A DNA stretch of 64,000 nucleotides, taken from Polystyrenella longa. Its GTDB lineage: Bacteria > Planctomycetota > Planctomycetia > Planctomycetales > Planctomycetaceae. The translations under genes were made by a program, and so were the position numbers. The notes under the pieces were generated by a model. The model was not told where the DNA came from, did not search any database, and was given only the letters and a program-made list of their open reading frames with translations. Where the stretch lies: NCBI RefSeq assembly GCF_007750395.1, contig NZ_CP036281.1:3619001-3683000 (forward strand), in the 5' to 3' direction. Shown here piece by piece: positions 1 through 64,000 of this stretch (the first letter of the stretch is position 1; each line of letters begins with the position of its first letter).

Positions 1-2
1 GA

Positions 3-1340
3 ATCGGTGTCTATGGCATGATGGCATCCTCCAGCGGAATCATTCACTCGCTCTGTTTCTTTATCCTCGGGGTAAAGCTGTGGAAGCTGGGACAGAAATA
101 CGGTTATAAAACACAAATTCAATACTTCCGTGATCGTCTCGACAGTGACAAAATCGGCCTCGTGCTCTTTCCCGTAATCGTCGGTTTAGTCATTCCTTAT
201 TTGCTCATCGGAGTGATGGCTTCGGGAACTGTTATTTTCAACACCACCCGCGGCGCTTTCCCGGACTTGTTTGAAGGTGGAGCGATTCCTAAGGAACTCG
301 CTTCCCTCGCTATTTGTTGTGTCGTGTTAGTTTACGTCTTCTTCGGCGGTATGCGTGGCACGGCGTGGGCGAACACATTCCAAACGCTTGTCTTTATGGT
401 GCTGGGGGTCATTACCTTCGTAACGATCTCTGCCAAACTAGGCGGAGTCACTGCGGCGAGCGAAGCGGTCATGGAACTCCATCCAGACAAGCTGGTAAGA
501 ACAAACATACCGAAGCTCCAATTCTTCACATACTTATTTATCCCGCTTTCCGTGGGAATGTTTCCGCACCTATTCCAACATTGGTTGACGGCACGCAGTG
601 CCAGTACCTTCAAATTGCCTGTTGTCGCACACCCACTTTTCATCATGATTGTCTGGGTCCCCTGCGTTTTGTTAGGAGTATGGGCGACTTCCATTATGAC
701 CGAAGATGGGCCGATGTTCGCTGAAAAGTTCAATGCTAATGCCGTGCTGGCCGTGATGGTGAGCAAAATGACGACGCCAACTTTGGCCGGTTTCTTAACC
801 GCCGGAATTCTGGCGGCCATTATGTCGTCGCTCGACAGTCAGTTCCTGTGCGTCGGTACCATCTTCACGGAAGACATGGTCGTTCACTACAAAGGTCGTG
901 ACAAAATTACCGACACTCAGGAAATCTGGTTGGCTCGTGGATTTATCGTGGCCATCGTCGCGTTGACTTATGTTCTTGCTCTCTTCCTGCAAGGGACACG
1001 AATCTTCTCACTCGCTGTCTGGTGCTTCAGTGGATTTTCCAGTCTCTTCCCATTGATTTTAGCGGCACTCTATTGGAAGCGGTTAACTAAAGCTGGTGCT
1101 TACGCCTGTGTCATCGCAGCCTTTGCATCCTGGCTGTATCTGTTCGCACAGGCGGACTTCGCAGGAAATCCGGACTACGTTCTGCAATTGAGTCTGGGTG
1201 GCGAAGAATACAAGATGATGCCCGTTGTGGGTATGATCGCCTGTTCGACTCTGGCGTTGGTGATCGTTTCACTGTTCACCAAACCACCGCGTAAAGAAAC
1301 ACTTGAGAAATTCTTCCCGGAGCAAACCACGTCAAAATAG
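3..1340 (+). CDS. sodium:solute symporter (SSS family), 5' truncated
   Basis: Integral membrane cotransporter that would couple uptake of a small solute to the sodium gradient. The frame is open to the left edge of the window, so the N-terminus is missing; about 445 residues remain. The visible part begins GVYGMMASSSGIIHS, a glycine/serine-rich helix start typical of SSS proteins, and continues through about ten hydrophobic segments, including a conserved-looking GFLTAGILAAIMSSLDSQ segment near residue 265. The last TM segment is followed by a short charged tail. The substrate cannot be told from the sequence. The thioesterase gene follows closely on the same strand. Confidence 0.85.
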   Translation: MGVYGMMASSSGIIHSLCFFILGVKLWKLGQKYGYKTQIQYFRDRLDSDKIGLVLFPVIVGLVIPYLLIGVMASGTVIFNTTRGAFPDLFEGGAIPKELASLAICCVVLVYVFFGGMRGTAWANTFQTLVFMVLGVITFVTISAKLGGVTAASEAVMELHPDKLVRTNIPKLQFFTYLFIPLSVGMFPHLFQHWLTARSASTFKLPVVAHPLFIMIVWVPCVLLGVWATSIMTEDGPMFAEKFNANAVLAVMVSKMTTPTLAGFLTAGILAAIMSSLDSQFLCVGTIFTEDMVVHYKGRDKITDTQEIWLARGFIVAIVALTYVLALFLQGTRIFSLAVWCFSGFSSLFPLILAALYWKRLTKAGAYACVIAAFASWLYLFAQADFAGNPDYVLQLSLGGEEYKMMPVVGMIACSTLALVIVSLFTKPPRKETLEKFFPEQTTSK

Positions 1341-1394
1341 TAATTGTCGTGTTCTGTTCTTCTCTCAGACTTCGGGTTTGAAAACTGGCCTCTT

Positions 1395-1826
1395 ATGACT
1401 GAACCTTTTGTAACTCACCGCCGAGTGGAATTTTCCGACACCGACATGGCGGGGATTGTTCATTTCGCCAAATTCTACCATTACATGGAAAGCGCAGAGG
1501 CCGAGTATTTTCGGTCTCTGGGCATGACCTTGGCAAACCGCGTCAGCCATGGGCCATCCTATGGCTGGCCACGTGTTTCGACTTCCTGCAATTACAAAGC
1601 TCCCGCGTATTTTGAAGATGTGCTGGAACTTCGTATGTGGGTCGAAAGAGTGGGTGTGAAATCTCTTTCGCTGATTTTTGAATTTTGGCGAGAGGAGCTC
1701 CACTTGGCGACAGGGAAAGTCAAATGCGCCTATTGTAAATTCGTACCGGGAGAACCGATCAAGTCACTCGAAATCCCTCAGAAGTGGGTGACTGAATTTG
1801 AAAAGATTCAGTACCCTTTCAATTGA
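1395..1826 (+). CDS. acyl-CoA thioesterase, hotdog fold (YbgC/4HBT family)
   Basis: Single hotdog-domain protein of 143 residues, expected to hydrolyse acyl-CoA thioesters in the cytoplasm. The N-terminal block RRVEFSDTDMAGIVHFAKFY matches the 4HBT/YbgC signature, with the catalytic aspartate in the DTDMAGIVHF segment, and is followed by the usual helix (YMESAEAEYFRSLG). I chose the ATG at 1395 because the protein then starts directly at the family's beginning; an upstream in-frame TTG at 1344 would add an unrelated 17-residue leader. No strong Shine-Dalgarno is visible. It lies about 55 bases after the symporter and may be cotranscribed with it. Confidence 0.8.
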   Translation: MTEPFVTHRRVEFSDTDMAGIVHFAKFYHYMESAEAEYFRSLGMTLANRVSHGPSYGWPRVSTSCNYKAPAYFEDVLELRMWVERVGVKSLSLIFEFWREELHLATGKVKCAYCKFVPGEPIKSLEIPQKWVTEFEKIQYPFN

Positions 1827-1975
1827 ACAGGTCTGATATTTCAATTGGGAAGCATTTCACTCGGGTCGACATCGGTTCCGCTTGAATACCGAATTGACCG
1901 GCCAATACTGATACAAGGGACTCCTGAAATCGCCCGCTGTAAGACTTTCAGAACTGCTTGAAAAGGACCATCGGG

Positions 1976-2698
1976 ATGGCAACTGCTGATCTGTCGATCC
2001 AAGACGTAAGTAAAGTATATCAAACCGTCGAAGGCACCCTCACCATTCTCAACGAGGTGAACCTCGAACTGAAGAGAGGCGAGGCGCTAGCCATCACCGG
2101 CCCTTCCGGTTCCGGTAAAAGTACTCTGCTCTACATTATCGGGACTCTGGAGAATCCGACGACGGGAACAGTCCAATTGAATGGACAGAATCCCTTCGAA
2201 TTGAAACCCGCTGAGCAGGCGATGTTTCGAAATCATGAGATCGGTTTCATTTTCCAGGACCACCATCTGCTCCCGCAATGTTCTGTTTTAGAAAACGTGC
2301 TAATCCCAACGTTGGTCGACAAGGGAGCGACCAAAGAAAAGACAGAACTGGCCAAATCGCTTCTCGACCGAGTCGACCTGACCAAGCGGATCGAACATCG
2401 TCCTGCGCAACTTTCTGGAGGGGAACGCCAACGGGTCGCCGTCTGCCGCGCTCTGATTAACAACCCGACAGTGCTACTCGCGGATGAACCGACAGGTAAT
2501 CTCGACCCCAGAACCGCCGAAGCCATCGGATCGTTACTGCTCGAAATTGGAAAAGAGCAAAACACGATTCTCGTCTGCGTCACACATAGCGAAACCCTCG
2601 CTGAACGGTTCGAGTTCCGACAGGAATTGTCCGACGGGAAACTAAACGTTCTCGCCACCGGCTCGGCTTCTGTTTACTCAGAAGGTACCAAGGCGTGA
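1976..2698 (+). CDS. ABC transporter ATP-binding protein (MacB/LolD type)
   Basis: Cytoplasmic ATPase subunit of a type VII (MacB/LolCDE-like) ABC transporter, 240 residues. Walker A is GPSGSGKST at residues 42-50, the signature is LSGGERQRVAVCRAL, Walker B is VLLADEPTGNLD and the H-loop is CVTHSE; the EPTGNLD wording is characteristic of the LolD/FtsE/MacB branch. ATG 1976 is preceded by AAAAGGA at a suitable distance; an in-frame TTG at 1958 is less likely. Its stop overlaps the start of the permease gene (ATGA), so the two are almost certainly translated together. The substrate may be a lipoprotein, a peptide or a mechanical signal; the sequence does not decide. Confidence 0.9.
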   Translation: MATADLSIQDVSKVYQTVEGTLTILNEVNLELKRGEALAITGPSGSGKSTLLYIIGTLENPTTGTVQLNGQNPFELKPAEQAMFRNHEIGFIFQDHHLLPQCSVLENVLIPTLVDKGATKEKTELAKSLLDRVDLTKRIEHRPAQLSGGERQRVAVCRALINNPTVLLADEPTGNLDPRTAEAIGSLLLEIGKEQNTILVCVTHSETLAERFEFRQELSDGKLNVLATGSASVYSEGTKA

Positions 2699-5600
2699 TG
2701 AACAGGCTGAAACTGGTTCGACATAATCTGCGATACTTTTGGAAAACCAATGCCGCCCTGTTTCTCGGTTTAATGGCAGGCACTGCCGTTATTACTGGTG
2801 CGCTCATTGTCGGCGACTCGGTCCGGCAAAGCCTTGTACAGACATCGCTGGCGCGGCTCGGGGAAGTCGATCTGACCCTGCACACACCCCGTTTCTTTCG
2901 TCAGGATCTCGCTCAACAACTCTCCGGACCGTCGGAAGAAAATGACGCTCCTATCCAGACAGCACCACTGATTTCACTTAACAGCAGCCTCGTCTATGAA
3001 GAAGAGAACGATGCGCAAGGGACCAACAACATTCATCGGGCCAACAATACGAACCTGTTTGGAATCGGGGCTGAGGGTTGGTCGATGCTGGAAAATTCAG
3101 ACGTCACTCCACCGAACGCGAATGAAATCTTGATTAATGCCCGTCTTGCAGGCGAACTGAATGTGAAGGTAGGTGACGAACTCTCCGCCTGGATCGAACT
3201 CCCCTCGACGATCCCTCGCGATTCCCTGTTGGGGGAACGCGATGAAACCTCTATTGAACTTCGCTACGTTATTCGTGAAATCATTCCCGAACAGGTTGGC
3301 GCCGGACGGTTTGCCTTCACTCCCAACCAGCAACTACCTCGCACCTGTTTCGTTAATTTGAGTACCTTGCAGGATTCGCTCGACTTATCTGCCATTAAAC
3401 CGACACGCAGAAACCCGGAAGAACGTTTCGCTCGAGTGAACTCCCTGCTGACAACCGGGTTTTATGGAGATGAAGAACCTTCCGGTATCAAAGATGTACA
3501 AGTTCAAAACAGTCTGCTACAGATGCAGAATCAATTGGACAAACAGGTTAACCTCTCTGACTTGTACCTCAAGTTTCGTCAGAATGAAGAACAGGGATAT
3601 CTCACTCTCGAAAGCGAGCAGATGATTCTAGAAGAGCCCGTGGCAACGGCAATTCAAACAGTCGCGAAGGAACTCGATCTTCCCACTTCGCCCATTCTTG
3701 TTTATCTCGCTAATGAAATCAGCTCGGGTTCTAACCCGGACAACTTCTCGATGTACTCTATTGTCGCCGGAATCGATCTCTCCGAAAATGCCCCCTTTGG
3801 TCCTTTCGAGTTTGCTTCTGAAAAAGCACCGACAGAACTGGGCGAGAATGAAATCATTCTCAACGAATGGCTGGCAACAGATCTCGCAGTCACGGTGGGA
3901 GATCTAATCAACCTGAGTTACCACACCGTCGGTTCGCATGGAGAACTCCCCGAAGAGTCACGTACATTTACTGTAACCGGTATCTGCAAGATGACAGGCC
4001 CTGCAGCAGACCGCGGTTTAACTCCGGACCTCAAAGGGATCACCGACGCAGAACGTTTTTCAGATTGGGACCAACCCTTTCCGATGGAGATGGACCGCAT
4101 TACGGATCGGGATGACGAATACTGGGAGCAATATCGCGCCACCCCCAAAGCGTTCGTTTCACTCGAAACGGCTCAAGCACTCTGGAAAAGTCGATATGGC
4201 CAGTTGACCTCCTATCGAATTGCTCCCACCAGTTCCGAAACAAACATTGCCAATTTGGAAAAGAGTGTGTCGTCAAAGTTTCTAACTCAGATGAAACCCG
4301 CCCAACTGGGGCTTCAGTTCCAACCAACACGAGCAACTGGCCTGGCTGCGGCACAGGGAACGAACGACTTCAGCCAACTCTTTCTGGCATTCAGCTTCTT
4401 TATTATCCTGGCCGCCCTCGTACTGGTCAGTCTGCTGTTTAAACTCAGTCTGGAACGCCGGGCCAGTGAAGTTGGTCTTCTGATGGCCGTGGGTTATCAA
4501 GATTATCATGTGCGCCGTCAATTCCTGCTCGAAGGTTTCCTGCTGACTCTCGTGGGCACCATCGGAGGGGCGATCCTAGCGGTGGCGTATGCGGCCCTGA
4601 TGATGTACGGATTGAAAACCTGGTGGAATCAGGCCGTAGGGACTGCGGACTTGAATCTTTACGTAAATCCGTTCTCACTCGTCTCCGGAATGATTGTCAC
4701 TGCCTCTTTAGCATTGGTCGTGATCTGGCGTTCTCTCGCGATTCTCAATCGACGCTCTCCCAACGCTCTGCTGTCAGGACGATTGGAGACCGAATCAAAT
4801 CAAGTCAAACGAGCCCCTAAAGTGGCTCGCTGGGTCTGTATCTTCTTAGGTGGACTGGGAGGAGTTTTACTATTGGCCGGACTTCTGGGACTGTTGCCAC
4901 AGCAAGAAGCATTCAGCGGATTCTCCTGGCGAGTCGTCTCTTTTTTCCTGGTCGGTTTCAGTTTGTTAATCGCCTTCATCGCCGCCTTTCAAGTCTGGCT
5001 GAAGAAGCCTGATCTCGCCGAATTAAAGGGTGCGGGAACAAACGGACTCGCGCGACTTTCAATAAAGAACGTGATGCGTCATCCGCAGCGGTCTTTGCTG
5101 ACAGTGCTCTTGATGTCGCTCGCAACCTTTATCATCGTCGCTGTTGCCGCAGGTCGACGGAACCCGACTTCGGAACAACCAGAACTTCATTCCGGAAACG
5201 GTGGCTTCACGTTACTCGCCGAATCATCGTTACCGTTGGTATACAATCTGAACAATCCAGAAGGACAGGCGAAACTTTTTCTCGATTCGACTCAAACAGA
5301 ACAGCTACAGGGAATAAAGACCTATTCCTTCCGAGTACAACCAGGTGAAGAAGCGAGTTGTCTCAACTTATATCAAACTCGACTGCCGACGATTCTGGGC
5401 GTCCCCGACGAATTCATCCAACGGGGAGGTTTTAAGTTTGCCGACACTCCCGGAGAAAACCCGTGGCAAACGCTTACTAAAAAACAGGGTGAGGCGATTC
5501 CCGTCATCGGCGACATGAACACACTGCAATACAGTCTGCACGTAGCGCTTGGCGATGAAATCGACATGACGGACCAACGAGGGATTAATCATCCGTTGAA

Positions 5601-6210
5601 GATTGCGGGCATGCTGGATGGGAGTGTATTTCAAGGCGTGCTGTTAATGTCTGAAAAACATTTTCGCGAACTCTTCCCTGAACGTGCCGGGTACCAGTAC
5701 TTTTTATTCGAAGCCCCACTCGACAACATGCCAGAGCTGACTAAAGTTTTGGAGACTCAGTTGACTGAATACGGCTTTGATGCGGAGCCTGTCTCCGAAC
5801 GGATTGCTCAATTCCTCGCTGTGCAGAACACTTACCTGTCCACCTTTCAAACCTTGGGAGGGCTGGGCCTGCTCCTCGGTTCATTTGGCTTGGGGACGGT
5901 GATGCTACGAAACGTCTTGGAGAGAAACAGTGAACTGGCTCTGCTGCGTGCAGTAGGGGTGACCCCGGCAGGAATTGGTTGGATGGTTCTCGTAGAGAAT
6001 GGGTTCCTGCTCTCATGTGGACTTCTTTCGGGGGTGATTGCGGCGTTACTCGCGATGGCCCCCCACCTCATGAGCACCGGAGCCGATTTCCTCTGGCTCA
6101 GCACGATCATTATCCTCGGTTTGATCTGGATCGTCGGAATGCTGGCAGCCCTCTTCGCTGTCTATGCCGCAGTGAAGACACCCATCGTCAGCTCTCTTCG
6201 AGCTTTGTAA
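2698..6210 (+). CDS. large FtsX-type ABC transporter permease
   Basis: Membrane subunit of the ABC system encoded just upstream, 1170 residues. An N-terminal TM segment (LGLMAGTAVITGALIVG) is followed by a long extracytoplasmic MacB-PCD-like region. A first FtsX domain then begins near residue 565 (FIILAALVLVSLLFKLSLERRASEVG), and a second set of TMs lies at the C-terminus (LRNVLERNSELALLRAVGVTP). The ERR..EVGLLMAVG and ERNSELALLRAVG blocks are the coupling-helix signatures of FtsX domains. At roughly twice the size of LolC/E or MacB, it looks like a fused two-domain permease, so one chain plus an ATPase dimer could form the transporter. Start ATG 2698 overlaps the ATPase stop; GTG 2695 is an alternative. 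Confidence 0.88.
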   Translation: MNRLKLVRHNLRYFWKTNAALFLGLMAGTAVITGALIVGDSVRQSLVQTSLARLGEVDLTLHTPRFFRQDLAQQLSGPSEENDAPIQTAPLISLNSSLVYEEENDAQGTNNIHRANNTNLFGIGAEGWSMLENSDVTPPNANEILINARLAGELNVKVGDELSAWIELPSTIPRDSLLGERDETSIELRYVIREIIPEQVGAGRFAFTPNQQLPRTCFVNLSTLQDSLDLSAIKPTRRNPEERFARVNSLLTTGFYGDEEPSGIKDVQVQNSLLQMQNQLDKQVNLSDLYLKFRQNEEQGYLTLESEQMILEEPVATAIQTVAKELDLPTSPILVYLANEISSGSNPDNFSMYSIVAGIDLSENAPFGPFEFASEKAPTELGENEIILNEWLATDLAVTVGDLINLSYHTVGSHGELPEESRTFTVTGICKMTGPAADRGLTPDLKGITDAERFSDWDQPFPMEMDRITDRDDEYWEQYRATPKAFVSLETAQALWKSRYGQLTSYRIAPTSSETNIANLEKSVSSKFLTQMKPAQLGLQFQPTRATGLAAAQGTNDFSQLFLAFSFFIILAALVLVSLLFKLSLERRASEVGLLMAVGYQDYHVRRQFLLEGFLLTLVGTIGGAILAVAYAALMMYGLKTWWNQAVGTADLNLYVNPFSLVSGMIVTASLALVVIWRSLAILNRRSPNALLSGRLETESNQVKRAPKVARWVCIFLGGLGGVLLLAGLLGLLPQQEAFSGFSWRVVSFFLVGFSLLIAFIAAFQVWLKKPDLAELKGAGTNGLARLSIKNVMRHPQRSLLTVLLMSLATFIIVAVAAGRRNPTSEQPELHSGNGGFTLLAESSLPLVYNLNNPEGQAKLFLDSTQTEQLQGIKTYSFRVQPGEEASCLNLYQTRLPTILGVPDEFIQRGGFKFADTPGENPWQTLTKKQGEAIPVIGDMNTLQYSLHVALGDEIDMTDQRGINHPLKIAGMLDGSVFQGVLLMSEKHFRELFPERAGYQYFLFEAPLDNMPELTKVLETQLTEYGFDAEPVSERIAQFLAVQNTYLSTFQTLGGLGLLLGSFGLGTVMLRNVLERNSELALLRAVGVTPAGIGWMVLVENGFLLSCGLLSGVIAALLAMAPHLMSTGADFLWLSTIIILGLIWIVGMLAALFAVYAAVKTPIVSSLRAL

Positions 6211-6451
6211 GTTGGATTGAACAAACAGACGACTTTGTGTTCACCGAACGCTCTGAATTCCCTCGAAAAGATTTTCGGGCTAGTGGATGCAAAACGAATT
6301 CAAACTGACTACGATCTGGGAGCGGCTCACCTTAAATATAGTCAGAAGATTAAAACAGCCAGACAATTCTGTTTCGGTGGATCTAAGTTGCTATCGGAAC
6401 ATTATGATTTTACAACGACGTGAACTGTCACTTAACCAGGAATTGATCTAG

Positions 6452-6994
6452 ATGAAAGCTTCACTAATACCGATTTTATTTGCTCTGGGAACTGCGCTCT
6501 GCTGGGGTCTGTATGGACCAACCCTTGGTAAAGCTCGAGACTTTGAACACAGCCCTTTTAAGCCTTACGTCTTCATTGGCGTCGCCTATCTGGTCTGGGC
6601 CATCGCGGGCAGTTTTCTGGCAATGTACCTTCGTAAAGAACCGATGACGTTTACCACGAACGGAATGATCTGGGGATTCGGCGCAGGAACATTAGGTGCC
6701 ATCGGCGCGTTCTGTCTCACCATGGCGATGTTCTCCGGTGGATTTAAGTTCCCCCATGTCGTGATGGCGGTCGTCTTTGGATGTGCAGTGACAGTGGCTG
6801 CCCTCGTATCCCTGGTGACGGCAGAGCAAAAAGGGGGAACAGGACTGTGGATTGGGATCGCAGGCATGCTGATCTCGGCGATTGTAGTGGCGTTAAACAC
6901 ACCTCATGCGCACCCACCACAGAAAAAAACAGATGCTACCGCAGTGGAATCACCTGCTGCAGTCACGGGAACAACTGAGTCAAACGAGAGTTAA
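6452..6994 (+). CDS. small EamA/DMT-like integral membrane protein
   Basis: Membrane protein of 180 residues with about five hydrophobic segments (LIPILFALGTALCWGLYGP; YVFIGVAYLVWAIAGSFLAM; MIWGFGAGTLGAIGAFCLTM; VVMAVVFGCAVTVAALVSLV; LWIGIAGMLISAIVVALN). It ends in a polar tail rich in Pro, Thr and Glu. The first and fourth segments resemble one half of a DMT/EamA transporter, which usually has ten TMs, so it may work as a dimer. ATG 6452 follows CCAGGA. A strong bidirectional terminator lies immediately downstream. Function and substrate are unknown. Confidence 0.7.
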   Translation: MKASLIPILFALGTALCWGLYGPTLGKARDFEHSPFKPYVFIGVAYLVWAIAGSFLAMYLRKEPMTFTTNGMIWGFGAGTLGAIGAFCLTMAMFSGGFKFPHVVMAVVFGCAVTVAALVSLVTAEQKGGTGLWIGIAGMLISAIVVALNTPHAHPPQKKTDATAVESPAAVTGTTESNES

Positions 6995-7024
6995 TTCCTG
7001 AACAAATCGAATTTCAGAACAAAC

Positions 7025-7061
7025 AAAAAAGGACGCTGGGATTTCTCCCGCGTCCTTTTTT
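7025..7061. terminator. bidirectional intrinsic terminator
   Basis: A-run, GGACGC stem, inner GGG/CCC pairing, then GCGTCC and a T-run: a 12-bp perfect outer stem (7025-7036 with 7050-7061) with A/T tracts on both sides. It sits between the convergent EamA-like gene (ends 6994) and the Hsp20 gene (ends 7078) and can serve both. Confidence 0.88.
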
Positions 7062-7077
7062 CGATGATTGACTCCAC

Positions 7078-7590
7078 TCAGATAACGGTCGTTTCCACCG
7101 TGCCTGTTTGGTTCTCCGTTTTGACTTTGATTTTAATTTCGTGCGGTCGTTCGGGTTCCGGCTTGGGGAGCTGTACGGTCAACACACCATGACTTGCCTC
7201 AGCGGTAATTTCATCCGCGAGTACTTGGCAGGGCATTGGAATCGAACGGTCAAAGGAGCCTGTCAAACGTTCCTGCAAATGAACGCGGGCATCTTCGCTA
7301 CGGCTCGCTTCACAGCTCATTCGTAACCCACGAACTCGTAGCATGTTTCCGGCAATGCTGAGATCAATGCTTTCCGGATCAATGCCAGGGATATCGATAC
7401 AAATGCAAACGGTTTCGTTCGTTTCAACAATGTCGATATCTGGTTGAAAAGTCGACTGAGGATTCAGGCCGAATGCTCCTAAGGCTTTTTCGCCCTGTTG
7501 CACCACCATGCCCAGCCAGTTTTCGAATTCCGCACGCAATTTATTCATGGACTTTTGCGAATCTTGTTGATTAGTCGTTTCCGGCATCAT
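7078..7590 (-). CDS. Hsp20/alpha-crystallin small heat shock protein
   Basis: ATP-independent holdase chaperone of 170 residues. An alpha-crystallin domain spans about residues 50-150, with the conserved PGIDPESIDLSIAGNMLRVRG strand pair (quoted in two parts by the family as PG(I/V)..E.I.V and L.I.G) and the C-terminal A-x-x-x-GVLTVQLPK block. The double ATG at 7588-7590 is preceded by AAGGAGAG, a good ribosome-binding site. It is the third and most distal of three Hsp20 genes on this strand, and the 235-base gap to the middle one leaves room for its own promoter. An A-rich N-terminal segment (QQGEKALGAFG) differs from its neighbours, so client range may differ. Confidence 0.92.
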   Translation of the reverse strand: MMPETTNQQDSQKSMNKLRAEFENWLGMVVQQGEKALGAFGLNPQSTFQPDIDIVETNETVCICIDIPGIDPESIDLSIAGNMLRVRGLRMSCEASRSEDARVHLQERLTGSFDRSIPMPCQVLADEITAEASHGVLTVQLPKPEPERPHEIKIKVKTENQTGTVETTVI

Positions 7591-7825
7591 GACTCTCCTT
7601 CACATAGTGGTTAATTATTCGAGGTCGCTGACTCTATTGTACACATTGAGGGGTCGCGAAAAAGATGTTTTCTGTAAGAGGCAGAGTCTGTTCGCAAACA
7701 TTTACTGAATATTAGAACTCATTTTGAAAAACCGGATGCGGAAGTTCTTCTGCATGAAAAAGAAGAGAGTTTTTTCCACTTTGGCAGATTCCCGGTCCAT
7801 TCCCGAACGAATTCAAACGTCGAGT

Positions 7826-8227
7826 TTAATTCGTGGCAATCGGAATGCGACGGGCTTCGCCGCGCTGTGCTTTTGGAAGTACCACTTTAAGAACACCGTG
7901 ATTCATGCTTGCCGAGATATTATCGTAATCAACCTGGTCGCTAAGAATGAAGGACCGGAGAAAACTTCCCACTTCATACTCTTTGTGGAGCAACTGGGCT
8001 TCTTCCGGAACAGGCGTCTTAACGCGACCGAACAACGTCAATTTGTTGTCCTGTACCTGCAGTTCCAGGGTATCTGACGAAACACCGGGCAAATCGGCAT
8101 GTAAAACCATGCCCTCTTCTGATTCATAAATATCAATCGGAGGGGTAAAGACAAATCGTTCCTGAGCCAACTCGGCGGCCAGTTCAGATTGCGGTTCGTT
8201 TTCCGGTTCCGGGAGTGAATTACTCAT
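7826..8227 (-). CDS. Hsp20/alpha-crystallin small heat shock protein
   Basis: Short small heat-shock protein of 133 residues. The alpha-crystallin core runs from about residue 28 to 128 with ADLPGVSSDTLELQVQDNKL and the terminal NHGVLKVVLPKAQRGEARRI; this last element is the family's G-V-L-x-x-x-L-P-K signature. There is little N-terminal arm and almost no C-terminal extension, so it may form smaller oligomers than the neighbouring 178-residue paralogue. The ATG at 8227 has a weak AGGGAA upstream. It lies 85 bases downstream of the first Hsp20 gene and is probably cotranscribed with it. Confidence 0.92.
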   Translation of the reverse strand: MSNSLPEPENEPQSELAAELAQERFVFTPPIDIYESEEGMVLHADLPGVSSDTLELQVQDNKLTLFGRVKTPVPEEAQLLHKEYEVGSFLRSFILSDQVDYDNISASMNHGVLKVVLPKAQRGEARRIPIATN

Positions 8228-8312
8228 CGATTCTGTTCCCTGTGGTAATGATTCCTACCATGTCACTGAAATGTCACATCGCTGATATAAGACTTTTAAA
8301 GGGAGCCTCACA

Positions 8313-8849
8313 TCACCCCTCTTCTTTATGAACTTCGATATTCCGGGGTTTTGGTTTCGGGGGTTCGGGTGTCTGCTGTGCAGATTCGTCAGTATCTGAC
8401 GGGGATTGCTGCTGATCGACAATTCGGATTTTACGCGGTTCTGGCTGCTGGGCTTTAGGAAGATGAATCAGAAGGACGCCATTGTTGAATTCGGCGTGTA
8501 ATTCCTCCTCCAGTATGCGGTCTGGAAGAGAAACAGTGCGTTGCCAGTTTCCCCGAAAACGCTCCTGGCGTCGAAATTTGTCGTCGGGTACTTCTTTGAC
8601 ATCGTTGCGGTCTCCCTTTAAGGAGAGCAGACCGGCATCGACGGTTAGTTCGAGCTCTTCCGGATCCGTACCGGGAATCTCTGCTGTGAGCAAAAACTCA
8701 TGTTCGAGTTCGTAGATATTGATGGCCGGAAATTGTCGTCCCGGCCGAATCCCGTGAATCGAGAGATTCATGCCTCGCAAAAAGCGATCGACTTCCCGCT
8801 CCAGGTCACCTAATGGAGACCAGGGATGTCCCCAACGGAAGAACGCCAT
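8313..8849 (-). CDS. Hsp20/alpha-crystallin small heat shock protein
   Basis: First gene of the Hsp20 trio, 178 residues. The N-terminus (FFRWGHPWSPLGDLEREVDRFL) is the typical sHSP arm with an amphipathic W/F-rich helix. The alpha-crystallin domain follows (AEIPGTDPEELELTVDAGLL, then FNNGVLLIHLPKAQQPEPRKI). A Pro/Gln/Glu-rich C-terminal extension of about 35 residues replaces the short tail of the other two. AGGAG lies about 11 bases before ATG 8849, and a heat-shock-like -10 element (ACCCATTT on this strand) is placed so that transcription would start just upstream. Role: holding unfolding proteins in the cytoplasm. Confidence 0.93.
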   Translation of the reverse strand: MAFFRWGHPWSPLGDLEREVDRFLRGMNLSIHGIRPGRQFPAINIYELEHEFLLTAEIPGTDPEELELTVDAGLLSLKGDRNDVKEVPDDKFRRQERFRGNWQRTVSLPDRILEEELHAEFNNGVLLIHLPKAQQPEPRKIRIVDQQQSPSDTDESAQQTPEPPKPKPRNIEVHKEEG

Positions 8850-8877
8850 CTTCCAGACTCCTCATGTCTTCAATTCA

Positions 8878-8885
8878 AAATGGGT
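8878..8885 (-). promoter_or_regulatory. possible sigma32-like -10 element
   Basis: On the minus strand the bases read ACCCATTT, one mismatch from the sigma32 -10 consensus CCCCATNT, about 30 bases before the start of the first Hsp20 gene. A -35 (CTTGAA) is not well matched: GAGTTG is the nearest candidate. The position fits a short leader carrying the AGGAG site. Weak evidence; inferred from consensus only. Confidence 0.3.
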
Positions 8886-9370
8886 ATTTTTAGATCGGCA
8901 ACTCGATGTGACGATAGAAATGCAAATGGATTTCAACCGATAAATACAAAGCAAAGGGTGTACCCTTCGTCGCTATGGCATCAGATTTCCATCTTCACGC
9001 TCACAGTCAGAACCTATCCTCTTACTTTGTAAGGCTTTATAATTCCTGTTCCTTTACAGTTCGTCTAAATAATCATTCTCTTTTAGAACAATGCCGTCCT
9101 CAGAAAGCGAGGTTTTCCGCTTATCACCCTCTAGCAACTGCCATTATGGCAGACACGTTTTCTAATTCAGTTGAATAACCTCGAAGGAACAGGCAGGTTG
9201 AATCGACGCGCCTCTTTCCAGCCAGGCAGAAACGGGTTTAATTTTCAGGCAATGGCTCGCTTTCGAAACGCAGGTGATTACACTGAGGCAAAAGGCTTCC
9301 TATTTTGCCAGGTTCAGGGAATTGTGTCCCTGATGACGACGACATTTATTTATTCAGCGAAGGCTTGGGC
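8886..9370. other. intergenic region between divergent hsp20 and coaD
   Basis: About 480 bases without a convincing gene. Open frames here are short, lack ribosome-binding sites and show no family features. It must hold the promoters of the leftward Hsp20 genes and of rightward coaD. Confidence 0.6.
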
Positions 9371-9886
9371 ATGACAAAGCAGGGTTCCCCACGACACGCC
9401 GTTTACGCCGGTAGCTTTGATCCAATCACGCTTGGGCATTGTGACATCATTGAGCGGGGCGCAGCCCTGTTCGACAAATTAACCGTCGGGGTCGGGATCA
9501 ATCCTGACAAAAGGCCGCTGTTCGAATCTGAGGAACGAGTAGAATTAATCTCACAAGTCCTGAAGAAACTGTCCAATGTCGAAGTGAAGTGCTTCACCGG
9601 CCTGACTGTTTCATTTGTACATGACTGTGACGCTTCGGTGATGCTACGTGGTATTCGGACGTTGACGGACATTGAATCTGAATTCACGATGTCGCTCGCC
9701 AACCACACCCTCGCTCCCGACATTGAAACAGTCTTCCTCATGTCAGGAGAAAGTTTTACCCATATCTCCAGCTCACTGATTAAACAAATTGCCCTTCTGG
9801 GGGGAGCTGAGAATGCCGACCGCCTGGCTAATTTCGTCCCGGAACCCGTGATCAAACCACTCATGGCTAAATTTGCCAATCGCTAA
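9371..9886 (+). CDS. coaD: pantetheine-phosphate adenylyltransferase (CoaD)
   Basis: Cytoplasmic enzyme of coenzyme A synthesis: 4'-phosphopantetheine + ATP gives dephospho-CoA + PPi. The nucleotidyltransferase motif YAGSFDPITLGHCDIIERGA starts at residue 13, and the C-terminal ISSSLIKQIALLGG carries the second (ISSTFIRE-type) motif. At 171 residues it is only slightly longer than the usual 160. I took ATG 9371 (MTKQGSPRHAVY) as start because it puts the motif near the N-terminus and has GAAGG upstream; an extension to 9305 would add unrelated sequence. Confidence 0.95.
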   Translation: MTKQGSPRHAVYAGSFDPITLGHCDIIERGAALFDKLTVGVGINPDKRPLFESEERVELISQVLKKLSNVEVKCFTGLTVSFVHDCDASVMLRGIRTLTDIESEFTMSLANHTLAPDIETVFLMSGESFTHISSSLIKQIALLGGAENADRLANFVPEPVIKPLMAKFANR

Positions 9887-10192
9887 ACGGGTCACTTATG
9901 GACAGTGGAGTACCATCCCTGGAAACTTGGCCTATTACGGAACTGTCCAAAAGATCGCCTCAACCCGCACGATCGTCATAACCGATACTCTGTTTATATA
10001 GACGAGATCCAAGGGGATCGTACGTCTGTTGATTTGATATCACCGCAGGCCAACTCCATTCGGAAATTCGGTCTGCTGATATTCAAGAGCAATCAAACAG
10101 GTGAAACGGATACGCAGGACAGTGATCGGAACGCTCAATATGTTAATTTGAGCTGCCCCCTCTGGCGAAACCGACACCCTATCTTGGATAAG

Positions 10193-12997
10193 ATGGATCG
10201 GGATATGACCTCAGCGACCAAGTTGCTTCAACGCGCCGTCAGTCACGAGCGGAATGGTGAACTTCAGGCATCAGAAGAAACACTTAAAAAGCTGATCACA
10301 CGGCACCCGCGCCATAGTGATGCGCTGCATCTGATGGGAGGCGTGATTCTGAAACAGCAGCGGCCAGTTGACGCACTGAACTTCTTTAAACGTGCTCTTG
10401 AGACAGGAACGCGTACGGCGCCCCTATTCAGCAACATGGGCGCAACCTGTCGGCAGATAGGTAATCTGACAGAATCGATCATGTACTACTCCAAGGCGAT
10501 CGAAATCGATCCACGTTATGCACCGGCCTGGTTCAATCTGGGAATCATGCATGAGATGCAAGGCGATCTTGAATCAGCCCAAAAATGCTACGAAAAAACA
10601 ATCGAATTAAAACCAGATTTCTCTGCAGCGCACAACAACCTGGCAAACTTGATTCCCAAGCTGGCAGGTGGCGAAACGATGGTTTTGAAGCACCAGGAAA
10701 AGGCAGTGCAATTAAAACCTCAGAATGCCAATTATCAGAACAGCCTTGCGCGCACGCTTTATACTGAAGGTCGCCATGAAGAATCGTTGGAATGTTTTCA
10801 ACGAGCGATCGAACTCAGTCCAACTAATGCAGACTATCTCGTCGACTGCGGCGTAGTCCTCAATATGCTGGAGAGATCTGAGGAGGCATTGGAGCTTCTC
10901 GAAAAAGCACTGGAGATGGTCCCGGACCATCCTGTAGCCTTATTCAATGCCGGAAAGATTCGCCACAATTCCGGTCAGCACGAAGAGGCAGCCCTCTATT
11001 ATCGCTCAATTCTGGAACAGGATAATAACCATGTGTCAGCCTTGCTCAATCTGGCGAAGTGTGAGCGGGAATTACATAACTACGACGAAAGCGAGCAACT
11101 TTTTATTCGATACCAGGAAATTACTGGTAATGAAAAGGTGACGTTCCTGAACCTGGCTTTCAACAAGTTATATCAGGATCAGTTGATCGAATCAGAAGAG
11201 TTGATAAACAAAGCTCTTGAAATTGACCCGAAGTACGTCGAGGCAATTGAGGCAATGGTTCGGCTGCGCAAACTTCAGGATGACTTTCCAGCAGTACGCG
11301 ATCTCCTGAAACGGGTCTGCATGCTGAAACCAAAGGATATCGATTGCCGGTATCAACTGGCGAACTGTCATTACAAACTGGATGAATATGCGTCTTGCGA
11401 AGATCGCATTATGCAGATCCTCAATCTGGACGACACCCACTTTCCTACCTGGTTCTTGCTGGGCAACCTATGGGGACTCCATGACAAACCAGATAAAGCA
11501 ATCGAATGTTATTTAAAGACGCTCGAACTTTGTCCGAGTCATGTCGCAGCGCATACAAATATTGCCGAATTAAGCCGCGGTTCGGGAGACTTGGAAAAAG
11601 CTCGAGAGCACTTCGACCTTAGTCTCAAATACAAAGATGATCCAGCTACCCGGTTGAAAAGATCGGTTCTCATTCCACCGATTATCGGATCGCGTGAAGA
11701 AATTTTGATGACGCGACAGGCACTGGAACTAAATCTCGATGAGATGATCTCGAGTGAGTGCTACGTCCATCCAGATCGGGAGATCCTTCCGACTCTGTTT
11801 TATCTCGCGTATCACGGTATGGATGACCGTTCGCTTCTCGAAAGATACTCTAAGGTTGTCGTCCCTTCTAATGAGTTTGAACCATCGCCACGGGTAGTAG
11901 TAAAACGAGACGATGATCGAATCCGAATTGGATTCATCTCACATCATTTCAAGAATCACACTATCGGAAACTTAAATCAGGGACTGATCAAGAAAATCGA
12001 CCATACCAGATTTCATACCACTGTTTTCTCTCAGTTGAAGCATGAAGACTACATGGGCCGATTATTTCAAAACGAGGCCGATGAATTTATCCATCTCAAG
12101 TCAAACATCGGGGCCGCCGTCGAATTGATCCAGAATCAGGACTTAGACATTCTGTACTACCCTGACCTGGGAATGGATCCATATACATTCTCGCTGGCCC
12201 ACTTACGACTTGCACCACTGCAATGCGTTTCGTGGGGACACCCCGTCACTTCCGGGTCCCCCGAGATCGATTACTATGTTTCGACAGAGTTAATTGATGG
12301 CCCCGAGGCCCAACAGCATTTCACAGAAGAACTCGTACGGTTTAAAACCTTGCCGACCTACTTCTACTATCCAAGTTTACCGAAAGTATTCCACACACGG
12401 GCTGAACTCGGCTTGCCTGAAAAAGGGAATCTGTATGTTTGCCCTCAGAGTCTTTTCAAATTCCATCCCGACATGGATGACATTTTCAAGGGAATTCTGC
12501 AACAGGATCCTGAGGGATACGTCATTCTAATTGACGGGATCGAGCAGAAATGGAATAAGAGACTGAGAACACGGTACCAGGAGGCAATGCCACAGGAACA
12601 TGATCGAATCCTGTTCATATCCCGACTTGATCATGAAAAGTATATGAGTCTGGTTCATAATACCGATGTCATGCTTGACCCTCTTCCCTTTGGGGGTGGA
12701 AATACATCTTATCAGGCATTGGCCCTTGGAATCCCTATTGTGACATGCCCTCCCGTTCATCAGCGGGGACGCTTCACACAGGGTCTTTATAGGAAGATCG
12801 ACGTCATGGATTGCGTCGTCGAATCTTACGAAGACTATATTAACCTGTCCGTTGAGCTTGCTCTGAATAAGAGCAAGCGTGACGACGTCAAATCGAAGAT
12901 TTTGAATTCCAACAGTATTCTATTCGAAGAGGTAGAAGCGGTTCGGGAATTTGAATCGTTCTTTGAGCAGATCGTTCAAAAAACACAAGGATCGTAA
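10193..12997 (+). CDS. TPR-repeat O-GlcNAc-transferase-like glycosyltransferase (SPINDLY/GT41 family)
   Basis: Probable protein O-glycosyltransferase of about 934 residues. An N-terminal superhelix of about a dozen TPRs (for example AIEIDPRYAPAWFNLGIMHE, AIELSPTNADYLVDCGVVLN) is followed by the GT41 catalytic half: IGFISHHFKNHTIGNLNQGL, LDILYYPDLGMDPYTFSLAH and FGGGNTSYQALALGIPIVTC, the last being the nucleotide-sugar binding block. The frame is open back to a GTG at 9905, but those 96 residues look non-coding, so I prefer ATG 10193; ATG 10205 is also possible. Downstream lie a sugar-type C-methyltransferase and a sulfotransferase on the same strand, which suggests a glycan-decoration pathway. 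The sugar and acceptors are unknown. Confidence 0.85.
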   Translation: MDRDMTSATKLLQRAVSHERNGELQASEETLKKLITRHPRHSDALHLMGGVILKQQRPVDALNFFKRALETGTRTAPLFSNMGATCRQIGNLTESIMYYSKAIEIDPRYAPAWFNLGIMHEMQGDLESAQKCYEKTIELKPDFSAAHNNLANLIPKLAGGETMVLKHQEKAVQLKPQNANYQNSLARTLYTEGRHEESLECFQRAIELSPTNADYLVDCGVVLNMLERSEEALELLEKALEMVPDHPVALFNAGKIRHNSGQHEEAALYYRSILEQDNNHVSALLNLAKCERELHNYDESEQLFIRYQEITGNEKVTFLNLAFNKLYQDQLIESEELINKALEIDPKYVEAIEAMVRLRKLQDDFPAVRDLLKRVCMLKPKDIDCRYQLANCHYKLDEYASCEDRIMQILNLDDTHFPTWFLLGNLWGLHDKPDKAIECYLKTLELCPSHVAAHTNIAELSRGSGDLEKAREHFDLSLKYKDDPATRLKRSVLIPPIIGSREEILMTRQALELNLDEMISSECYVHPDREILPTLFYLAYHGMDDRSLLERYSKVVVPSNEFEPSPRVVVKRDDDRIRIGFISHHFKNHTIGNLNQGLIKKIDHTRFHTTVFSQLKHEDYMGRLFQNEADEFIHLKSNIGAAVELIQNQDLDILYYPDLGMDPYTFSLAHLRLAPLQCVSWGHPVTSGSPEIDYYVSTELIDGPEAQQHFTEELVRFKTLPTYFYYPSLPKVFHTRAELGLPEKGNLYVCPQSLFKFHPDMDDIFKGILQQDPEGYVILIDGIEQKWNKRLRTRYQEAMPQEHDRILFISRLDHEKYMSLVHNTDVMLDPLPFGGGNTSYQALALGIPIVTCPPVHQRGRFTQGLYRKIDVMDCVVESYEDYINLSVELALNKSKRDDVKSKILNSNSILFEEVEAVREFESFFEQIVQKTQGS

Positions 12998-13095
12998 TAG
13001 ATTACCTGAAACCGAGAGGATAACTCCTCAGAGATCGTCATACAGTCAGGCGATCTACTTCATACGGTTTCGAAATCGAAGGAAATGGATTTCCG

Positions 13096-14481
13096 ATGAC
13101 CAATCAATCAAACATGTCAGACAAGAGCCCGACCACTAACAATGCGTCTCTCTCTGAACTGATGCATGAATCGACCTGCCCCGCTTGTGGGCATCATGTC
13201 GCTGTGACTTTCTATCGTGGTGGAAGCCTTCCATTGACGACACAGGCCTGGCCGCAAAGTGCCCAAGAAGCCCATGAGATGCCGCGGCACCCTCACGAGT
13301 TCGTGCGCTGTATTGATTGCGGCCACGTTTTCAACCGAGAGTTTCGGTATGAAAACGTCCCATACCAAACCAAACCAAACCTGATGTATAACCGGGGAAA
13401 GACCTGGGAAGCACATATTGAACGGGTGAAACAACTGTTACTCGATCAACTTCCGGAAGTCCCCACCGTCGTCGAAATCGGTTGTGGCGACGGCACCCTG
13501 CTCTGCTCCATGGCTGCCGCACGGCCACAAGGACGTTTCTACGGATTCGACCCGAACGCCCAGATAGAAACAGGCGGTGGTTTAATCGAAGCGCGTGCAA
13601 CGCTGTTTGAACCATCGAAACACATTGCCGAACTGAAGCCTGACTTAATCATCAGTCGACACGTTCTTGAGCATTTGATGAATCCACTTGGCTTTGTGCA
13701 ACAGGTCGCCTTCGCATCCAGTTGGGAAGATGCCCAGACAAAGCTATATATTGAAGTCCCTTGTATCGATCGTGTTTTTGAACTCAACCGAACAATCGAT
13801 TTTTACTACGAACATCGGTCCCATTTTACATCAAACTCATTGACCAAGATGCTGGAACGGTGTTCGTCTGAAGTCGAAATGATTGCCACAGGATATAACA
13901 ACGAAGTGGTCATGGGGCTGGCCAGTTTCGGAAAAGAAACCGAGTCGATTGAAGTAGCCCAGGAAGCAATCCAGTTTTCGCACGGGGCAATGGAAGCGAA
14001 GAACCGCGTACGGACTCAACTTAAGAATCTGCAGGCGGCGGGTAAGCGAATCGCAATATGGGGAGGCACCGGTAAAGCAGCCTCTTTCATTAACCAATTC
14101 GATCTCGACGAGAAGTCCTTCCCGCTGATTGTCGACTCGGACGCCGCGAAAGTCGGTACTCACGTCCCTGGTATGGGTCAAAAGATTCTGTATCGCGACT
14201 TGCTAGTACGCCAACCGGCCGACGTTATTCTCATTGCAACTCAATGGCGTGCCCGCGATATTGCTATGGAAATTGAATCCGCTGGCATCCAAGCGGACAG
14301 TTTACTTGTCGAATGGCGTGGTGAACTGATCGACTACCACCTGAATGCGGACTTGTTCGATACCAATCGCGGGGAAACACTCGCAAGTAAATCAAACAAG
14401 GATCATCGTCCCCCGGAACGGGCACCCCATCTCTTTCAACCGTTTCCTGAGACAGTTCAACAGATAGAGGACATAACATGA
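13096..14481 (+). CDS. SAM-dependent C-methyltransferase with zinc-binding N-domain (Methyltransf_13/14 type)
   Basis: Protein of 461 residues with the three-part layout of NDP-sugar C-methyltransferases. A putative zinc site has Cys28, Cys31, Cys72 and Cys75. A class I SAM domain carries motif I VVEIGCGDGTLL (125-136) and the post-motif SRHVLEHLMNP. A C-terminal Rossmann-like half has IWGGTGKAASF (321-331). The YYEHRSHFT segment is also typical of this group. The likely role is methylation of a nucleotide-linked or glycan sugar, although these enzymes are also found fused to other pathways. It is coupled to the sulfotransferase gene by an ATGA overlap. Start ATG 13096 follows AAGGAAATGG. Confidence 0.8.
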   Translation: MTNQSNMSDKSPTTNNASLSELMHESTCPACGHHVAVTFYRGGSLPLTTQAWPQSAQEAHEMPRHPHEFVRCIDCGHVFNREFRYENVPYQTKPNLMYNRGKTWEAHIERVKQLLLDQLPEVPTVVEIGCGDGTLLCSMAAARPQGRFYGFDPNAQIETGGGLIEARATLFEPSKHIAELKPDLIISRHVLEHLMNPLGFVQQVAFASSWEDAQTKLYIEVPCIDRVFELNRTIDFYYEHRSHFTSNSLTKMLERCSSEVEMIATGYNNEVVMGLASFGKETESIEVAQEAIQFSHGAMEAKNRVRTQLKNLQAAGKRIAIWGGTGKAASFINQFDLDEKSFPLIVDSDAAKVGTHVPGMGQKILYRDLLVRQPADVILIATQWRARDIAMEIESAGIQADSLLVEWRGELIDYHLNADLFDTNRGETLASKSNKDHRPPERAPHLFQPFPETVQQIEDIT

Positions 14482-15215
14482 TTACTCTGGCACTCGGTAT
14501 TCCCCGCTCGGCAACCACGTGGGCTTTTAATGTTTGTCGACATCTGTATGACTTTCAGGGACTTCAGTACAAGATCTATAACCCCACGGACTACCTGCAA
14601 ATGGAAGAGCTGATTGTAACGCTCGACCAACAGGAACATGCAATTATCCATGGGCACGACTTGACACCGAACTTGTTAAAACTTGCCACACTCAATCAGG
14701 TACGTCCGTTCTTCAATTATCGTAACCCCTGTGACGTCGTTGTTTCTCAAATTAAACTGCACGACCTTGATTTGGAAACTGCCATCCAAATCACGGCCAA
14801 CGCGTATACTTACCTCGAACCAGCGATGGCCATGCCGGGAATAATGCTGATTCCTTATGAACACGCGACTTCGCAACCAGAATCGATAATCTATCAGATG
14901 GCGACTAAGTTGAGCATCTTCCTGCCGCTTGACAAAGCCAAAGAGATTGCCGAAGAGACATCGTATGCGAAACATAAAAAAGTGATGGACGAAGTGAATC
15001 GAGAAGGGGCGGAGGACGTGGGAACATTGTATACTTCATCCCGTAAGATCCGTTTTTCAGAAACACATCTGATCAACGATCGTCACCTTCAATCTGGAAA
15101 GAATGGACGCTGGCGAGAAGAGCTGACTCCTCCAGAACAGGAGCGAGTCCTCGAAAGATTCACCCCGCTATTAAAGGCACTCGGGTTTGAATCTGATATA
15201 CGAGCAGCTGCCTGA
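14478..15215 (+). CDS. PAPS-dependent sulfotransferase
   Basis: Cytosolic-type sulfotransferase of 245 residues expected to move sulfate from PAPS to a hydroxyl acceptor. The 5'-phosphosulfate loop is GIPRSATTW (7-15), matching the PKSGTTW type. The 3'-phosphate motif is RNPCDVVVSQ (82-91) with Arg82 and Ser90. The C-terminal KNGRWREELTPPE recalls the GxxGxWK motif. It overlaps the upstream methyltransferase by four bases, so both are translated from one message. With the GT41 enzyme upstream, a sulfated, methylated glycan is a reasonable guess. The window also carries two sulfatases, which would act in the opposite direction on external substrates. Confidence 0.82.
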   Translation: MITLALGIPRSATTWAFNVCRHLYDFQGLQYKIYNPTDYLQMEELIVTLDQQEHAIIHGHDLTPNLLKLATLNQVRPFFNYRNPCDVVVSQIKLHDLDLETAIQITANAYTYLEPAMAMPGIMLIPYEHATSQPESIIYQMATKLSIFLPLDKAKEIAEETSYAKHKKVMDEVNREGAEDVGTLYTSSRKIRFSETHLINDRHLQSGKNGRWREELTPPEQERVLERFTPLLKALGFESDIRAAA

Positions 15216-15290
15216 GCTGGTTCCTCTCCTGACCAACCTAGGCCTGCCTCAGCAGTGCGTGTTCATTCTTCTTCATTAAGTGAGCACTCC

Positions 15291-16244
15291 ATGAGTCTAT
15301 TATTTATTCGGGAAGAAGAAGCCCAAAAGCTGATCGACATGCCGCAAGCTATCGCTGCGGTCGAACAGGTCTTTCGATCATTGGGAAATCAAGAGGCACA
15401 GAACGTCCCGCGACATCGGGTTCAAGTTCCCGGCGTGATGCTGCATTCCCTGAGTGCGAGCGTAACGCCTCTCGGCTACGTCGGTTGGAAGAACTACATT
15501 ACAACACGAACGGCTGCTCGGTTTCATATCGCACTCTACGATCAGGAAGGTCATTGGGTCGCTTTACTCGAAGCGGATTGGTTAGGCCAACTTCGCACGG
15601 GTGCTGCCAGTGGAGTAACAACGGCTAAACTGGCCAATCCCGAAGCAAAGTCCGTCGCAGTTTTCGGAAGTGGAAAACAGGCGAGAACGCAGTTAGAGGC
15701 AGTTTGTGCCGTAAGACCAGTACAACAGGCTTCGGTATATAGTCACACCGCTGCGAATCGTGAATCTTTCGCCCTGGAGATGAGCGACCAGCTCGGCATA
15801 TCAGTGCTTGCGGCACCTGATCCGGCTACTTGTCTAACTGACAAAGAGATTGTCATTACAGCAACCACCAGCCAGAGCCCATTGGTGACAGGCGACTTAC
15901 TTAAGCCAGGCATGCATATCAATGCCATCGGCAGCAACGCGCTGAATCGGTCCGAACTGAGTGCCGATTGCTTTTCCCGGATCAATCAGATCGTCTGCGA
16001 TGATCTCAATTCCTGTCGGAATGAAGCGGGTGACTTTGTAGAACCATTAAAAGCCGGGACGATCACTTGGGGTTCAATGGCATCGCTAGCGGAGTTGCTG
16101 ACGGAAAATAAAAACCAACGAGAGTGCAAATCCGATATCACTCTTTTCAAATCGGTTGGAATGGCGATTGAAGATATCGCGGTCGCCGCTCATGTTTATG
16201 AGGCCGCGAAAGAGCAAGGTGTCGGTACAGTTCTCGACATTTGA
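15291..16244 (+). CDS. ornithine cyclodeaminase / mu-crystallin family protein
   Basis: NAD(P)-dependent enzyme of 317 residues from the OCD/mu-crystallin family, whose members include ornithine cyclodeaminase, alanine dehydrogenase, ketimine reductase and opine-type dehydrogenases. Visible elements are YVGWKNYITTRTA (substrate lysine region), LGQLRTGAASGV in the form GQLRTGAASGVTTAKLA, the Rossmann motif VAVFGSGKQARTQL and the Asp-rich VCDDLNSCRNEAGDF. The exact reaction cannot be assigned. ATG 15291 is preferred to an upstream GTG at 15255, which adds a low-complexity leader. A terminator follows directly. It may be the last gene of the glycan operon or independent. Confidence 0.85.
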   Translation: MSLLFIREEEAQKLIDMPQAIAAVEQVFRSLGNQEAQNVPRHRVQVPGVMLHSLSASVTPLGYVGWKNYITTRTAARFHIALYDQEGHWVALLEADWLGQLRTGAASGVTTAKLANPEAKSVAVFGSGKQARTQLEAVCAVRPVQQASVYSHTAANRESFALEMSDQLGISVLAAPDPATCLTDKEIVITATTSQSPLVTGDLLKPGMHINAIGSNALNRSELSADCFSRINQIVCDDLNSCRNEAGDFVEPLKAGTITWGSMASLAELLTENKNQRECKSDITLFKSVGMAIEDIAVAAHVYEAAKEQGVGTVLDI

Positions 16245-16280
16245 AGCAAGGCTTCAGAATACAAAAATTGAGAGTACAAT

Positions 16281-16321
16281 AAAAAACCGAGCCTAAGGAA
16301 TAACTCCTTGGCTCGATTTTT
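16281..16321. terminator. bidirectional intrinsic terminator
   Basis: A-run, then CGAGCC-T-AAGG paired with CCTT-GGCTCG (16288-16298 with 16306-16315; one bulged T), then ATTTTT. It lies between the convergent cyclodeaminase and serine acetyltransferase genes and has A/T tracts suited to both directions. Confidence 0.85.
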
Positions 16322-16348
16322 CTGTTTGTTATATCGGCTATTGTATTT

Positions 16349-17293
16349 TCAAGCCGATTGAGGTGCCTCGCGAAACCGAAGTTGCGGTTTTTCAATCGTC
16401 ACCTGCGTATGAGCAGGAACCGACTTCGTCAGTGAAACGGAAGCTCCAATCACGGAGTGGGCTCCGACCACTGTGTCTCCACCAAGTACCGTCGCGTTAG
16501 CATACAGCACGACATGTTCCTCGATCGTTGGATGTCGCTTCTGATCTCTTACGAGTCGACCTTCGTCATCGTGAGCGAAACTGAGTGCTCCCAATGTCAC
16601 ACCTTGATAAATCTTAACATACGAAGCAATCTCACAGGTCTCCCCGATCACAACACCAGTACCATGATCGATGAAGAAGTACGGACCGATATCCGCTCCC
16701 GGATGAATATCGATTCCCGTGTTCGCATGCGACCATTCTGCCAGTACGCGGGGAATCAGCGGGACATCGAGTTTATACAACTCGTGGGCGATACGATGAA
16801 TTGTAATCGCTTCGAGTCCCGGGTAGCAGAAGATGATCTCATCGATACTTTTCGCAGCCGGGTCGCCATCGTAGGCGGCCTGAGCGTCGCAATCGAGTAG
16901 ACGTCGAATACCGGGGAGACATTCCAAAAAGGCGAGTGCTTTCTTTTGCCCCAATCCTTCGAAATCCTGCTGCAGTTCCTCCTGGCATCCAACGGCATGT
17001 GTGAGTTGAAAATCGTGTCGCAACGCTCTTGCGATCTGTAATGTCAGTTTGTCATGCAATCCATCGATCAAATCACCGACATGATAAGTGATGTTACCAA
17101 TGTGCAGATTCTGGCGACGCCGATAACCGGGATAAATCACTTCCTTCAGATCCTGAGCAATCTCGATCACTGCTTCCGTACTGGGCAGCGGGCAATGTCC
17201 CAGGTGATTAATTCGATTCAGGTCGGTGTAAGTCGCAACCAGGGCGTCTGTCAAATCCGGTAATTGCTCTTTGCGGCGAAAGTCGGTAGCCAT
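16349..17293 (-). CDS. cysE: serine O-acetyltransferase (CysE/EpsC type)
   Basis: First committed enzyme of cysteine synthesis: L-serine + acetyl-CoA gives O-acetylserine. The 314-residue protein has a long helical N-domain and a C-terminal left-handed beta-helix of hexapeptide repeats beginning with [20 protein letters not shown] (active-site histidines) and [10 protein letters not shown]. The later [19 protein letters not shown] repeats complete the trimerisation face. The long N-domain fits the EpsC-type subgroup. ATG 17293 is preceded by AGAGAG at a normal distance. That site is perfectly complementary to a segment of a short upstream reading frame ending in four Cys codons (17387-17473), which suggests cysteine-controlled translation. 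A terminator lies downstream. Confidence 0.93.
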
Positions 17294-17298
17294 GGGTT

Positions 17299-17416
17299 CT
17301 CTCTGAGATTTGGTTAAGGCTTTTTAAGTTGCCTGTGGAAGGTGCAGCGTGAGTGTGACAGTCATCAAAACCAAGTAATGACGCCATCAACAACAGCAAC
17401 AACCTCCAACAGAGAG
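17299..17416 (-). promoter_or_regulatory. putative cysteine-responsive leader: RBS/anti-RBS pairing upstream of cysE
   Basis: On the minus strand CAGAGAG (17305-17299) contains the cysE Shine-Dalgarno. CTCTCTG (17416-17410) lies inside the upstream leader frame, starting 15 bases before its first Cys codon, and the two are perfectly complementary over seven bases. Pairing would hide the cysE ribosome-binding site. A ribosome paused at the Cys codons would cover CTCTCTG and free the site. A second, small hairpin (AGGC...GCCT) lies between them. The pairing is seen directly; the switch is inferred. Confidence 0.5.
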
Positions 17417-17473
17417 GGCTCCGAAGAGGATAGAACGCATGAGAACGGAATCGGTCGGTGAAGTGGTTTGCAT
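17387..17473 (-). CDS. short leader peptide ending in four consecutive cysteines
   Basis: A 28-codon reading frame on the cysE strand: it begins MQTTSPTDSVLMRS and ends SVGGCCCC followed by TGA. A good Shine-Dalgarno (GAGGTAA) sits 6-7 bases before the ATG at 17473. The stop lies 93 bases before the cysE start. Tandem codons for the pathway end product just upstream of the biosynthetic gene are the hallmark of ribosome-mediated attenuation; poly-Cys leader frames acting this way are known in mycobacteria. Here the codons are TGT TGC TGT TGT. An internal ATG could also start translation. The peptide itself probably has no function. The alternative is chance from a CAA-type simple repeat on the other strand, but the start, RBS and gene context argue against it. 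Confidence 0.6.
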   Translation of the reverse strand: MQTTSPTDSVLMRSILFGALSVGGCCCC

Positions 17474-17901
17474 CAGTATTACCTCGCTCGCAGAACGCCC
17501 TTCCTCTGAGTTGAGTTATCCCGAAACCAGAAAACACCGAGATGTGTCTCGTTCATTCTAGGTGTACGGGAAATGAAGGGTCAAGTTTTACGCTTCAAAT
17601 CGGCTATGCAGGTAGGTTCGGTTAAGCCGATCTGGTATAGGACACTGGTTCAACCAGAGGGTTCGCAGGGTTATTCGGGAGAGGGAAGATAGGGAGAGTA
17701 AATCGGGTTTTAACGCTCTGATTCTGGATTGGCGTCAACTCGTTCCGGCGACGATGTCGATATAGAAATGAAGGTTTCCACCACGCGTCTCAACTGGCAG
17801 GTACGAATAGAACGATTCGTTTGTACACAATCCTGCCACGGTAATTGTTCGACTTCTGGTTCACCGTTACCCGATTTCCGCCTCTATCGGCGTCCTGAAT
17901 A
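17474..17901. other. intergenic region between divergent cysE leader and HD-GYP gene
   Basis: About 430 bases with no further gene I can support. It should contain the promoter of the leader-cysE transcript (leftwards) and of the HD-GYP gene (rightwards). I looked for an S-box-like riboswitch and could not recognise one. Confidence 0.5.
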
Positions 17902-19200
17902 ATGAGCTCCACTTCCGAAACACCAATAAGTCCCAACCGCAGATCACCCGATGCTCAAGTTGAAGAACTGGATCATCAGCTGATTTCCATGCGTCAGGAA
18001 CTGCCGCGAGAAGAGCATCAGCAGCTTATTCACAAGTATCGGGAACTCCTACCGGTTTTCGTCGAATTACAGAGATGTTACGAAGAGATAGAGGGTTGCT
18101 TTGACTGTCCGCGAACGGTCACGGAACTTGAACAAGCCCGTCTACGCGAAGTTTTTGAAGTCATGCGACTTCTCGAACGAGAATTATTTCGGGTTGCTTA
18201 TCCTGAACCGAGCCTGGTCTCCGTTGAACCTCTGTCGCATCTGATCGAGCTTTGCGAACAGGAAATGGAGAAACTGTACTTCATTCTTAAACAGAGAAGT
18301 CAAATCAAGACGTACACCAAAGGCTGGTGGCGAGTCGTGAATGCCGCGCGCGATTCGAACAAAGCTGAAACGGATGCATTACTCTTTCTGACAAATCAAA
18401 TCATTCAGGACGTCAACAGAGCAGAACAGATTCTCGAAATCCTGCCTACGTCCCAACACCTGGCCATTCCCTGGTCAAGCCATTCCCTGCACGAACAATA
18501 TCCGTTTATTAATGGAGTTCTCGCTGCCCGGTTGATGGCGTATCTCGTTCCGCGTTTTCCGCATGGCAGTCAATATGTGGAACAGCTAACAGCGGCGGCA
18601 CTACTTCACGACACGGGGCTTCTCTCGCTACTGCACGGTTACCAGAAGAATGCTCGCGACCTTGCGATCAGCAATCCGACAGCGTTTAAGAAACACCCCT
18701 CTTACGGTGCCGTGGTCGCCGGGGTTTTCAAACGAATGCCAGTCACATTTCCGATGATCATCGCTCAACACCACGAGAGATTAAACGGAACGGGCTATCC
18801 CAATCGGCTCATTGATCGCAGTCTCCCGGCTCTCTCGAGGATGATGGCAATCGTCTGCCGAGTGGTCGACTTGATGACGGGCACGCTGTTTGCGCATACG
18901 CCCCCTGAGAATCCGAAAACTAAATCACAGACGCTGTCGCAAACGGTCAGTAAATTAAAACTCGAGGCACGACTGGGCGAACTCGACAAGCAGATGGTGG
19001 AACAGGTCATCCGGCTGTTGCAAGCGGAAGGGGGACTGGACCTCACTGCCGAAAGTGACGTCTTCGAAAAACAGGAATTACCGCTCGACGAAGAACTCCG
19101 ACAGGACGCGCCGCATTCACCCGTCCCCAGTATGGCTCCTACCCTGAGGCAACCGACGGTTAGCTCCTGGTCCTGGAAAAACCAGAATGCACATAGCTAA
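17902..19200 (+). CDS. HD-GYP domain protein
   Basis: Cytoplasmic protein of 432 residues. The N-terminal 180 residues are helical and charged with no domain I can name. The HD-GYP domain follows: HD at 236-237 (AALLHDTGLL), His265 (KKHPSYGA), HHE at 290-292 and GTGYP at 296-300. HD-GYP proteins typically hydrolyse cyclic-di-GMP. Two core positions differ from the consensus: HDTGL lacks the lysine of HDIGK, and HHERLNGTGYP has Asn where Asp is usual, so activity is uncertain. The C-terminus is a low-complexity tail. No receiver or sensor domain is recognisable. Confidence 0.8.
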   Translation: MSSTSETPISPNRRSPDAQVEELDHQLISMRQELPREEHQQLIHKYRELLPVFVELQRCYEEIEGCFDCPRTVTELEQARLREVFEVMRLLERELFRVAYPEPSLVSVEPLSHLIELCEQEMEKLYFILKQRSQIKTYTKGWWRVVNAARDSNKAETDALLFLTNQIIQDVNRAEQILEILPTSQHLAIPWSSHSLHEQYPFINGVLAARLMAYLVPRFPHGSQYVEQLTAAALLHDTGLLSLLHGYQKNARDLAISNPTAFKKHPSYGAVVAGVFKRMPVTFPMIIAQHHERLNGTGYPNRLIDRSLPALSRMMAIVCRVVDLMTGTLFAHTPPENPKTKSQTLSQTVSKLKLEARLGELDKQMVEQVIRLLQAEGGLDLTAESDVFEKQELPLDEELRQDAPHSPVPSMAPTLRQPTVSSWSWKNQNAHS

Positions 19201-19281
19201 TTAAACTCGGCTAATTTAACTCGCGTCTCTCTAAGTTCCTTATGGCCCGGCGGGTCTGTTCTTCCGGAGTAGTCCTGACTC

Positions 19282-20058
19282 ATGGCTGTCAGTTATGTAA
19301 AAAAAAAGAAAGAGACGATTCCTCTCACGTATTGGGAAGAATCTCGACAACCTTGGGCCTGTCTGCTTTTTTTGACGCCACTGATTGGCCTGTATGAATT
19401 CGGCGTCTGGTATCTCGCCGATCAGCGAACCCCCGATGCCTTGCGAAACGGAGCTGATGCCTGGATGAGATCCTGGCTGGGCACTGCCGGGCTTAATGGA
19501 ACTGTCTGGGCTCCAATGGCAGTGCTGCTCGTTCTCTTCTTGTGGCATCTCCTGTCTTGGGGAAAGTGGAAAGTTTCCGGAGAGACGCTCGTCGGGATGC
19601 TGGCCGAAAGTCTGATCTTTGCCTTGGGATTAATTGTCGTCGGACAAACGCAGGGTCTGATATTTCAACAGGTGGTGGGAAACATCCCGCTTTCCATCTT
19701 CTCTTCGGAGAATGTATCACGGGCGGTTACGTTTATCGGCGCTGGAATCTATGAGGAATTTCTGTTCCGGCTGTGCCTGCTCCCCGCCTGTTACGGTTTT
19801 TTCCGGTTGATTAAAGTTCCCGTTCGCTGGGCAACAATAGGTGCAATCGTCTGGACCAGTCTGATTTTCTCTGCCGCGCATTATATAGGTGCGGGCGCGG
19901 ATACATTCCAACTGTTTACATTCGTGTTTCGTGCCGTCGCGGGCGGGTTTTTTGCGTGCCTCTTCTGCTTTCGAGGCTTCGGAATCACTGTTGGCTGCCA
20001 TGCGACCTACGACCTACTCGTGGGTCTCTACATGGCTGCCAACATTAATCAAGGTTAG
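19282..20058 (+). CDS. CPBP-family intramembrane metalloprotease (Abi/CAAX type)
   Basis: Membrane protein of 258 residues with about six to seven TM segments. The three CPBP motifs are present: GIYEEFLFR with Glu158, Glu159 and Arg163; FSAAHY with His200; and GCHATYD with His240 and Asp244. These form the metal-dependent active site of Rce1-like proteases. In bacteria such proteins process or protect against small peptides, but the substrate here is unknown. ATG 19282 is the likely start. The gene is convergent with phoD, with only 15 bases between the stops and no obvious terminator. Confidence 0.88.
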   Translation: MAVSYVKKKKETIPLTYWEESRQPWACLLFLTPLIGLYEFGVWYLADQRTPDALRNGADAWMRSWLGTAGLNGTVWAPMAVLLVLFLWHLLSWGKWKVSGETLVGMLAESLIFALGLIVVGQTQGLIFQQVVGNIPLSIFSSENVSRAVTFIGAGIYEEFLFRLCLLPACYGFFRLIKVPVRWATIGAIVWTSLIFSAAHYIGAGADTFQLFTFVFRAVAGGFFACLFCFRGFGITVGCHATYDLLVGLYMAANINQG

Positions 20059-20073
20059 GCGATTCGGTCCTGT

Positions 20074-21657
20074 CTATACTTGAAGGGCGCCCGGTTTGCC
20101 ATTCTCCACGATGAAGCTCGCTTTCGTATCAACCGGACCGCCCGGTTTGGAAACGTATTCCACCGTTTGATAATCTGCCCGCCACTCGTTGGGTGTGACT
20201 TCACATTGCACATAACCCCGTTGGCGATTGTGATATCGAAGAAAAGGATTATCGGAGTAGAATTTATCGAGGTCTTTCACCTCTGCCTGGCCATCTCCGC
20301 TGGAGGTAATCGATGTACCGACGAACTCAGTGGCAACGGTTGGATCTTCCAGTCGATCAAAATCGACCTTCAAGTCATTCACCCAGTCGGCATGAATATC
20401 ACCCGTCAAGACGATCGGATTTGAAATCCTCCGTTCCGCCATGAACTGCAATAATCGTTTTCGGGCGACGTCATAACCGGACCATTGATCCATGCTGTAG
20501 CTTTCTCCTTCGCCCGGCGTCCGGTCAATCCGACCCATCATCACTTGCTGGGCAAGCACATTCCATTGGGATTGGTTTGAGATCAATTGTTTATTCAACC
20601 ACCATTCCTGTTTATTACCCAGCAATGTAGCATCCGGATCGAATACTCCGTCACACAGCGGCCCACTTTTATCATCGCAGGGTTGATCCGTCCGATACTG
20701 GCGAGTATCGAGCACATTGAATTCAATCAGTCGACCGAAATTCACATTCCGATATAGTTCCATATCGGGTCCGGTCGGCATGGCCGGTAAGCGGAGTGGC
20801 ATGTTTTCGTAATACGCCTGATACGCATTTGCCCGACGAAGTAAATATTCCCGAGGATCAACGTCTAACTTTTCCGAAATGGCGTTAGCACAGTTGTTGT
20901 CGAATTCATGATCATCCCAGGTAACTAACCACGGACACTGGGCATGCATTGCCTGCAATGCAGGGTCCATCTTGTATTGAGCGATTCGACGCCGGTAATC
21001 GTCCAGCGATTCAATCTCTTCACCGACGTGTTTACGAACACGTCCATCTTCCCCTTTATATTCGTAAATGTAATCTCCCAGATGAACGACGAGATCCAGA
21101 TCTTGCTGCGCCATATGTTCATAAGCGGTGAAGTAGCCTGTTTCATAATGCTGGCAGGAAGCGAATGCAAAACGAAACTTGGGCAGCATGACTTCGCGAC
21201 GGGGTGCCGTTCGGGTTCGACCCATCGGACTGATTTCGTTACCGGATTTGAATTGATAAAAGTACCAGTGGTCCGGTTCAAGTCCTTCGACTTCGACATG
21301 CACTGAATGCCCTAGTTCCGGAGTTGCCAGAGTTTCTCCCTGGGCGACCACTTGACTCAGTTTTTCATCTTTAGCGACCACCCATTGCACGGCAACGTTT
21401 TCATTGGGCATCCCCCCATCTTCGAGCGGCTTTGGTGCCAGTCGCGTCCAGAGGACAACTCCATCGGCGGTCGGATCACCTGAAGCGATCCCCAACTGGA
21501 AGGGATAGTCTTTGAAAGTGACATGAGTCTGAACTGCACCTTGAGCAGGTCGATTCAGAAGTAATGGCCAACTAGCGAGGGAGAAAAGTCCCGCCTGCAG
21601 GAAGTCGCGGCGGTGAGGGTATTTTTTGAGCAACCAGTCGATCTTATCAGGATTCAT
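20074..21657 (-). CDS. phoD: alkaline phosphatase D, Tat-exported (PhoD)
   Basis: Secreted metallophosphoesterase of 527 residues for scavenging phosphate from organic phosphodiesters/monoesters. The Tat signal is HRRDFLQAGLFSLASWPLLL near residues 15-34. The N-terminal PhoD domain (FQLGIASGDPTADGVVLWTR) is followed by the catalytic domain: FAFASCQHYETGYF, LDLVVHLGDYIYEY, VTWDDHEFDNN and VLTGDIHADWVNDL, which supply the metal ligands. Phosphate limitation probably controls it, but no certain Pho box is visible. An 18-base inverted repeat lies about 110 bases upstream. Confidence 0.93.
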   Translation of the reverse strand: MNPDKIDWLLKKYPHRRDFLQAGLFSLASWPLLLNRPAQGAVQTHVTFKDYPFQLGIASGDPTADGVVLWTRLAPKPLEDGGMPNENVAVQWVVAKDEKLSQVVAQGETLATPELGHSVHVEVEGLEPDHWYFYQFKSGNEISPMGRTRTAPRREVMLPKFRFAFASCQHYETGYFTAYEHMAQQDLDLVVHLGDYIYEYKGEDGRVRKHVGEEIESLDDYRRRIAQYKMDPALQAMHAQCPWLVTWDDHEFDNNCANAISEKLDVDPREYLLRRANAYQAYYENMPLRLPAMPTGPDMELYRNVNFGRLIEFNVLDTRQYRTDQPCDDKSGPLCDGVFDPDATLLGNKQEWWLNKQLISNQSQWNVLAQQVMMGRIDRTPGEGESYSMDQWSGYDVARKRLLQFMAERRISNPIVLTGDIHADWVNDLKVDFDRLEDPTVATEFVGTSITSSGDGQAEVKDLDKFYSDNPFLRYHNRQRGYVQCEVTPNEWRADYQTVEYVSKPGGPVDTKASFIVENGKPGALQV

Positions 21658-21766
21658 TTTAAGAGCACTTTCTGTCAGGAGGAGGGAGACCTGGCGGGAG
21701 GAGTTCTACTTAGCGAAAACGGCGCACTTCCGATGAAAAGGAAATGAAGTTCCGGGAGGACACACC

Positions 21767-21784
21767 GACATATCGCAATATGTC
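21767..21784. repeat. short perfect inverted repeat upstream of phoD
   Basis: GACATAT-CGCA-ATATGTC: 7-bp arms, 4-base centre, between the end of the peptide-ABC ATPase gene and phoD. It could be an operator or a weak terminator stem; there is no T-run on either side. Confidence 0.4.
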
Positions 21785-21856
21785 AGTCTACCCTACCCCG
21801 GAGAGGTCTGGCAACGAGTGATTCAGGATTGATGCGAATCTAACAGGCTCCAGCAA

Positions 21857-23725
21857 TTACCCTTTGGCTACAGCCTGCTGACGCTCTTCACGCTGCCGTT
21901 GATGTGTGCGGATATTGTCCAGCGAATCGTTGGGAATCGCCGAAATCAGCTTCTGCGTGTATTCCTGTTGAGGATGAGCATAAATACTCTCCGCCGGCCC
22001 AAATTCGACGATCTTACCGTCATTCATCACGGCCATCATATCCGACATGAACTTGACGACACTGAGGTCGTGGCTGATGAAAATGTACGTCAGGTTGCGT
22101 TCTTCCTGTAGATCCTTCAGCAGATTACAAACCTGCGCCTGCACCGACACATCCAGAGCGGAGACGGATTCATCGCAAATAATGAATTCGGGTTCCACCG
22201 CAAGTGCCCGGGCGATGCAGATACGTTGTCGTTGACCTCCGGAGAATTCGTGCGGATAACGCCCCAGATGCTCGGCCAGCAATCCGACTTCCACAAGCAA
22301 CTGCGCCGCCCGCTGGAGTCGATCGTTTTTGTTAGATCCGACGCCGTTGACTTTCATCGCTTCAGTCAGCATCCCCTGCACCGTCAAACGAGGATTCAGT
22401 GAAGCGTAAGGATCCTGGAAGATGATTTGAATCTTCCGGCGGAACGGCTTCATTTCCCGTTCAGTTAAGGGAACGAGGTCTGTTCCTTCAAAAAAGATTT
22501 TCCCTTCAGTTGCCTGCACGAGTTTCATAATCGCGCGACCTGTCGTTGTCTTGCCACAACCTGATTCGCCCACCAACCCCAGCGTCTGTCCGCGATAGAC
22601 ATTAAAGCTGATCCCATCTACAGCGCGTACATGGTCGTATACTCGTGATAACACTCCCTTTTTCAAAGGAAAGTAAACCTTCAGATCTTGAACCGATAGC
22701 AGCGTCTGTTGGTCGGCAGGAATCAGTTTAGTATCGGAGGGATGATCTTCCGGTTTCCAAGGATGCCCCAGTTGCTTCAACTCTGCCTCGGGAGACAACA
22801 GACGACCACGGCCCTGATTTTTCATCCGTTCCAGGTCTTCCGCCCGTGGAGTGATTTCAGTGAGTTCCAGCTCGCCATCTTCTTTGATGGTTGTCTTCAT
22901 GAAATCACTGACAGTCGGTAACCGTTTGTAATTCATGTCCGGTTGCGGACGACAGGCGAGAAGTCCCTTCGTGTAAGGATGCTGTGGATTTTCAAAGATT
23001 TCCACAACAGGTTTGTATTCCACGACACGGCCACGGTACATCACGGCCACATCATCTGCGATTTCAGCGATGACTCCCAAGTCGTGGGTAATGAACAACA
23101 ATGACATCTGCCTGTTGTCACGAAGATCTCGGAGCAGTTCCAGAATCTGGGCCTGAATGGTTACATCGAGGGCAGTTGTCGGTTCATCAGCAATCAGCAA
23201 TTTCGGCTTACAGCTCAAGGCCATCGCGATCATCACGCGTTGTTTTTGTCCGCCAGACATTTCGTGCGGATAGCTCCGGATTTTTTCCTCCGCGTTCTCG
23301 ATACCGACTTCTTCGAACAATTCAATTGTTCGTTGGCGAGCTTCGGCAGTGGAAACATTCTGATGAAGCAGGATCGCTTCCATCACCTGATCTCCTACTC
23401 GATGCACCGGGTTAAGCGCGGTCCCCGGCTCCTGGAAGATCATGCTGATGTCTTTACCGCGGATCTTACGCATTTCACTGTCGGGAAGTTTGATGAGGTC
23501 TTGTCCCAGAAATGAAATTTCCCCTGCCTCAATACTCGACGCCGCCTGAGGGAGCAATTTCATAACTGTCAGCGAGGTCACCGATTTCCCCGAACCTGAT
23601 TCGCCCACGATTCCAAGTGTTCGACCCGGATCGACATGCAGCGAAATTTCATCCACCGCCTTGACGGTTCCTGCATCTGTATGGAAGTAAGTTTTCAATC
23701 CTTTGATTTCGAGCAGTGCGGTCAT
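21857..23725 (-). CDS. fused dual ATPase of oligopeptide/dipeptide ABC transporter (DppD-DppF type)
   Basis: Single chain of 622 residues with two complete peptide-import ATPase cassettes, equal to OppD+OppF or GsiA/YejF. Cassette 1: Walker A GESGSGKS (41-48), signature [15 protein letters not shown], Walker [13 protein letters not shown]. Cassette 2: [43 protein letters not shown]. The GLLACRPQP and linker regions resemble the oligo_HPY segment. It should energise import of short peptides or glutathione-like compounds. No permease or binding-protein gene is next to it in the window, so it acts with partners encoded elsewhere. Confidence 0.92.
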
Positions 23726-24054
23726 GAGGTTCCACTCATTCTATTCAGCGACATCAATGTAAAGTGTCGCGATCGTACAGAGGAGATGCGTGTTAAATAT
23801 GTGTAAACTGCGGATCTATAGGATCTTAAGCAAGCTCTTTGCTGTCAAGCCGAACCGATCACGAGAAATCGTCAACTTTGTTTTCCAAATCGACCATTTC
23901 GCCCCGACAGTAGGTTGCCTGACCCCGGATTGTGTAATGTAATGGACGAACTCACATGACTCCAATAACTCTCTTACTCTTCGTACGACCTAGAACCCTG
24001 TTCTGCTAACACAATTTACTCAGGACAGTCTCCATCGAAAGGGACACATTTCGT
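23726..24054. other. intergenic region, divergent promoters
   Basis: About 330 bases between the divergent ABC ATPase and nucleoside hydrolase genes. I see no convincing gene; a 17-codon frame starting near 23955 has no supporting features. Confidence 0.5.
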
Positions 24055-25137
24055 ATGCTTTCACTGTCATTCTCACCCTCGTCATTCTCCATGAAATTAT
24101 TCGGCGTTCTCATTTTAACTGGAGGCCTCCTCAGTGGTCTCTGTCCCAGCACCGCCACCGCTGCTGAAGAGAATACCAAACCGGTTAAACTGATCTTCGA
24201 CACCGATATGGGGAATGATATCGATGACGCCCTCGCTCTGGGTGTCATTCATTCTTTGCAGTCTCGTGGCGAATGCGAGCTACTCGCAGTCACCGTCAGC
24301 AAAGACACCCCCGAAGCAGCTCGTTTCTGCGATGCAATCAACACCTTTTACCTGCGTGGAAATATACCTATTGGTATTGTCCGGGACGGAAAAACTCCCA
24401 AGCCAGGGAAATTCCTTCCCTTGGTAGATGTAGAGGACAACGGACGACCCAGATATCCTCACGACATCACGGGCACATCATCAGATACACCAGAAGCATA
24501 TAAGCTGCTGCGAAGAGTCCTTGCCGAGCAACCCGACCATTCCGTTGCAATGGTGGTTGTCGGATTTTCCACCAACATCGCCCGTCTCCTTGAATCAGAG
24601 CCGGATGAATTCTCTCCATTAAATGGTGTTGAGCTTGTCGCTCAGAAAACGACATTGCTGTCGATGATGGCGGGACATTTCGGTAAAGAGGATCGACCAA
24701 AGAACTTCAAAGAATACAACGTCATTAAAGACCTGGAAGCGGCTCGCGTTGTCTTTGAAAAGTGGCCGACCGAGTTGGTCGCTTCAGGATGGGAAATCGG
24801 ACATGCAATCAAGTTTCCAGCCACAAGCATTATGAACGACTTCAACTACGTTGAACATCACCCGCTGAAAGAAGGCTACGAAGCGTATTCCAAAATGCCT
24901 TACGATCGGCCCAACTGGGACTTGACCAGCGTACTGTACGCAGTGCGGCCTGACCGGGGTTACTTTGATGTCACCGAAGGGGGAGAGATTCACATCGGCC
25001 CAGATGATTACGCCGTCTACTCCGCAGAAGGTCACGGTCGGCATCGACATATTAATGTCGACGCTACTCAGATCATCCGCGTGGAGGAAGCGCTGATGTA
25101 CCTCGCCAGCGAACCTCCATTTCCAGCCACTCCATAA
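24055..25137 (+). CDS. secreted nucleoside hydrolase-like protein
   Basis: Protein of 360 residues of the inosine/uridine-preferring nucleoside hydrolase superfamily, which cleaves N-glycosidic bonds of nucleosides. The calcium-binding signature DTDMGNDIDD is at residues 49-58, and the fold continues with LLAVTVSKDTPEAA and VVGFSTNIARLLES. A signal peptide (MKLFGVLILTGGLLSGLCPSTATAA) precedes it, so it acts outside the cytoplasm. The start could be ATG 24055, with AAAGGGA upstream, or the internal ATG 24091 that begins the signal peptide directly. Secreted relatives are frequent in planctomycetes; the true substrate is unclear. Confidence 0.85.
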   Translation: MLSLSFSPSSFSMKLFGVLILTGGLLSGLCPSTATAAEENTKPVKLIFDTDMGNDIDDALALGVIHSLQSRGECELLAVTVSKDTPEAARFCDAINTFYLRGNIPIGIVRDGKTPKPGKFLPLVDVEDNGRPRYPHDITGTSSDTPEAYKLLRRVLAEQPDHSVAMVVVGFSTNIARLLESEPDEFSPLNGVELVAQKTTLLSMMAGHFGKEDRPKNFKEYNVIKDLEAARVVFEKWPTELVASGWEIGHAIKFPATSIMNDFNYVEHHPLKEGYEAYSKMPYDRPNWDLTSVLYAVRPDRGYFDVTEGGEIHIGPDDYAVYSAEGHGRHRHINVDATQIIRVEEALMYLASEPPFPATP

Positions 25138-25168
25138 TATTTAAAAGCGTCAATCACACAATGACGAT

Positions 25169-25200
25169 GTGCCACGGCTGACCTGTTTCAGCCGTGGCAC
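25169..25200. terminator. strong hairpin between convergent genes
   Basis: A 13-bp perfect stem GTGCCACGGCTGA / TCAGCCGTGGCAC with a 6-base loop (CCTGTT). It lies between the nucleoside hydrolase (ends 25137) and hflX (ends 25277, opposite strand). No T-run follows, so it may be a Rho-assisted or RNA-end-protecting structure. Confidence 0.6.
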
Positions 25201-25276
25201 TGTTCGTTGAATTGCAGCGAAACATTGAAGACAGTGATACGACGAAGCGCAGTAATATAACGTGAGCTTTTTTGTC

Positions 25277-26677
25277 CTACAAAGTAGGTTCGGAGGGTGT
25301 CATTTCCTCCACGTCTTCGTACGGAAATTCAGGATCGCTTGGACCACCAATGACGGTCACCGTCGTCTGCTCGTCGCTTTTTCTCTCAAGCGTTAGCAAA
25401 AAACGTTTCGGGATACGACATTGAATCTGCACCCGGTTCTCATCGTCGTAGGTCCGTTCGGTCACTTCCGAATGTTCTGCCAGAAAAGAGAACAACTTTC
25501 CGTTGCCTGCCCCGGTTTCGATGGTCGCATCGACATAACCGCCCCCCAGTTTTTCGGTGATCCGTTGCCGTAAACGTTCGATCCCCTCACCGGTGTGTGC
25601 ACTGACCACGACAGCATTTTCGTGTTGGGCACGCAGGACATCGACTAGTGATCGATCTTCACAGCGGTCGACCTTATTGAGAACGAGTAACATGTTACTG
25701 CAATCGACATCAATCTTCTCGAGGACTTTATCGACCGTTTCAATCTGCTGCTTCGCTTCCGGGTTACTGGCGTCGACGACATGCAGTAATAGATCCGCCA
25801 TACGGGCTTCTTCCAACGTGGAACGAAACGAGGCGACTAAATGGTGGGGCAAGTTTCGTACGAAACCGACGGTATCACTTAGGAGCACATCTCCCCAGTT
25901 GGGTAAACTCCAGCGACGGGTGCGGGTATCGAGCGTCGCGAACAACTGGTCGGCGACAAACACATCGGCACCTGTTACAGCTCGCATTAAAGTACTTTTG
26001 CCAGCGTTCGTGTAACCGACCAGGCTCACAGTCGTTTCGTTCCTGCGATGACCGACGGTGAGAGCGCGTCGTTTTTCGACTTCTTTCAGTTTCTTTTTGA
26101 GTTCCGCGATCCGCTTATCGATCAAACGTCGGTCCGTCTCCAGCTGTTTCTCCCCTGGACCTCGCCCAGCACCGACTCCCCCTTCGATACGTTCCAAGTG
26201 GGTCCACAACCGTTTCAAACGGGGGCGAAAGTAAAGCAGCTGCGCCAGCTCGACCTGAAGTTTTGCTTCATAAGTCTGAGCGTTGGACGCAAAGATATCG
26301 AGAATCAACTCACTACGGTCCACAATGACCATATCGAGTTCTTTCTCCAGATTGCGTCCCTGCGCGGGAGTTAAATTATTATCGAAGACGATGATCTCGG
26401 CTTCGGTTGCTTCACAGAGCTGTTTCAGCTCCTGAACTTTTCCGGGCCCCATGCAAGTTGTCATATCAGGCAAATCGCGGTACTGGATCATGCGACCACA
26501 TTCAACGACATTAGCCGTAGAAGCCAGTCCTGATAATTCAGCGAGTGGGTCTTGGAAGTCGTCCCGTCGCGCGGGATCAATGACTCCGGCCAGAACTGCT
26601 TTTTTTTCTTTAACCTGAAGTTCTTCTCGTTTTGGATCGCCCAATACTATGGCACCTGTTCTCAAGGAGTAACTCAC
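25277..26677 (-). CDS. hflX: GTPase HflX
   Basis: Ribosome-associated GTPase of 466 residues that rescues stalled or heat-damaged 70S ribosomes. The N-domain (residues 20-200) ends with the HflX signature GGVGAGRGPGEKQLETDRR and a coiled coil. The G domain has G1 GYTNAGKST (221-229), G3 DTVGF and G4 NKVD. A further C-terminal region follows the G domain. The start is a GTG at 26677 with no clear Shine-Dalgarno, and the N-terminal extension is normal for the family. Confidence 0.93.
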   Translation of the reverse strand: MSYSLRTGAIVLGDPKREELQVKEKKAVLAGVIDPARRDDFQDPLAELSGLASTANVVECGRMIQYRDLPDMTTCMGPGKVQELKQLCEATEAEIIVFDNNLTPAQGRNLEKELDMVIVDRSELILDIFASNAQTYEAKLQVELAQLLYFRPRLKRLWTHLERIEGGVGAGRGPGEKQLETDRRLIDKRIAELKKKLKEVEKRRALTVGHRRNETTVSLVGYTNAGKSTLMRAVTGADVFVADQLFATLDTRTRRWSLPNWGDVLLSDTVGFVRNLPHHLVASFRSTLEEARMADLLLHVVDASNPEAKQQIETVDKVLEKIDVDCSNMLLVLNKVDRCEDRSLVDVLRAQHENAVVVSAHTGEGIERLRQRITEKLGGGYVDATIETGAGNGKLFSFLAEHSEVTERTYDDENRVQIQCRIPKRFLLTLERKSDEQTTVTVIGGPSDPEFPYEDVEEMTPSEPTL

Positions 26678-26872
26678 GGAGACAGCAGAAGAGGGGTCCG
26701 TAGATTACTCGTATAATTTGTCTGTCAGTAACAGAAGAAATCTGCTGAGAATCTGACTGACTGTTTGTCAACTAATTCATTATACGCTCGCGAGGCGAAC
26801 GCTTCAATATGCTTGTTCGACAGACACCCACTTACGGAATAAGTTCGCTAAAACTGAATTTCCAGCCTGTTG

Positions 26873-27415
26873 TCAGTCGAAATACTCGATGTTAGAGAAC
26901 GGAATTCCCTGCTGGTCTTTCTCGGAGAGAAGCGGGCTTTCGGTAATCGGCCATTCGATATCGAGTTGCGGATCGTTCCAGAGCAGCGTTTTCTCATGTT
27001 CCGGGAAGTAATAATCCGAGCACTTGTAAGAAAACTCTGCAAGCTCACTCAGCACATAAAATCCATGAGCGAAGCCGGGCGGGATATAGAGCTGCAAATG
27101 GTTGTGTTCGCTTAGAATGGCACTCGTCCATTTCCCGAAGGTAGGTGACGATCGACGTAGATCCACAGCGACATCAAAAATCTCGCCTCGAAAAACCTGC
27201 ACCAGCTTACCCTGAGAGTGTTCCAGCTGGTAATGCAACCCGCGTAGCGTTCCTCGTTGTGAACGCGAATTGTTGTCTTGCACAAATTGAACGCCGACAC
27301 CTATTTTGTGATACCGCTCTTCCTGATAGGTTTCTTTGAAGAACCCCCGCGCGTCTTCAAACACGCTCGGTTTGATCAGCAACACATCAGGAATTGAGGT
27401 AGGACGGACTTCCAT
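26873..27415 (-). CDS. rfbC: dTDP-4-dehydrorhamnose 3,5-epimerase (RfbC/RmlC)
   Basis: Cupin epimerase of dTDP-L-rhamnose synthesis, 180 residues, the usual family length. Conserved blocks are FEDARGFFKETY, RGTLRGLHYQ with the catalytic His61, YIPPGFAHGFYVLSE and AEFSYKCSDYY with the catalytic Tyr130. ATG 27415 (MEVRPTSIPDVLLIKP) is preferred: the frame extends to a TTG at 27448, but that adds 11 residues absent from the family. No other rml genes are adjacent. It may supply rhamnose-type sugars for the cell surface or glycoproteins. Confidence 0.92.
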   Translation of the reverse strand: MEVRPTSIPDVLLIKPSVFEDARGFFKETYQEERYHKIGVGVQFVQDNNSRSQRGTLRGLHYQLEHSQGKLVQVFRGEIFDVAVDLRRSSPTFGKWTSAILSEHNHLQLYIPPGFAHGFYVLSELAEFSYKCSDYYFPEHEKTLLWNDPQLDIEWPITESPLLSEKDQQGIPFSNIEYFD

Positions 27416-27532
27416 GTGACAGTCGCATTCAATCGAAGGTAGAGGCAAAAGTAGATCGGGATCGGTGATGACAGAGATAGGAACACTGTAAAACCGCAGA
27501 ACACTGATTTTAGCCGAAGGAGGACAGCATCG

Positions 27533-28459
27533 TTAGTCGGCATCGTCACCGAATTGACGAACCTTGTCCAGATCAGCGGAAATTTGTTGTTTCAATTCTT
27601 CCACGGAATCAAAAGTCCGGGTGTCGCGTACCCTGGCATTCAATTCGACAGTCAGCGATTGGCCGTACAAGTCTCCGCTGAAATCAAGCAGATGAACTTC
27701 GATTTTATGCTCTTTTGTTTTGAATGTCGGGTTCGGTCCGATGTTAACTGCCGCGCAGAATCGGGTCCCCTCGACTGTACAATGACCGGCATATACGCCG
27801 TCTGAGGGTAGTAAGGTCGATACTCCACTCAGATTGGCAGTTGGAAAGCCGAGGCCCCGACCACGACCTTCTCCTGAAGTGACGTCACCCACAATCGGAT
27901 AGCCGTGTCCCAGCATGTCGATCGCCGTATGAAGATCGCCTTCAGAAATCAGTTTGCGAATGGCGCTGGAGGAGACGTGGACGTCTTTCCATTTGAAAGC
28001 AGGGATAACATCCAACGACAGTTGATGCGGTTCGCATAATTCCCGTAATGTTTCGACGTTCCCCGATCGGTTGCGACCGAAGAAGAAATTAGGCCCTTCA
28101 ACCAGCCCACGGACTTTTAATTCTTCCAACAGAAACTTCTCGAAGAATTCTTCCGGCAGCAGGTTGAGTAATTCCTGATCGGTCGGATACGCAATCACGT
28201 GATCGACGCCGTAATGGTGCAGCAAATCCGACTTGGTTTGCAACGCCGTGAGCCTGGGCGGAGCCAGATCGGGCTTCAACTTCATGATCGGGTGCGGGTC
28301 GAAAGTCAGCACGATGGCCGGCACATTGGCCTGTCTCGCACGCTCGGCCAAGCGAGCGATCATGCTTTGATGGCCGCGGTGGACACCATCAAAATTACCT
28401 ATGGCGACATAGCCCCCTCGGTAGAGCGCGGGATTCTCAAATCCGTTCATCAGTGCCAT
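27533..28459 (-). CDS. ribF: bifunctional riboflavin kinase/FAD synthetase (RibF)
   Basis: Makes FMN and then FAD from riboflavin. The protein has 308 residues. The N-terminal nucleotidyltransferase domain contains GNFDGVHRGH (21-30), LTFDPHP and SSSAIRKLISEGD. The C-terminal flavokinase domain contains GRGRGLGFPTANL, LPSDGVYAGHC, NIGPNPTF and EVHLLDFSGDLYGQ. All the classic motifs are present, so both activities are expected. The start is at 28459; a second ATG lies three codons inside. It runs in the same direction as the peroxiredoxin gene 87 bases upstream. Confidence 0.95.
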   Translation of the reverse strand: MALMNGFENPALYRGGYVAIGNFDGVHRGHQSMIARLAERARQANVPAIVLTFDPHPIMKLKPDLAPPRLTALQTKSDLLHHYGVDHVIAYPTDQELLNLLPEEFFEKFLLEELKVRGLVEGPNFFFGRNRSGNVETLRELCEPHQLSLDVIPAFKWKDVHVSSSAIRKLISEGDLHTAIDMLGHGYPIVGDVTSGEGRGRGLGFPTANLSGVSTLLPSDGVYAGHCTVEGTRFCAAVNIGPNPTFKTKEHKIEVHLLDFSGDLYGQSLTVELNARVRDTRTFDSVEELKQQISADLDKVRQFGDDAD

Positions 28460-28545
28460 AAGAGAGTGACTTCAACTAACCTCAGAGAATTTCGGGGCCG
28501 TTTTCGACCCTGAATTGATGGAAAAGCGATAAATACCTGCGGGAC

Positions 28546-29028
28546 CTATTCCAATTCTACCAGGGCGGCTTGGACTTCTTCGACATGCCCCTTTACTTTT
28601 ACTTTCGGCCATGCGGCGGCAATTTTCCCATTTTTATTGATTAAAAAGGTCGACCGCTGAATCCCCATGCTCTTTTTGCCATACATATTCTTCTCAACCC
28701 AAACTCCGTATGCCTCGGCTACTTTGTGATCTTCGTCGGCCAACAACGAAAACGGGAGATCAAACTTGCTGATAAACTTCTCATGTGACGCAACCGTATC
28801 GGTGCTGACACCCAGGACGACCGTCTCGGCCACTTCAAAATTGCCGATGGAGTCGCGGAACTCGCAGGCTTCCGTCGTGCAACCGGGGGTATTGTCGCGC
28901 GGATAAAAATAGAGCACGATATTCTGTTTCCCTTTGTAGTCAGCCAGTTTATGACGACCTTGGGGGAACGCAGGGAGGTTGAAGTTCGGGGCTTTATCAC
29001 CCACTTCAGGGATTGGGGAGGTCGTCAT
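28546..29028 (-). CDS. bcp: peroxiredoxin, Bcp/PrxQ family
   Basis: Thiol peroxidase of 160 residues that reduces hydrogen peroxide and organic hydroperoxides. The AhpC/TSA fold carries YFYPRDNTPGCTTEACEFRD, with peroxidatic Cys50 and the resolving Cys55 five residues later, the PrxQ arrangement. The protein begins with DKAPNFNLPAF, the usual N-terminal strand. It is upstream of ribF on the same strand. Confidence 0.94.
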   Translation of the reverse strand: MTTSPIPEVGDKAPNFNLPAFPQGRHKLADYKGKQNIVLYFYPRDNTPGCTTEACEFRDSIGNFEVAETVVLGVSTDTVASHEKFISKFDLPFSLLADEDHKVAEAYGVWVEKNMYGKKSMGIQRSTFLINKNGKIAAAWPKVKVKGHVEEVQAALVELE

Positions 29029-29593
29029 GAATGAATCCTGTTACTTCTTTGTCGCTCGCACCGGCCAGGAGCGGGATCGGTTCCATCCCAGGGGAGTCCT
29101 GCAATGGGGAAAACCTGCAAATTCAATAGGGAATGCCGGGGAATCAATCTTCTGCAAACATGCTAAGAGTCCGGCTCTATTTTTTCAAACCAGTGCGATC
29201 AGATAACCGGAGTTTCGTCCTTGTTCGCAGGTGTCTCGCCGTAATCCATTGGTTTTCAGTAGGTTATTCGCCGAAGAGCCAGCAAAATCCCTAAGTGAGT
29301 CACTCAACCATCTCCCGCTCAAGCTTGTCGCCGAACCCATTTCGTCAGGCAACACCTTGATAAATTGGACATGCACATTCATAATACTCACACCACTTAT
29401 TCCCCCTCCAACCTCTGGGGAATCGACGGTTATTGACTTTAATTTCTGTGCAGAACGAGATTCAAAACCAGTCGCTGACGGGTTCCCTAAATAAAAGATT
29501 CTTCCAGCGTAGCCAGTCCGAAACAGATTAAATCGGAATAGTCACCGTCAGGCTTGTTCATTAAAATCACTTTCGCTCTTAAGGTTGGATCAA
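29029..29593. other. intergenic region, divergent promoters
   Basis: About 565 bases between the divergent bcp and DksA-like genes. Several open frames of 60-90 codons overlap here on both strands but have no ribosome-binding sites or recognisable sequence. I see no RNA gene. Confidence 0.5.
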
Positions 29594-29989
29594 ATGCTTA
29601 AAGAGAACGAATTCGAACGATATCGCCAGATGCTACTCGTGATTCGAACACGTTTACGTGGCGAAATGGAACAATTGACATCCGAAGCGCTCGACCGCTC
29701 CGACCTTGCTGGAGAATCTCGATCTCCAACGCATATGGCCGACATGGGGACGGACAGTTTCGAGCAGGACTTCACGCTCCGTTTCGCAGAGAACGAAGCG
29801 GAAGTTATCGAAGAAATAAACGACGCACTTGATCGGATTGATCAGGGAACTTATGGTCTCTGCGAACAGTGCCTGGAAGACGGAAAATCTGCTGCGAAAT
29901 CTTCCATCTTGAAAACGAGATTGAAGGCGATCCCTTACACCCGCTACTGCATCGACTGCGAACGGAAACGCGAAGAACTTGCCTTATGA
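29594..29989 (+). CDS. DksA/TraR-type zinc-finger regulator
   Basis: Small protein of 131 residues resembling DksA, which binds the RNA polymerase secondary channel. An N-terminal coiled-coil region (ENEFERYRQMLLVIRTRLRGE) leads to the C-terminal C4 zinc finger: Cys90/Cys93 (GLCEQC) and Cys119/Cys122 (RYCIDCER). ATG 29594 follows TAAGG; a TTG three codons upstream is an alternative. Its stop overlaps the lspA start (ATGA), so it is translationally coupled to the signal peptidase gene. Confidence 0.88.
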   Translation: MLKENEFERYRQMLLVIRTRLRGEMEQLTSEALDRSDLAGESRSPTHMADMGTDSFEQDFTLRFAENEAEVIEEINDALDRIDQGTYGLCEQCLEDGKSAAKSSILKTRLKAIPYTRYCIDCERKREELAL

Positions 29990-30648
29990 AACCTGAAACG
30001 GCTCCGACCCGACGATATCCGATCCTGTTTTGTGTCCTGGTCCTCTGCGCGACATTCTTCGACATTTACTCTAAGGATGTTGTTTTCGCCGATCTCGGTT
30101 TTCCCGGGGGAGCCCAAACGCTCGTCGAGGGAAAACATGAGATCTTCACAAACCCCGCAGGAGCCGATGGACAGTCGGTGTTGTACATGGACAACTGGAT
30201 TGTCTTTCAGTTGTATAACAACTTCAATTTCGGAGCATTGTGGGGCTTGGGACAGGGAATGAGCCTGATGTTCGGTTTATTCGGCGGCGTGGCCATCGTT
30301 GGTATTCTGGTCTGGGCGTTTTACTTTAACGGCGTCGACAATCTCTGGTTGACTATCTCGCTGGGATTGATTCTCGCAGGTGCCTTTGGCAACCTCTGGG
30401 ACCGAATGGGGTGGCATGGGTATGAGGACCACCTCGGCAACCCGATTTATGCCGTGCGCGATTTCCTCTTCTTCCGCTTTGGAGGACGCGATGGTTACCC
30501 TTGGCCGATCTTTAACTTCGCCGACACCTATCTGGTCGTCGGAGCGGCTATGATGTTCATCCACTCGCTTTTCATGAGCGATTCCAAACAAGAGACAGAG
30601 ACTGTGGCTGTGTCAACGGTATCGGAAAAGGCTTCATCTCCTTCGTAA
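29986..30648 (+). CDS. lspA: lipoprotein signal peptidase (LspA)
   Basis: Inner-membrane aspartyl protease that removes the signal peptide of prolipoproteins. The catalytic aspartates are Asp139 in AGAFGNLWDR and Asp180 in PIFNFADTYLVVG; NNFNFGALWGLG is the conserved Asn/Gly block and DIYSKDVVF the first TM end. At 220 residues it is clearly longer than the usual 160-170: about 40 extra residues lie between the first TM and the Asn block (residues 38-75), plus a loop before FNFAD and a Ser/Thr-rich tail. Start ATG 29986 overlaps the DksA-like stop. Confidence 0.9.
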   Translation: MKPETAPTRRYPILFCVLVLCATFFDIYSKDVVFADLGFPGGAQTLVEGKHEIFTNPAGADGQSVLYMDNWIVFQLYNNFNFGALWGLGQGMSLMFGLFGGVAIVGILVWAFYFNGVDNLWLTISLGLILAGAFGNLWDRMGWHGYEDHLGNPIYAVRDFLFFRFGGRDGYPWPIFNFADTYLVVGAAMMFIHSLFMSDSKQETETVAVSTVSEKASSPS

Positions 30649-30659
30649 CAGCTAAAATC

Positions 30660-30692
30660 AGCCGCCTGTCTGCACCAATGTGGACAGCGGCT
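30660..30692. terminator. hairpin between convergent genes
   Basis: AGCCG-C-CTGTC paired with GACAG-CGGCT (one bulge), with a 12-base loop. On the minus strand it is followed by GATTTT, so it fits best as the terminator of the gene ending at 30708. Confidence 0.55.
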
Positions 30693-30707
30693 CAATAATC
30701 TCGCTGA

Positions 30708-31223
30708 TCAAGTTTCTGCGGAGTTATCCTGCAGGAAAACAAACGCGAAGACCACTAGTCCAGCCATCACGAGGTAGAGTTTATTCCGCAGGATTCGGTC
30801 CTGTACGAACGAGCGATTCTTGCTGACCAGCCACCCTTCCCTACAAGACGAAGAATCCTCGTCATGTAAATGGGGCTGATCCCGCTGCACCACAGCCGGT
30901 CCAATGCTCAGGCTGAGATCGAGTACCTCTTCGTCTGCTACTGATCTGTTTGGATTCAGATCAATGCGAGCGAGTTCCGCTTGGAATTCCGGGTCGTGCT
31001 CCAGAGCGTCGACGACATGCTGCAAGTAGGTAATTTCTGTTTGCAATGAGTCCAGCCGCTCTGCATTCTGCTTCTGTTCGGCTTGCAGACTCCAGTAGAC
31101 TTCCAGCTTGGGCGAGAGTGCCAGCACTCCAAAGATCGCCGCCGCCACGAACAGGAAGAGCCAGAACAGGAGCGAGACGATCCAATCGAATTCCAACAGT
31201 TCGTTTTCCTGTTGGTGACTCAT
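30708..31223 (-). CDS. hypothetical membrane protein with coiled coil
   Basis: I do not recognise this 171-residue protein. It has an N-terminal TM segment (WIVSLLFWLFLFVAAAIFGVLAL), a coiled-coil stretch (LQAEQKQNAERLDSLQTEI) of the type seen in FtsB/DivIC-like proteins, an acidic polar middle, and a second TM near the C-terminus (LYLVMAGLVVFAFVFL). AGAGGA precedes ATG 31223. A septum-related role is only a guess from the TM plus coiled-coil layout. It lies upstream of nothing on its strand except the convergent lspA. Confidence 0.65.
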   Translation of the reverse strand: MSHQQENELLEFDWIVSLLFWLFLFVAAAIFGVLALSPKLEVYWSLQAEQKQNAERLDSLQTEITYLQHVVDALEHDPEFQAELARIDLNPNRSVADEEVLDLSLSIGPAVVQRDQPHLHDEDSSSCREGWLVSKNRSFVQDRILRNKLYLVMAGLVVFAFVFLQDNSAET

Positions 31224-31364
31224 GGGGAGTAATTCCTCTTGGATTATAAATTCATTACAGATGCAGGTGGGTCGGCATTAAAGCTCAATCATAGCAAGTA
31301 GAAAATCGAGCAGTCCCGACCTACCCGCAATAATAGACCTCGTTCAAGTATGTCCATACAAACG

Positions 31365-31401
31365 AAAAAGGGGCGGAACCAAGATTCTGGTTCGCCCCTT
31401 T
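31365..31401 (-). terminator. intrinsic terminator of enolase
   Basis: On the minus strand: CAAAGGGGCGAACCA, a 6-base loop, then TGGTTCCGCCCC and a T-run. The stem is about 14 bp with one bulged base. It lies 44 bases after the enolase stop. Confidence 0.88.
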
Positions 31402-31444
31402 GCTGTAATTCTTACAATCAGTTTACGGTGATTACACCGACTGT

Positions 31445-33043
<1,599 letters not shown>

Positions 33044-34447
33044 TTATGGCTCGACCAGTACGGGGGCCTCGGTCGCTTTTTCGTACATTTCCCGCCATTC
33101 CGCAGTTCCATCGTCGGGGAGGAACTGGGCTGTAACCCCTTTCACGAAGAACGGCGTTTCCTCTCGCATAGAAGGAGCGAGATGGAAGTTGACCTCTTTG
33201 GCGGAAGAGAAATACATTTTCCGGCCATCGGGGTAAATCGTCACCATCATGCGGGGCGGGTTTGGTCGTTCAGCCGGTTTTTCGACTTTGTATTTCTCAA
33301 CGACGTCCCAATCGACTTTGTATCCGAGACCCGGAGTCTGAGGGATTTCCGCCACGCCGTTCTGGACTTTGATAGTCGATTTCAGAAGATCATGAGCATA
33401 AAGCTGATGACAATTCACTGCGGGCCAAGTCGCATGAGAATTCACAGCCCCAAAGTGGAGCGAGAAGGCTGCCGTCAAACCGGTCCCCACTAATTGCAAC
33501 CAGAAAGGTTTGTCGGCCATCTCGCAAACGGCTCCTGCTTTCATCACACCGGTTGCTCCACCACCGACAACGTAGCCATCGCAAACATTCTCGCGGATAG
33601 AAACGACAGGTTCTGGAGAACCGTAGTGATGGGCGATTTTCACATTGGTTGCGGCACAGATTTTCTGGTTCCCTTCGATATCCCGCTGAGGAATGGGAGA
33701 CTCGTAGATATCGATCTGGGGGTACATCTCGAGTTCTTTGATGATGGGAATCGCCAGTTCCGCATTCCAGAGGGTGTCGTTAAAGTCCATGTCGATTTTG
33801 AATTCGGAAGGAACTTCTTTGACTGACAGTTCGAGTTGGCGCCAAAGGTCCCACCAGGGGCGGCCCTTGGTTTTATAAGACATGTATCCCGTCTCGTAGG
33901 CCAGACGGCATTCGGACGCCATGTCTTCGGGTGAGGTATCGATGTTCCACCAGGAAAGAGGCGTCACATCATTAACTTGCTTTCCAAGCAGACGATGCAC
34001 GGGCACACCGGCATTACGCGCGACCGCATCAAAGATGGCCATCTGCAAACCGGCACCGAGTGCGTCGTCCCACATAACGTCGAGGGCATTCTTATGCATT
34101 ACACTCTGAACATCTTCATCAGAAGAAACACCCCAGGTATAATACAGCAGCGTTTCGCCGACTCCCTTCGCACCTGATGAGAGGGTCACTTCGAAGATCT
34201 CGGTATACTTCCAATGCGGCAACTCGCGTCGCATGGCTCTTTCGGGAGCGGCCCTAAAAGGGATCTCGACCGTGACCCGTTTGACGTCCGTGATTTCTAA
34301 ACCATTGGCTTGGGTAGCGAACTCCGCGGCATAGGTGGCAGCATCAAAAACACGGCCCACGGTCAGCGCACCGAGGCCCATTAAAGCAGACCCTAAGAAT
34401 TCCCGGCGGCTGAGTTGATCGATATCCCAAAGTCTGGCACGTTGCAT
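33044..34447 (-). CDS. enolase-superfamily (mandelate racemase/muconate lactonizing type) protein, Tat-exported
   Basis: Protein of 467 residues with a twin-arginine signal (LSRREFLGSALMGLGALTVG) followed by an MR/MLE-type capping domain and barrel. Likely active-site elements: the lysine motif in YMSYKTKGRPWW, metal-binding Asp/Glu in KIDMDFND and DIYESPIPQRD, and the IAHHYGSPEP loop. A dehydratase or racemase acting on a sugar acid is the usual role of such proteins. A C-terminal extension of about 70 residues (from about residue 395) goes beyond the typical barrel. The Ldh-family gene upstream on the same strand may act in the same pathway. Confidence 0.8.
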   Translation of the reverse strand: MQRARLWDIDQLSRREFLGSALMGLGALTVGRVFDAATYAAEFATQANGLEITDVKRVTVEIPFRAAPERAMRRELPHWKYTEIFEVTLSSGAKGVGETLLYYTWGVSSDEDVQSVMHKNALDVMWDDALGAGLQMAIFDAVARNAGVPVHRLLGKQVNDVTPLSWWNIDTSPEDMASECRLAYETGYMSYKTKGRPWWDLWRQLELSVKEVPSEFKIDMDFNDTLWNAELAIPIIKELEMYPQIDIYESPIPQRDIEGNQKICAATNVKIAHHYGSPEPVVSIRENVCDGYVVGGGATGVMKAGAVCEMADKPFWLQLVGTGLTAAFSLHFGAVNSHATWPAVNCHQLYAHDLLKSTIKVQNGVAEIPQTPGLGYKVDWDVVEKYKVEKPAERPNPPRMMVTIYPDGRKMYFSSAKEVNFHLAPSMREETPFFVKGVTAQFLPDDGTAEWREMYEKATEAPVLVEP

Positions 34448-34631
34448 AAATCGTAATCCCCGAAACTAAAATCTCGAATGGAGCGGTGAAAATTATCATT
34501 GAGGCGAGCGCACAAGGGCAAGACGCATCAACGATTATTGATGACTCACGCAGTGATTGCCACCATGCACTCTATTTTTATCGATGAATCTTCAACAGAA
34601 ATCGAAGCGAAGTTATTAGCGGACACTGATC

Positions 34632-35765
34632 TTACAGGTCCAGAATATTTTCGACTTCCAATTCTTCCGCCATTTTACGATAGCCTTCACAGACCGGATC
34701 AGGAACAGGAATTCCTTCGGCGACGCGTTCTAAACGCATTCGGTATTCAAATTCTCCGGGTGCCAAAATTTCCCGATCGGGCGAGACGGTAGGAGAAGAT
34801 TTCACCCAGTCGATCAACTGGTTCGCTTCTTTATGGAAGTCCGTCAGCTCGACAAAGTTTTCGATTTTGAGGACCGTCAGGAAAAAACCGTTCTGTGACA
34901 TATATTCAGTGCTGCGACTACAACCTGCAGGCGACAATGCACCTCCCAGAATGTCCATCATGAAAGCAAGTGCGTAACCTTTATGCCCGGCAATCGTACC
35001 TCCGAGAGGAATCAAGGAGCCGGATGGGGGGCCGACTAATTGAGACGGATCCGTCGTGGGATTCCCCTGTGGGTCTAGAATCCAATCTAAAGGAATAGAT
35101 TCCCCCTTTGCCTGAGCGACAATGCATTTTCCCACGGCGACATTACTGGCACTCATATCGAGAACGAGTGGAAATTCCCCGCCCGTGGGAGCCCCGATGG
35201 CAATTGGGTTGGGGGGTAGGCGGCGTTCTGTTCCACCAAAAGGGGCCATCCAGGTAGCTCCGCCATGATTATTGATCGTCGCAATGGCAACGCAGTCCTG
35301 CATGGCCGCCATTTCAACGTAGGTTCCTAATCGTCCAAGGTGGCCCAGATTGTGGACAGTAACTGTGGCGACACCATGTTTGAGGGCTTTATCAATAGCG
35401 AGCCTGGTTACCTGCTGGCTGGCGATGTGCCCTTGTGAATTGTTGGCATTAATACAAGCAGTGGATGGGAACTCTTTTTCGAAGGTGAGTCGACATTCTT
35501 TATCGACATCACCCTTTATTAGTTCGTTGACATAACGTCCTACGAGCATGATGCCGTGCGAATCATGACCGACGAGACTCGAGCCGATGACAGATTCCGC
35601 GAGCACTTGTGCATCAACGAGAGAAAGACCGGCCGCGTTGAATAATTGCTGACAGAATAAGGTCAATTCCGGGGCGGGTAGATTTCGCAAGAGAGGCTCC
35701 TTGGAGTTACGTGTTACCGGGTGAAGGGGCAGGTTTTTAGTGGAATGCGCCGCAGATTGATCCAT
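34632..35765 (-). CDS. Ldh family NAD(P)-dependent oxidoreductase (malate/L-lactate/ureidoglycolate dehydrogenase type)
   Basis: Protein of 377 residues of the LDH2/MDH2 family, which reduces 2-oxoacids using NAD(P)H with a fold unlike classic lactate dehydrogenase. Conserved parts are SSLVGHDSHGIMLVGRYV with the catalytic His, TVTVHNLGHLGRLGTYVE, INNHGGATWMAPFGG, NPIAIGAPTGGEFPLVLDMS and IAGHKGYALAFMMDILGG. The substrate is unknown; with the neighbouring enolase-superfamily gene a sugar-acid pathway is plausible. No signal peptide. ATG 35765 has no clear RBS. Confidence 0.88.
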   Translation of the reverse strand: MDQSAAHSTKNLPLHPVTRNSKEPLLRNLPAPELTLFCQQLFNAAGLSLVDAQVLAESVIGSSLVGHDSHGIMLVGRYVNELIKGDVDKECRLTFEKEFPSTACINANNSQGHIASQQVTRLAIDKALKHGVATVTVHNLGHLGRLGTYVEMAAMQDCVAIATINNHGGATWMAPFGGTERRLPPNPIAIGAPTGGEFPLVLDMSASNVAVGKCIVAQAKGESIPLDWILDPQGNPTTDPSQLVGPPSGSLIPLGGTIAGHKGYALAFMMDILGGALSPAGCSRSTEYMSQNGFFLTVLKIENFVELTDFHKEANQLIDWVKSSPTVSPDREILAPGEFEYRMRLERVAEGIPVPDPVCEGYRKMAEELEVENILDL

Positions 35766-35885
35766 GGTGCTTTCGGTTGGTGGAAAACAGTTTGTAGGAT
35801 AGGCTGGTCAAAGTGCAACTGTAAGCGTCCTTTTATTCGTCTCCCCTCGCGTTGATTCTGACGCGATTGAAAATGCAATCCTGCG

Positions 35886-37067
35886 ATGAGCCTTTCTAAA
35901 AACAATCAGGATCAGCTTACGACGTATCCGGCGTCGGCAATCGTGGAAGGACTGAAACTCCTGTTCGTCGGTCTGGTCTTCGCACTCTTCGCCGGGGCCA
36001 TTCTGTGGGTGAATGAATGGAACAATCTGACTCGGATTAAAAGTCAGCTACAGAACGAAACGGCTGTCGTCGAACTCAATCCCGCGGAGAAACTCGATGC
36101 CACTTTTGAAGGCCGAGTGATCCATCTCACCGGTTCTCTCAAAACAAAAGATGTATTAATAGAAGATTGGCTTAACCTGGAAATTACAGGACTCCGTCTC
36201 TTTCGACGCGTTCAGATTTTCGAGGAAAGCACACAGGAACCGCGATCTTATCGTCCCGGTAGCTGGATCGACCAGACTGCGGTCACGGTCCCGAGCGTCA
36301 CGGATTCAATTCCTTCACAGACGGTGACCACCTTCGGTTGGTATGCCGAAGGTGTGCAATTGGGTGATCACCACCTGGGGCGAACATTACTGGAACGATT
36401 GACTCGATTTGAACCGGTGCTGCTAGCTGACAGGTTTGACATTAGTCTCTTGCAGCCCAGATCCAACATATCAAGTCAGACGAATGACACCTTAGATTCC
36501 GATGATTCGGCACGTTGGTATTCCATAAACAATGAAATCATCTGGGGTAATCCCAATCGAGCCTTTCGTACTGGTGACTTGCGCGTGCAGTTTTATTACG
36601 TCCCTGACGACCAAACAGTCAGTCTGATTGCGCGGCAGGGAACGGACGGAATACTGGTACCGTTTATCACCCGCGACGGAGAAGTTATTGAACGATTGCA
36701 AGTCGGTAAAGCGAGTTGGCAAGAACTTTATCCGGAGGGGAAAGCGCCCATTAACTGGCTGGTCTGGGCGTTCCGATTAACAGGGGCACTCTTAATGTGG
36801 GCGGGATGCTGGTTTTTAATTCTGCCAGGAACCCGTATGCTGGAACAACTCGATATTCGTAATTTGCAGTTTGAATTCGAACCAGTTCGCATGTCTGCAC
36901 TCGCGGCGGTTCTCCTCTCTTTGCTGGTGATGTCCGCCGCCTGGATCTATTATCAACCGGTGTGGGGGACGATTTTAATCGTCGGTGTTCTGTTTTCCAT
37001 TGTGGCTGCCGGCTGGTATTTCTGGCGAAAGCTGCGGGTTGTCAAAAGAATCGGGCAGCAGTCCTGA
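35886..37067 (+). CDS. TMEM43-family membrane protein
   Basis: Membrane protein of 393 residues resembling TMEM43/LUMA. One N-terminal TM segment (LKLLFVGLVFALFAGAILWVNEW) is followed by a soluble region of about 260 residues (with LTGSLKTKDVLIEDWLNLEI) and three C-terminal TM segments (WAFRLTGALLMWAGCWFLIL; MSALAAVLLSLLVMSAAWIY; TILIVGVLFSIVAAGWYFW). This TM-large loop-3TM layout is characteristic of the family. In animals TMEM43 is an inner nuclear membrane/ER protein; the bacterial role is unknown. It may be cotranscribed with the ceramidase-like gene 71 bases downstream. Confidence 0.82.
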   Translation: MSLSKNNQDQLTTYPASAIVEGLKLLFVGLVFALFAGAILWVNEWNNLTRIKSQLQNETAVVELNPAEKLDATFEGRVIHLTGSLKTKDVLIEDWLNLEITGLRLFRRVQIFEESTQEPRSYRPGSWIDQTAVTVPSVTDSIPSQTVTTFGWYAEGVQLGDHHLGRTLLERLTRFEPVLLADRFDISLLQPRSNISSQTNDTLDSDDSARWYSINNEIIWGNPNRAFRTGDLRVQFYYVPDDQTVSLIARQGTDGILVPFITRDGEVIERLQVGKASWQELYPEGKAPINWLVWAFRLTGALLMWAGCWFLILPGTRMLEQLDIRNLQFEFEPVRMSALAAVLLSLLVMSAAWIYYQPVWGTILIVGVLFSIVAAGWYFWRKLRVVKRIGQQS

Positions 37068-37138
37068 TTCTGCCTGCCAGACAACTAGAGTCTGTGAGCG
37101 ACTACTTGCTAAACATATTTCAACTTCATAGGTGAACC

Positions 37139-38527
37139 ATGCGATTTAATTTCTGGCTACTGTCTCGTTCGGCTTTGTCCTGTCTGTCCTTCTTCTTAAT
37201 GATGACTGCTCCTCTGTCGGCAGAGATCAAGATTGCCAAGTTCAACGTCAACGCGACCCCGGAAATCGGTGGCCCCGTGGCTTATGCTTCCGTGCGATCG
37301 GTGCAGGATCCCCTGTCGGCTCGGGGAATTGTTCTGACGTTCGATAACCAGAAACCTGTCGTGCTCTGCGCCATTGACTGGATTGGTATCTATAACAGTG
37401 GGCAGGACATCTGGAAAGAAAAGCTGGCTGCAGCTGCAGGAACGACTTCGGATCGAGTCGCCGTTCATGGATTACACCAGCATGATGGTGCTCGCTGTGA
37501 TTTCGGGACGGAAGAGAAGCTACAAGCCGTGGGACTTGGCGGAATGTTTTTTGACAATGACTTCTGTCTGGAAACAATCGAACGCGTAACAGCGGCAATC
37601 AAGACGTCACTGAGCGAAGCAGAGGCTGTGACGCACATCGGAACAAGCAAAGCCAAAGTCGAAAAAGTCGCTTCCAACCGACGTTTGCTGGGCGACGATG
37701 GGAAAGTCAAGATGATGCGGTGGAGTAGTAGCCGAGATGCAGAAGCTATTGCGGCTCCAGAAGGGGTAATCGATCCGTTCGTGCACCAGGTCAGTTTCTG
37801 GAATTCAGAGACACCGCTGGCCGTCCTCTCGTATTACGCCACCCATCCCCAAAGCCATTACGGAAAAGGGGATGTCACCTGTGAGTTTGTCGGTATCGCT
37901 CGAAATGATCGTGACAAAGAAGTCCCCAGTGCTCTCCATGTGCACTTTACAGGTGCGGCGGGAAATGTCGCGGCGGGAAAATATAACGATGCCAGTCCTG
38001 AAAACCGACCCGTGTTGGCGGAGCGGTTACGTACTGGTATGGAATCAGCTTGGTCCGGAGTCGAGAAGCAACCGATTACTGAAGAAGAATGTCGTTGGGT
38101 TGCACATAAAGTGCTTTTGCCCATTTCGGAAGATCGCAATGAGAAAGAGCTGGCTAACATTCTCAATGATGATTCCGCCAGTGACCGGGCACGCGTCGGT
38201 GCAGCCATGAAACTATCCTGGTGGGAGCGGTCGCAAACTGAATGGAATGCCGAGATCAGTGTTTTAAGACTGGGTAACGTACAAATCCTTCATATGCCGG
38301 GCGAGATGTTTGTTGAATACTCGCTGGCTGCCGAGAAAATGCGACCAGAGCATTTCGTCTGTATGGCGGCTTACGGTCAAGGGGGCTGCTCTTACATCGG
38401 TACAGAAATCGCCTACTGGCAAGGTGGATATGAAACGGGAAAGAATGCATCGAGTGTCTCTCCCGATGTAGAAAAGTTTCTTATGAAAGAAATCGAGACC
38501 CTACTCACCGAATCCGAAGCTCCTTAA
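37139..38527 (+). CDS. secreted neutral ceramidase-like hydrolase
   Basis: Protein of 462 residues with a signal peptide (SALSCLSFFLMMTAPLSA) and features of the neutral/alkaline ceramidase-like family common in planctomycetes: VNATPEIGGP at the N-terminus, SDRVAVHGLHQHDG and SYYATHPQSHYG (zinc-binding histidines), then HVHFTGAAGNVAAGKYND. The true substrate may be another amide or ester rather than ceramide. The C-terminal immunoglobulin-like part of classic ceramidases is missing (462 vs about 650 residues), so it is only the catalytic half. A palindromic terminator follows. Confidence 0.78.
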   Translation: MRFNFWLLSRSALSCLSFFLMMTAPLSAEIKIAKFNVNATPEIGGPVAYASVRSVQDPLSARGIVLTFDNQKPVVLCAIDWIGIYNSGQDIWKEKLAAAAGTTSDRVAVHGLHQHDGARCDFGTEEKLQAVGLGGMFFDNDFCLETIERVTAAIKTSLSEAEAVTHIGTSKAKVEKVASNRRLLGDDGKVKMMRWSSSRDAEAIAAPEGVIDPFVHQVSFWNSETPLAVLSYYATHPQSHYGKGDVTCEFVGIARNDRDKEVPSALHVHFTGAAGNVAAGKYNDASPENRPVLAERLRTGMESAWSGVEKQPITEEECRWVAHKVLLPISEDRNEKELANILNDDSASDRARVGAAMKLSWWERSQTEWNAEISVLRLGNVQILHMPGEMFVEYSLAAEKMRPEHFVCMAAYGQGGCSYIGTEIAYWQGGYETGKNASSVSPDVEKFLMKEIETLLTESEAP

Positions 38528-38564
38528 CGGAAATATTGAGAACCAATTCCTAACCGCGCATAAG

Positions 38565-38596
38565 AAAAACCCCTCGAATTAATTCGAGGGGTTTTT
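38565..38596. terminator. bidirectional intrinsic terminator
   Basis: A 32-base perfect palindrome: AAAAACCCCTCGAATT followed by its exact complement AATTCGAGGGGTTTTT, giving a GC-rich stem with T-runs on both strands. It lies between the convergent ceramidase-like and TadG-like genes. Confidence 0.92.
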
Positions 38597-38652
38597 CAAT
38601 CACAGGTGCACATCACAGACAAGAATCGTTATGTAAGTGAGAAGAACTCCGC

Positions 38653-40563
38653 TTACGGATTCATCAACTTGGGTGGAGGTACATTGGCGGCGATCTTCGC
38701 AAAAGCAGCCAGCATCTGTTCTTCCATTGATGCAATTGTCGCTCCGCCTGGAACATCTACATAAATTCCGTCACCCGCAAAAGCAATCGCCTTCATGAAA
38801 TCCCGGTCGGCGTTCGCTCCCACACTCATGGTGTGGATCGTGTAATCTTTGTCGATTGCTTTTTTCGCCATCGCAAAGGTGAACTTTTTGTGGGTATTGC
38901 TCGTGGTATAGTCGGCAGTTCCGTCACCATTGTAGTCTGTCAACTCGTCCATATCGAAGCCAGGAGGATAGTCCCAGTTGTTGTCACTGGTATTGGCGTT
39001 ACCGTCAGTCATCAACAGGATTGTTTTCTGAGCACCGTAGCGACCATGGGCATCGAGTAGATCGATCGCCCGAGACAGGCCACCACCGACATTAGTTGTC
39101 GCATAATAGTGAGCAGCCTGTTTATTTCTTTGAATCGTATTAATGGCTGCGTAGTTGTCTGTAATTGGATCCGAACTGATGTCAACTGAATCCTGCACCC
39201 AACCATCGGAGACTAACACGGATTCAACCCGGTGGTAAGTATCGTAGGTCACCAGACCGAGATGATCACCAAAGTCGAGGCTGTCCAGGTAATTGCAAAG
39301 TAATGAACCACCCTCTTTCACCGCATGGAATGGATAATGGCGAACCTTATAGAGATCTGGTGTTTGTGAATAAGCTCTGCGTTCATCCATCCAATAGTGA
39401 ATCAGGTTCATCATTCCGAAGGTGCGTTCATGTCCAGCACGTTCGATGTCGCTGTCATTCAGGCAGTGATCGAGAAAGTCGTTCCACGAACCGGAAGGGT
39501 ATGGATAACTAACGTTGGATAAGTCCAATCCCCGTTTCAGGTCGTCGTCATCGTAAAAATCAATCGTTTTGGTTACGTTCGAATTGTTTTTGCGATACCT
39601 CACTTGCAACTTGTCAATCACCCGTCCCGACTTGCTGCCGGTACCTTTCGCATTATAGCTGTAGACGTTCGACAGATTGAACTGTTGACTCCCACCGCTT
39701 TCAAAGTAGATTTTTACCCGATAGACGGGGTGATCACTAGTAACTTCGGCGACGTCGTGTTTCCAGGTAACTTCAAAATCAGGATTGTTACTTGAGTCTT
39801 CAGGAATGGTCACAAAATCGTTAGCAAATCCCATGTTCCCATAGGTAGGTGAACCCAAATCGTTCCAGATGTTTTGTAGATTCGTTTCGATCGCAGGTTG
39901 CCCCAGTTTGCTAATCGAGTCCGAGCGAAACAGACTGTCGTAGTTCATCGAGCCAGAGAAGTCCATCACTACGACCAAGTCGCGAGCGTCGATATAGGCA
40001 ATCGCATTCACTTCGATCGCAATATTCTCTTCATCAAGCATCTTGGCGAAGAAGAGATCGAGTTTTGCGTCAGGAGCATCTTTATCCGGGTTTGATTTCC
40101 GAACAGTGACTTTCACTGTATTAAATGGGCTCTGACCCCAGACGATACTGGCTTCGCCGGTATCGTCATCCAGAACACGTTGACCGAATTCGACGTCACG
40201 ATCAGGGTCGAGATAGAACCCGTTCAAGGTCACAATTTCTTCGGCCATGTCTTTCGCTCTTTGTTGAGCGTAAACATTCGCATCCTGCACGCCACCACCA
40301 ACATCTCCCCCTTGACCGAGGTCGCCTGAAAGTTCATCCAGCGCGATTGAGATTTCCTGAGAAGCAGCCAGAGCGGCGGCGTCTGCAGTGTTTTGCATAC
40401 GAGTTCGAGTAACCGTAACGACACTTAAGTCGATACTCATGGAAAGAAACCCGGCGGTCGCAATGAGAATGAACAACGTAAACGCCATGAAGGCACCTTT
40501 ACGCCGGTCATGATTAACCTGGTCACGGGTCGAAGTCTGAGTTTTGATCGCTTTAGTTTTCAT
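38653..40563 (-). CDS. TadG-like protein with von Willebrand factor A domain
   Basis: Protein of 636 residues. The N-terminal basic stretch and single TM (RRKGAFMAFTLFILIATAGFL) lead into the Tad pseudopilin-like segment (VTRTRMQNTADAAALAASQE). A vWA domain begins near residue 195 with the MIDAS motif MDFSGSMNYDS (Asp201, Ser203, Ser205) and later LLMTDGNANTSDNNWDY. A 200-residue insert separates these. It is probably anchored in the membrane with the vWA domain outside, binding a ligand in a metal-dependent way. It is the last gene of a TadE-TadE-TadG operon. Confidence 0.88.
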   Translation of the reverse strand: MKTKAIKTQTSTRDQVNHDRRKGAFMAFTLFILIATAGFLSMSIDLSVVTVTRTRMQNTADAAALAASQEISIALDELSGDLGQGGDVGGGVQDANVYAQQRAKDMAEEIVTLNGFYLDPDRDVEFGQRVLDDDTGEASIVWGQSPFNTVKVTVRKSNPDKDAPDAKLDLFFAKMLDEENIAIEVNAIAYIDARDLVVVMDFSGSMNYDSLFRSDSISKLGQPAIETNLQNIWNDLGSPTYGNMGFANDFVTIPEDSSNNPDFEVTWKHDVAEVTSDHPVYRVKIYFESGGSQQFNLSNVYSYNAKGTGSKSGRVIDKLQVRYRKNNSNVTKTIDFYDDDDLKRGLDLSNVSYPYPSGSWNDFLDHCLNDSDIERAGHERTFGMMNLIHYWMDERRAYSQTPDLYKVRHYPFHAVKEGGSLLCNYLDSLDFGDHLGLVTYDTYHRVESVLVSDGWVQDSVDISSDPITDNYAAINTIQRNKQAAHYYATTNVGGGLSRAIDLLDAHGRYGAQKTILLMTDGNANTSDNNWDYPPGFDMDELTDYNGDGTADYTTSNTHKKFTFAMAKKAIDKDYTIHTMSVGANADRDFMKAIAFAGDGIYVDVPGGATIASMEEQMLAAFAKIAANVPPPKLMNP

Positions 40564-40735
40564 ATTGTTACTTCTCTACCAGTCTGGTTGATCGATAAAA
40601 TCGCCAACAAGTCGTGATGACAACAAATCGTGAGTAGATACTGATGTGAAATAGTTATATTGTTAGGAGGTCGCCCTTCTCTGAACGACATTTTCATACG
40701 TTGTCAGCTTTGTCTTTTTATCTTGCTAATACAGA

Positions 40736-41239
40736 CTACTGAAACAGGTTCACTCGACCTGAACGAAACACGAGTGAGGCGGAGACATCCCGTTGTGTCA
40801 TGTATTTTGAGGAGAATGTACCGACATTCCCGTATGGAATTGTGGCGGAGACTTTAAAGAGTCCATGTTCATTGTCAGGATCGTTCAAGTCGAATGGCTG
40901 ACCTTCCATATCGCCTTCGGCCCCAACGATCTGAATGACCACATGTTCTTTCGGAACACCAACAGCCTGCAGGTAGTTCTCAATGTCTGATACGATTTTT
41001 TCGTTCAAGGACACCCCTTCCGGCACGACGGTAACCCAGTCGGTCGAAGCGAGTCGACATCCACCGCGAACGGCAGTTTCCAACTTATTGGAGACATCCA
41101 GAACGGTTCCGATTTCAACAACGCCGAGAATCAGAATCAGGAAAATCGGCGCCGTGAGTGCAAACTCGACGGCAGCCGCTCCGCGACGTTGTTCGGAACA
41201 ACGGAAGCTGTTGATTCTGTGAAGAGGTGACGTTTTCAT
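40736..41239 (-). CDS. TadE-family pseudopilin-like protein
   Basis: Protein of 167 residues with the TadE signature RRGAAAVEFALTAPIFLILILGVVEIG: a basic segment, small residues, Glu and one long TM helix, the form processed or sorted with Flp pili. The C-terminal 120 residues are an extracytoplasmic domain. I chose ATG 41239 (MKTSPLHRIN) over an in-frame start at 41317, because the extra residues look non-coding and the internal start has TAAGCGAG upstream. It is the middle gene of the operon. Confidence 0.87.
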   Translation of the reverse strand: MKTSPLHRINSFRCSEQRRGAAAVEFALTAPIFLILILGVVEIGTVLDVSNKLETAVRGGCRLASTDWVTVVPEGVSLNEKIVSDIENYLQAVGVPKEHVVIQIVGAEGDMEGQPFDLNDPDNEHGLFKVSATIPYGNVGTFSSKYMTQRDVSASLVFRSGRVNLFQ

Positions 41240-41330
41240 GACTGACTCGCTTAAGGATTGTTTCTGTATTTCGGAATAAGTTGTCAATGTTCTCCCATGG
41301 CAGAATATTTTCGCCATGGCATATTTACTA

Positions 41331-41816
41331 CTATTCGTGACGCATTACTGCCTGTCCTTTGAGCGTAAGATTCTTCGCCCAGAAGGGGGACATGATTGCG
41401 ATGTCGTTGTAAGGGACTTCGATGTGAACGACAAATAACTGTTGTGGTTCGGCCTGAGACAATTCGACGTCGGGAAGGTCTCCATAGCTGATGGTATCGG
41501 GATCAACACTCGCTTCGTCAAACACGGAAGCATCTTTCACCATGATGGTGGCGTTGCTGGAAGCAAATGCATTTCCGACAATCGATGCCGCCATATCGGA
41601 CACTTGTTGTGTCGTGACCTCTTGAGCGACTCCAAAACGCGCGGCTTTTGTGGCGGCGGCGTTGATGGTGTTCAATACCATGTAGGCATGGGTGAACTCC
41701 CACATCGCAAACAGAAACATCAGGAAGACAGGTAAAACCACAGCCGTTTCAACGAGCGCGGTTCCACGTCGACATTCCTGATGCCGTATCTTTGATTTCT
41801 GAATTGTCCGTAACAT
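41331..41816 (-). CDS. TadE-family pseudopilin-like protein
   Basis: First gene of the tad-like operon, 161 residues. CRRGTALVETAVVLPVFLMFLFAMWEF is the TadE motif (basic residues, Glu, TM helix), followed by an extracytoplasmic domain (NTINAAATKAARFGVAQ). ATG 41816 has GGAG about 10 bases upstream. None of the rest of a tad locus (ATPase, prepilin, secretin) is in the window, so these proteins may have a surface role outside classic Flp pili or work with a distant locus. Confidence 0.87.
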   Translation of the reverse strand: MLRTIQKSKIRHQECRRGTALVETAVVLPVFLMFLFAMWEFTHAYMVLNTINAAATKAARFGVAQEVTTQQVSDMAASIVGNAFASSNATIMVKDASVFDEASVDPDTISYGDLPDVELSQAEPQQLFVVHIEVPYNDIAIMSPFWAKNLTLKGQAVMRHE

Positions 41817-42533
41817 GACGGAGACTCCATCGAAGCGGGACCAGCCTCACTTGCATTCACAAGCAACAGGAGGCCTTCCCATTGTTAATCTGAAAATCAC
41901 ATTCGTTCACACTTCTGATGGATCCATCCTTTTGAGGTGTTCGCTGTATCTAAAATCTAGTTTGTAAAAATGACATGTGCTGAAATTTTCTTTAAAGTCG
42001 AGAACCTACGCGGCAGTGATTCATAGACTCTGGCAATTCTGCTTCGCCAATTTGAACTGGAAGAGAGTACATCCTGAGAATTCTTCTTTAATGTATCTCT
42101 CTACACTGCATCCATTTAGGAACACGATTCTTAGATTCCTAATAAAGTACAACAGGCTGAAAACGGGGAATCTTCGAAAGGCAACGAAAGCCAGTTTTTC
42201 TTTCGTAGCTGGTCTATCTGGAACCTTGGAAAGCGAAATCAGAAGTTCTGAATGCGCATGAGGGTGACACTGCAGTCGTTCACCGGAAGAAACAGAATTA
42301 TTGATTAAACCCCTCTGATCGGTATGACCGATAGTTGTGATAGCGTCTTCTTCCGGATGTTCATGGTGACATTTCGTCCGGAGTGACCAATCGTGAACAC
42401 ACCAGTTCATGATGCATTCCAGTAGTGGATCACGTTGACATCCACTATCGATTGAACTGGAATAACTGCAGTTAGAGTTACCAGCCAGACTGACAATAAT
42501 CAGTACTGGTCATGCCTGTGGGGGGCCATATTA
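41817..42533. other. intergenic region with hairpin, divergent genes
   Basis: About 700 bases between the divergent TadE operon and the His/CxxC-rich gene. No supported gene: short frames on both strands lack RBS and similarity. The only clear structure is the nested hairpin at 42416-42463. Confidence 0.55.
42416..42463. promoter_or_regulatory. nested inverted repeat upstream of the His/CxxC-rich gene
   Basis: Outer arms ATTCCAG/CTGGAAT enclose inner arms TAGTGGAT/ATCCACTA (9-base loop), all perfect, about 70 bases before the ATG at 42534. No T-run, so it is more likely an operator or mRNA leader element than a terminator. Confidence 0.45.
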
Positions 42534-43403
42534 ATGAACCGCTTTACCGGTTTAACAATTGCTTGCGCTGGATTGCTCCAGTTGCTCTACGCCGATTCGT
42601 TGACTGCTCAGACGAAAATGCTGCAGCCACTCCCCACCCGCACATCTGAAATTCAACAGACGGCGTATCACGCTGATCATGGGCCGGGAACGCCCTGCGA
42701 AGAATGTCAACAACACTCTTCCCACCATCATTACTCTTCTGGGTCGGCTCCCCTCTATTCCCCGCAAAGTCGCGAACTCTCCCTGAAAGATAAGATTCAC
42801 AATCATTCCAAACGTACCTGGAATGCCGTTGGTCGAAAATTTAATCGATGGAATCAGTTCTGGTATGCCCAGGATCAAATGTTTCGACAACGAAACCTGA
42901 CCCAGAGCGTCGCGCTCTTTGGAGAACACGACCTGCGTGTCGGAGGACCTCCCATCTGTGATCAATGCCGCCACGACATTCCACACTACCTCCACAGACA
43001 TGACATTCCGCAGTACCCCCGTGATGCCCCTGCAATAATTCCCAGCAGTCCGCAAGTCGAACTTTCTCGAGCTGAACCATCACGTAAGCCTGACCAGATC
43101 AATCACGAAGCACATCATCCCCAACGAGCCGAACCACGACCTTTGCAACCGGAGTCCTTCTATCAAGCCCGTGGAAACCGGTCGGAACCGAAACGATTAG
43201 TCATTGCAGATGCGCCTCCCATAGTAGCCCAGGCACAACCTCTGGAAACCCGATTTTCGGAATCAAAAGTTGTCACGAAGCAAGTCAACATGGTATTGAC
43301 GAAATTGAATGAGAAAACGGTCCAATCTAAATCACAGCTGAGAAGAATTGATGTGATTCAGAATGACGATTTCGTCTTACCCGTTATTCGAGCGAATCGG
43401 TAA
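42534..43403 (+). CDS. secreted His-rich protein with two CxxC motifs
   Basis: I do not recognise this 289-residue protein. A signal peptide (LTIACAGLLQLLYADSLTAQ) is followed by TPCEECQQHSSHHHYSSG (Cys55, Cys58, then His61, 64, 65, 66). Later comes PICDQCRHDIPHYLHRHDIP (Cys142, Cys145, His147, 151, 154, 156), which contains a small tandem HDIP repeat. Two CxxC sites each followed by clustered histidines suggest metal binding outside the cell. The C-terminal part is Pro/Arg/Glu-rich. A strong terminator follows; the upstream nested hairpin may control it. Secreted, metal-binding role inferred only. Confidence 0.6.
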   Translation: MNRFTGLTIACAGLLQLLYADSLTAQTKMLQPLPTRTSEIQQTAYHADHGPGTPCEECQQHSSHHHYSSGSAPLYSPQSRELSLKDKIHNHSKRTWNAVGRKFNRWNQFWYAQDQMFRQRNLTQSVALFGEHDLRVGGPPICDQCRHDIPHYLHRHDIPQYPRDAPAIIPSSPQVELSRAEPSRKPDQINHEAHHPQRAEPRPLQPESFYQARGNRSEPKRLVIADAPPIVAQAQPLETRFSESKVVTKQVNMVLTKLNEKTVQSKSQLRRIDVIQNDDFVLPVIRANR

Positions 43404-43471
43404 CACCATCTGAGCCCATCGGCCTGATCGGCTGAGACACAAATGTCAGAATAGTCAGTATTTCAAATCAG

Positions 43472-43520
43472 AAGCAGGGCAGGAAACTCAATAAGGGTTT
43501 CCTGCCCTGCTTTATTTTTT
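43472..43520 (+). terminator. intrinsic terminator
   Basis: A 16-bp perfect stem AAGCAGGGCAGGAAAC / GTTTCCTGCCCTGCTT, 9-base loop, then TTATTTTTT. It ends the upstream His/CxxC-rich gene. Confidence 0.9.
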
Positions 43521-44295
43521 CTCCGTGATTCGGAAGTACCTCCAACGAATCATCGAGATGATTCCGCAAACTTATCCTCAACGAATCAACCGGCATAACC
43601 GGTAGACTTTCAAGCAACCACTCAACGGGAAGACTCGCCAGTTTCTTTGCACTATTGCTTGATGTCTGTCTGGGGCGCCTGCTTTCACACCGATGAGGCT
43701 CCGATCTTTATTAGGTCATTTGTCTTTCCGTGTGTGACATTTTTTTGGATTGCGCGCGAAGGAGAATCATCTTTATTCCGGAACAGAACATCGCATTGCT
43801 GCCTCCGCAGTCTGCTCCATCTGATTCCAGATTTCTGAATGATTCACTTCACTATATTCCACTGTACAGCATTCGTTCTGAGACAAACCCGTGATTATGG
43901 CGACATTTCGACCCCTATCGTGGTTTTGTACTTGTACAGCGGTCTGTGGACTGTGCGAGAATAAGAAGAGCCCTGCGTTGTTAATTTGATAGCTTCGGCA
44001 TCAAACTGACGAAGCAAAAGTGGAGCCGGCGAACAGCCTCTAAGGCTCCAGATCACGGACGGAAAACTAACTGACATATTTGATCACCTTCGATAAACCG
44101 TCCGTACAAAAACTATTTGAATAACATCAGACGAGGTTCGCGCGTACAGGATAGCAATGTCCTGACAGCCGCCCCATTCATCATGATCCACTGTGAACCA
44201 CAGTGGGTTCGATCTTGGAAGCAACTTCGCTCCTTATGTTCTAAAACGGTTTTTGTGGGATGAATTCCTGATCTGGCCTAGAGGTATCTGTACCA
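43521..44295. other. long intergenic/leader region before the giant gene
   Basis: About 770 bases with no supported gene. The first half shows nothing beyond a small ACCGG...CCGGT hairpin at 43589. The second half (43985-44206) is dense in potential RNA helices and is listed separately. The region must contain the promoter of the 1988-residue gene. Confidence 0.55.
43985..44206 (+). promoter_or_regulatory. structured leader with possible pseudoknot and hairpins
   Basis: Seen in order: TTTGAT (43985) pairs with ATCAAA (44000), and GCTTCG (43992) pairs with CGAAGC (44010). These two 6-bp helices interleave in H-type pseudoknot order. Then follow TGGAGCC/GGCTCCA (44021/44044), ACGGACGG/CCGTCCGT (44055/44098), CAGGA/TCCTG (44147/44160) and CCACTGTG-AAC-CACAGTGG (44188-44206). 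All arms are perfect. It lies 90-310 bases before the giant gene's ATG and could be a cis-acting RNA. It does not match the riboswitch consensus sequences I know. Confidence 0.45.
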
Positions 44296-47200
44296 ATGCA
44301 ACGATCTGTCTGGTCTCGCGCAGTCAATTTCTTCACTCGTGCCCAACAGCCTGTCCGTAAGACGCAACCTACCGGAGATTGGGGAGGTAGCGCTGTTGAA
44401 CTGCTGGAAACGCGCACCCTGCTTAGTTCGGTTAACCTGTTCTCCGCGCAGCTAAGCCCGGCCCAGGATCAGGAAACCAGCCATTCCCAGAGCGTGAGCG
44501 TGGCTTTGGATCAATCCAACGAATCAGGTGAAACCGTCACCTACGAAGTTGGAATTAACTCCGATCCTATGGAATTAGTCGCGAAAAAAGTTGACGAACT
44601 TCATGGTTTGTACGCCACCGAGACCTATGTAGGGACCAATTATCACTTTGACCGTCGAGGTGAGGGTGAAAAATACATGCTGGGTGAAACTGGCTGGTAC
44701 TTCCTCCTGCCGAACGGAGAAGTTTATCGCTGGAACCGTAACCTGTCCGAAAGTCATCTCGTCGCCAGCCTGGATACTGAATATTACGACAATCCTGAAT
44801 TGCTTTACACTGCCGCAGATTCCACCGACATGGAACAGATGGTGGCCGATCTCGACGAACAATGGGATTTTCATGCAACAGACAAGATTCTGAAGGAAGA
44901 CTTCTACCTGAACCATCGTGGACAACAGGAGAAGTACTTCAAGGGTGGCAAACACTGGTTCTATATCACACCCGATGGAGCCGCATATCGTTGGCATGGT
45001 TCGTTCGAGAAGAGCGTCAAATACTTTCAATTCGATGAAAGTTATTACGAAGATGTCACCAAGCTATTTAATGCGAATGAGAGTTTGAATGTATCGGGGT
45101 CTGGTGCAGAAGCTGGTATTCAGGTCAATGGGAAAGATATTCAGATCACTCCCACTAAAGGCTTCGTGGGAACATTTAACTACACGATCGTAGCCACCGA
45201 CGGTTTTCAAGTTGGGCAAACTACCAACACGATCGACGTTCAGAACTCCGCTCCTGTCCTGAGGGATGTAGGTGAAGTTGAGTTTATGGTTTATCCCGAC
45301 GGCATTCCCGAACATGCTGTGGACGTGCTGTTTGATACTGGAACAACCGAGGCAGAAGTCGCCGAAATTCTAGCGGCTCAGAAAGGTGAATACTTCACCA
45401 TTGATCTCGAGAGCTACGACCTGGATGGCGACAGTATCAGCATCAGTGCGATGCTCGAAGGCGCCGACGCGGTCCAGTTGAATCAGGAGTACAGTCTGCA
45501 CGCCGATGCTCGCACAGTGGGTAAAAACTACTTTTACAACCTGCGCGGAGCCAACGAGAAGTATGTCCAGACGTCTCGAGGTTGGATCTACATGTTGCCC
45601 AACGGCGAGGCCTACTACTGGTATGGAAGCCTGGAGAAAAGTGCGCTCGTCGCCGAGCTTGATCCCGCTTACTACGAAGACCCTTCTCTACTTTGGAACA
45701 CCGAGATTCCAGCAGAGGCAGACGTCGCCATTCAACTGAATGGCTCTAAACTGACCATCGACCCCGCCAATGACTTTGTTGGCGAATTCAGTATTGTCAT
45801 TACGGCGACAGACGGGCTCGCGGACAGTGAGATTGTCATTCCGGTGAGCATCGTCGATGGTCAGGACTTGTTTGACAGCTTTGTATTTGATGATGCCGAC
45901 CGATGGACGACGACAGCAACAGATGCAGGAGTATTGTCCCAGGGTGATTCGACCATTTTGACATGGACGATCGCTCCTGACGGTACTTTCATTGACAGTT
46001 ACACCCTCGGGACAGGTGCCAACTCCAACCTGATTTCGTTCCTCGACAACATCTATGGTGATGACGGTTCAGGAGATATCGCTAATCGCTCCTGGTTCCC
46101 CTTCATTCAATCCTCTTTCGATTCCTGGGCGGACCTGACCGGCATTACTTATGAATATGTAGAGTACGACGACGGTAGTGACTTTGAGTTGGATAATGCA
46201 GGGGTACTGAATACTCGTGCTGATATCCGACTTGGAGGACGTCCCATCGATGGTGATTCTGGAGTCCTGGCTTTCAACTTCTTCCCGAACTTCGGGGAAA
46301 TGGTGATCGATACTTCTGACAGTACTTTCGATAACACCAACAGTGACTCTCTTGTACTACGAAACGTAGTTGCACACGAACTGGGGCACGGACTTGGTTT
46401 CGCACATCAATTCCCCGTTGATCAAACGGTACTGATGGAACCATTCCTCAGCACGGCATTTGATGGCCCCCAATTCGATGACCTCCTCGCTGCCAACCGA
46501 GGATACGGCGACCGATTCGAAGTTGGAACTGGCAACGACACCGTGAGTGTTGCCACCGACCTAGGTTTTGTCGACGACACGGTTCGCGTCATTAACAGTC
46601 TCAGCATCGATGGTTCTGCCGACCGGGATTACTTCTTCTTCGACATTTCGTACCCTCAAGCGGTTACGATCACGGTTAATCCTATTGGCGGCGTCTACCA
46701 GAACGGCGACACCGCTGCCGATGTGGCTGATTTCGATGCAGGTGCACAGTCCAACCTGGAATTCATGCTTCTTGATGGTGATGGCATCACCGTACTCGGG
46801 ACTGCGGACGCAGCAGCAATCGGCAATCCGGAGACACTTACTTTTGACCTTCCCTCTTCCGGTACTTACTACGTACGCATCATCGGCCAGGAAGATGCTG
46901 CCCAGATGTATCAGCTAGACATCTCCACTCAAGACGGAGTCGATGGCGGTTCGATCAGCGGATTCGTTTATGAAGACCGAAACAATAACGGAACTCGCGA
47001 TTCGCAGACGGGAACGGTCCCGAACATCGAGTTACTGGACATCGGCGACGTTATCCTGGAGCGGAATGACGACTTATCGACAGATTTGCTTGATTTCGGA
47101 TTTGATTTTGAATTCTACGGCACTACTTACGATTCATTTTACATTAACAACAACGGAAATATCACTTTCGATGCTCCCTTGTTTGACTTCGTTCCAGACG

Positions 47201-50200
47201 GATTCCCTACATTTACGCCGATCATTGCTCCCTTCTGGGCAGACGTTGACACGACGGGTGCCGGCAGTGCAGAAGTGCATCTGGCCCGAGGTACGAGTTC
47301 CCGTGGAAACCCCATCGTCCAGATTGACTGGCCGGGTGTCGGTTACTTCTTTGCTAACGATACCCAGTTGAATAATTTCACTCTCTACATCGAAGACGAT
47401 CCTGAGGGAGATATTGTTGTCTTTTCTTACGGCGACATGGAATGGACGACAGGAGAAGTCGAGAGCAATGGTGGATTCGGTGGTCAGGGAGCCCAAATCG
47501 GTGCCGACAGTGGTGATGGCGTCAATTACTTCAGCTTGGGACGGCCGAACTCTCCTGACACACTGGCTGCCTTTACGAATACTCAATTTGAGTTTCGAGT
47601 TACAGACTTTGGCTTTACCAGCATCGAACCAGGTATTGCCGATGTGACGGTTTATCTCGACACGAACAACAATGGAAACTTGGACGTCGGTGAGATCACC
47701 TCCATCACTCGTGAGGATGATACTTCAACCCCTGACATCGACGAAACTGGTTTCTATGAATTCACCGGGCTCGCAGCGGGCACTTTTGTCGTTCGTCAGA
47801 TCATTCCAGAGGACTTCGTGCAAACCGAGCCGATCAATGACGGTCCGCATATTGTCGAACTCGCCAATGGAGAAGTAGAAGAGCAACGCAACTTTGGTAA
47901 CTTTGCAGGTATCTTCGGTAAACAGATTACTCTGGAAACGGCAGCTGACTACCAAATCTCCGAAGCGGGATCAATTGAAGTCATCGCGACAATCGTTGGA
48001 CACCCACAGAATGTTGATACCAATGTGCAACTCGACTTCAGCGGAACAGCCATTCTTGATGTCGACTATACCGTAACCAGTACACTCATCACGATTCCCG
48101 CAGGTCAGACATCGGGCTCGATAGTGATTACGGGTATCGATGACTCTCGGATTGAAATTCGTGAGAGCATTATTGTCGACGTTATTTCAAGTGACTCCGC
48201 AGGAGAACTGAATGGTCTCCAGCAAGTGACTGTCTTCATGACAGATAATGACAACCCATCACCAGCGATGGGAGTTGGAGAATCGGGACATGCAGACCTA
48301 CCTGCGTGGGCAGCCAATTCACTTGAAGGTGGCGTACCACTGCACAGGTTAGCAACTCTCAGTGAACGCAAAGTGGCATTTGTTAACGGTGGTCGTCATA
48401 TCATTACTGCGTATGCCAACAAGCTAAGTCCTTTGATCGACGTAAATGAAGGAGAAGGCTCCGGAACATCGGGCGATAACGATGCTCAAGCAGATGCGGA
48501 ATTCCTTGACGGATTTGGTACGGGTATCCTCGACGACCCACAAGCCGATGTCTCGGGTAACTTGGGCTCCCTCTCCGATGTTGACTACTACTCGTTTGAT
48601 CTGGAAGCGGGAGACGTTATCGGTGTGACTGGGTTCAACTCCCTTACAACGATCCAGTTATTCGATCCCACTGGAACCGAACGGGTCGGTTCCTCACAAG
48701 ACTTGAGTGCCATTTACCCGAATGCTTCACCTCTTCCCGGTGGAGGTAATGCAACCATTGCCTATGTTGTTCCGACAGCCGGAACGTATGCTGTAGCGAT
48801 TTCTGGATTCACAGGCGATTACTCGGCTCAGTTCCGCGTCTTCCGCCCCGACCTGGAAACTCAGGCTGCGGGCGCCGTTCAGACATTGTTCATCGATTTT
48901 GATGGTGCCACTCTCGACGCTTCCATCTTCGGTGGTTCCGGTTCGGTCACACTGTCGCCTCTCACCACTTTTCTGGGTGACTGGGGCCTCACTGCCGCAG
49001 ATGAGGATGCCGTCATTGATGCCATTCTGGCAGAACTTGAACGGTCAATCTCAACAGATATTCGGTTAAATGGTAACAACGGAGACTTTGACACGACGGG
49101 GATCAACGGTGATTTCGACATCGAAATTCTGAACAGCCGTGACGATGCAGATCCCTTCGGTCAGGACAATGTCTCACGAGTCGTTGTGGGGGGAACAATC
49201 GCTGAATTGGGAATACCGACTATTGGTATCGCAGAGTCCATCGACCCGGGTAACTTTAATCAGGAAGAGTCCGCTGTGGTTCTTCTCGACTTCCTGAGCG
49301 GTCCCAACGATGATCCAAACTCACTTAATGCCATTCCTTTAGCCGCCGGCGTGTCCATTATCGACCTTATCGGAACGGCTGTGGGGAATATCACTTCACA
49401 CGAAGCGGGGCATTTCTTTGGGTTGTTCCATACGGATCAGACCAATCCAACGGAAAACCTGATCGACCAGGGTGGTGACCTTTCAAATACAATCGGTCTT
49501 GGCCCTGATGGTATCTATGGGTCAGCCGACGATGTCGATGTGAGCCATGTCACGGACGTCTATGTCGAGAATGAAGGGTTCACCGGGATCGAAGATACGT
49601 TGAATTCGCTCGCATTTGGACTCTCGACCGGTGGCGGAAACGGTGGTAACACGGGCGGTCGTAACCCACAGGTAACACTGGAAGTCCTTGAGAGCCCGTC
49701 TCTCAACTTCACAGAAGGTGAATCTCGAACGATCGTCGCCAGCATTGTAGGGCACCCCGATGATGGCATAATTCTGATTGAGTTCAGTTTCAGTGGTTCA
49801 GCAGTGCTGGGAACGGATTATCAAGTTTCCTCCGAGCAGATCATCATCTTGCCTGGCGAATCGAGTGGATCGATCACGATCTTCGCTATCGATGAGAGAC
49901 TGATTGAAATTCGAGAATCGATTATCATCGACATCGATTCAATTACTGGTGGCGATGAGTTGAACGACTTCCAACAGGCAACGGTCTTTATTCTCGACAA
50001 TGATGCTCCTGCTCCTCTGATTGCAGCAACGCCGCCAGGTCAAACACCTACGAATACGACTGCATCTACTGGATCAAATTCCGGTCAGGCATCGTCAGGC
50101 TCGTCTTCACCTTGGAAATCCCGATTCGCGTTCATGCCTGTGACAGAAGAAGGAATGCCAAAGTCGAAAGCAGCAGTCGTATATGCTGAAGAGCCAGTCA

Positions 50201-50262
50201 TCGACGACAAATCGGTGGATGACTCCTTCAGCCTGCTTTCTGACGAAGATATCTGGGTATGA
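44296..50262 (+). CDS. giant secreted multidomain protein with two metzincin-type protease motifs
   Basis: Protein of 1988 residues. The N-terminus carries LLETRTLLSS (36-45), the LEPR-XLL-type motif of very large planctomycete surface proteins. Order: three copies of an unknown ~70-residue repeat (about 103-172, 190-259, 399-468) separated by cadherin-like strands; a matrixin-type protease domain with HELGHGLGFAH (694-704); a PPC domain (about 765-878); an SdrD-like segment (885-905) interrupted by a nidogen-like stretch (about 915-1100) and resuming at 1114-1170; a Calx-beta domain (1210-1320); a PPC domain (1395-1515); a second metzincin-like domain with HEAGHFFGLFHTD (1702-1714); a second Calx-beta domain (1792-1903); a Ser/Pro/Thr-rich tail. 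Both sites keep HExxHxxGxxH. Likely cell-surface or exported, calcium-rich. A GAGGT lies about 10 bases before ATG 44296. Confidence 0.85.
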   Translation: MQRSVWSRAVNFFTRAQQPVRKTQPTGDWGGSAVELLETRTLLSSVNLFSAQLSPAQDQETSHSQSVSVALDQSNESGETVTYEVGINSDPMELVAKKVDELHGLYATETYVGTNYHFDRRGEGEKYMLGETGWYFLLPNGEVYRWNRNLSESHLVASLDTEYYDNPELLYTAADSTDMEQMVADLDEQWDFHATDKILKEDFYLNHRGQQEKYFKGGKHWFYITPDGAAYRWHGSFEKSVKYFQFDESYYEDVTKLFNANESLNVSGSGAEAGIQVNGKDIQITPTKGFVGTFNYTIVATDGFQVGQTTNTIDVQNSAPVLRDVGEVEFMVYPDGIPEHAVDVLFDTGTTEAEVAEILAAQKGEYFTIDLESYDLDGDSISISAMLEGADAVQLNQEYSLHADARTVGKNYFYNLRGANEKYVQTSRGWIYMLPNGEAYYWYGSLEKSALVAELDPAYYEDPSLLWNTEIPAEADVAIQLNGSKLTIDPANDFVGEFSIVITATDGLADSEIVIPVSIVDGQDLFDSFVFDDADRWTTTATDAGVLSQGDSTILTWTIAPDGTFIDSYTLGTGANSNLISFLDNIYGDDGSGDIANRSWFPFIQSSFDSWADLTGITYEYVEYDDGSDFELDNAGVLNTRADIRLGGRPIDGDSGVLAFNFFPNFGEMVIDTSDSTFDNTNSDSLVLRNVVAHELGHGLGFAHQFPVDQTVLMEPFLSTAFDGPQFDDLLAANRGYGDRFEVGTGNDTVSVATDLGFVDDTVRVINSLSIDGSADRDYFFFDISYPQAVTITVNPIGGVYQNGDTAADVADFDAGAQSNLEFMLLDGDGITVLGTADAAAIGNPETLTFDLPSSGTYYVRIIGQEDAAQMYQLDISTQDGVDGGSISGFVYEDRNNNGTRDSQTGTVPNIELLDIGDVILERNDDLSTDLLDFGFDFEFYGTTYDSFYINNNGNITFDAPLFDFVPDGFPTFTPIIAPFWADVDTTGAGSAEVHLARGTSSRGNPIVQIDWPGVGYFFANDTQLNNFTLYIEDDPEGDIVVFSYGDMEWTTGEVESNGGFGGQGAQIGADSGDGVNYFSLGRPNSPDTLAAFTNTQFEFRVTDFGFTSIEPGIADVTVYLDTNNNGNLDVGEITSITREDDTSTPDIDETGFYEFTGLAAGTFVVRQIIPEDFVQTEPINDGPHIVELANGEVEEQRNFGNFAGIFGKQITLETAADYQISEAGSIEVIATIVGHPQNVDTNVQLDFSGTAILDVDYTVTSTLITIPAGQTSGSIVITGIDDSRIEIRESIIVDVISSDSAGELNGLQQVTVFMTDNDNPSPAMGVGESGHADLPAWAANSLEGGVPLHRLATLSERKVAFVNGGRHIITAYANKLSPLIDVNEGEGSGTSGDNDAQADAEFLDGFGTGILDDPQADVSGNLGSLSDVDYYSFDLEAGDVIGVTGFNSLTTIQLFDPTGTERVGSSQDLSAIYPNASPLPGGGNATIAYVVPTAGTYAVAISGFTGDYSAQFRVFRPDLETQAAGAVQTLFIDFDGATLDASIFGGSGSVTLSPLTTFLGDWGLTAADEDAVIDAILAELERSISTDIRLNGNNGDFDTTGINGDFDIEILNSRDDADPFGQDNVSRVVVGGTIAELGIPTIGIAESIDPGNFNQEESAVVLLDFLSGPNDDPNSLNAIPLAAGVSIIDLIGTAVGNITSHEAGHFFGLFHTDQTNPTENLIDQGGDLSNTIGLGPDGIYGSADDVDVSHVTDVYVENEGFTGIEDTLNSLAFGLSTGGGNGGNTGGRNPQVTLEVLESPSLNFTEGESRTIVASIVGHPDDGIILIEFSFSGSAVLGTDYQVSSEQIIILPGESSGSITIFAIDERLIEIRESIIIDIDSITGGDELNDFQQATVFILDNDAPAPLIAATPPGQTPTNTTASTGSNSGQASSGSSSPWKSRFAFMPVTEEGMPKSKAAVVYAEEPVIDDKSVDDSFSLLSDEDIWV

Positions 50263-50318
50263 ACCGAATGAGTTCCTGCTGAACTCGGAACCATTCTCTC
50301 TAGGAGTGGCTGACTAAT

Positions 50319-50351
50319 CTCCTCGACCATGCTAAAGTAATGGTCGAGGAG
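50319..50351. terminator. hairpin after the giant gene
   Basis: CTCCTCGACCAT / ATGGTCGAGGAG, a 12-bp perfect stem with an 8-9 base loop, 57 bases after the stop of the giant gene. No clear T-run, so termination is likely but not certain. Confidence 0.6.
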
Positions 50352-50406
50352 CCAGGCTGTCCCTGTTCCACTCCAATCCATACTGCTTCTATTGATCTGT
50401 CCAACC

Positions 50407-50925
50407 ATGCTAGTGGGCTTGTTCGGCGATACGCACGATCATATCGATAATGTGCGACACGCCGTGAATACATTCAATCATCTTGGGTGCGAGTATGTCT
50501 TATTCGCCGGCGACCTGGTATCCCCACTGGTGATTCCACCATTACGCCGGTTACGAGGAAAGTTCATCGCCTGCTGGGGCGACAATGATGGCAACCGAAT
50601 CGGTATCGCAGGTGGTCTGAGAATCATCGGAGAGATCGGTGAGCCTCCCTTCTGTATTCAGACACCGGATGGTGTGCGGATTCTCCTCACGCATAATCCG
50701 GACATGGCCCGGAATCAGCTCCAGAACATCGATGTGGTTGTCTCATCACACACACATCGAGCTCACTTCGCAACGACCGCTTCGGGCATGATCACTATAA
50801 ATCCGGGGGAATGCAGTGGTTGGATCTCACGTAAACCTCAAATCGCCGTTCTCGATACGACAACACGCAAAGTCGAATTCTATCCACTCCCGGAACCACC
50901 CCCAGTTCCAGATATGATTCCCTGA
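50407..50925 (+). CDS. YfcE-family metallophosphoesterase
   Basis: Small calcineurin-like phosphodiesterase of 172 residues. Metal-binding motifs: GLFGDTHDHID, FAGDLVSP, CWGDNDGNR (GNHD-type), LLTHNP and SSHTHRAHF. It is close to YfcE/MJ0936, which hydrolyse phosphodiesters in vitro; the natural substrate is unknown. The C-terminal tail is Pro-rich. ATG 50407 is preferred because the fold starts immediately there (MLVGLFGDTHD); an upstream TTG at 50392 adds five residues. Confidence 0.9.
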   Translation: MLVGLFGDTHDHIDNVRHAVNTFNHLGCEYVLFAGDLVSPLVIPPLRRLRGKFIACWGDNDGNRIGIAGGLRIIGEIGEPPFCIQTPDGVRILLTHNPDMARNQLQNIDVVVSSHTHRAHFATTASGMITINPGECSGWISRKPQIAVLDTTTRKVEFYPLPEPPPVPDMIP

Positions 50926-50955
50926 ATCCACCTCCGTCCACGTGAACAGCTTCGG

Positions 50956-51699
50956 CTATGTGTCACTGCAGAGAGTGCGCAGCATTCCGACCAGACTCTG
51001 CAACCCCTCAGCTGTAATTGTATGCACACTGGGGAAAGGGATAAACTCGACTTCGACGCCCGCGTTGGTCAGCATGTCTCTCAGCAATTCGGCTCCGTTA
51101 TAAGGCAAAATTGGATCCTGTAGACCGTGGCTCTGAATCACATTCAATCCCGCTCGCTGTGGAGCCAATCGAGTCCATTCCGCTTCATTAAGAAGTGTTC
51201 CGGAGTAGATCACCAGTCCTGCAGGATTTTCATTTAATCGGAGTGTGATGTCCGTCGTCAGCATCGCTCCTTGAGAGAAGCCACCCAGCACAATTTTGTC
51301 CCACCCCAAGCCTGTCCGTTCGCGGATCGCTTCCAGTGTTTCCTGTAACAATGCACGTGATTCCGCCATCCCTTCGGGTTCACCACCTCGAAAATCACGG
51401 AAGTCGCCCTCTTCCATCGCTCGCTGGAGTGCCATCATGTCAATCATCCACCAGGCACGTCCGTCACCATAGCCATAAGGAGCGAGAGACAGAGGAGCTT
51501 CTGGAAAGACAAATTGTACTTTCTCGTTGAGATCCGGAATCGCACCGAGTAACTCGGAGGACAAAGGCACCAAATCAGTGCCCGGGGCTCCAAATCCATG
51601 ACAGAGGACAACGACAACCTCGGGCTGTTGATTTTCGGGCAGGGCGTCGACGGTGCGGCACGTCAGTTGTCCCAACTGAACGGTTTCACTCTGTATCAT
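50956..51699 (-). CDS. phospholipase/carboxylesterase (alpha/beta hydrolase)
   Basis: Soluble alpha/beta hydrolase of 247 residues of the carboxylesterase/lysophospholipase (AbH_2) family. The catalytic triad can be placed as Ser142 in GGFSQGAM, Asp195 in HGLQDPILPY and His226 in SVHTI; the oxyanion region is VVLCHGFGAPG (30-40). A WWMIDMMALQRAMEEGDFRDF lid precedes the nucleophile. No signal peptide. The gene is convergent with the YfcE-like gene; the sulfatase gene follows on the same strand. Confidence 0.9.
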   Translation of the reverse strand: MIQSETVQLGQLTCRTVDALPENQQPEVVVVLCHGFGAPGTDLVPLSSELLGAIPDLNEKVQFVFPEAPLSLAPYGYGDGRAWWMIDMMALQRAMEEGDFRDFRGGEPEGMAESRALLQETLEAIRERTGLGWDKIVLGGFSQGAMLTTDITLRLNENPAGLVIYSGTLLNEAEWTRLAPQRAGLNVIQSHGLQDPILPYNGAELLRDMLTNAGVEVEFIPFPSVHTITAEGLQSLVGMLRTLCSDT

Positions 51700-51787
51700 G
51701 AATTCGGTGTTCCTGTTGCTGTTTTGTTATCTATCGGGGGCGATTTTTTCTTCTCGTACGGTCGTCTTACACTAATAGATAACTCCG

Positions 51788-53236
51788 CTATTTTCGAGGG
51801 CGGCGATGCCACTCTTCCGCCCGTTTGGGGTTCCAGCCCGGGTTTTTCACTGGCATGTTTGCGCCGACTATTGCTCGCCAGTCGGCAAGTTGTTGCTGCA
51901 TTGTCGCTGCGAGTTCCGGTTTTTCCTCGGCCAGATTGTGTATTTCGCCGAGATCTGTTTCCAGATCGTACAGTTCCAGACGCCCCTCTTGGAAGTCTTC
52001 AATCAGCTTGTATCTTCCGCTGCGAATTGAACCGGAAGGGTCGCAATGGTGATAGTGCGGGTAATGCCAATACAAACTCCGCTCGGCGAGTGGTTCCTGT
52101 TTTAAAATCAGAGAAGCGAGACTGACACCATCGGTCTGTTTTTTCTGTTGATTTGACTGACCCGTCATTTCCACAATCGTCGGTAACAGATCAACACTGC
52201 AAACAGGTGCTGCCGACTCCGTCCCCGCCTGCACCTTTCCCGGCCAGCGAACGATAAACGGAACGCGAACTCCCCCTTCATAGAGAGTCCCCTTCTCCGC
52301 CCGCAGAGGTTCGTTCGACATGACATCGGGACCATTTCCATCGAATCGTTTGAAGAGCCCCCCATTGTCAGAATAGAAAATGAAGATCGTATTCTCTGCC
52401 AGATCAAGTTCTTCCAACTTCTGTGTGAGTCTTCCCACGGACTGATCAAGGTGTTCTACCATGGCTGCATAAATAGGATTATTCACACCGTAGGCAGGTT
52501 TCTGTTTGTCTTCATACTTTTTAATGAGTTCCTTCTTAGCCTCGAGTGGAATATGTACTGCGTAATGGGGCAGGTACAGGAAAAAGGGTCGATCCTGATT
52601 CTCTTCCAGAAATCGTTCCGCTTCCGATGTCAGGAAATCGGCGAGATAAGTCCCATCTTCAATTTTACGCCCGGGATTAGTGCGGAAATTCGGATAGAAG
52701 TGACGCCCGCCACTGACAACCCAATCCGTGAATCCATGATCGGGTGGCAACGAACCTTGTCCCCCCAGGTGCCATTTTCCAAAACTACCCGTTTGATAGT
52801 TCGCCGACTTCATGATCTCGGCAAGCGTTTCCTGAGTGTCGGGAAGTTGCTGGTTGAATTCGGGCACTGTCAGTTTGGCAAAGGGACGATAATGGCCCGG
52901 AATGAAGTCCGTAAGATTGATCGTCGCGGGATAGTTTCCCGTTAGAATGCTTGCCCGCGTGGGAGAACAAACGGGACAAGCCGCGTATGCATCGGTGAAG
53001 CGAATTCCGTCTGCCGCAAGTTGGTCAATGTTGGGTGTTTCATGGAACTCATTTCCATAACAGGCGAGGTCCCGCCATCCCATATCGTCCGCCAGAAAGA
53101 GGATGACATTCGGAGGTGCTGTTTGTTTCTGATCGTCCTGAGCAAACAAAGAATCGCTTACTAACAGGTGACTCACAAAGAGAGACAGCGCGACGAACAG
53201 AGACCAACTCCACTTCCCTGGCAATAATGAACGCAT
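51788..53236 (-). CDS. secreted type I sulfatase
   Basis: Protein of 482 residues that should remove sulfate esters from a polysaccharide or glycan outside the cytoplasm. After a signal peptide (SLFVALSLFVSHLLVSDSLFA) come PPNVILFLADDMGWRDLACY (metal-binding Asp50, Asp51) and the formylglycine motif CSPTRASILTG with Cys90 in canonical C-x-P-x-R form. Later FGKWHLGGQGSLPPDHGF and IFIFYSDNGGLFKRF complete the site. A maturation enzyme must be encoded elsewhere. It is divergent from a second sulfatase. Confidence 0.95.
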   Translation of the reverse strand: MRSLLPGKWSWSLFVALSLFVSHLLVSDSLFAQDDQKQTAPPNVILFLADDMGWRDLACYGNEFHETPNIDQLAADGIRFTDAYAACPVCSPTRASILTGNYPATINLTDFIPGHYRPFAKLTVPEFNQQLPDTQETLAEIMKSANYQTGSFGKWHLGGQGSLPPDHGFTDWVVSGGRHFYPNFRTNPGRKIEDGTYLADFLTSEAERFLEENQDRPFFLYLPHYAVHIPLEAKKELIKKYEDKQKPAYGVNNPIYAAMVEHLDQSVGRLTQKLEELDLAENTIFIFYSDNGGLFKRFDGNGPDVMSNEPLRAEKGTLYEGGVRVPFIVRWPGKVQAGTESAAPVCSVDLLPTIVEMTGQSNQQKKQTDGVSLASLILKQEPLAERSLYWHYPHYHHCDPSGSIRSGRYKLIEDFQEGRLELYDLETDLGEIHNLAEEKPELAATMQQQLADWRAIVGANMPVKNPGWNPKRAEEWHRRPRK

Positions 53237-53453
53237 CAGTTTTCTTTCTTATGGAGGTAGGGAACGCGTGGGGCGTCCATCCGTCATGAGATTTTTCGAG
53301 GAAACATCTTCCTCATTCTAGCAGCACCGGTTACCCAACCTGAGAGAATTTGGGGGTCGCATTTGTACTTTTATTCTGGATTCCAGTAAGATGGACGACT
53401 ACCTTAAAACATACACTAATAATTCCGCGACTCCAACTGGTGACTCATCAACC

Positions 53454-54857
53454 ATGATCTATTCTCGCATTTCTGCTCGATTCACTATCGCGTTTCTGAT
53501 GGGACTGTTAGCTCTCTCCAGCAGCACTCGGCCAGCCTTCGCGGCCGACGAATCAGCCCGACCAAATATCATATTCATTCTAACGGATGATCAACGAGCC
53601 GATGCTATGGGCTGCATGGGCAACCCAGTGATTGAAACACCAGAGTTGGACAAGCTTGCCTCGGAAGGGCACCTGTTTAAAAATGCGTTTTGCACCACGG
53701 CGATTTGCATGACGAGCCGAGCCAGTTTTATTCTGGGACAATACGAGCGTCGGCATCACATCACCAGCTTCAGAACGCCCCTGACGGACGAGCAGATTAA
53801 CATTGCCTTTCCTGTGTTACTTCGTGAAGCGGGCTACTACACTGGCCTCGTCGGTAAATGGGGCATTGGTACGAAAATGCCAGCAGAAATGTTCGACGAC
53901 TACCGCGGTTTTCCGGGACAGGGGTCCTATTATCCAGAAGGGAAAAAAGATCAACCCGGCGAACACCAGACAGCCAAGCTGGCCGAGAAGGCAGTCGAAT
54001 TTCTAGAAGAGGTTCCCACTAACCGTCCTTTCTGCCTGCAAATTTACACCAAAGCGGCCCATTGCCAGGATCAGGACCATGACGACCAATTCCCTGCCGA
54101 CGTTAAATATGACAACCAGTATGCAGACACAGTACTGCCTCGCAGCGAATTGTTAAACGAGAAATACTTCCAACAGTTGCCCGATTTCCTGCAGAACTCA
54201 GAATCCCGCACCCGCTGGCATCGCCGATTTAATACCGAAGAGAAATGGAATGAGTCCGTTAAGAATTACTATCGGCTTGTCAGTGGTATCGATGAATTAC
54301 TGGGAAAAGTGCGTCAGCAACTGGAAGAATCTGGCAAGGCAGATAATAGCATCATTGTCTTCTCTTCCGACCATGGGTTTTACCTGGGAGAACGCGGTCT
54401 GGCCGGAAAATGGTTTATACATGAGGAATCGATTCGCATTCCCATGATCATTTTCGATCCGAGACAACCCGACAGTGAACGAGGTCAGGTTCATGACGAA
54501 ATGGTACTCAGCATTGATGTCGCACCGACGATTATGGATCTCGCTGGAGTCGATGCTCCCGCAACCGTACAAGGCCGCAGTCTGATTCCGATTACGAAAC
54601 AGGAAAAAGTTGATTGGCGGCACGAGTTTCTTTATGAGCATCGCTTCGCCCACCATGCGATTCCGAAATCTGAAGGCGTTCGTACTGAAGATTGGAAATA
54701 TGTCCGCTATATTGAAACTGAACCAGTCCACGAGGAGCTCTACAACCTGAAACAGGATCCTCTGGAAGTTAATAACCTCGTTAACAACCCGGAATCTCAG
54801 GCAGACCTCAACACGATGCGTGATAAGCTGAAGAAACTTGACAAGGAATTGCAATAG
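53454..54857 (+). CDS. secreted sulfatase with variant C-M-T-S-R maturation motif
   Basis: Sulfatase of about 467 residues. Signal peptide RFTIAFLMGLLALSSSTRPAFA, then RPNIIFILTDDQRADAMGCM (metal-binding Asp45, Asp46) and the formylglycine site ICMTSRASFILGQ. Cys85 is followed by M-T-S-R, so the usual Pro/Ala at +2 is Thr. The rest is normal: GKWGIGTKMP, IIVFSSDHGFYLGERG, GLAGKWFIHEESIRIPMI. ATG 53454 starts right at the signal peptide; an in-frame ATG at 53391 adds 21 polar residues and is less likely. It is probably active against a sulfated glycan. Divergent from the sulfatase at 51788-53236. Confidence 0.88.
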   Translation: MIYSRISARFTIAFLMGLLALSSSTRPAFAADESARPNIIFILTDDQRADAMGCMGNPVIETPELDKLASEGHLFKNAFCTTAICMTSRASFILGQYERRHHITSFRTPLTDEQINIAFPVLLREAGYYTGLVGKWGIGTKMPAEMFDDYRGFPGQGSYYPEGKKDQPGEHQTAKLAEKAVEFLEEVPTNRPFCLQIYTKAAHCQDQDHDDQFPADVKYDNQYADTVLPRSELLNEKYFQQLPDFLQNSESRTRWHRRFNTEEKWNESVKNYYRLVSGIDELLGKVRQQLEESGKADNSIIVFSSDHGFYLGERGLAGKWFIHEESIRIPMIIFDPRQPDSERGQVHDEMVLSIDVAPTIMDLAGVDAPATVQGRSLIPITKQEKVDWRHEFLYEHRFAHHAIPKSEGVRTEDWKYVRYIETEPVHEELYNLKQDPLEVNNLVNNPESQADLNTMRDKLKKLDKELQ

Positions 54858-54959
54858 TCGCCTGCCCAGGTTGCTCTAAGCTGAGAAACAGAGGGCATAC
54901 CTGATTCCCACTCCGTAATAAGATTCACTTCAACCGACCAGCGCCGGAAGGATACTCAC

Positions 54960-56447
54960 ATGGCGGATCACATACTTGCCCTCGACCAGGGGACGACCTC
55001 GAGTCGGGCGATTATTTTCGATGGCGAATGCAACGCCATCGCCAAGGCTCAACGGGAATTTAAGCAAATCTATCCGTCGCCAGGTCATGTCGAACATGAT
55101 CCTCTGGAGATCTGGGGGACGCAACTTGCCGCGGCGCAGGAAGTACTGCAGCAGTCCAAGCTCGCCCCAGAAGATATTGCCGGAATTGGAATCACCAATC
55201 AGCGCGAGACGGTCGTCATCTGGGATAAAAAAACAGGACAGCCTGTTCACAACGCGATTGTCTGGCAAAGCCGGATCACGTCGTCGATCTGTGATCGCCT
55301 GAAGGCGGACGGGCTCACGGATTTGGTTCAGCAGAAAACAGGATTGATTATCGATGCCTATTTCTCAGGCACCAAAATACAATACATCCTAGACAAGGTT
55401 CCCGGTTTACGTGAACGGGCAAACAAAGGGGAAGTCCTATGCGGGACGATCGATACCTTTCTGCTTTGGAACCTCTCAGGAGGAAAACTGCATGTCACAG
55501 ACCCGACCAACGCCTGTCGCACCATGTTGTTCAACATCCATACCCTCGACTGGGATGAAGAACTCCTCAAGATTTTAAATATTCCCCGAGAAATTCTTCC
55601 GGAAGTGCAACCGACCAGTTTCGTCTACGGAGATACGAATTCGCAGCTGTTTGGTAAGTCGATTCCAGTAGCGGCCATGGTGGGTGACCAACAAGGGGCG
55701 ACATTCGGGCAGTGTTGTTTTGAAAAAGGAACTGCCAAGAACACCTACGGCACCGGTTGCTTTATGTTGCTCAATACTGGCTCTGAACCAGTGAAATCAA
55801 ACAATGGTCTGTTAACCACGGTCGCATGGCAACTGGGCGATAAGGTAACCTACTGCCTGGAAGGCTCCATCTTCATTGCGGGCGCCGTTGTTCAATGGCT
55901 TCGCGATGAAATGCAATTCTTCACTGACTCAGCCGAGATCGAAAAACTGGCGGCAGAGGCCAAGGATACCGGGGGGGTCTATCTTGTCCCCGCCTTCGTC
56001 GGTTTGGGGGCGCCGTACTGGGATCAGGATGCCCGCGGAACCATCACCGGAATCACCCGAGGCACCAATCGCTCACATCTGGCCCGTGCCGCATTGGAGT
56101 CAATGGCCTATCAAACTGCCGACGTCCTCACTGCCATGACCAGTGACAGCGGCATCGATCTCAAGTTCCTGAAAGTCGATGGAGGAGCCTGTGCCAACGA
56201 TATGCTGATGCAGTTCCAGGCAGACATCTTAGGCGTTTCCGTGGAACGACCTCAGATCCTGGAATCGACTGCTCTTGGGGCCGCTTTCCTCGCCGGCTTG
56301 GCAACAGGTGTATGGAAAGATATGGACACCATCGCTTCCAGCTGGGCTCTCGACAAAGAGTTCGTACCGAGCATGACAGAGGACAACCGGGATAAATTGT
56401 ATTCAGGTTGGAAAGAGGCCGTCCGGAGGACACTCTCCGCCACCTAA
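54960..56447 (+). CDS. glpK: glycerol kinase (GlpK)
   Basis: Phosphorylates glycerol to glycerol-3-phosphate with ATP. The 495-residue protein has the FGGY family motifs: [15 protein letters not shown] (7-21), [59 protein letters not shown] (quoted in parts), [20 protein letters not shown] and [23 protein letters not shown] precedes ATG 54960. No glpF or glpD is nearby in the window. Confidence 0.97.
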
Positions 56448-56487
56448 AACCAGCGATCTATGGTTCGATTTCTCTCGGAACCGCTAC

Positions 56488-56544
56488 GGTGGCAGGTCGG
56501 GATGGGCATAATCAGATTTTCCTGATAGAATCCCGCCCGCTACC
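56488..56544. promoter_or_regulatory. three-tier hairpin between glpK and scpA
   Basis: Nested arms: GGTGGC with GCTACC (one G-U), CGGGAT with ATCCCG, and ATCAG with CTGAT around the loop ATTTTC-type apex. No T-run follows. It may be a terminator/attenuator or an mRNA-stabilising structure. Confidence 0.35.
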
Positions 56545-56657
56545 ATTGCGCTCTCTACCGCCTGTATCCTGAGATTCGGGCGTACAAAGAGAAGCAACAT
56601 AACCTCTTATTTCACAAACAGTTGCACCCTCAATACGTGAGCGAAGGATCGCCCGTT

Positions 56658-57506
56658 TTGGAAGCTGGATATCGAGTTAAACTGGACCTCTACAGCGGGC
56701 CACTGGAGCTGCTGCTCTATCTCGTGCGCCGAAATGAGGTCGATATTCTCGAATTGCCCATCGCGGCCATCACCAACCAGTTCCTTGAGTATCTCGAAGT
56801 CCTGATCATGATTGACATCGACGAAATCGGTGAATTTCTGGTCACGGCCAGCACGATCATCGAGCTCAAAAGTCGACAGGTCCTCCCCCGCCCGGAAGAA
56901 GAGGTGGAAGAAGAGGAAACAGAGCTCGAACACGAAATGAGCAGCGCTCTAGTCGCGCGACTCCTGGAATACAAACGGTTCAAAGATGCTTCCCAGCTGC
57001 TCCAGGAAAAGGCCGCCATCTGGCAGGAACGGTATTCCCGTCTCCATAGCGAACGCCCCCGCCGAGGCCGCAAACCTTCCGATGACCTGATTAAAGAAGT
57101 CGAACTGTGGGATTTGGTCTCCGCGCTGTCACGTCTGCTCCGGGTTAAACAGGTCGACACCAAGGGAAAGATCAAATACGACGACACGCCGATCTCTGTC
57201 TTCATGCAACGCATCCGCGATCAGGTCATTGAAGCGGGCGAAATGAAGTTCAGCGACTTCTTCGAAGGAATCAAAGACCGCTCCCGCATCACGGGGATCT
57301 TTCTCGCGATTCTGGAACTACTTCGACATCATCAGTTTCGTGCTCGGCAATCTCTGGAATACGGTGATATTACAATTCTTCCTCCGCTGGAAGGTTCTGC
57401 AGTTCTGGATGCTCCTCTCGAATCGAGCTTCGAGGAACCGGTGGCCAAAGAAGAGACCGACAACGAAATATCAGACGACGACGAAGCCGACGATACGGCC
57501 GCATGA
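56658..57506 (+). CDS. scpA: segregation and condensation protein A (ScpA)
   Basis: Kleisin subunit of the SMC-ScpAB condensin, which organises and segregates the chromosome. The N-terminal kleisin motif is YRVKLDLYSGPLELLLYLVR, followed by NEVDILELPIAAITNQFLEY, a charged helix region (EEEVEEEETELEHEMSSALV) and the C-terminal winged-helix contact (LELLRHHQFRARQSLEYGDI). About 282 residues from the TTG at 56658, chosen because GAAGGA lies about nine bases upstream; TTG 56622 and GTG 56637 are alternatives without an RBS. The acidic C-terminal tail is unusual. No scpB is adjacent. Confidence 0.92.
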   Translation: MEAGYRVKLDLYSGPLELLLYLVRRNEVDILELPIAAITNQFLEYLEVLIMIDIDEIGEFLVTASTIIELKSRQVLPRPEEEVEEEETELEHEMSSALVARLLEYKRFKDASQLLQEKAAIWQERYSRLHSERPRRGRKPSDDLIKEVELWDLVSALSRLLRVKQVDTKGKIKYDDTPISVFMQRIRDQVIEAGEMKFSDFFEGIKDRSRITGIFLAILELLRHHQFRARQSLEYGDITILPPLEGSAVLDAPLESSFEEPVAKEETDNEISDDDEADDTAA

Positions 57507-57681
57507 AGTGGTGTTGAGAGTCCAGCAAGCACTTTCAAGATGCCCTTAAATCACATGCCCTGAGAATTATGCCTATTTTCGGTTATATTTTCTACATCTC
57601 CCGAGATTATTATTTTGAGAACTTTGTTTTGGAGTAACATCTGTTCTCTTCATAATAAATACTTGCACGAGTGGAGTGAAG

Positions 57682-58611
57682 ATGAACAGCCAGCAAACCC
57701 CCTCTTCAGAATCAGCTACAATGGAGACAGCTACTGAAGATAAGAAAAAACGCCCATGGGTTACAGCCCTGGCATGTGCCATTTGCAGTCTATGTTTTTT
57801 CAGTCTCTTTCCCAAAACAGAAATGGAGAAATGGCAGGCTCTTGTTGATGCAGGATTGCTTTCAATGAACGTCTTCTGGAATGGAGAATTCTGGGTACTA
57901 ATCACCTCAACCTTCATCCATTTTGCCCTCTGGCATTTTGCTTTCAATATTTACTGGCTCTGGGTCCTGGGCAGCCGCATGGAGTTGGTCATAGGGTCTC
58001 TTCCCTTTCTCGGTTTCTATCTCGCCGCCGCTTGGATCAGCACTTCGTTGCAGATGACCGGTTCGGGCGAAACTGGAATTGGTTTCTCCGGAGTCGGTTA
58101 TGCAATGTTCGGATTCATGTGGCCCACCCGACATCACTACCCCACTTTCAAGGAAGTTTTAACACCCAGTATCATTAGATTATTCGTCTCTTTTATGATT
58201 GGCTGTATCTTCGTCACCTATCTGAATCTTTACAACATTGGCAACGTTGCACACGTATCCGGTTTCCTGTTCGGAGGTGCTATCGCTGGATTCTTCGTGC
58301 TGAAGTTTAAGAGGTCGCTCCAGCTCACCGGAATTATCGCTCTCGGTCTTTTTTCAATGGTCCCGCTCTTTTGGCGCACAATAAATGCATCTTCAATGAA
58401 ATCCGAAGCTTATCAGGCACATGTGGCGGAGGACTATGAGCGGGCTATCGAATGCTATAGTGAGCTCATCGAGTTAGAACCGGATAATGCCTGGGCGCAT
58501 ATCAATCGCAGCGATGCTTATCTCGCCTTGGGCCAATACGAAAAAGCTGAAGCTGATTCAGAGCAAGCCCATAAAATCGATCCAGACATTGAAGAGACAT
58601 TACAGCAATGA
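57682..58611 (+). CDS. rhomboid-family intramembrane serine protease with C-terminal TPRs
   Basis: Membrane protein of 309 residues. Six or so TM helices carry the rhomboid active site: HFALWHFAFN (HxxxN in TM2), GIGFSGVGYAMFG with Ser136 and NVAHVSGFLFGG with His191. After the last TM, residues 230-309 form two TPR-like repeats (AEDYERAIECYSELIELEPD; ALGQYEKAEADSEQAHKIDP) exposed in the cytoplasm or periplasm, which could recruit substrates. ATG 57682 has GGAG five bases upstream; GTG 57676 is an alternative. Convergent with the M19 dipeptidase. Confidence 0.87.
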   Translation: MNSQQTPSSESATMETATEDKKKRPWVTALACAICSLCFFSLFPKTEMEKWQALVDAGLLSMNVFWNGEFWVLITSTFIHFALWHFAFNIYWLWVLGSRMELVIGSLPFLGFYLAAAWISTSLQMTGSGETGIGFSGVGYAMFGFMWPTRHHYPTFKEVLTPSIIRLFVSFMIGCIFVTYLNLYNIGNVAHVSGFLFGGAIAGFFVLKFKRSLQLTGIIALGLFSMVPLFWRTINASSMKSEAYQAHVAEDYERAIECYSELIELEPDNAWAHINRSDAYLALGQYEKAEADSEQAHKIDPDIEETLQQ

Positions 58612-58622
58612 CATTGGCGATC

Positions 58623-58646
58623 CAGTTTGTTCTTTAAAACAAACTG
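58623..58646. terminator. hairpin between convergent genes
   Basis: CAGTTTGTT / AACAAACTG, 9-bp perfect stem with a 6-base loop (CTTTAA), between the rhomboid (ends 58611) and dipeptidase (ends 58659) genes. It is A/T-rich with no long T-run; a weak bidirectional terminator. Confidence 0.5.
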
Positions 58647-58658
58647 ACCTCTTCCGAT

Positions 58659-59714
58659 TTACAGATTCTTCAGGAAGAAATCCGTGAAGTTCCGATACAT
58701 GATGCCATCGATGTCCTCTTTTGAGTAACCTCGTTTTTCGAGGATAGCGGCCATATTGCCCAAGTCGTGGATTGTGTCCAGATCGGAGGGGCATTGTTCT
58801 TTACCGAAGCCCCCATCAAGATCGGTTCCCAAACCGGAATGTTTAGTCGTGCCAAGTAACTGGCAGACGTAGTCGATATGGTCAGCGACGTTTTCCATCG
58901 TCACCATGGAAGGTTCGGAGACACCGATTTTCCAGTCGGTGTGCAACATCCAGTTGTCCATCGCCGCCCCAATCATACCACCCCGTTCGGCAACGGCTTT
59001 GAATTGCTCGTCCGTGAACTGACGATCGCGAGGCACGAGAGTACGCGAGTTTTGATGGCTGGCGATGAGCGGGCCTTCATAAACGTCGAGCGCTTCCCAG
59101 AAGGATTGATCGGCGAGGTGCGTCGTATCCAGCAACATACCGCATTCGTTCATCGCCTGAAGCAACTCTTTTCCGCCCGGCTTCAGTCCCCCTTCCGAAC
59201 CTGTTCCGAAACAATAAGGAGCCTCACCGTAGTGCCCGGGCCCTAACAGACGGAGCCCTTCGGCGTACCATTCATGAATCTGTTCCGGGTAGAGGATGGG
59301 GGGGCTGCCTTCCATGCTGAGAATGAATCCGACGGGAGTTGATTCCGTCGGGCCAGCTTCCCATTCTTCGACGTGTCTTTTCAATGTCGCCGCATCCGGA
59401 ATCTCGCGGATGACTCCCCGTTTTTCCATCGCACGATAGTAGGCAAGCTGTCCCATCGCCGCGCCGTAGGCCGCTTCGCGACTCTGGTAATGTGACAGAG
59501 CGCCATCCTTACGATGAAGCCGTGGAAGCAAGGTTGAGATCGTCAGTCCGACTCCAGCTTCCTTAAGTGCGGGCCAGGTGATCGTCGGTTCGCCTGGAAC
59601 GATGTCTTTGAACTGAGCCTCAAACTGGCGCAGTTCCTGCACAGACAACATTAAATCGCGGTTCCATTCAACCGCGTTCCAGGCCATATCCAGGTGAGCA
59701 TCAAAGATCAACAT
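58659..59714 (-). CDS. M19-family dipeptidase (membrane/renal dipeptidase-like)
   Basis: Zinc dipeptidase of the M19 amidohydrolase family, 351 residues, no clear signal peptide. Metal-binding and catalytic elements: FDAHLDMAWN (HxD), FILSMEGSPPIL (bridging Glu), LLDTTHLADQSFW, LIASHQNSRTL and SGLGTDLDGGFG with the final Asp. Related proteins hydrolyse dipeptides, often with D-amino acids. Start ATG at 59714. Confidence 0.92.
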   Translation of the reverse strand: MLIFDAHLDMAWNAVEWNRDLMLSVQELRQFEAQFKDIVPGEPTITWPALKEAGVGLTISTLLPRLHRKDGALSHYQSREAAYGAAMGQLAYYRAMEKRGVIREIPDAATLKRHVEEWEAGPTESTPVGFILSMEGSPPILYPEQIHEWYAEGLRLLGPGHYGEAPYCFGTGSEGGLKPGGKELLQAMNECGMLLDTTHLADQSFWEALDVYEGPLIASHQNSRTLVPRDRQFTDEQFKAVAERGGMIGAAMDNWMLHTDWKIGVSEPSMVTMENVADHIDYVCQLLGTTKHSGLGTDLDGGFGKEQCPSDLDTIHDLGNMAAILEKRGYSKEDIDGIMYRNFTDFFLKNL

Positions 59715-59980
59715 GCAATGATTTTCTATTATGATAGAAGAAAGTACGGGAGCGACGATCCTAATGAGAACCCATCATGCAGGGTCCGATCCGTTTTGAC
59801 AAGCGATCCACCGTCCAGAGAATTGAATGCCTCATTTTTCAATCGAGTCTGGACAGACATCTCTCATTATTTGAGTGGAACAACATCTTGGAGTCAGCTC
59901 CAACCTTCAGAAATCATCGGGGACGGGGCATTTTTGTATGTCTAACCAGAAATCACGTGACGCTAGTTGTGTTTCCAGGT
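59715..59980. other. intergenic region
   Basis: About 270 bases between the dipeptidase start and the tandem repeat. No supported gene; open frames cross both this stretch and the repeat without family features. It should contain the leftward dipeptidase promoter. Confidence 0.5.
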
Positions 59981-60251
59981 CGGCTAATTTTCTGACTAAC
60001 CTCGTCTTGGGTGCCCCGGTTAGCTCGTCTAACCGGGCCGCTGTGGGCTTTCTTTCCTCAGGATGTTGAGCGGGGAATCTTTTATCGTTCAAACCAGTAT
60101 GGCGACGTGGCTTGAAGTTGTGGCTTAGAGCAGCAGGCGTAACCTTTATGTATAATCGCACTGCTAGACGAGCTAGCCGTGTCACCCGTATTTTATGATT
60201 TCTCAACGGGAATGCATTCTCTCAACGGGAAGACATTCATTGGTGCACGAG
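59981..60251. repeat. tandem repeat unit 1 (281-base period) with two complementary-loop hairpins
   Basis: First of two direct copies, about nine in ten bases identical by eye. Inside: hairpin 1 at 60015-60037 (CCCGGTTAG-CTCGT-CTAACCGGG) and hairpin 2 at 60163-60177 (GCTAG-ACGAG-CTAGC). The two 5-base loops are exactly complementary, and the hairpins form a long-range inverted repeat. Open frames cross it on the minus strand but are probably not genes. Confidence 0.85.
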
Positions 60252-60261
60252 CAAAGGCACT

Positions 60262-60531
60262 CGGCTATTTGTCTAATCAACCTCGTCTCGGGTGCCCCGG
60301 TTAGCTCGTCTAACCGGGCCGCTGTGGGTTCTCTTTCCTCTGGATGTTGAACGGGGAATTTTTAATCGTTCAAACCAGTATGACGACGTGGCTTGAAGTT
60401 GTGGCTTAGAGCAGCAGGCGTAACCTTCATGTATAATCGCACGGCTAGACGAGCTAGCCGTGGCCCCGTATTTCGTGATTTCTCAATGGGGATCCATTCT
60501 CTCAACGGAATGACATTCATAGGCTCACGAG
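60262..60531. repeat. tandem repeat unit 2 (281-base period) with two complementary-loop hairpins
   Basis: Second copy. Hairpin 1 at 60296-60318 is identical to that of unit 1; hairpin 2 at 60440-60462 (CACGGCTAG-ACGAG-CTAGCCGTG) has a full 9-bp stem, longer than in unit 1. The loops CTCGT and ACGAG are again complementary. Offset from unit 1 is 281 bases, with a 1-base indel late in the unit. It ends 20 bases from the stop of the SNF2 gene, so it lies downstream of that gene. Confidence 0.85.
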
Positions 60532-60550
60532 AATACGGAAGCGGCCCCAA

Positions 60551-62467
60551 TCAAGCGGCGGCAGATTCAGGACCGATTTCTCGAGTCGTGTCTCCGTCTC
60601 GAGCTTTGAGATCAAACAGGTCGAAGATTTCGCCCGCGTTCAGCCCCATTGATGATTCGGTGTTCCCCTCTGCTCCCAGGATGGAAATGAAGAGGTCGCG
60701 TTTCTCCTGCAACGTCCGATCGATCTTTTCTTCAATCGTGTTATTGCAAACAAACTTGGTCACGACGACGGGGTTCTTCTGTCCGATTCTGTGAGCCCTA
60801 TTGATGGCCTGGTCCTCAATCGCCGGATTCCACCAGCGGTCATACAGGAAGACGTAACCCGCGAACTGTAAGTTCAGCCCCACTGCTCCCGTTCCGTAAC
60901 TCATCAGGATAAGATGAGCATCAGGATCCTCTTTGAACTTTGCCAGAATCGGTTCCCGCTTTTTCGTCGGAACTCCCCCATGATAAATCAGCGGGTTGAA
61001 TTCCTGGGTACGGTCTGCAATCCAGTCAAGCGTTTTTGTCCATTGGCTGAATAGAATCGCTTTACCTCCACTCGCGGCGATCTCTTCCATGTCCGCTTTC
61101 AGACGGTCCAGTTTCGCACTCTCGTTAGTGACAGGATCGAAGTTGGCTATTTGTTTCAATCGGAGCACTAGTTCAAAAACATGCTGCACCGTGATTGAAT
61201 CACCCAGATCGTTCAATTGAACAATGCCTTCTTTTTCAGCGACTTTATAGGCGTGCAGCTGAGCCCCTTCCAGGTCCAACCAGGCAGGTCGATCAAGTCG
61301 GGGAGGCATATCCAGAACAAGGTCTTTACATCGTCGCAGGATATACTCATCCGATAACTTGGAAAGTTGCCGAATATCGGGTGTTCCGCGTGGCGGAATG
61401 ACTTCCATGAATTCGAACAGGGAAGCCAACTCTTCCGCCCGGTTTTCAATGGGGGTACCTGTTAAAGCCCAACTCCGTTTACGATTTACAGATCGGGCTA
61501 CGACAGCTGTTCGGGACTCTCTGTTTTTAATTCGCTGCGCTTCATCCAGCACGAGTAGGTCAAATTTAGGGGAGACGCCTTCTTCTTCCATCTCTTCAAA
61601 ATCGCGCGCCATCGCCTCATAATTGGCTAGATAAATTCCCGGTTTGTCCATCTCCCAGATCATTCGTCTGCGGGCAGTCTCGCCCATGACGGTGGTAATC
61701 GGCAGTTCTTCCGCCCAAGTTGCGAACTCTCGTTGCCAGTTCGGAATCAGTGGCTTGGGACAAATAAGCAGCACCTTGCTGATCTGTCCGCTTCGCAGGA
61801 GCAAACGCATTGCTGTGATCGTCTGCATCGTTTTTCCAAGGCCCATCTCATCCGCGAGCAAAGCAGACTTCCGTGAGAAGAGCCAGGCGATTCCTTCGTA
61901 CTGATAATCGAACGGCTCGAACGGCATCACCAGCTCTTGACCATTGAGCCAGTTTTCGATGGGAGGCTGTAATAGATAGAACAACCGATCCTGAATCGAT
62001 AACGCGTCGGACGGTGGTTTCAGTCGAGTCTGCTTCTTCTTTTGATCGGCTCCTGCAGCAATCTCCTCGGGAGCTTTGAGCGACCGCAGTCTCCCTTTAT
62101 CTTTCGATTCCGACTCTGGTTTGGCAGGGACGAATTCGATTCCCTCAGGAAAAACCAGCTTGAAAGTCGGTAGTTTGGGAACATGAGGTTTCCACCGGCT
62201 GTTCACTTCGACATTTGTCACCAGGTCCGCCGAAATGATTTCCATTCGTGGCTGACGCGTCAAAGCGCCGTTGATCCCGGAGAGAAAGATATCCACCGGC
62301 ATTTCCAACTCGGACAACTGCACCGCAGGCGCAGGAAACGTTTCCGCAAGTCTGGCTCGCAGATCACGATTGGCTTCGGAGTCGACACTTGAGGCAGGGA
62401 CTGTCGAGAGACCGGGACTGGTCGTCGAAATCGTAGGGAAGGATTGTGTGGCAGGCTGTTCGGTCAT
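60551..62467 (-). CDS. SNF2/DEAD-like helicase (Swi2/Snf2 family ATPase)
   Basis: Nucleic-acid translocase of 638 residues. The N-terminal 180 residues are unrecognised. The SNF2 motor follows: Q-like [20 protein letters not shown] (I), [14 protein letters not shown] (II, DEAQ), [15 protein letters not shown] (III), then [14 protein letters not shown] (IV) and [17 protein letters not shown] (VI). The RAHRIGQ signature is diagnostic of the family. The C-terminal tail is short. It follows the 172-residue unknown gene by 68 bases on the same strand, so they are probably an operon. Confidence 0.92.
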
Positions 62468-62535
62468 CGGATTTTTTCTGGCATCAGATGCTGACTTGTA
62501 GGCAGATCAATACGTCAGGCGGCTCGATGTGTGAC

Positions 62536-63054
62536 TCAGGCACGCTGTTTCACTTGTTGCAGAGCTTCCTGCAATGCCTGTTTTACCCGCTCAAAAGGTT
62601 CAAATAAATCGGTCTCGTGCGAAACCAGGTTCCCCAGTTCATACAGGACATCACGGTCAGTGGGGTGCCGTTCGTGGAAACTGATTTTCTGAAGTCCTAA
62701 TGGCAAACTATCTGGCCCTGCGTTTGCCTCTTCCTGCAAAAACCCAATTGGCCGATCGACATGATCGCGAAGTCCCAGCACGCGTTCGTCGTCTGTCAGC
62801 ACCAAATCCGGTTTGACGCCGATTTTCTCAATTAACGTTTTTCCAATCAACTCGTTATACAGGTAAGGAACCAGAGTCGGTCCGAAGAGTACTTCCTGGG
62901 TGTGGTTCGGGCGAACGGGAGCAGTACACTGAAATTCCAGTGGACGTCCAAAATGATTCGTCACCAGCAGTCCACCCACATATCCGCGGTCTTTAACTTC
63001 GACTGCTGACAGGAATCCAAGATGAAGTTGCTTTTTCGTACCACCCGCCGGCAT
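62536..63054 (-). CDS. hypothetical protein upstream of SNF2 helicase
   Basis: I do not recognise this 172-residue protein. It is soluble and mixed alpha/beta, with GFLSAVEVKDRGYVGGLLVT near the N-terminus, a central LVPYLYNELIGKTLIEKI helix and a charged C-terminus (FERVKQALQEALQQVK). I chose ATG 63054 because AAGGA lies eight bases before it; an ATG at 63096 is in frame but lacks a site. The tight spacing to the helicase (68 bases) suggests a shared function. Confidence 0.65.
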   Translation of the reverse strand: MPAGGTKKQLHLGFLSAVEVKDRGYVGGLLVTNHFGRPLEFQCTAPVRPNHTQEVLFGPTLVPYLYNELIGKTLIEKIGVKPDLVLTDDERVLGLRDHVDRPIGFLQEEANAGPDSLPLGLQKISFHERHPTDRDVLYELGNLVSHETDLFEPFERVKQALQEALQQVKQRA

Positions 63055-63555
63055 GCAATTTTTCCTTATCCGTGCAGCCCGCAGGCTACTTGTCATTCAT
63101 ATCAGTTCATCATTCAGGTTTTTGCACGAGACAATAGTGGTATCGACCAGACCTAATCCGATCCATCATCGTGGTCTATCCGAAATTGCCTTTATGCTCT
63201 GGTCTCATCGACCTTCAGAACCCGTAACTTGAATACTGTTGTTTAAGTTTCCTTGACGCTTACAACAGTAATTCTTGACCAGTTCCCGTTCAGGGTTGAA
63301 TCTATAAGTCATTTTAGGACAATAGGTTGAGCTGCATTATCAATGGTGGAACTGCTACGCATTTGTAAACCTGTTTGCTGTGAATCTGCGTAAAACAGGA
63401 AAACTTTGCAGCCATTATGATGGTTCCCTTTTTAAAAATGGGCAGCCGTTTACTTTTAAGATAAAGCCATTGAATCAAAACAAGCTTATCTGATGATTTT
63501 CCTTCCTGATTCGTCCCGTCCGTTTCCAGTTTAACTCCACCAATGAGTTCCATTG
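63055..63555. other. intergenic region, divergent genes
   Basis: About 500 bases between the leftward hypothetical/SNF2 pair and the rightward CoA-ligase-like gene. No supported gene or RNA found; both promoters should be here. Confidence 0.5.
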
Positions 63556-64000
63556 ATGCCAGACTTCCCCTTATTAAACGCGAACCGCGACGAACTGACC
63601 TCTCATCAGATAGAGCGATTTCGCAAGTTGCTGGACAGCGTCTTGCCGGGCAACTCGTTCTGGCTAAAGAAAATCATCGAGGCGGGTTGGAAACCAGAGC
63701 AATTCCAGACACTGGAGGATCTCAAGAGTTTTCCGCTGACGACCAAACAGGAACTCGTGGCCGACCAGTTAGACAACGGTCCGTATGGATCGAACCTGAC
63801 CTACCCCATTGAAAAGTATTCCCGGCTACATCAAACATCGGGGACGACGGGGAAACCAATGCGCTGGTTGGATACCCCCGACAGCTGGAACTGGTTGATG
63901 CAATGTTGGGCACAGATTTTTGAACTGATTGGCTTAAGAGACGAAGACCGATTTTACTTCCCGTTTTCCTTCGGGCCCTTCCTCGGGTTCTGGGCTGCAT
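63556..64000 (+). CDS. phenylacetate-CoA ligase-like AMP-forming enzyme, 3' truncated
   Basis: N-terminal 148 residues of an acyl-adenylate-forming enzyme; the rest lies beyond the window. It begins MPDFPLLNANRDEL and contains SFPLTTKQELVADQLDNG followed by YSRLHQTSGTTGKPMRWLDT, the AMP-binding P-loop (TSGTTGKP) in the context typical of PaaK-type ligases, then FYFPFSFGPFLGFW. The frame has a stop just upstream of a TTG/ATG pair, so ATG 63556 is likely. No RBS is clear. The substrate is not determinable. Confidence 0.82.
   Translation, partial: MPDFPLLNANRDELTSHQIERFRKLLDSVLPGNSFWLKKIIEAGWKPEQFQTLEDLKSFPLTTKQELVADQLDNGPYGSNLTYPIEKYSRLHQTSGTTGKPMRWLDTPDSWNWLMQCWAQIFELIGLRDEDRFYFPFSFGPFLGFWAA

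Follow-up and report, generated by a model that had tools for sequence, protein, structure and literature searches.

Leader peptides that end in a run of Cys codons have been reported in Mycobacterium and other Actinobacteria (PMC1262725; PMC4633059; Canestrari 2020, as cited in PMC13236596 and PMC9031893); the first-pass annotation of the locus studied here likewise stated that poly-Cys leaders are known in mycobacteria. For M. smegmatis, attenuation of translation by stalling has been reported. These systems share with our locus a short ORF with a terminal Cys run upstream of cysteine genes. The cys leaders described by Canestrari and by Shell, however, are leaderless and belong to Actinobacteria, whereas the planctomycete leader has its own Shine-Dalgarno sequence (SD) and lies before cysE. 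No conserved terminator hairpin was found for the mycobacterial cys leaders (PMC1262725), whereas most planctomycete members described below carry a hairpin in fixed register. A further relative in design is uORFC-8-2, an upstream ORF that combines conserved Cys codons in tandem with RNA stems; it controls cysS and ends in a U-run intrinsic terminator (PMC8632094), whereas the planctomycete element precedes cysE and has no U-tract. No cysteine leader described for Planctomycetota was met in a literature search of limited reach, with most subscription papers outside it, in agreement with the earlier statement that none was known from planctomycetes.

We analyzed a 64,000-nt stretch of the Polystyrenella longa genome, referred to as the window. 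The features relevant to cysE and its upstream region are as follows.

17555..17584, minus strand: promoter-like TTGACC-18-TAGAAT (10/12), from which a transcript would begin before the leader
17479..17485, minus strand: leader SD GAGGTAA, 5 nt ahead of the ATG, with GAGGT kept in the congener
17387..17473, minus strand: leader ORF of 28 codons, MQTTSPTDSVLMRSILFGALSVGGCCCC and stop, from ORF calls, with a GGCCCC-stop end
17410..17416, minus strand: CTCTCTG, candidate anti-SD segment, from complementarity, the congener and the predicted fold
17336..17407, minus strand: predicted long stem with the Cys codons (GGAGGU...ACCUUCC), from fold prediction
17390..17401, minus strand: four Cys codons TGT TGC TGT TGT, the presumed sensor
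17387..17389, minus strand: leader stop codon TGA
17356..17389, minus strand: candidate hairpin starting from the leader stop codon, UGAUGGCGUCA...UGAUGACUGUCA, z -1.3 alone
17299..17305, minus strand: CAGAGAG, cysE SD region and partner of CTCTCTG, from complementarity and the predicted fold
16349..17293, minus strand: cysE, serine O-acetyltransferase, 314 aa

The 28-codon frame of the first-pass annotation was recovered with its own GAGGTAA, four Cys codons and stop, and with 93 nt between the leader stop and the cysE ATG (17293); CTCTCTG and its complement CAGAGAG at the cysE SD were likewise where they had been placed. The arrangement is that of a short leader ORF with clustered Cys codons ahead of a biosynthetic gene for the same amino acid. 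In a profile search TIGR01172 was the best family for the cysE product (E=8e-47, under the equivalog cut-off), and, judged by gene order, cysE is monocistronic, with a convergent gene behind it and a divergent one ahead. This divergent neighbour (17902-19200, plus strand) matched NF053512, a c-di-GMP phosphodiesterase response regulator, weakly and below cut-off. The 6.1-Mb genome holds four strings of four Cys codons plus stop, and seven further matches end in TGG; by an arithmetic estimate, the chance that one C4-stop string lands in sense within 300 nt upstream of cysE is about 1e-4. To judge by its own SD, which the congener keeps, and by the promoter-like site upstream, the leader ORF is probably not leaderless; the promoter-like site (one found against 0.6 in shuffles) is not conserved in the congener.

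Output step apart, we consider it probable, at roughly 85%, that cysE in the window is preceded by a ribosome-mediated cysteine-sensing leader. A ribosome short of charged tRNA-Cys would wait on the leader Cys codons, its leading edge would melt or block the adjacent RNA, and cysE expression would rise; with ample cysteine the ribosome would complete the leader, the RNA would refold and cysE would stay low. Class-wide C-terminal Cys codons and conservation in the congener lend strong support, at the level of sequence, to the cysteine-sensing idea of the first-pass annotation. The only congener with cysE, genome G001 (same contig as MAG HKST-UBA56, L039), has a leader ending in LSVGGCCCCC and stop at the same -93 spacing to cysE. 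The leader SD, the start, TCTCTCTGT, CTCTCTG, the Cys codons and GAGAGA are kept and the spacer has diverged; for SD re-pairing these conserved islands are suggestive only, because conservation of an SD and of codons is expected in any case.

In the window the predicted fold places the Cys codons in the long stem and pairs CUCUCUG with CAGAGAG. The congener may keep the long-stem helix with a different sequence (GGGGUUG/CAACCUC), a comparison of two sequences of which neither beats shuffles. For the whole window leader the predicted fold had a z of -1.77, and 7 of 200 shuffles were equally good; the 7-nt complementarity beats 91% of mononucleotide-shuffled leaders, which is weak alone. Removing the part covered by a stalled ribosome lowered the predicted cost of opening the ribosome binding site (RBS) from 10.6 to 5.8 kcal/mol in the window and from 13.9 to 6.8 kcal/mol in the congener, an effect that was not significant against shuffled leaders (z 0.7 and 1.4, respectively). 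SD re-pairing is plausible in the window, given 7 bp that are largely kept in the congener and favoured by the predicted fold. That the Cys-region stem and the CUCUCUG:CAGAGAG helix together mask the cysE SD until a stalled ribosome opens it is a modelled scheme to which we give even odds. It has an analogue in the actinobacterial LEU element, where a leader Leu-codon run is predicted to pair with the leuA SD, although that element concerns another amino acid, a pseudoknot and another phylum (PMC1262725). The earlier proposal of attenuation through cysE SD re-pairing is therefore upheld in part: the predicted fold and RBS opening of the window speak for it, but neither significance against shuffles nor class-wide occurrence was found. 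Mutually exclusive structures were predicted in the window, the congener, L186, L205 and genus g39, and are not general across the class.

Among these lineages, helices far stronger than that of the window were found in L186 (9 bp between leader and SD, AUUCCCUCC/GGAGGGAAU, z 5.7) and in L205 (10 bp, GUCCUCACCA/UGGUGAGGAC), both located at the same place as the leader:SD pairing of the window; a leader/SD helix is also predicted in genus g39. RBS opening energy compared with shuffled leaders was significant in L186 and suggestive in L205, and the effect is not general. A loose RNA duplex scan of leader against RBS gave no excess over mismatched genomes, and a contiguous-helix scan of 48 leaders found leader:RBS pairing without overall excess and with a few strong outliers. 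In genus g47 (L032 and eight kin) we observed conserved long-range complementarity of UUGAACCGA, which lies within the leader ORF and 30 nt ahead of the first Cys codon, with UCGGUUCAA, immediately upstream of the cysE SD; most species retain its core, and no compensatory changes were seen. In the same genus, the blocks GAAAACATTGGTGAC and GGCCGGGCATC ahead of the leader ORF are near-invariant in nine species and are possibly a promoter or regulator site.

The first-pass annotation had suggested a search for poly-Cys frames upstream of planctomycete cysE, and this search was productive. At least three Cys in the last seven codons were found on the sense strand in 39 of 171 cysE upstream regions, against 0 on the antisense strand and 0.8 in dinucleotide shuffles; the 39/171 is not an unbiased prevalence, because the sample is weighted to window-like cysE (the regions closest to the window cysE plus a spread of relatives, with related genomes counted separately). 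No other amino acid stood out in the frame tails of the 171 regions. Further tails, each followed by the stop, read NCRCCCCC (L027), CYCRTCLCCC (the whole genus of L032 and kin) and RFCCRCCC (L035 and kin). Reading frames without a start-codon requirement revealed a broader form, C-x-C-x-x-P-[A/V/G]-stop, in many families, with ends such as GCGCPAPA, GCICTCPA, CRCTCPV and CVCRCPG before the stop. In all, a Cys-codon leader or hairpin element occurs in about eleven families (f1, f5, f6, f7, f9, f11, f12, f13, f14, f16 and f23). The tail search did not find the leader in the examined members of f2, f3, f4 and f15 or in several f1 genera, and many genomes from the family of the window (g54, g34 and others) likewise yielded no leader. 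On retention among close relatives, which the first-pass annotation had treated as decisive, the outcome is divided: the congener keeps the leader and largely the pairing, but in many same-family members no leader was found, and the leader is therefore dispensable.

At the nucleotide level the broader leader reads TGC-NNN-TGT-NNN-NNN-CCGG(N)-stop-(N)CCGG. The codons that follow the Cys codons make up the 5' strand of a GC hairpin, whose loop often contains the stop codon. Attenuators of the trp type have a comparable layout in segments 1:2, where the regulatory codons adjoin a hairpin holding or flanking the leader stop codon. The planctomycete element is like them in having regulatory codons beside a hairpin at the leader stop and unlike them in that the search turned up neither a 2:3 antiterminator partner nor a 3:4 terminator. 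It is present at about 30 planctomycete loci (for example L228:556-601, L189:574-621 and L043:1359-1406). Compared with shuffles, 29 of 48 leaders had the hairpin at a rank above 0.95 (KS p 5e-17), and its pairs exchange, as in GTCCGG/CCGGAC versus GCCCGG/CCGGGC and in CGACCGT/ACGGTCG of L199. The covariation score was 0.192 versus 0.101 in shuffles (1/500); cells paired and covariation score exceeded both shuffles and slid versions, the number of covarying pairs did not, and the alignment was selected on Cys tail and hairpin, so that its counts are not independent of this selection. Searching 397 whole genomes with the covariance model R1 placed all 21 best hits (E up to 8e-4) directly upstream of cysE. 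The cysE hits include eight genomes outside the training of R1 (G197, G255, G090, G337, G275, G327, G147 and, just below, G241), and these held-out hits all read CxCxxP[AV]-stop, for example CRCCCPA, CLCTCPA and CVCCCPV. We rejected an association of the element with other genes, as non-cysE hits of R1 appeared only at chance-level E values for 397 genomes. A T-box or another known Rfam family was ruled out, since Rfam covariance models gave no match at gathering for the window and seven loci and none for eight loci at E up to 1.

In all 47 elements, 9-15 nt separate the start of the stem from the position of the first conserved Cys codon (stem search window 9-25). In L180, L194, L250, L031 and L017 the stop codon has shifted downstream and the Cys codons and hairpin stay. 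Such a constant register of Cys codons and hairpin is as expected if the RNA reads ribosome position. The first conserved Cys codon is mostly TGC; the second (alignment A1 columns 7-9) is TGT in 27 of the 28 sequences having Cys there, which suggests selection on codon or nucleotide. The window leader itself is without the CCGG form and falls under threshold with R1, and its own hairpin at 17356..17389 is a possible counterpart of the class-wide one.

In the window the output would most likely lie at translation initiation, via the masked cysE SD. In most relatives it would probably act through the hairpin and the C-rich spacer, perhaps with a pause hairpin and Rho-dependent termination. With a footprint of the usual size, a ribosome held at the second Cys codon would extend into the 5' arm of the hairpin. 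Within the CCGG class we found no alternative pairing partner for the hairpin arms and no RBS masking. The 47 elements lack a U-tract on average (L209 is an exception), and an intrinsic terminator was therefore rejected. Also discarded were a frameshift past the leader stop, as the other frames are not consistently open, and an outer stem built by the Cys codons, which was not significant against shuffles. The spacer between leader and cysE is rich in C and poor in G (35% C and 23% G versus 29% and 28% at loci without leader). We tentatively propose, at a little short of even odds, that the class-wide C-x-C element, with its CCGG hairpin in fixed register, detects cysteine from where the ribosome stands and that its control of cysE involves neither intrinsic termination nor masking of the SD; in some lineages, that of the window among them, poly-Cys leaders that mask the SD directly would have taken its place.

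Another tentative possibility is attenuation at the level of transcription, in which the hairpin after the Cys codons makes RNA polymerase pause and keeps it in step with the ribosome, and Rho terminates within the C-rich spacer if no ribosome has stalled. The C-rich, G-poor spacer would suit Rho, although its composition is confounded by lineage. The missing U-tract leaves no intrinsic terminator, and in the CCGG class neither another partner for the hairpin arms nor sequestration of the RBS was seen; SD pairing is nevertheless predicted in the window, and how an upstream stall would stop Rho is unclear. A role of Rho was proposed earlier for the mycobacterial cys leaders (PMC1262725).

Arrest by the nascent peptide, with a C-x-C-x-x-P-A end halting the ribosome on free cysteine or another metabolite, seems improbable to us. 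Pro beside a stop can slow termination and the CxCxxP[AV]-stop end recurs, but Pro-Ala is accounted for by the CCGG stem, because CCG is invariant in the 30-sequence set and the next codon varies. Moreover, L199 and L178 keep the hairpin with other residues, the near-uniform TGT at the second Cys codon points to a nucleotide-level constraint, and the window leader ends in CCCC and stop. Even less probable is a functional small Cys-rich peptide for metal or redox binding that is merely co-transcribed with cysE: Cys-rich peptides can bind metals, yet outside its Cys residues the peptide shows no conservation across genera, the Cys residues themselves vary in number and spacing, the ORF usually ends right after the Cys codons or hairpin, and its position is tied to cysE. 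A chance ORF is hardly credible. Short ORFs are common and the 7-bp complementarity of the window lies within the chance range, but the sense-strand excess over antisense and shuffled sequence and the held-out R1 hits at cysE refute chance at the class level.

The ribosome-mediated cysteine-sensing leader would extend cysteine-sensing leader attenuation to Planctomycetota, at the committed step of cysteine synthesis. The analysis also gives a defined RNA element that has no entry in Rfam and comes in many natural variants; its sensor codons are retained, whereas its output seems to have shifted from one lineage to another.
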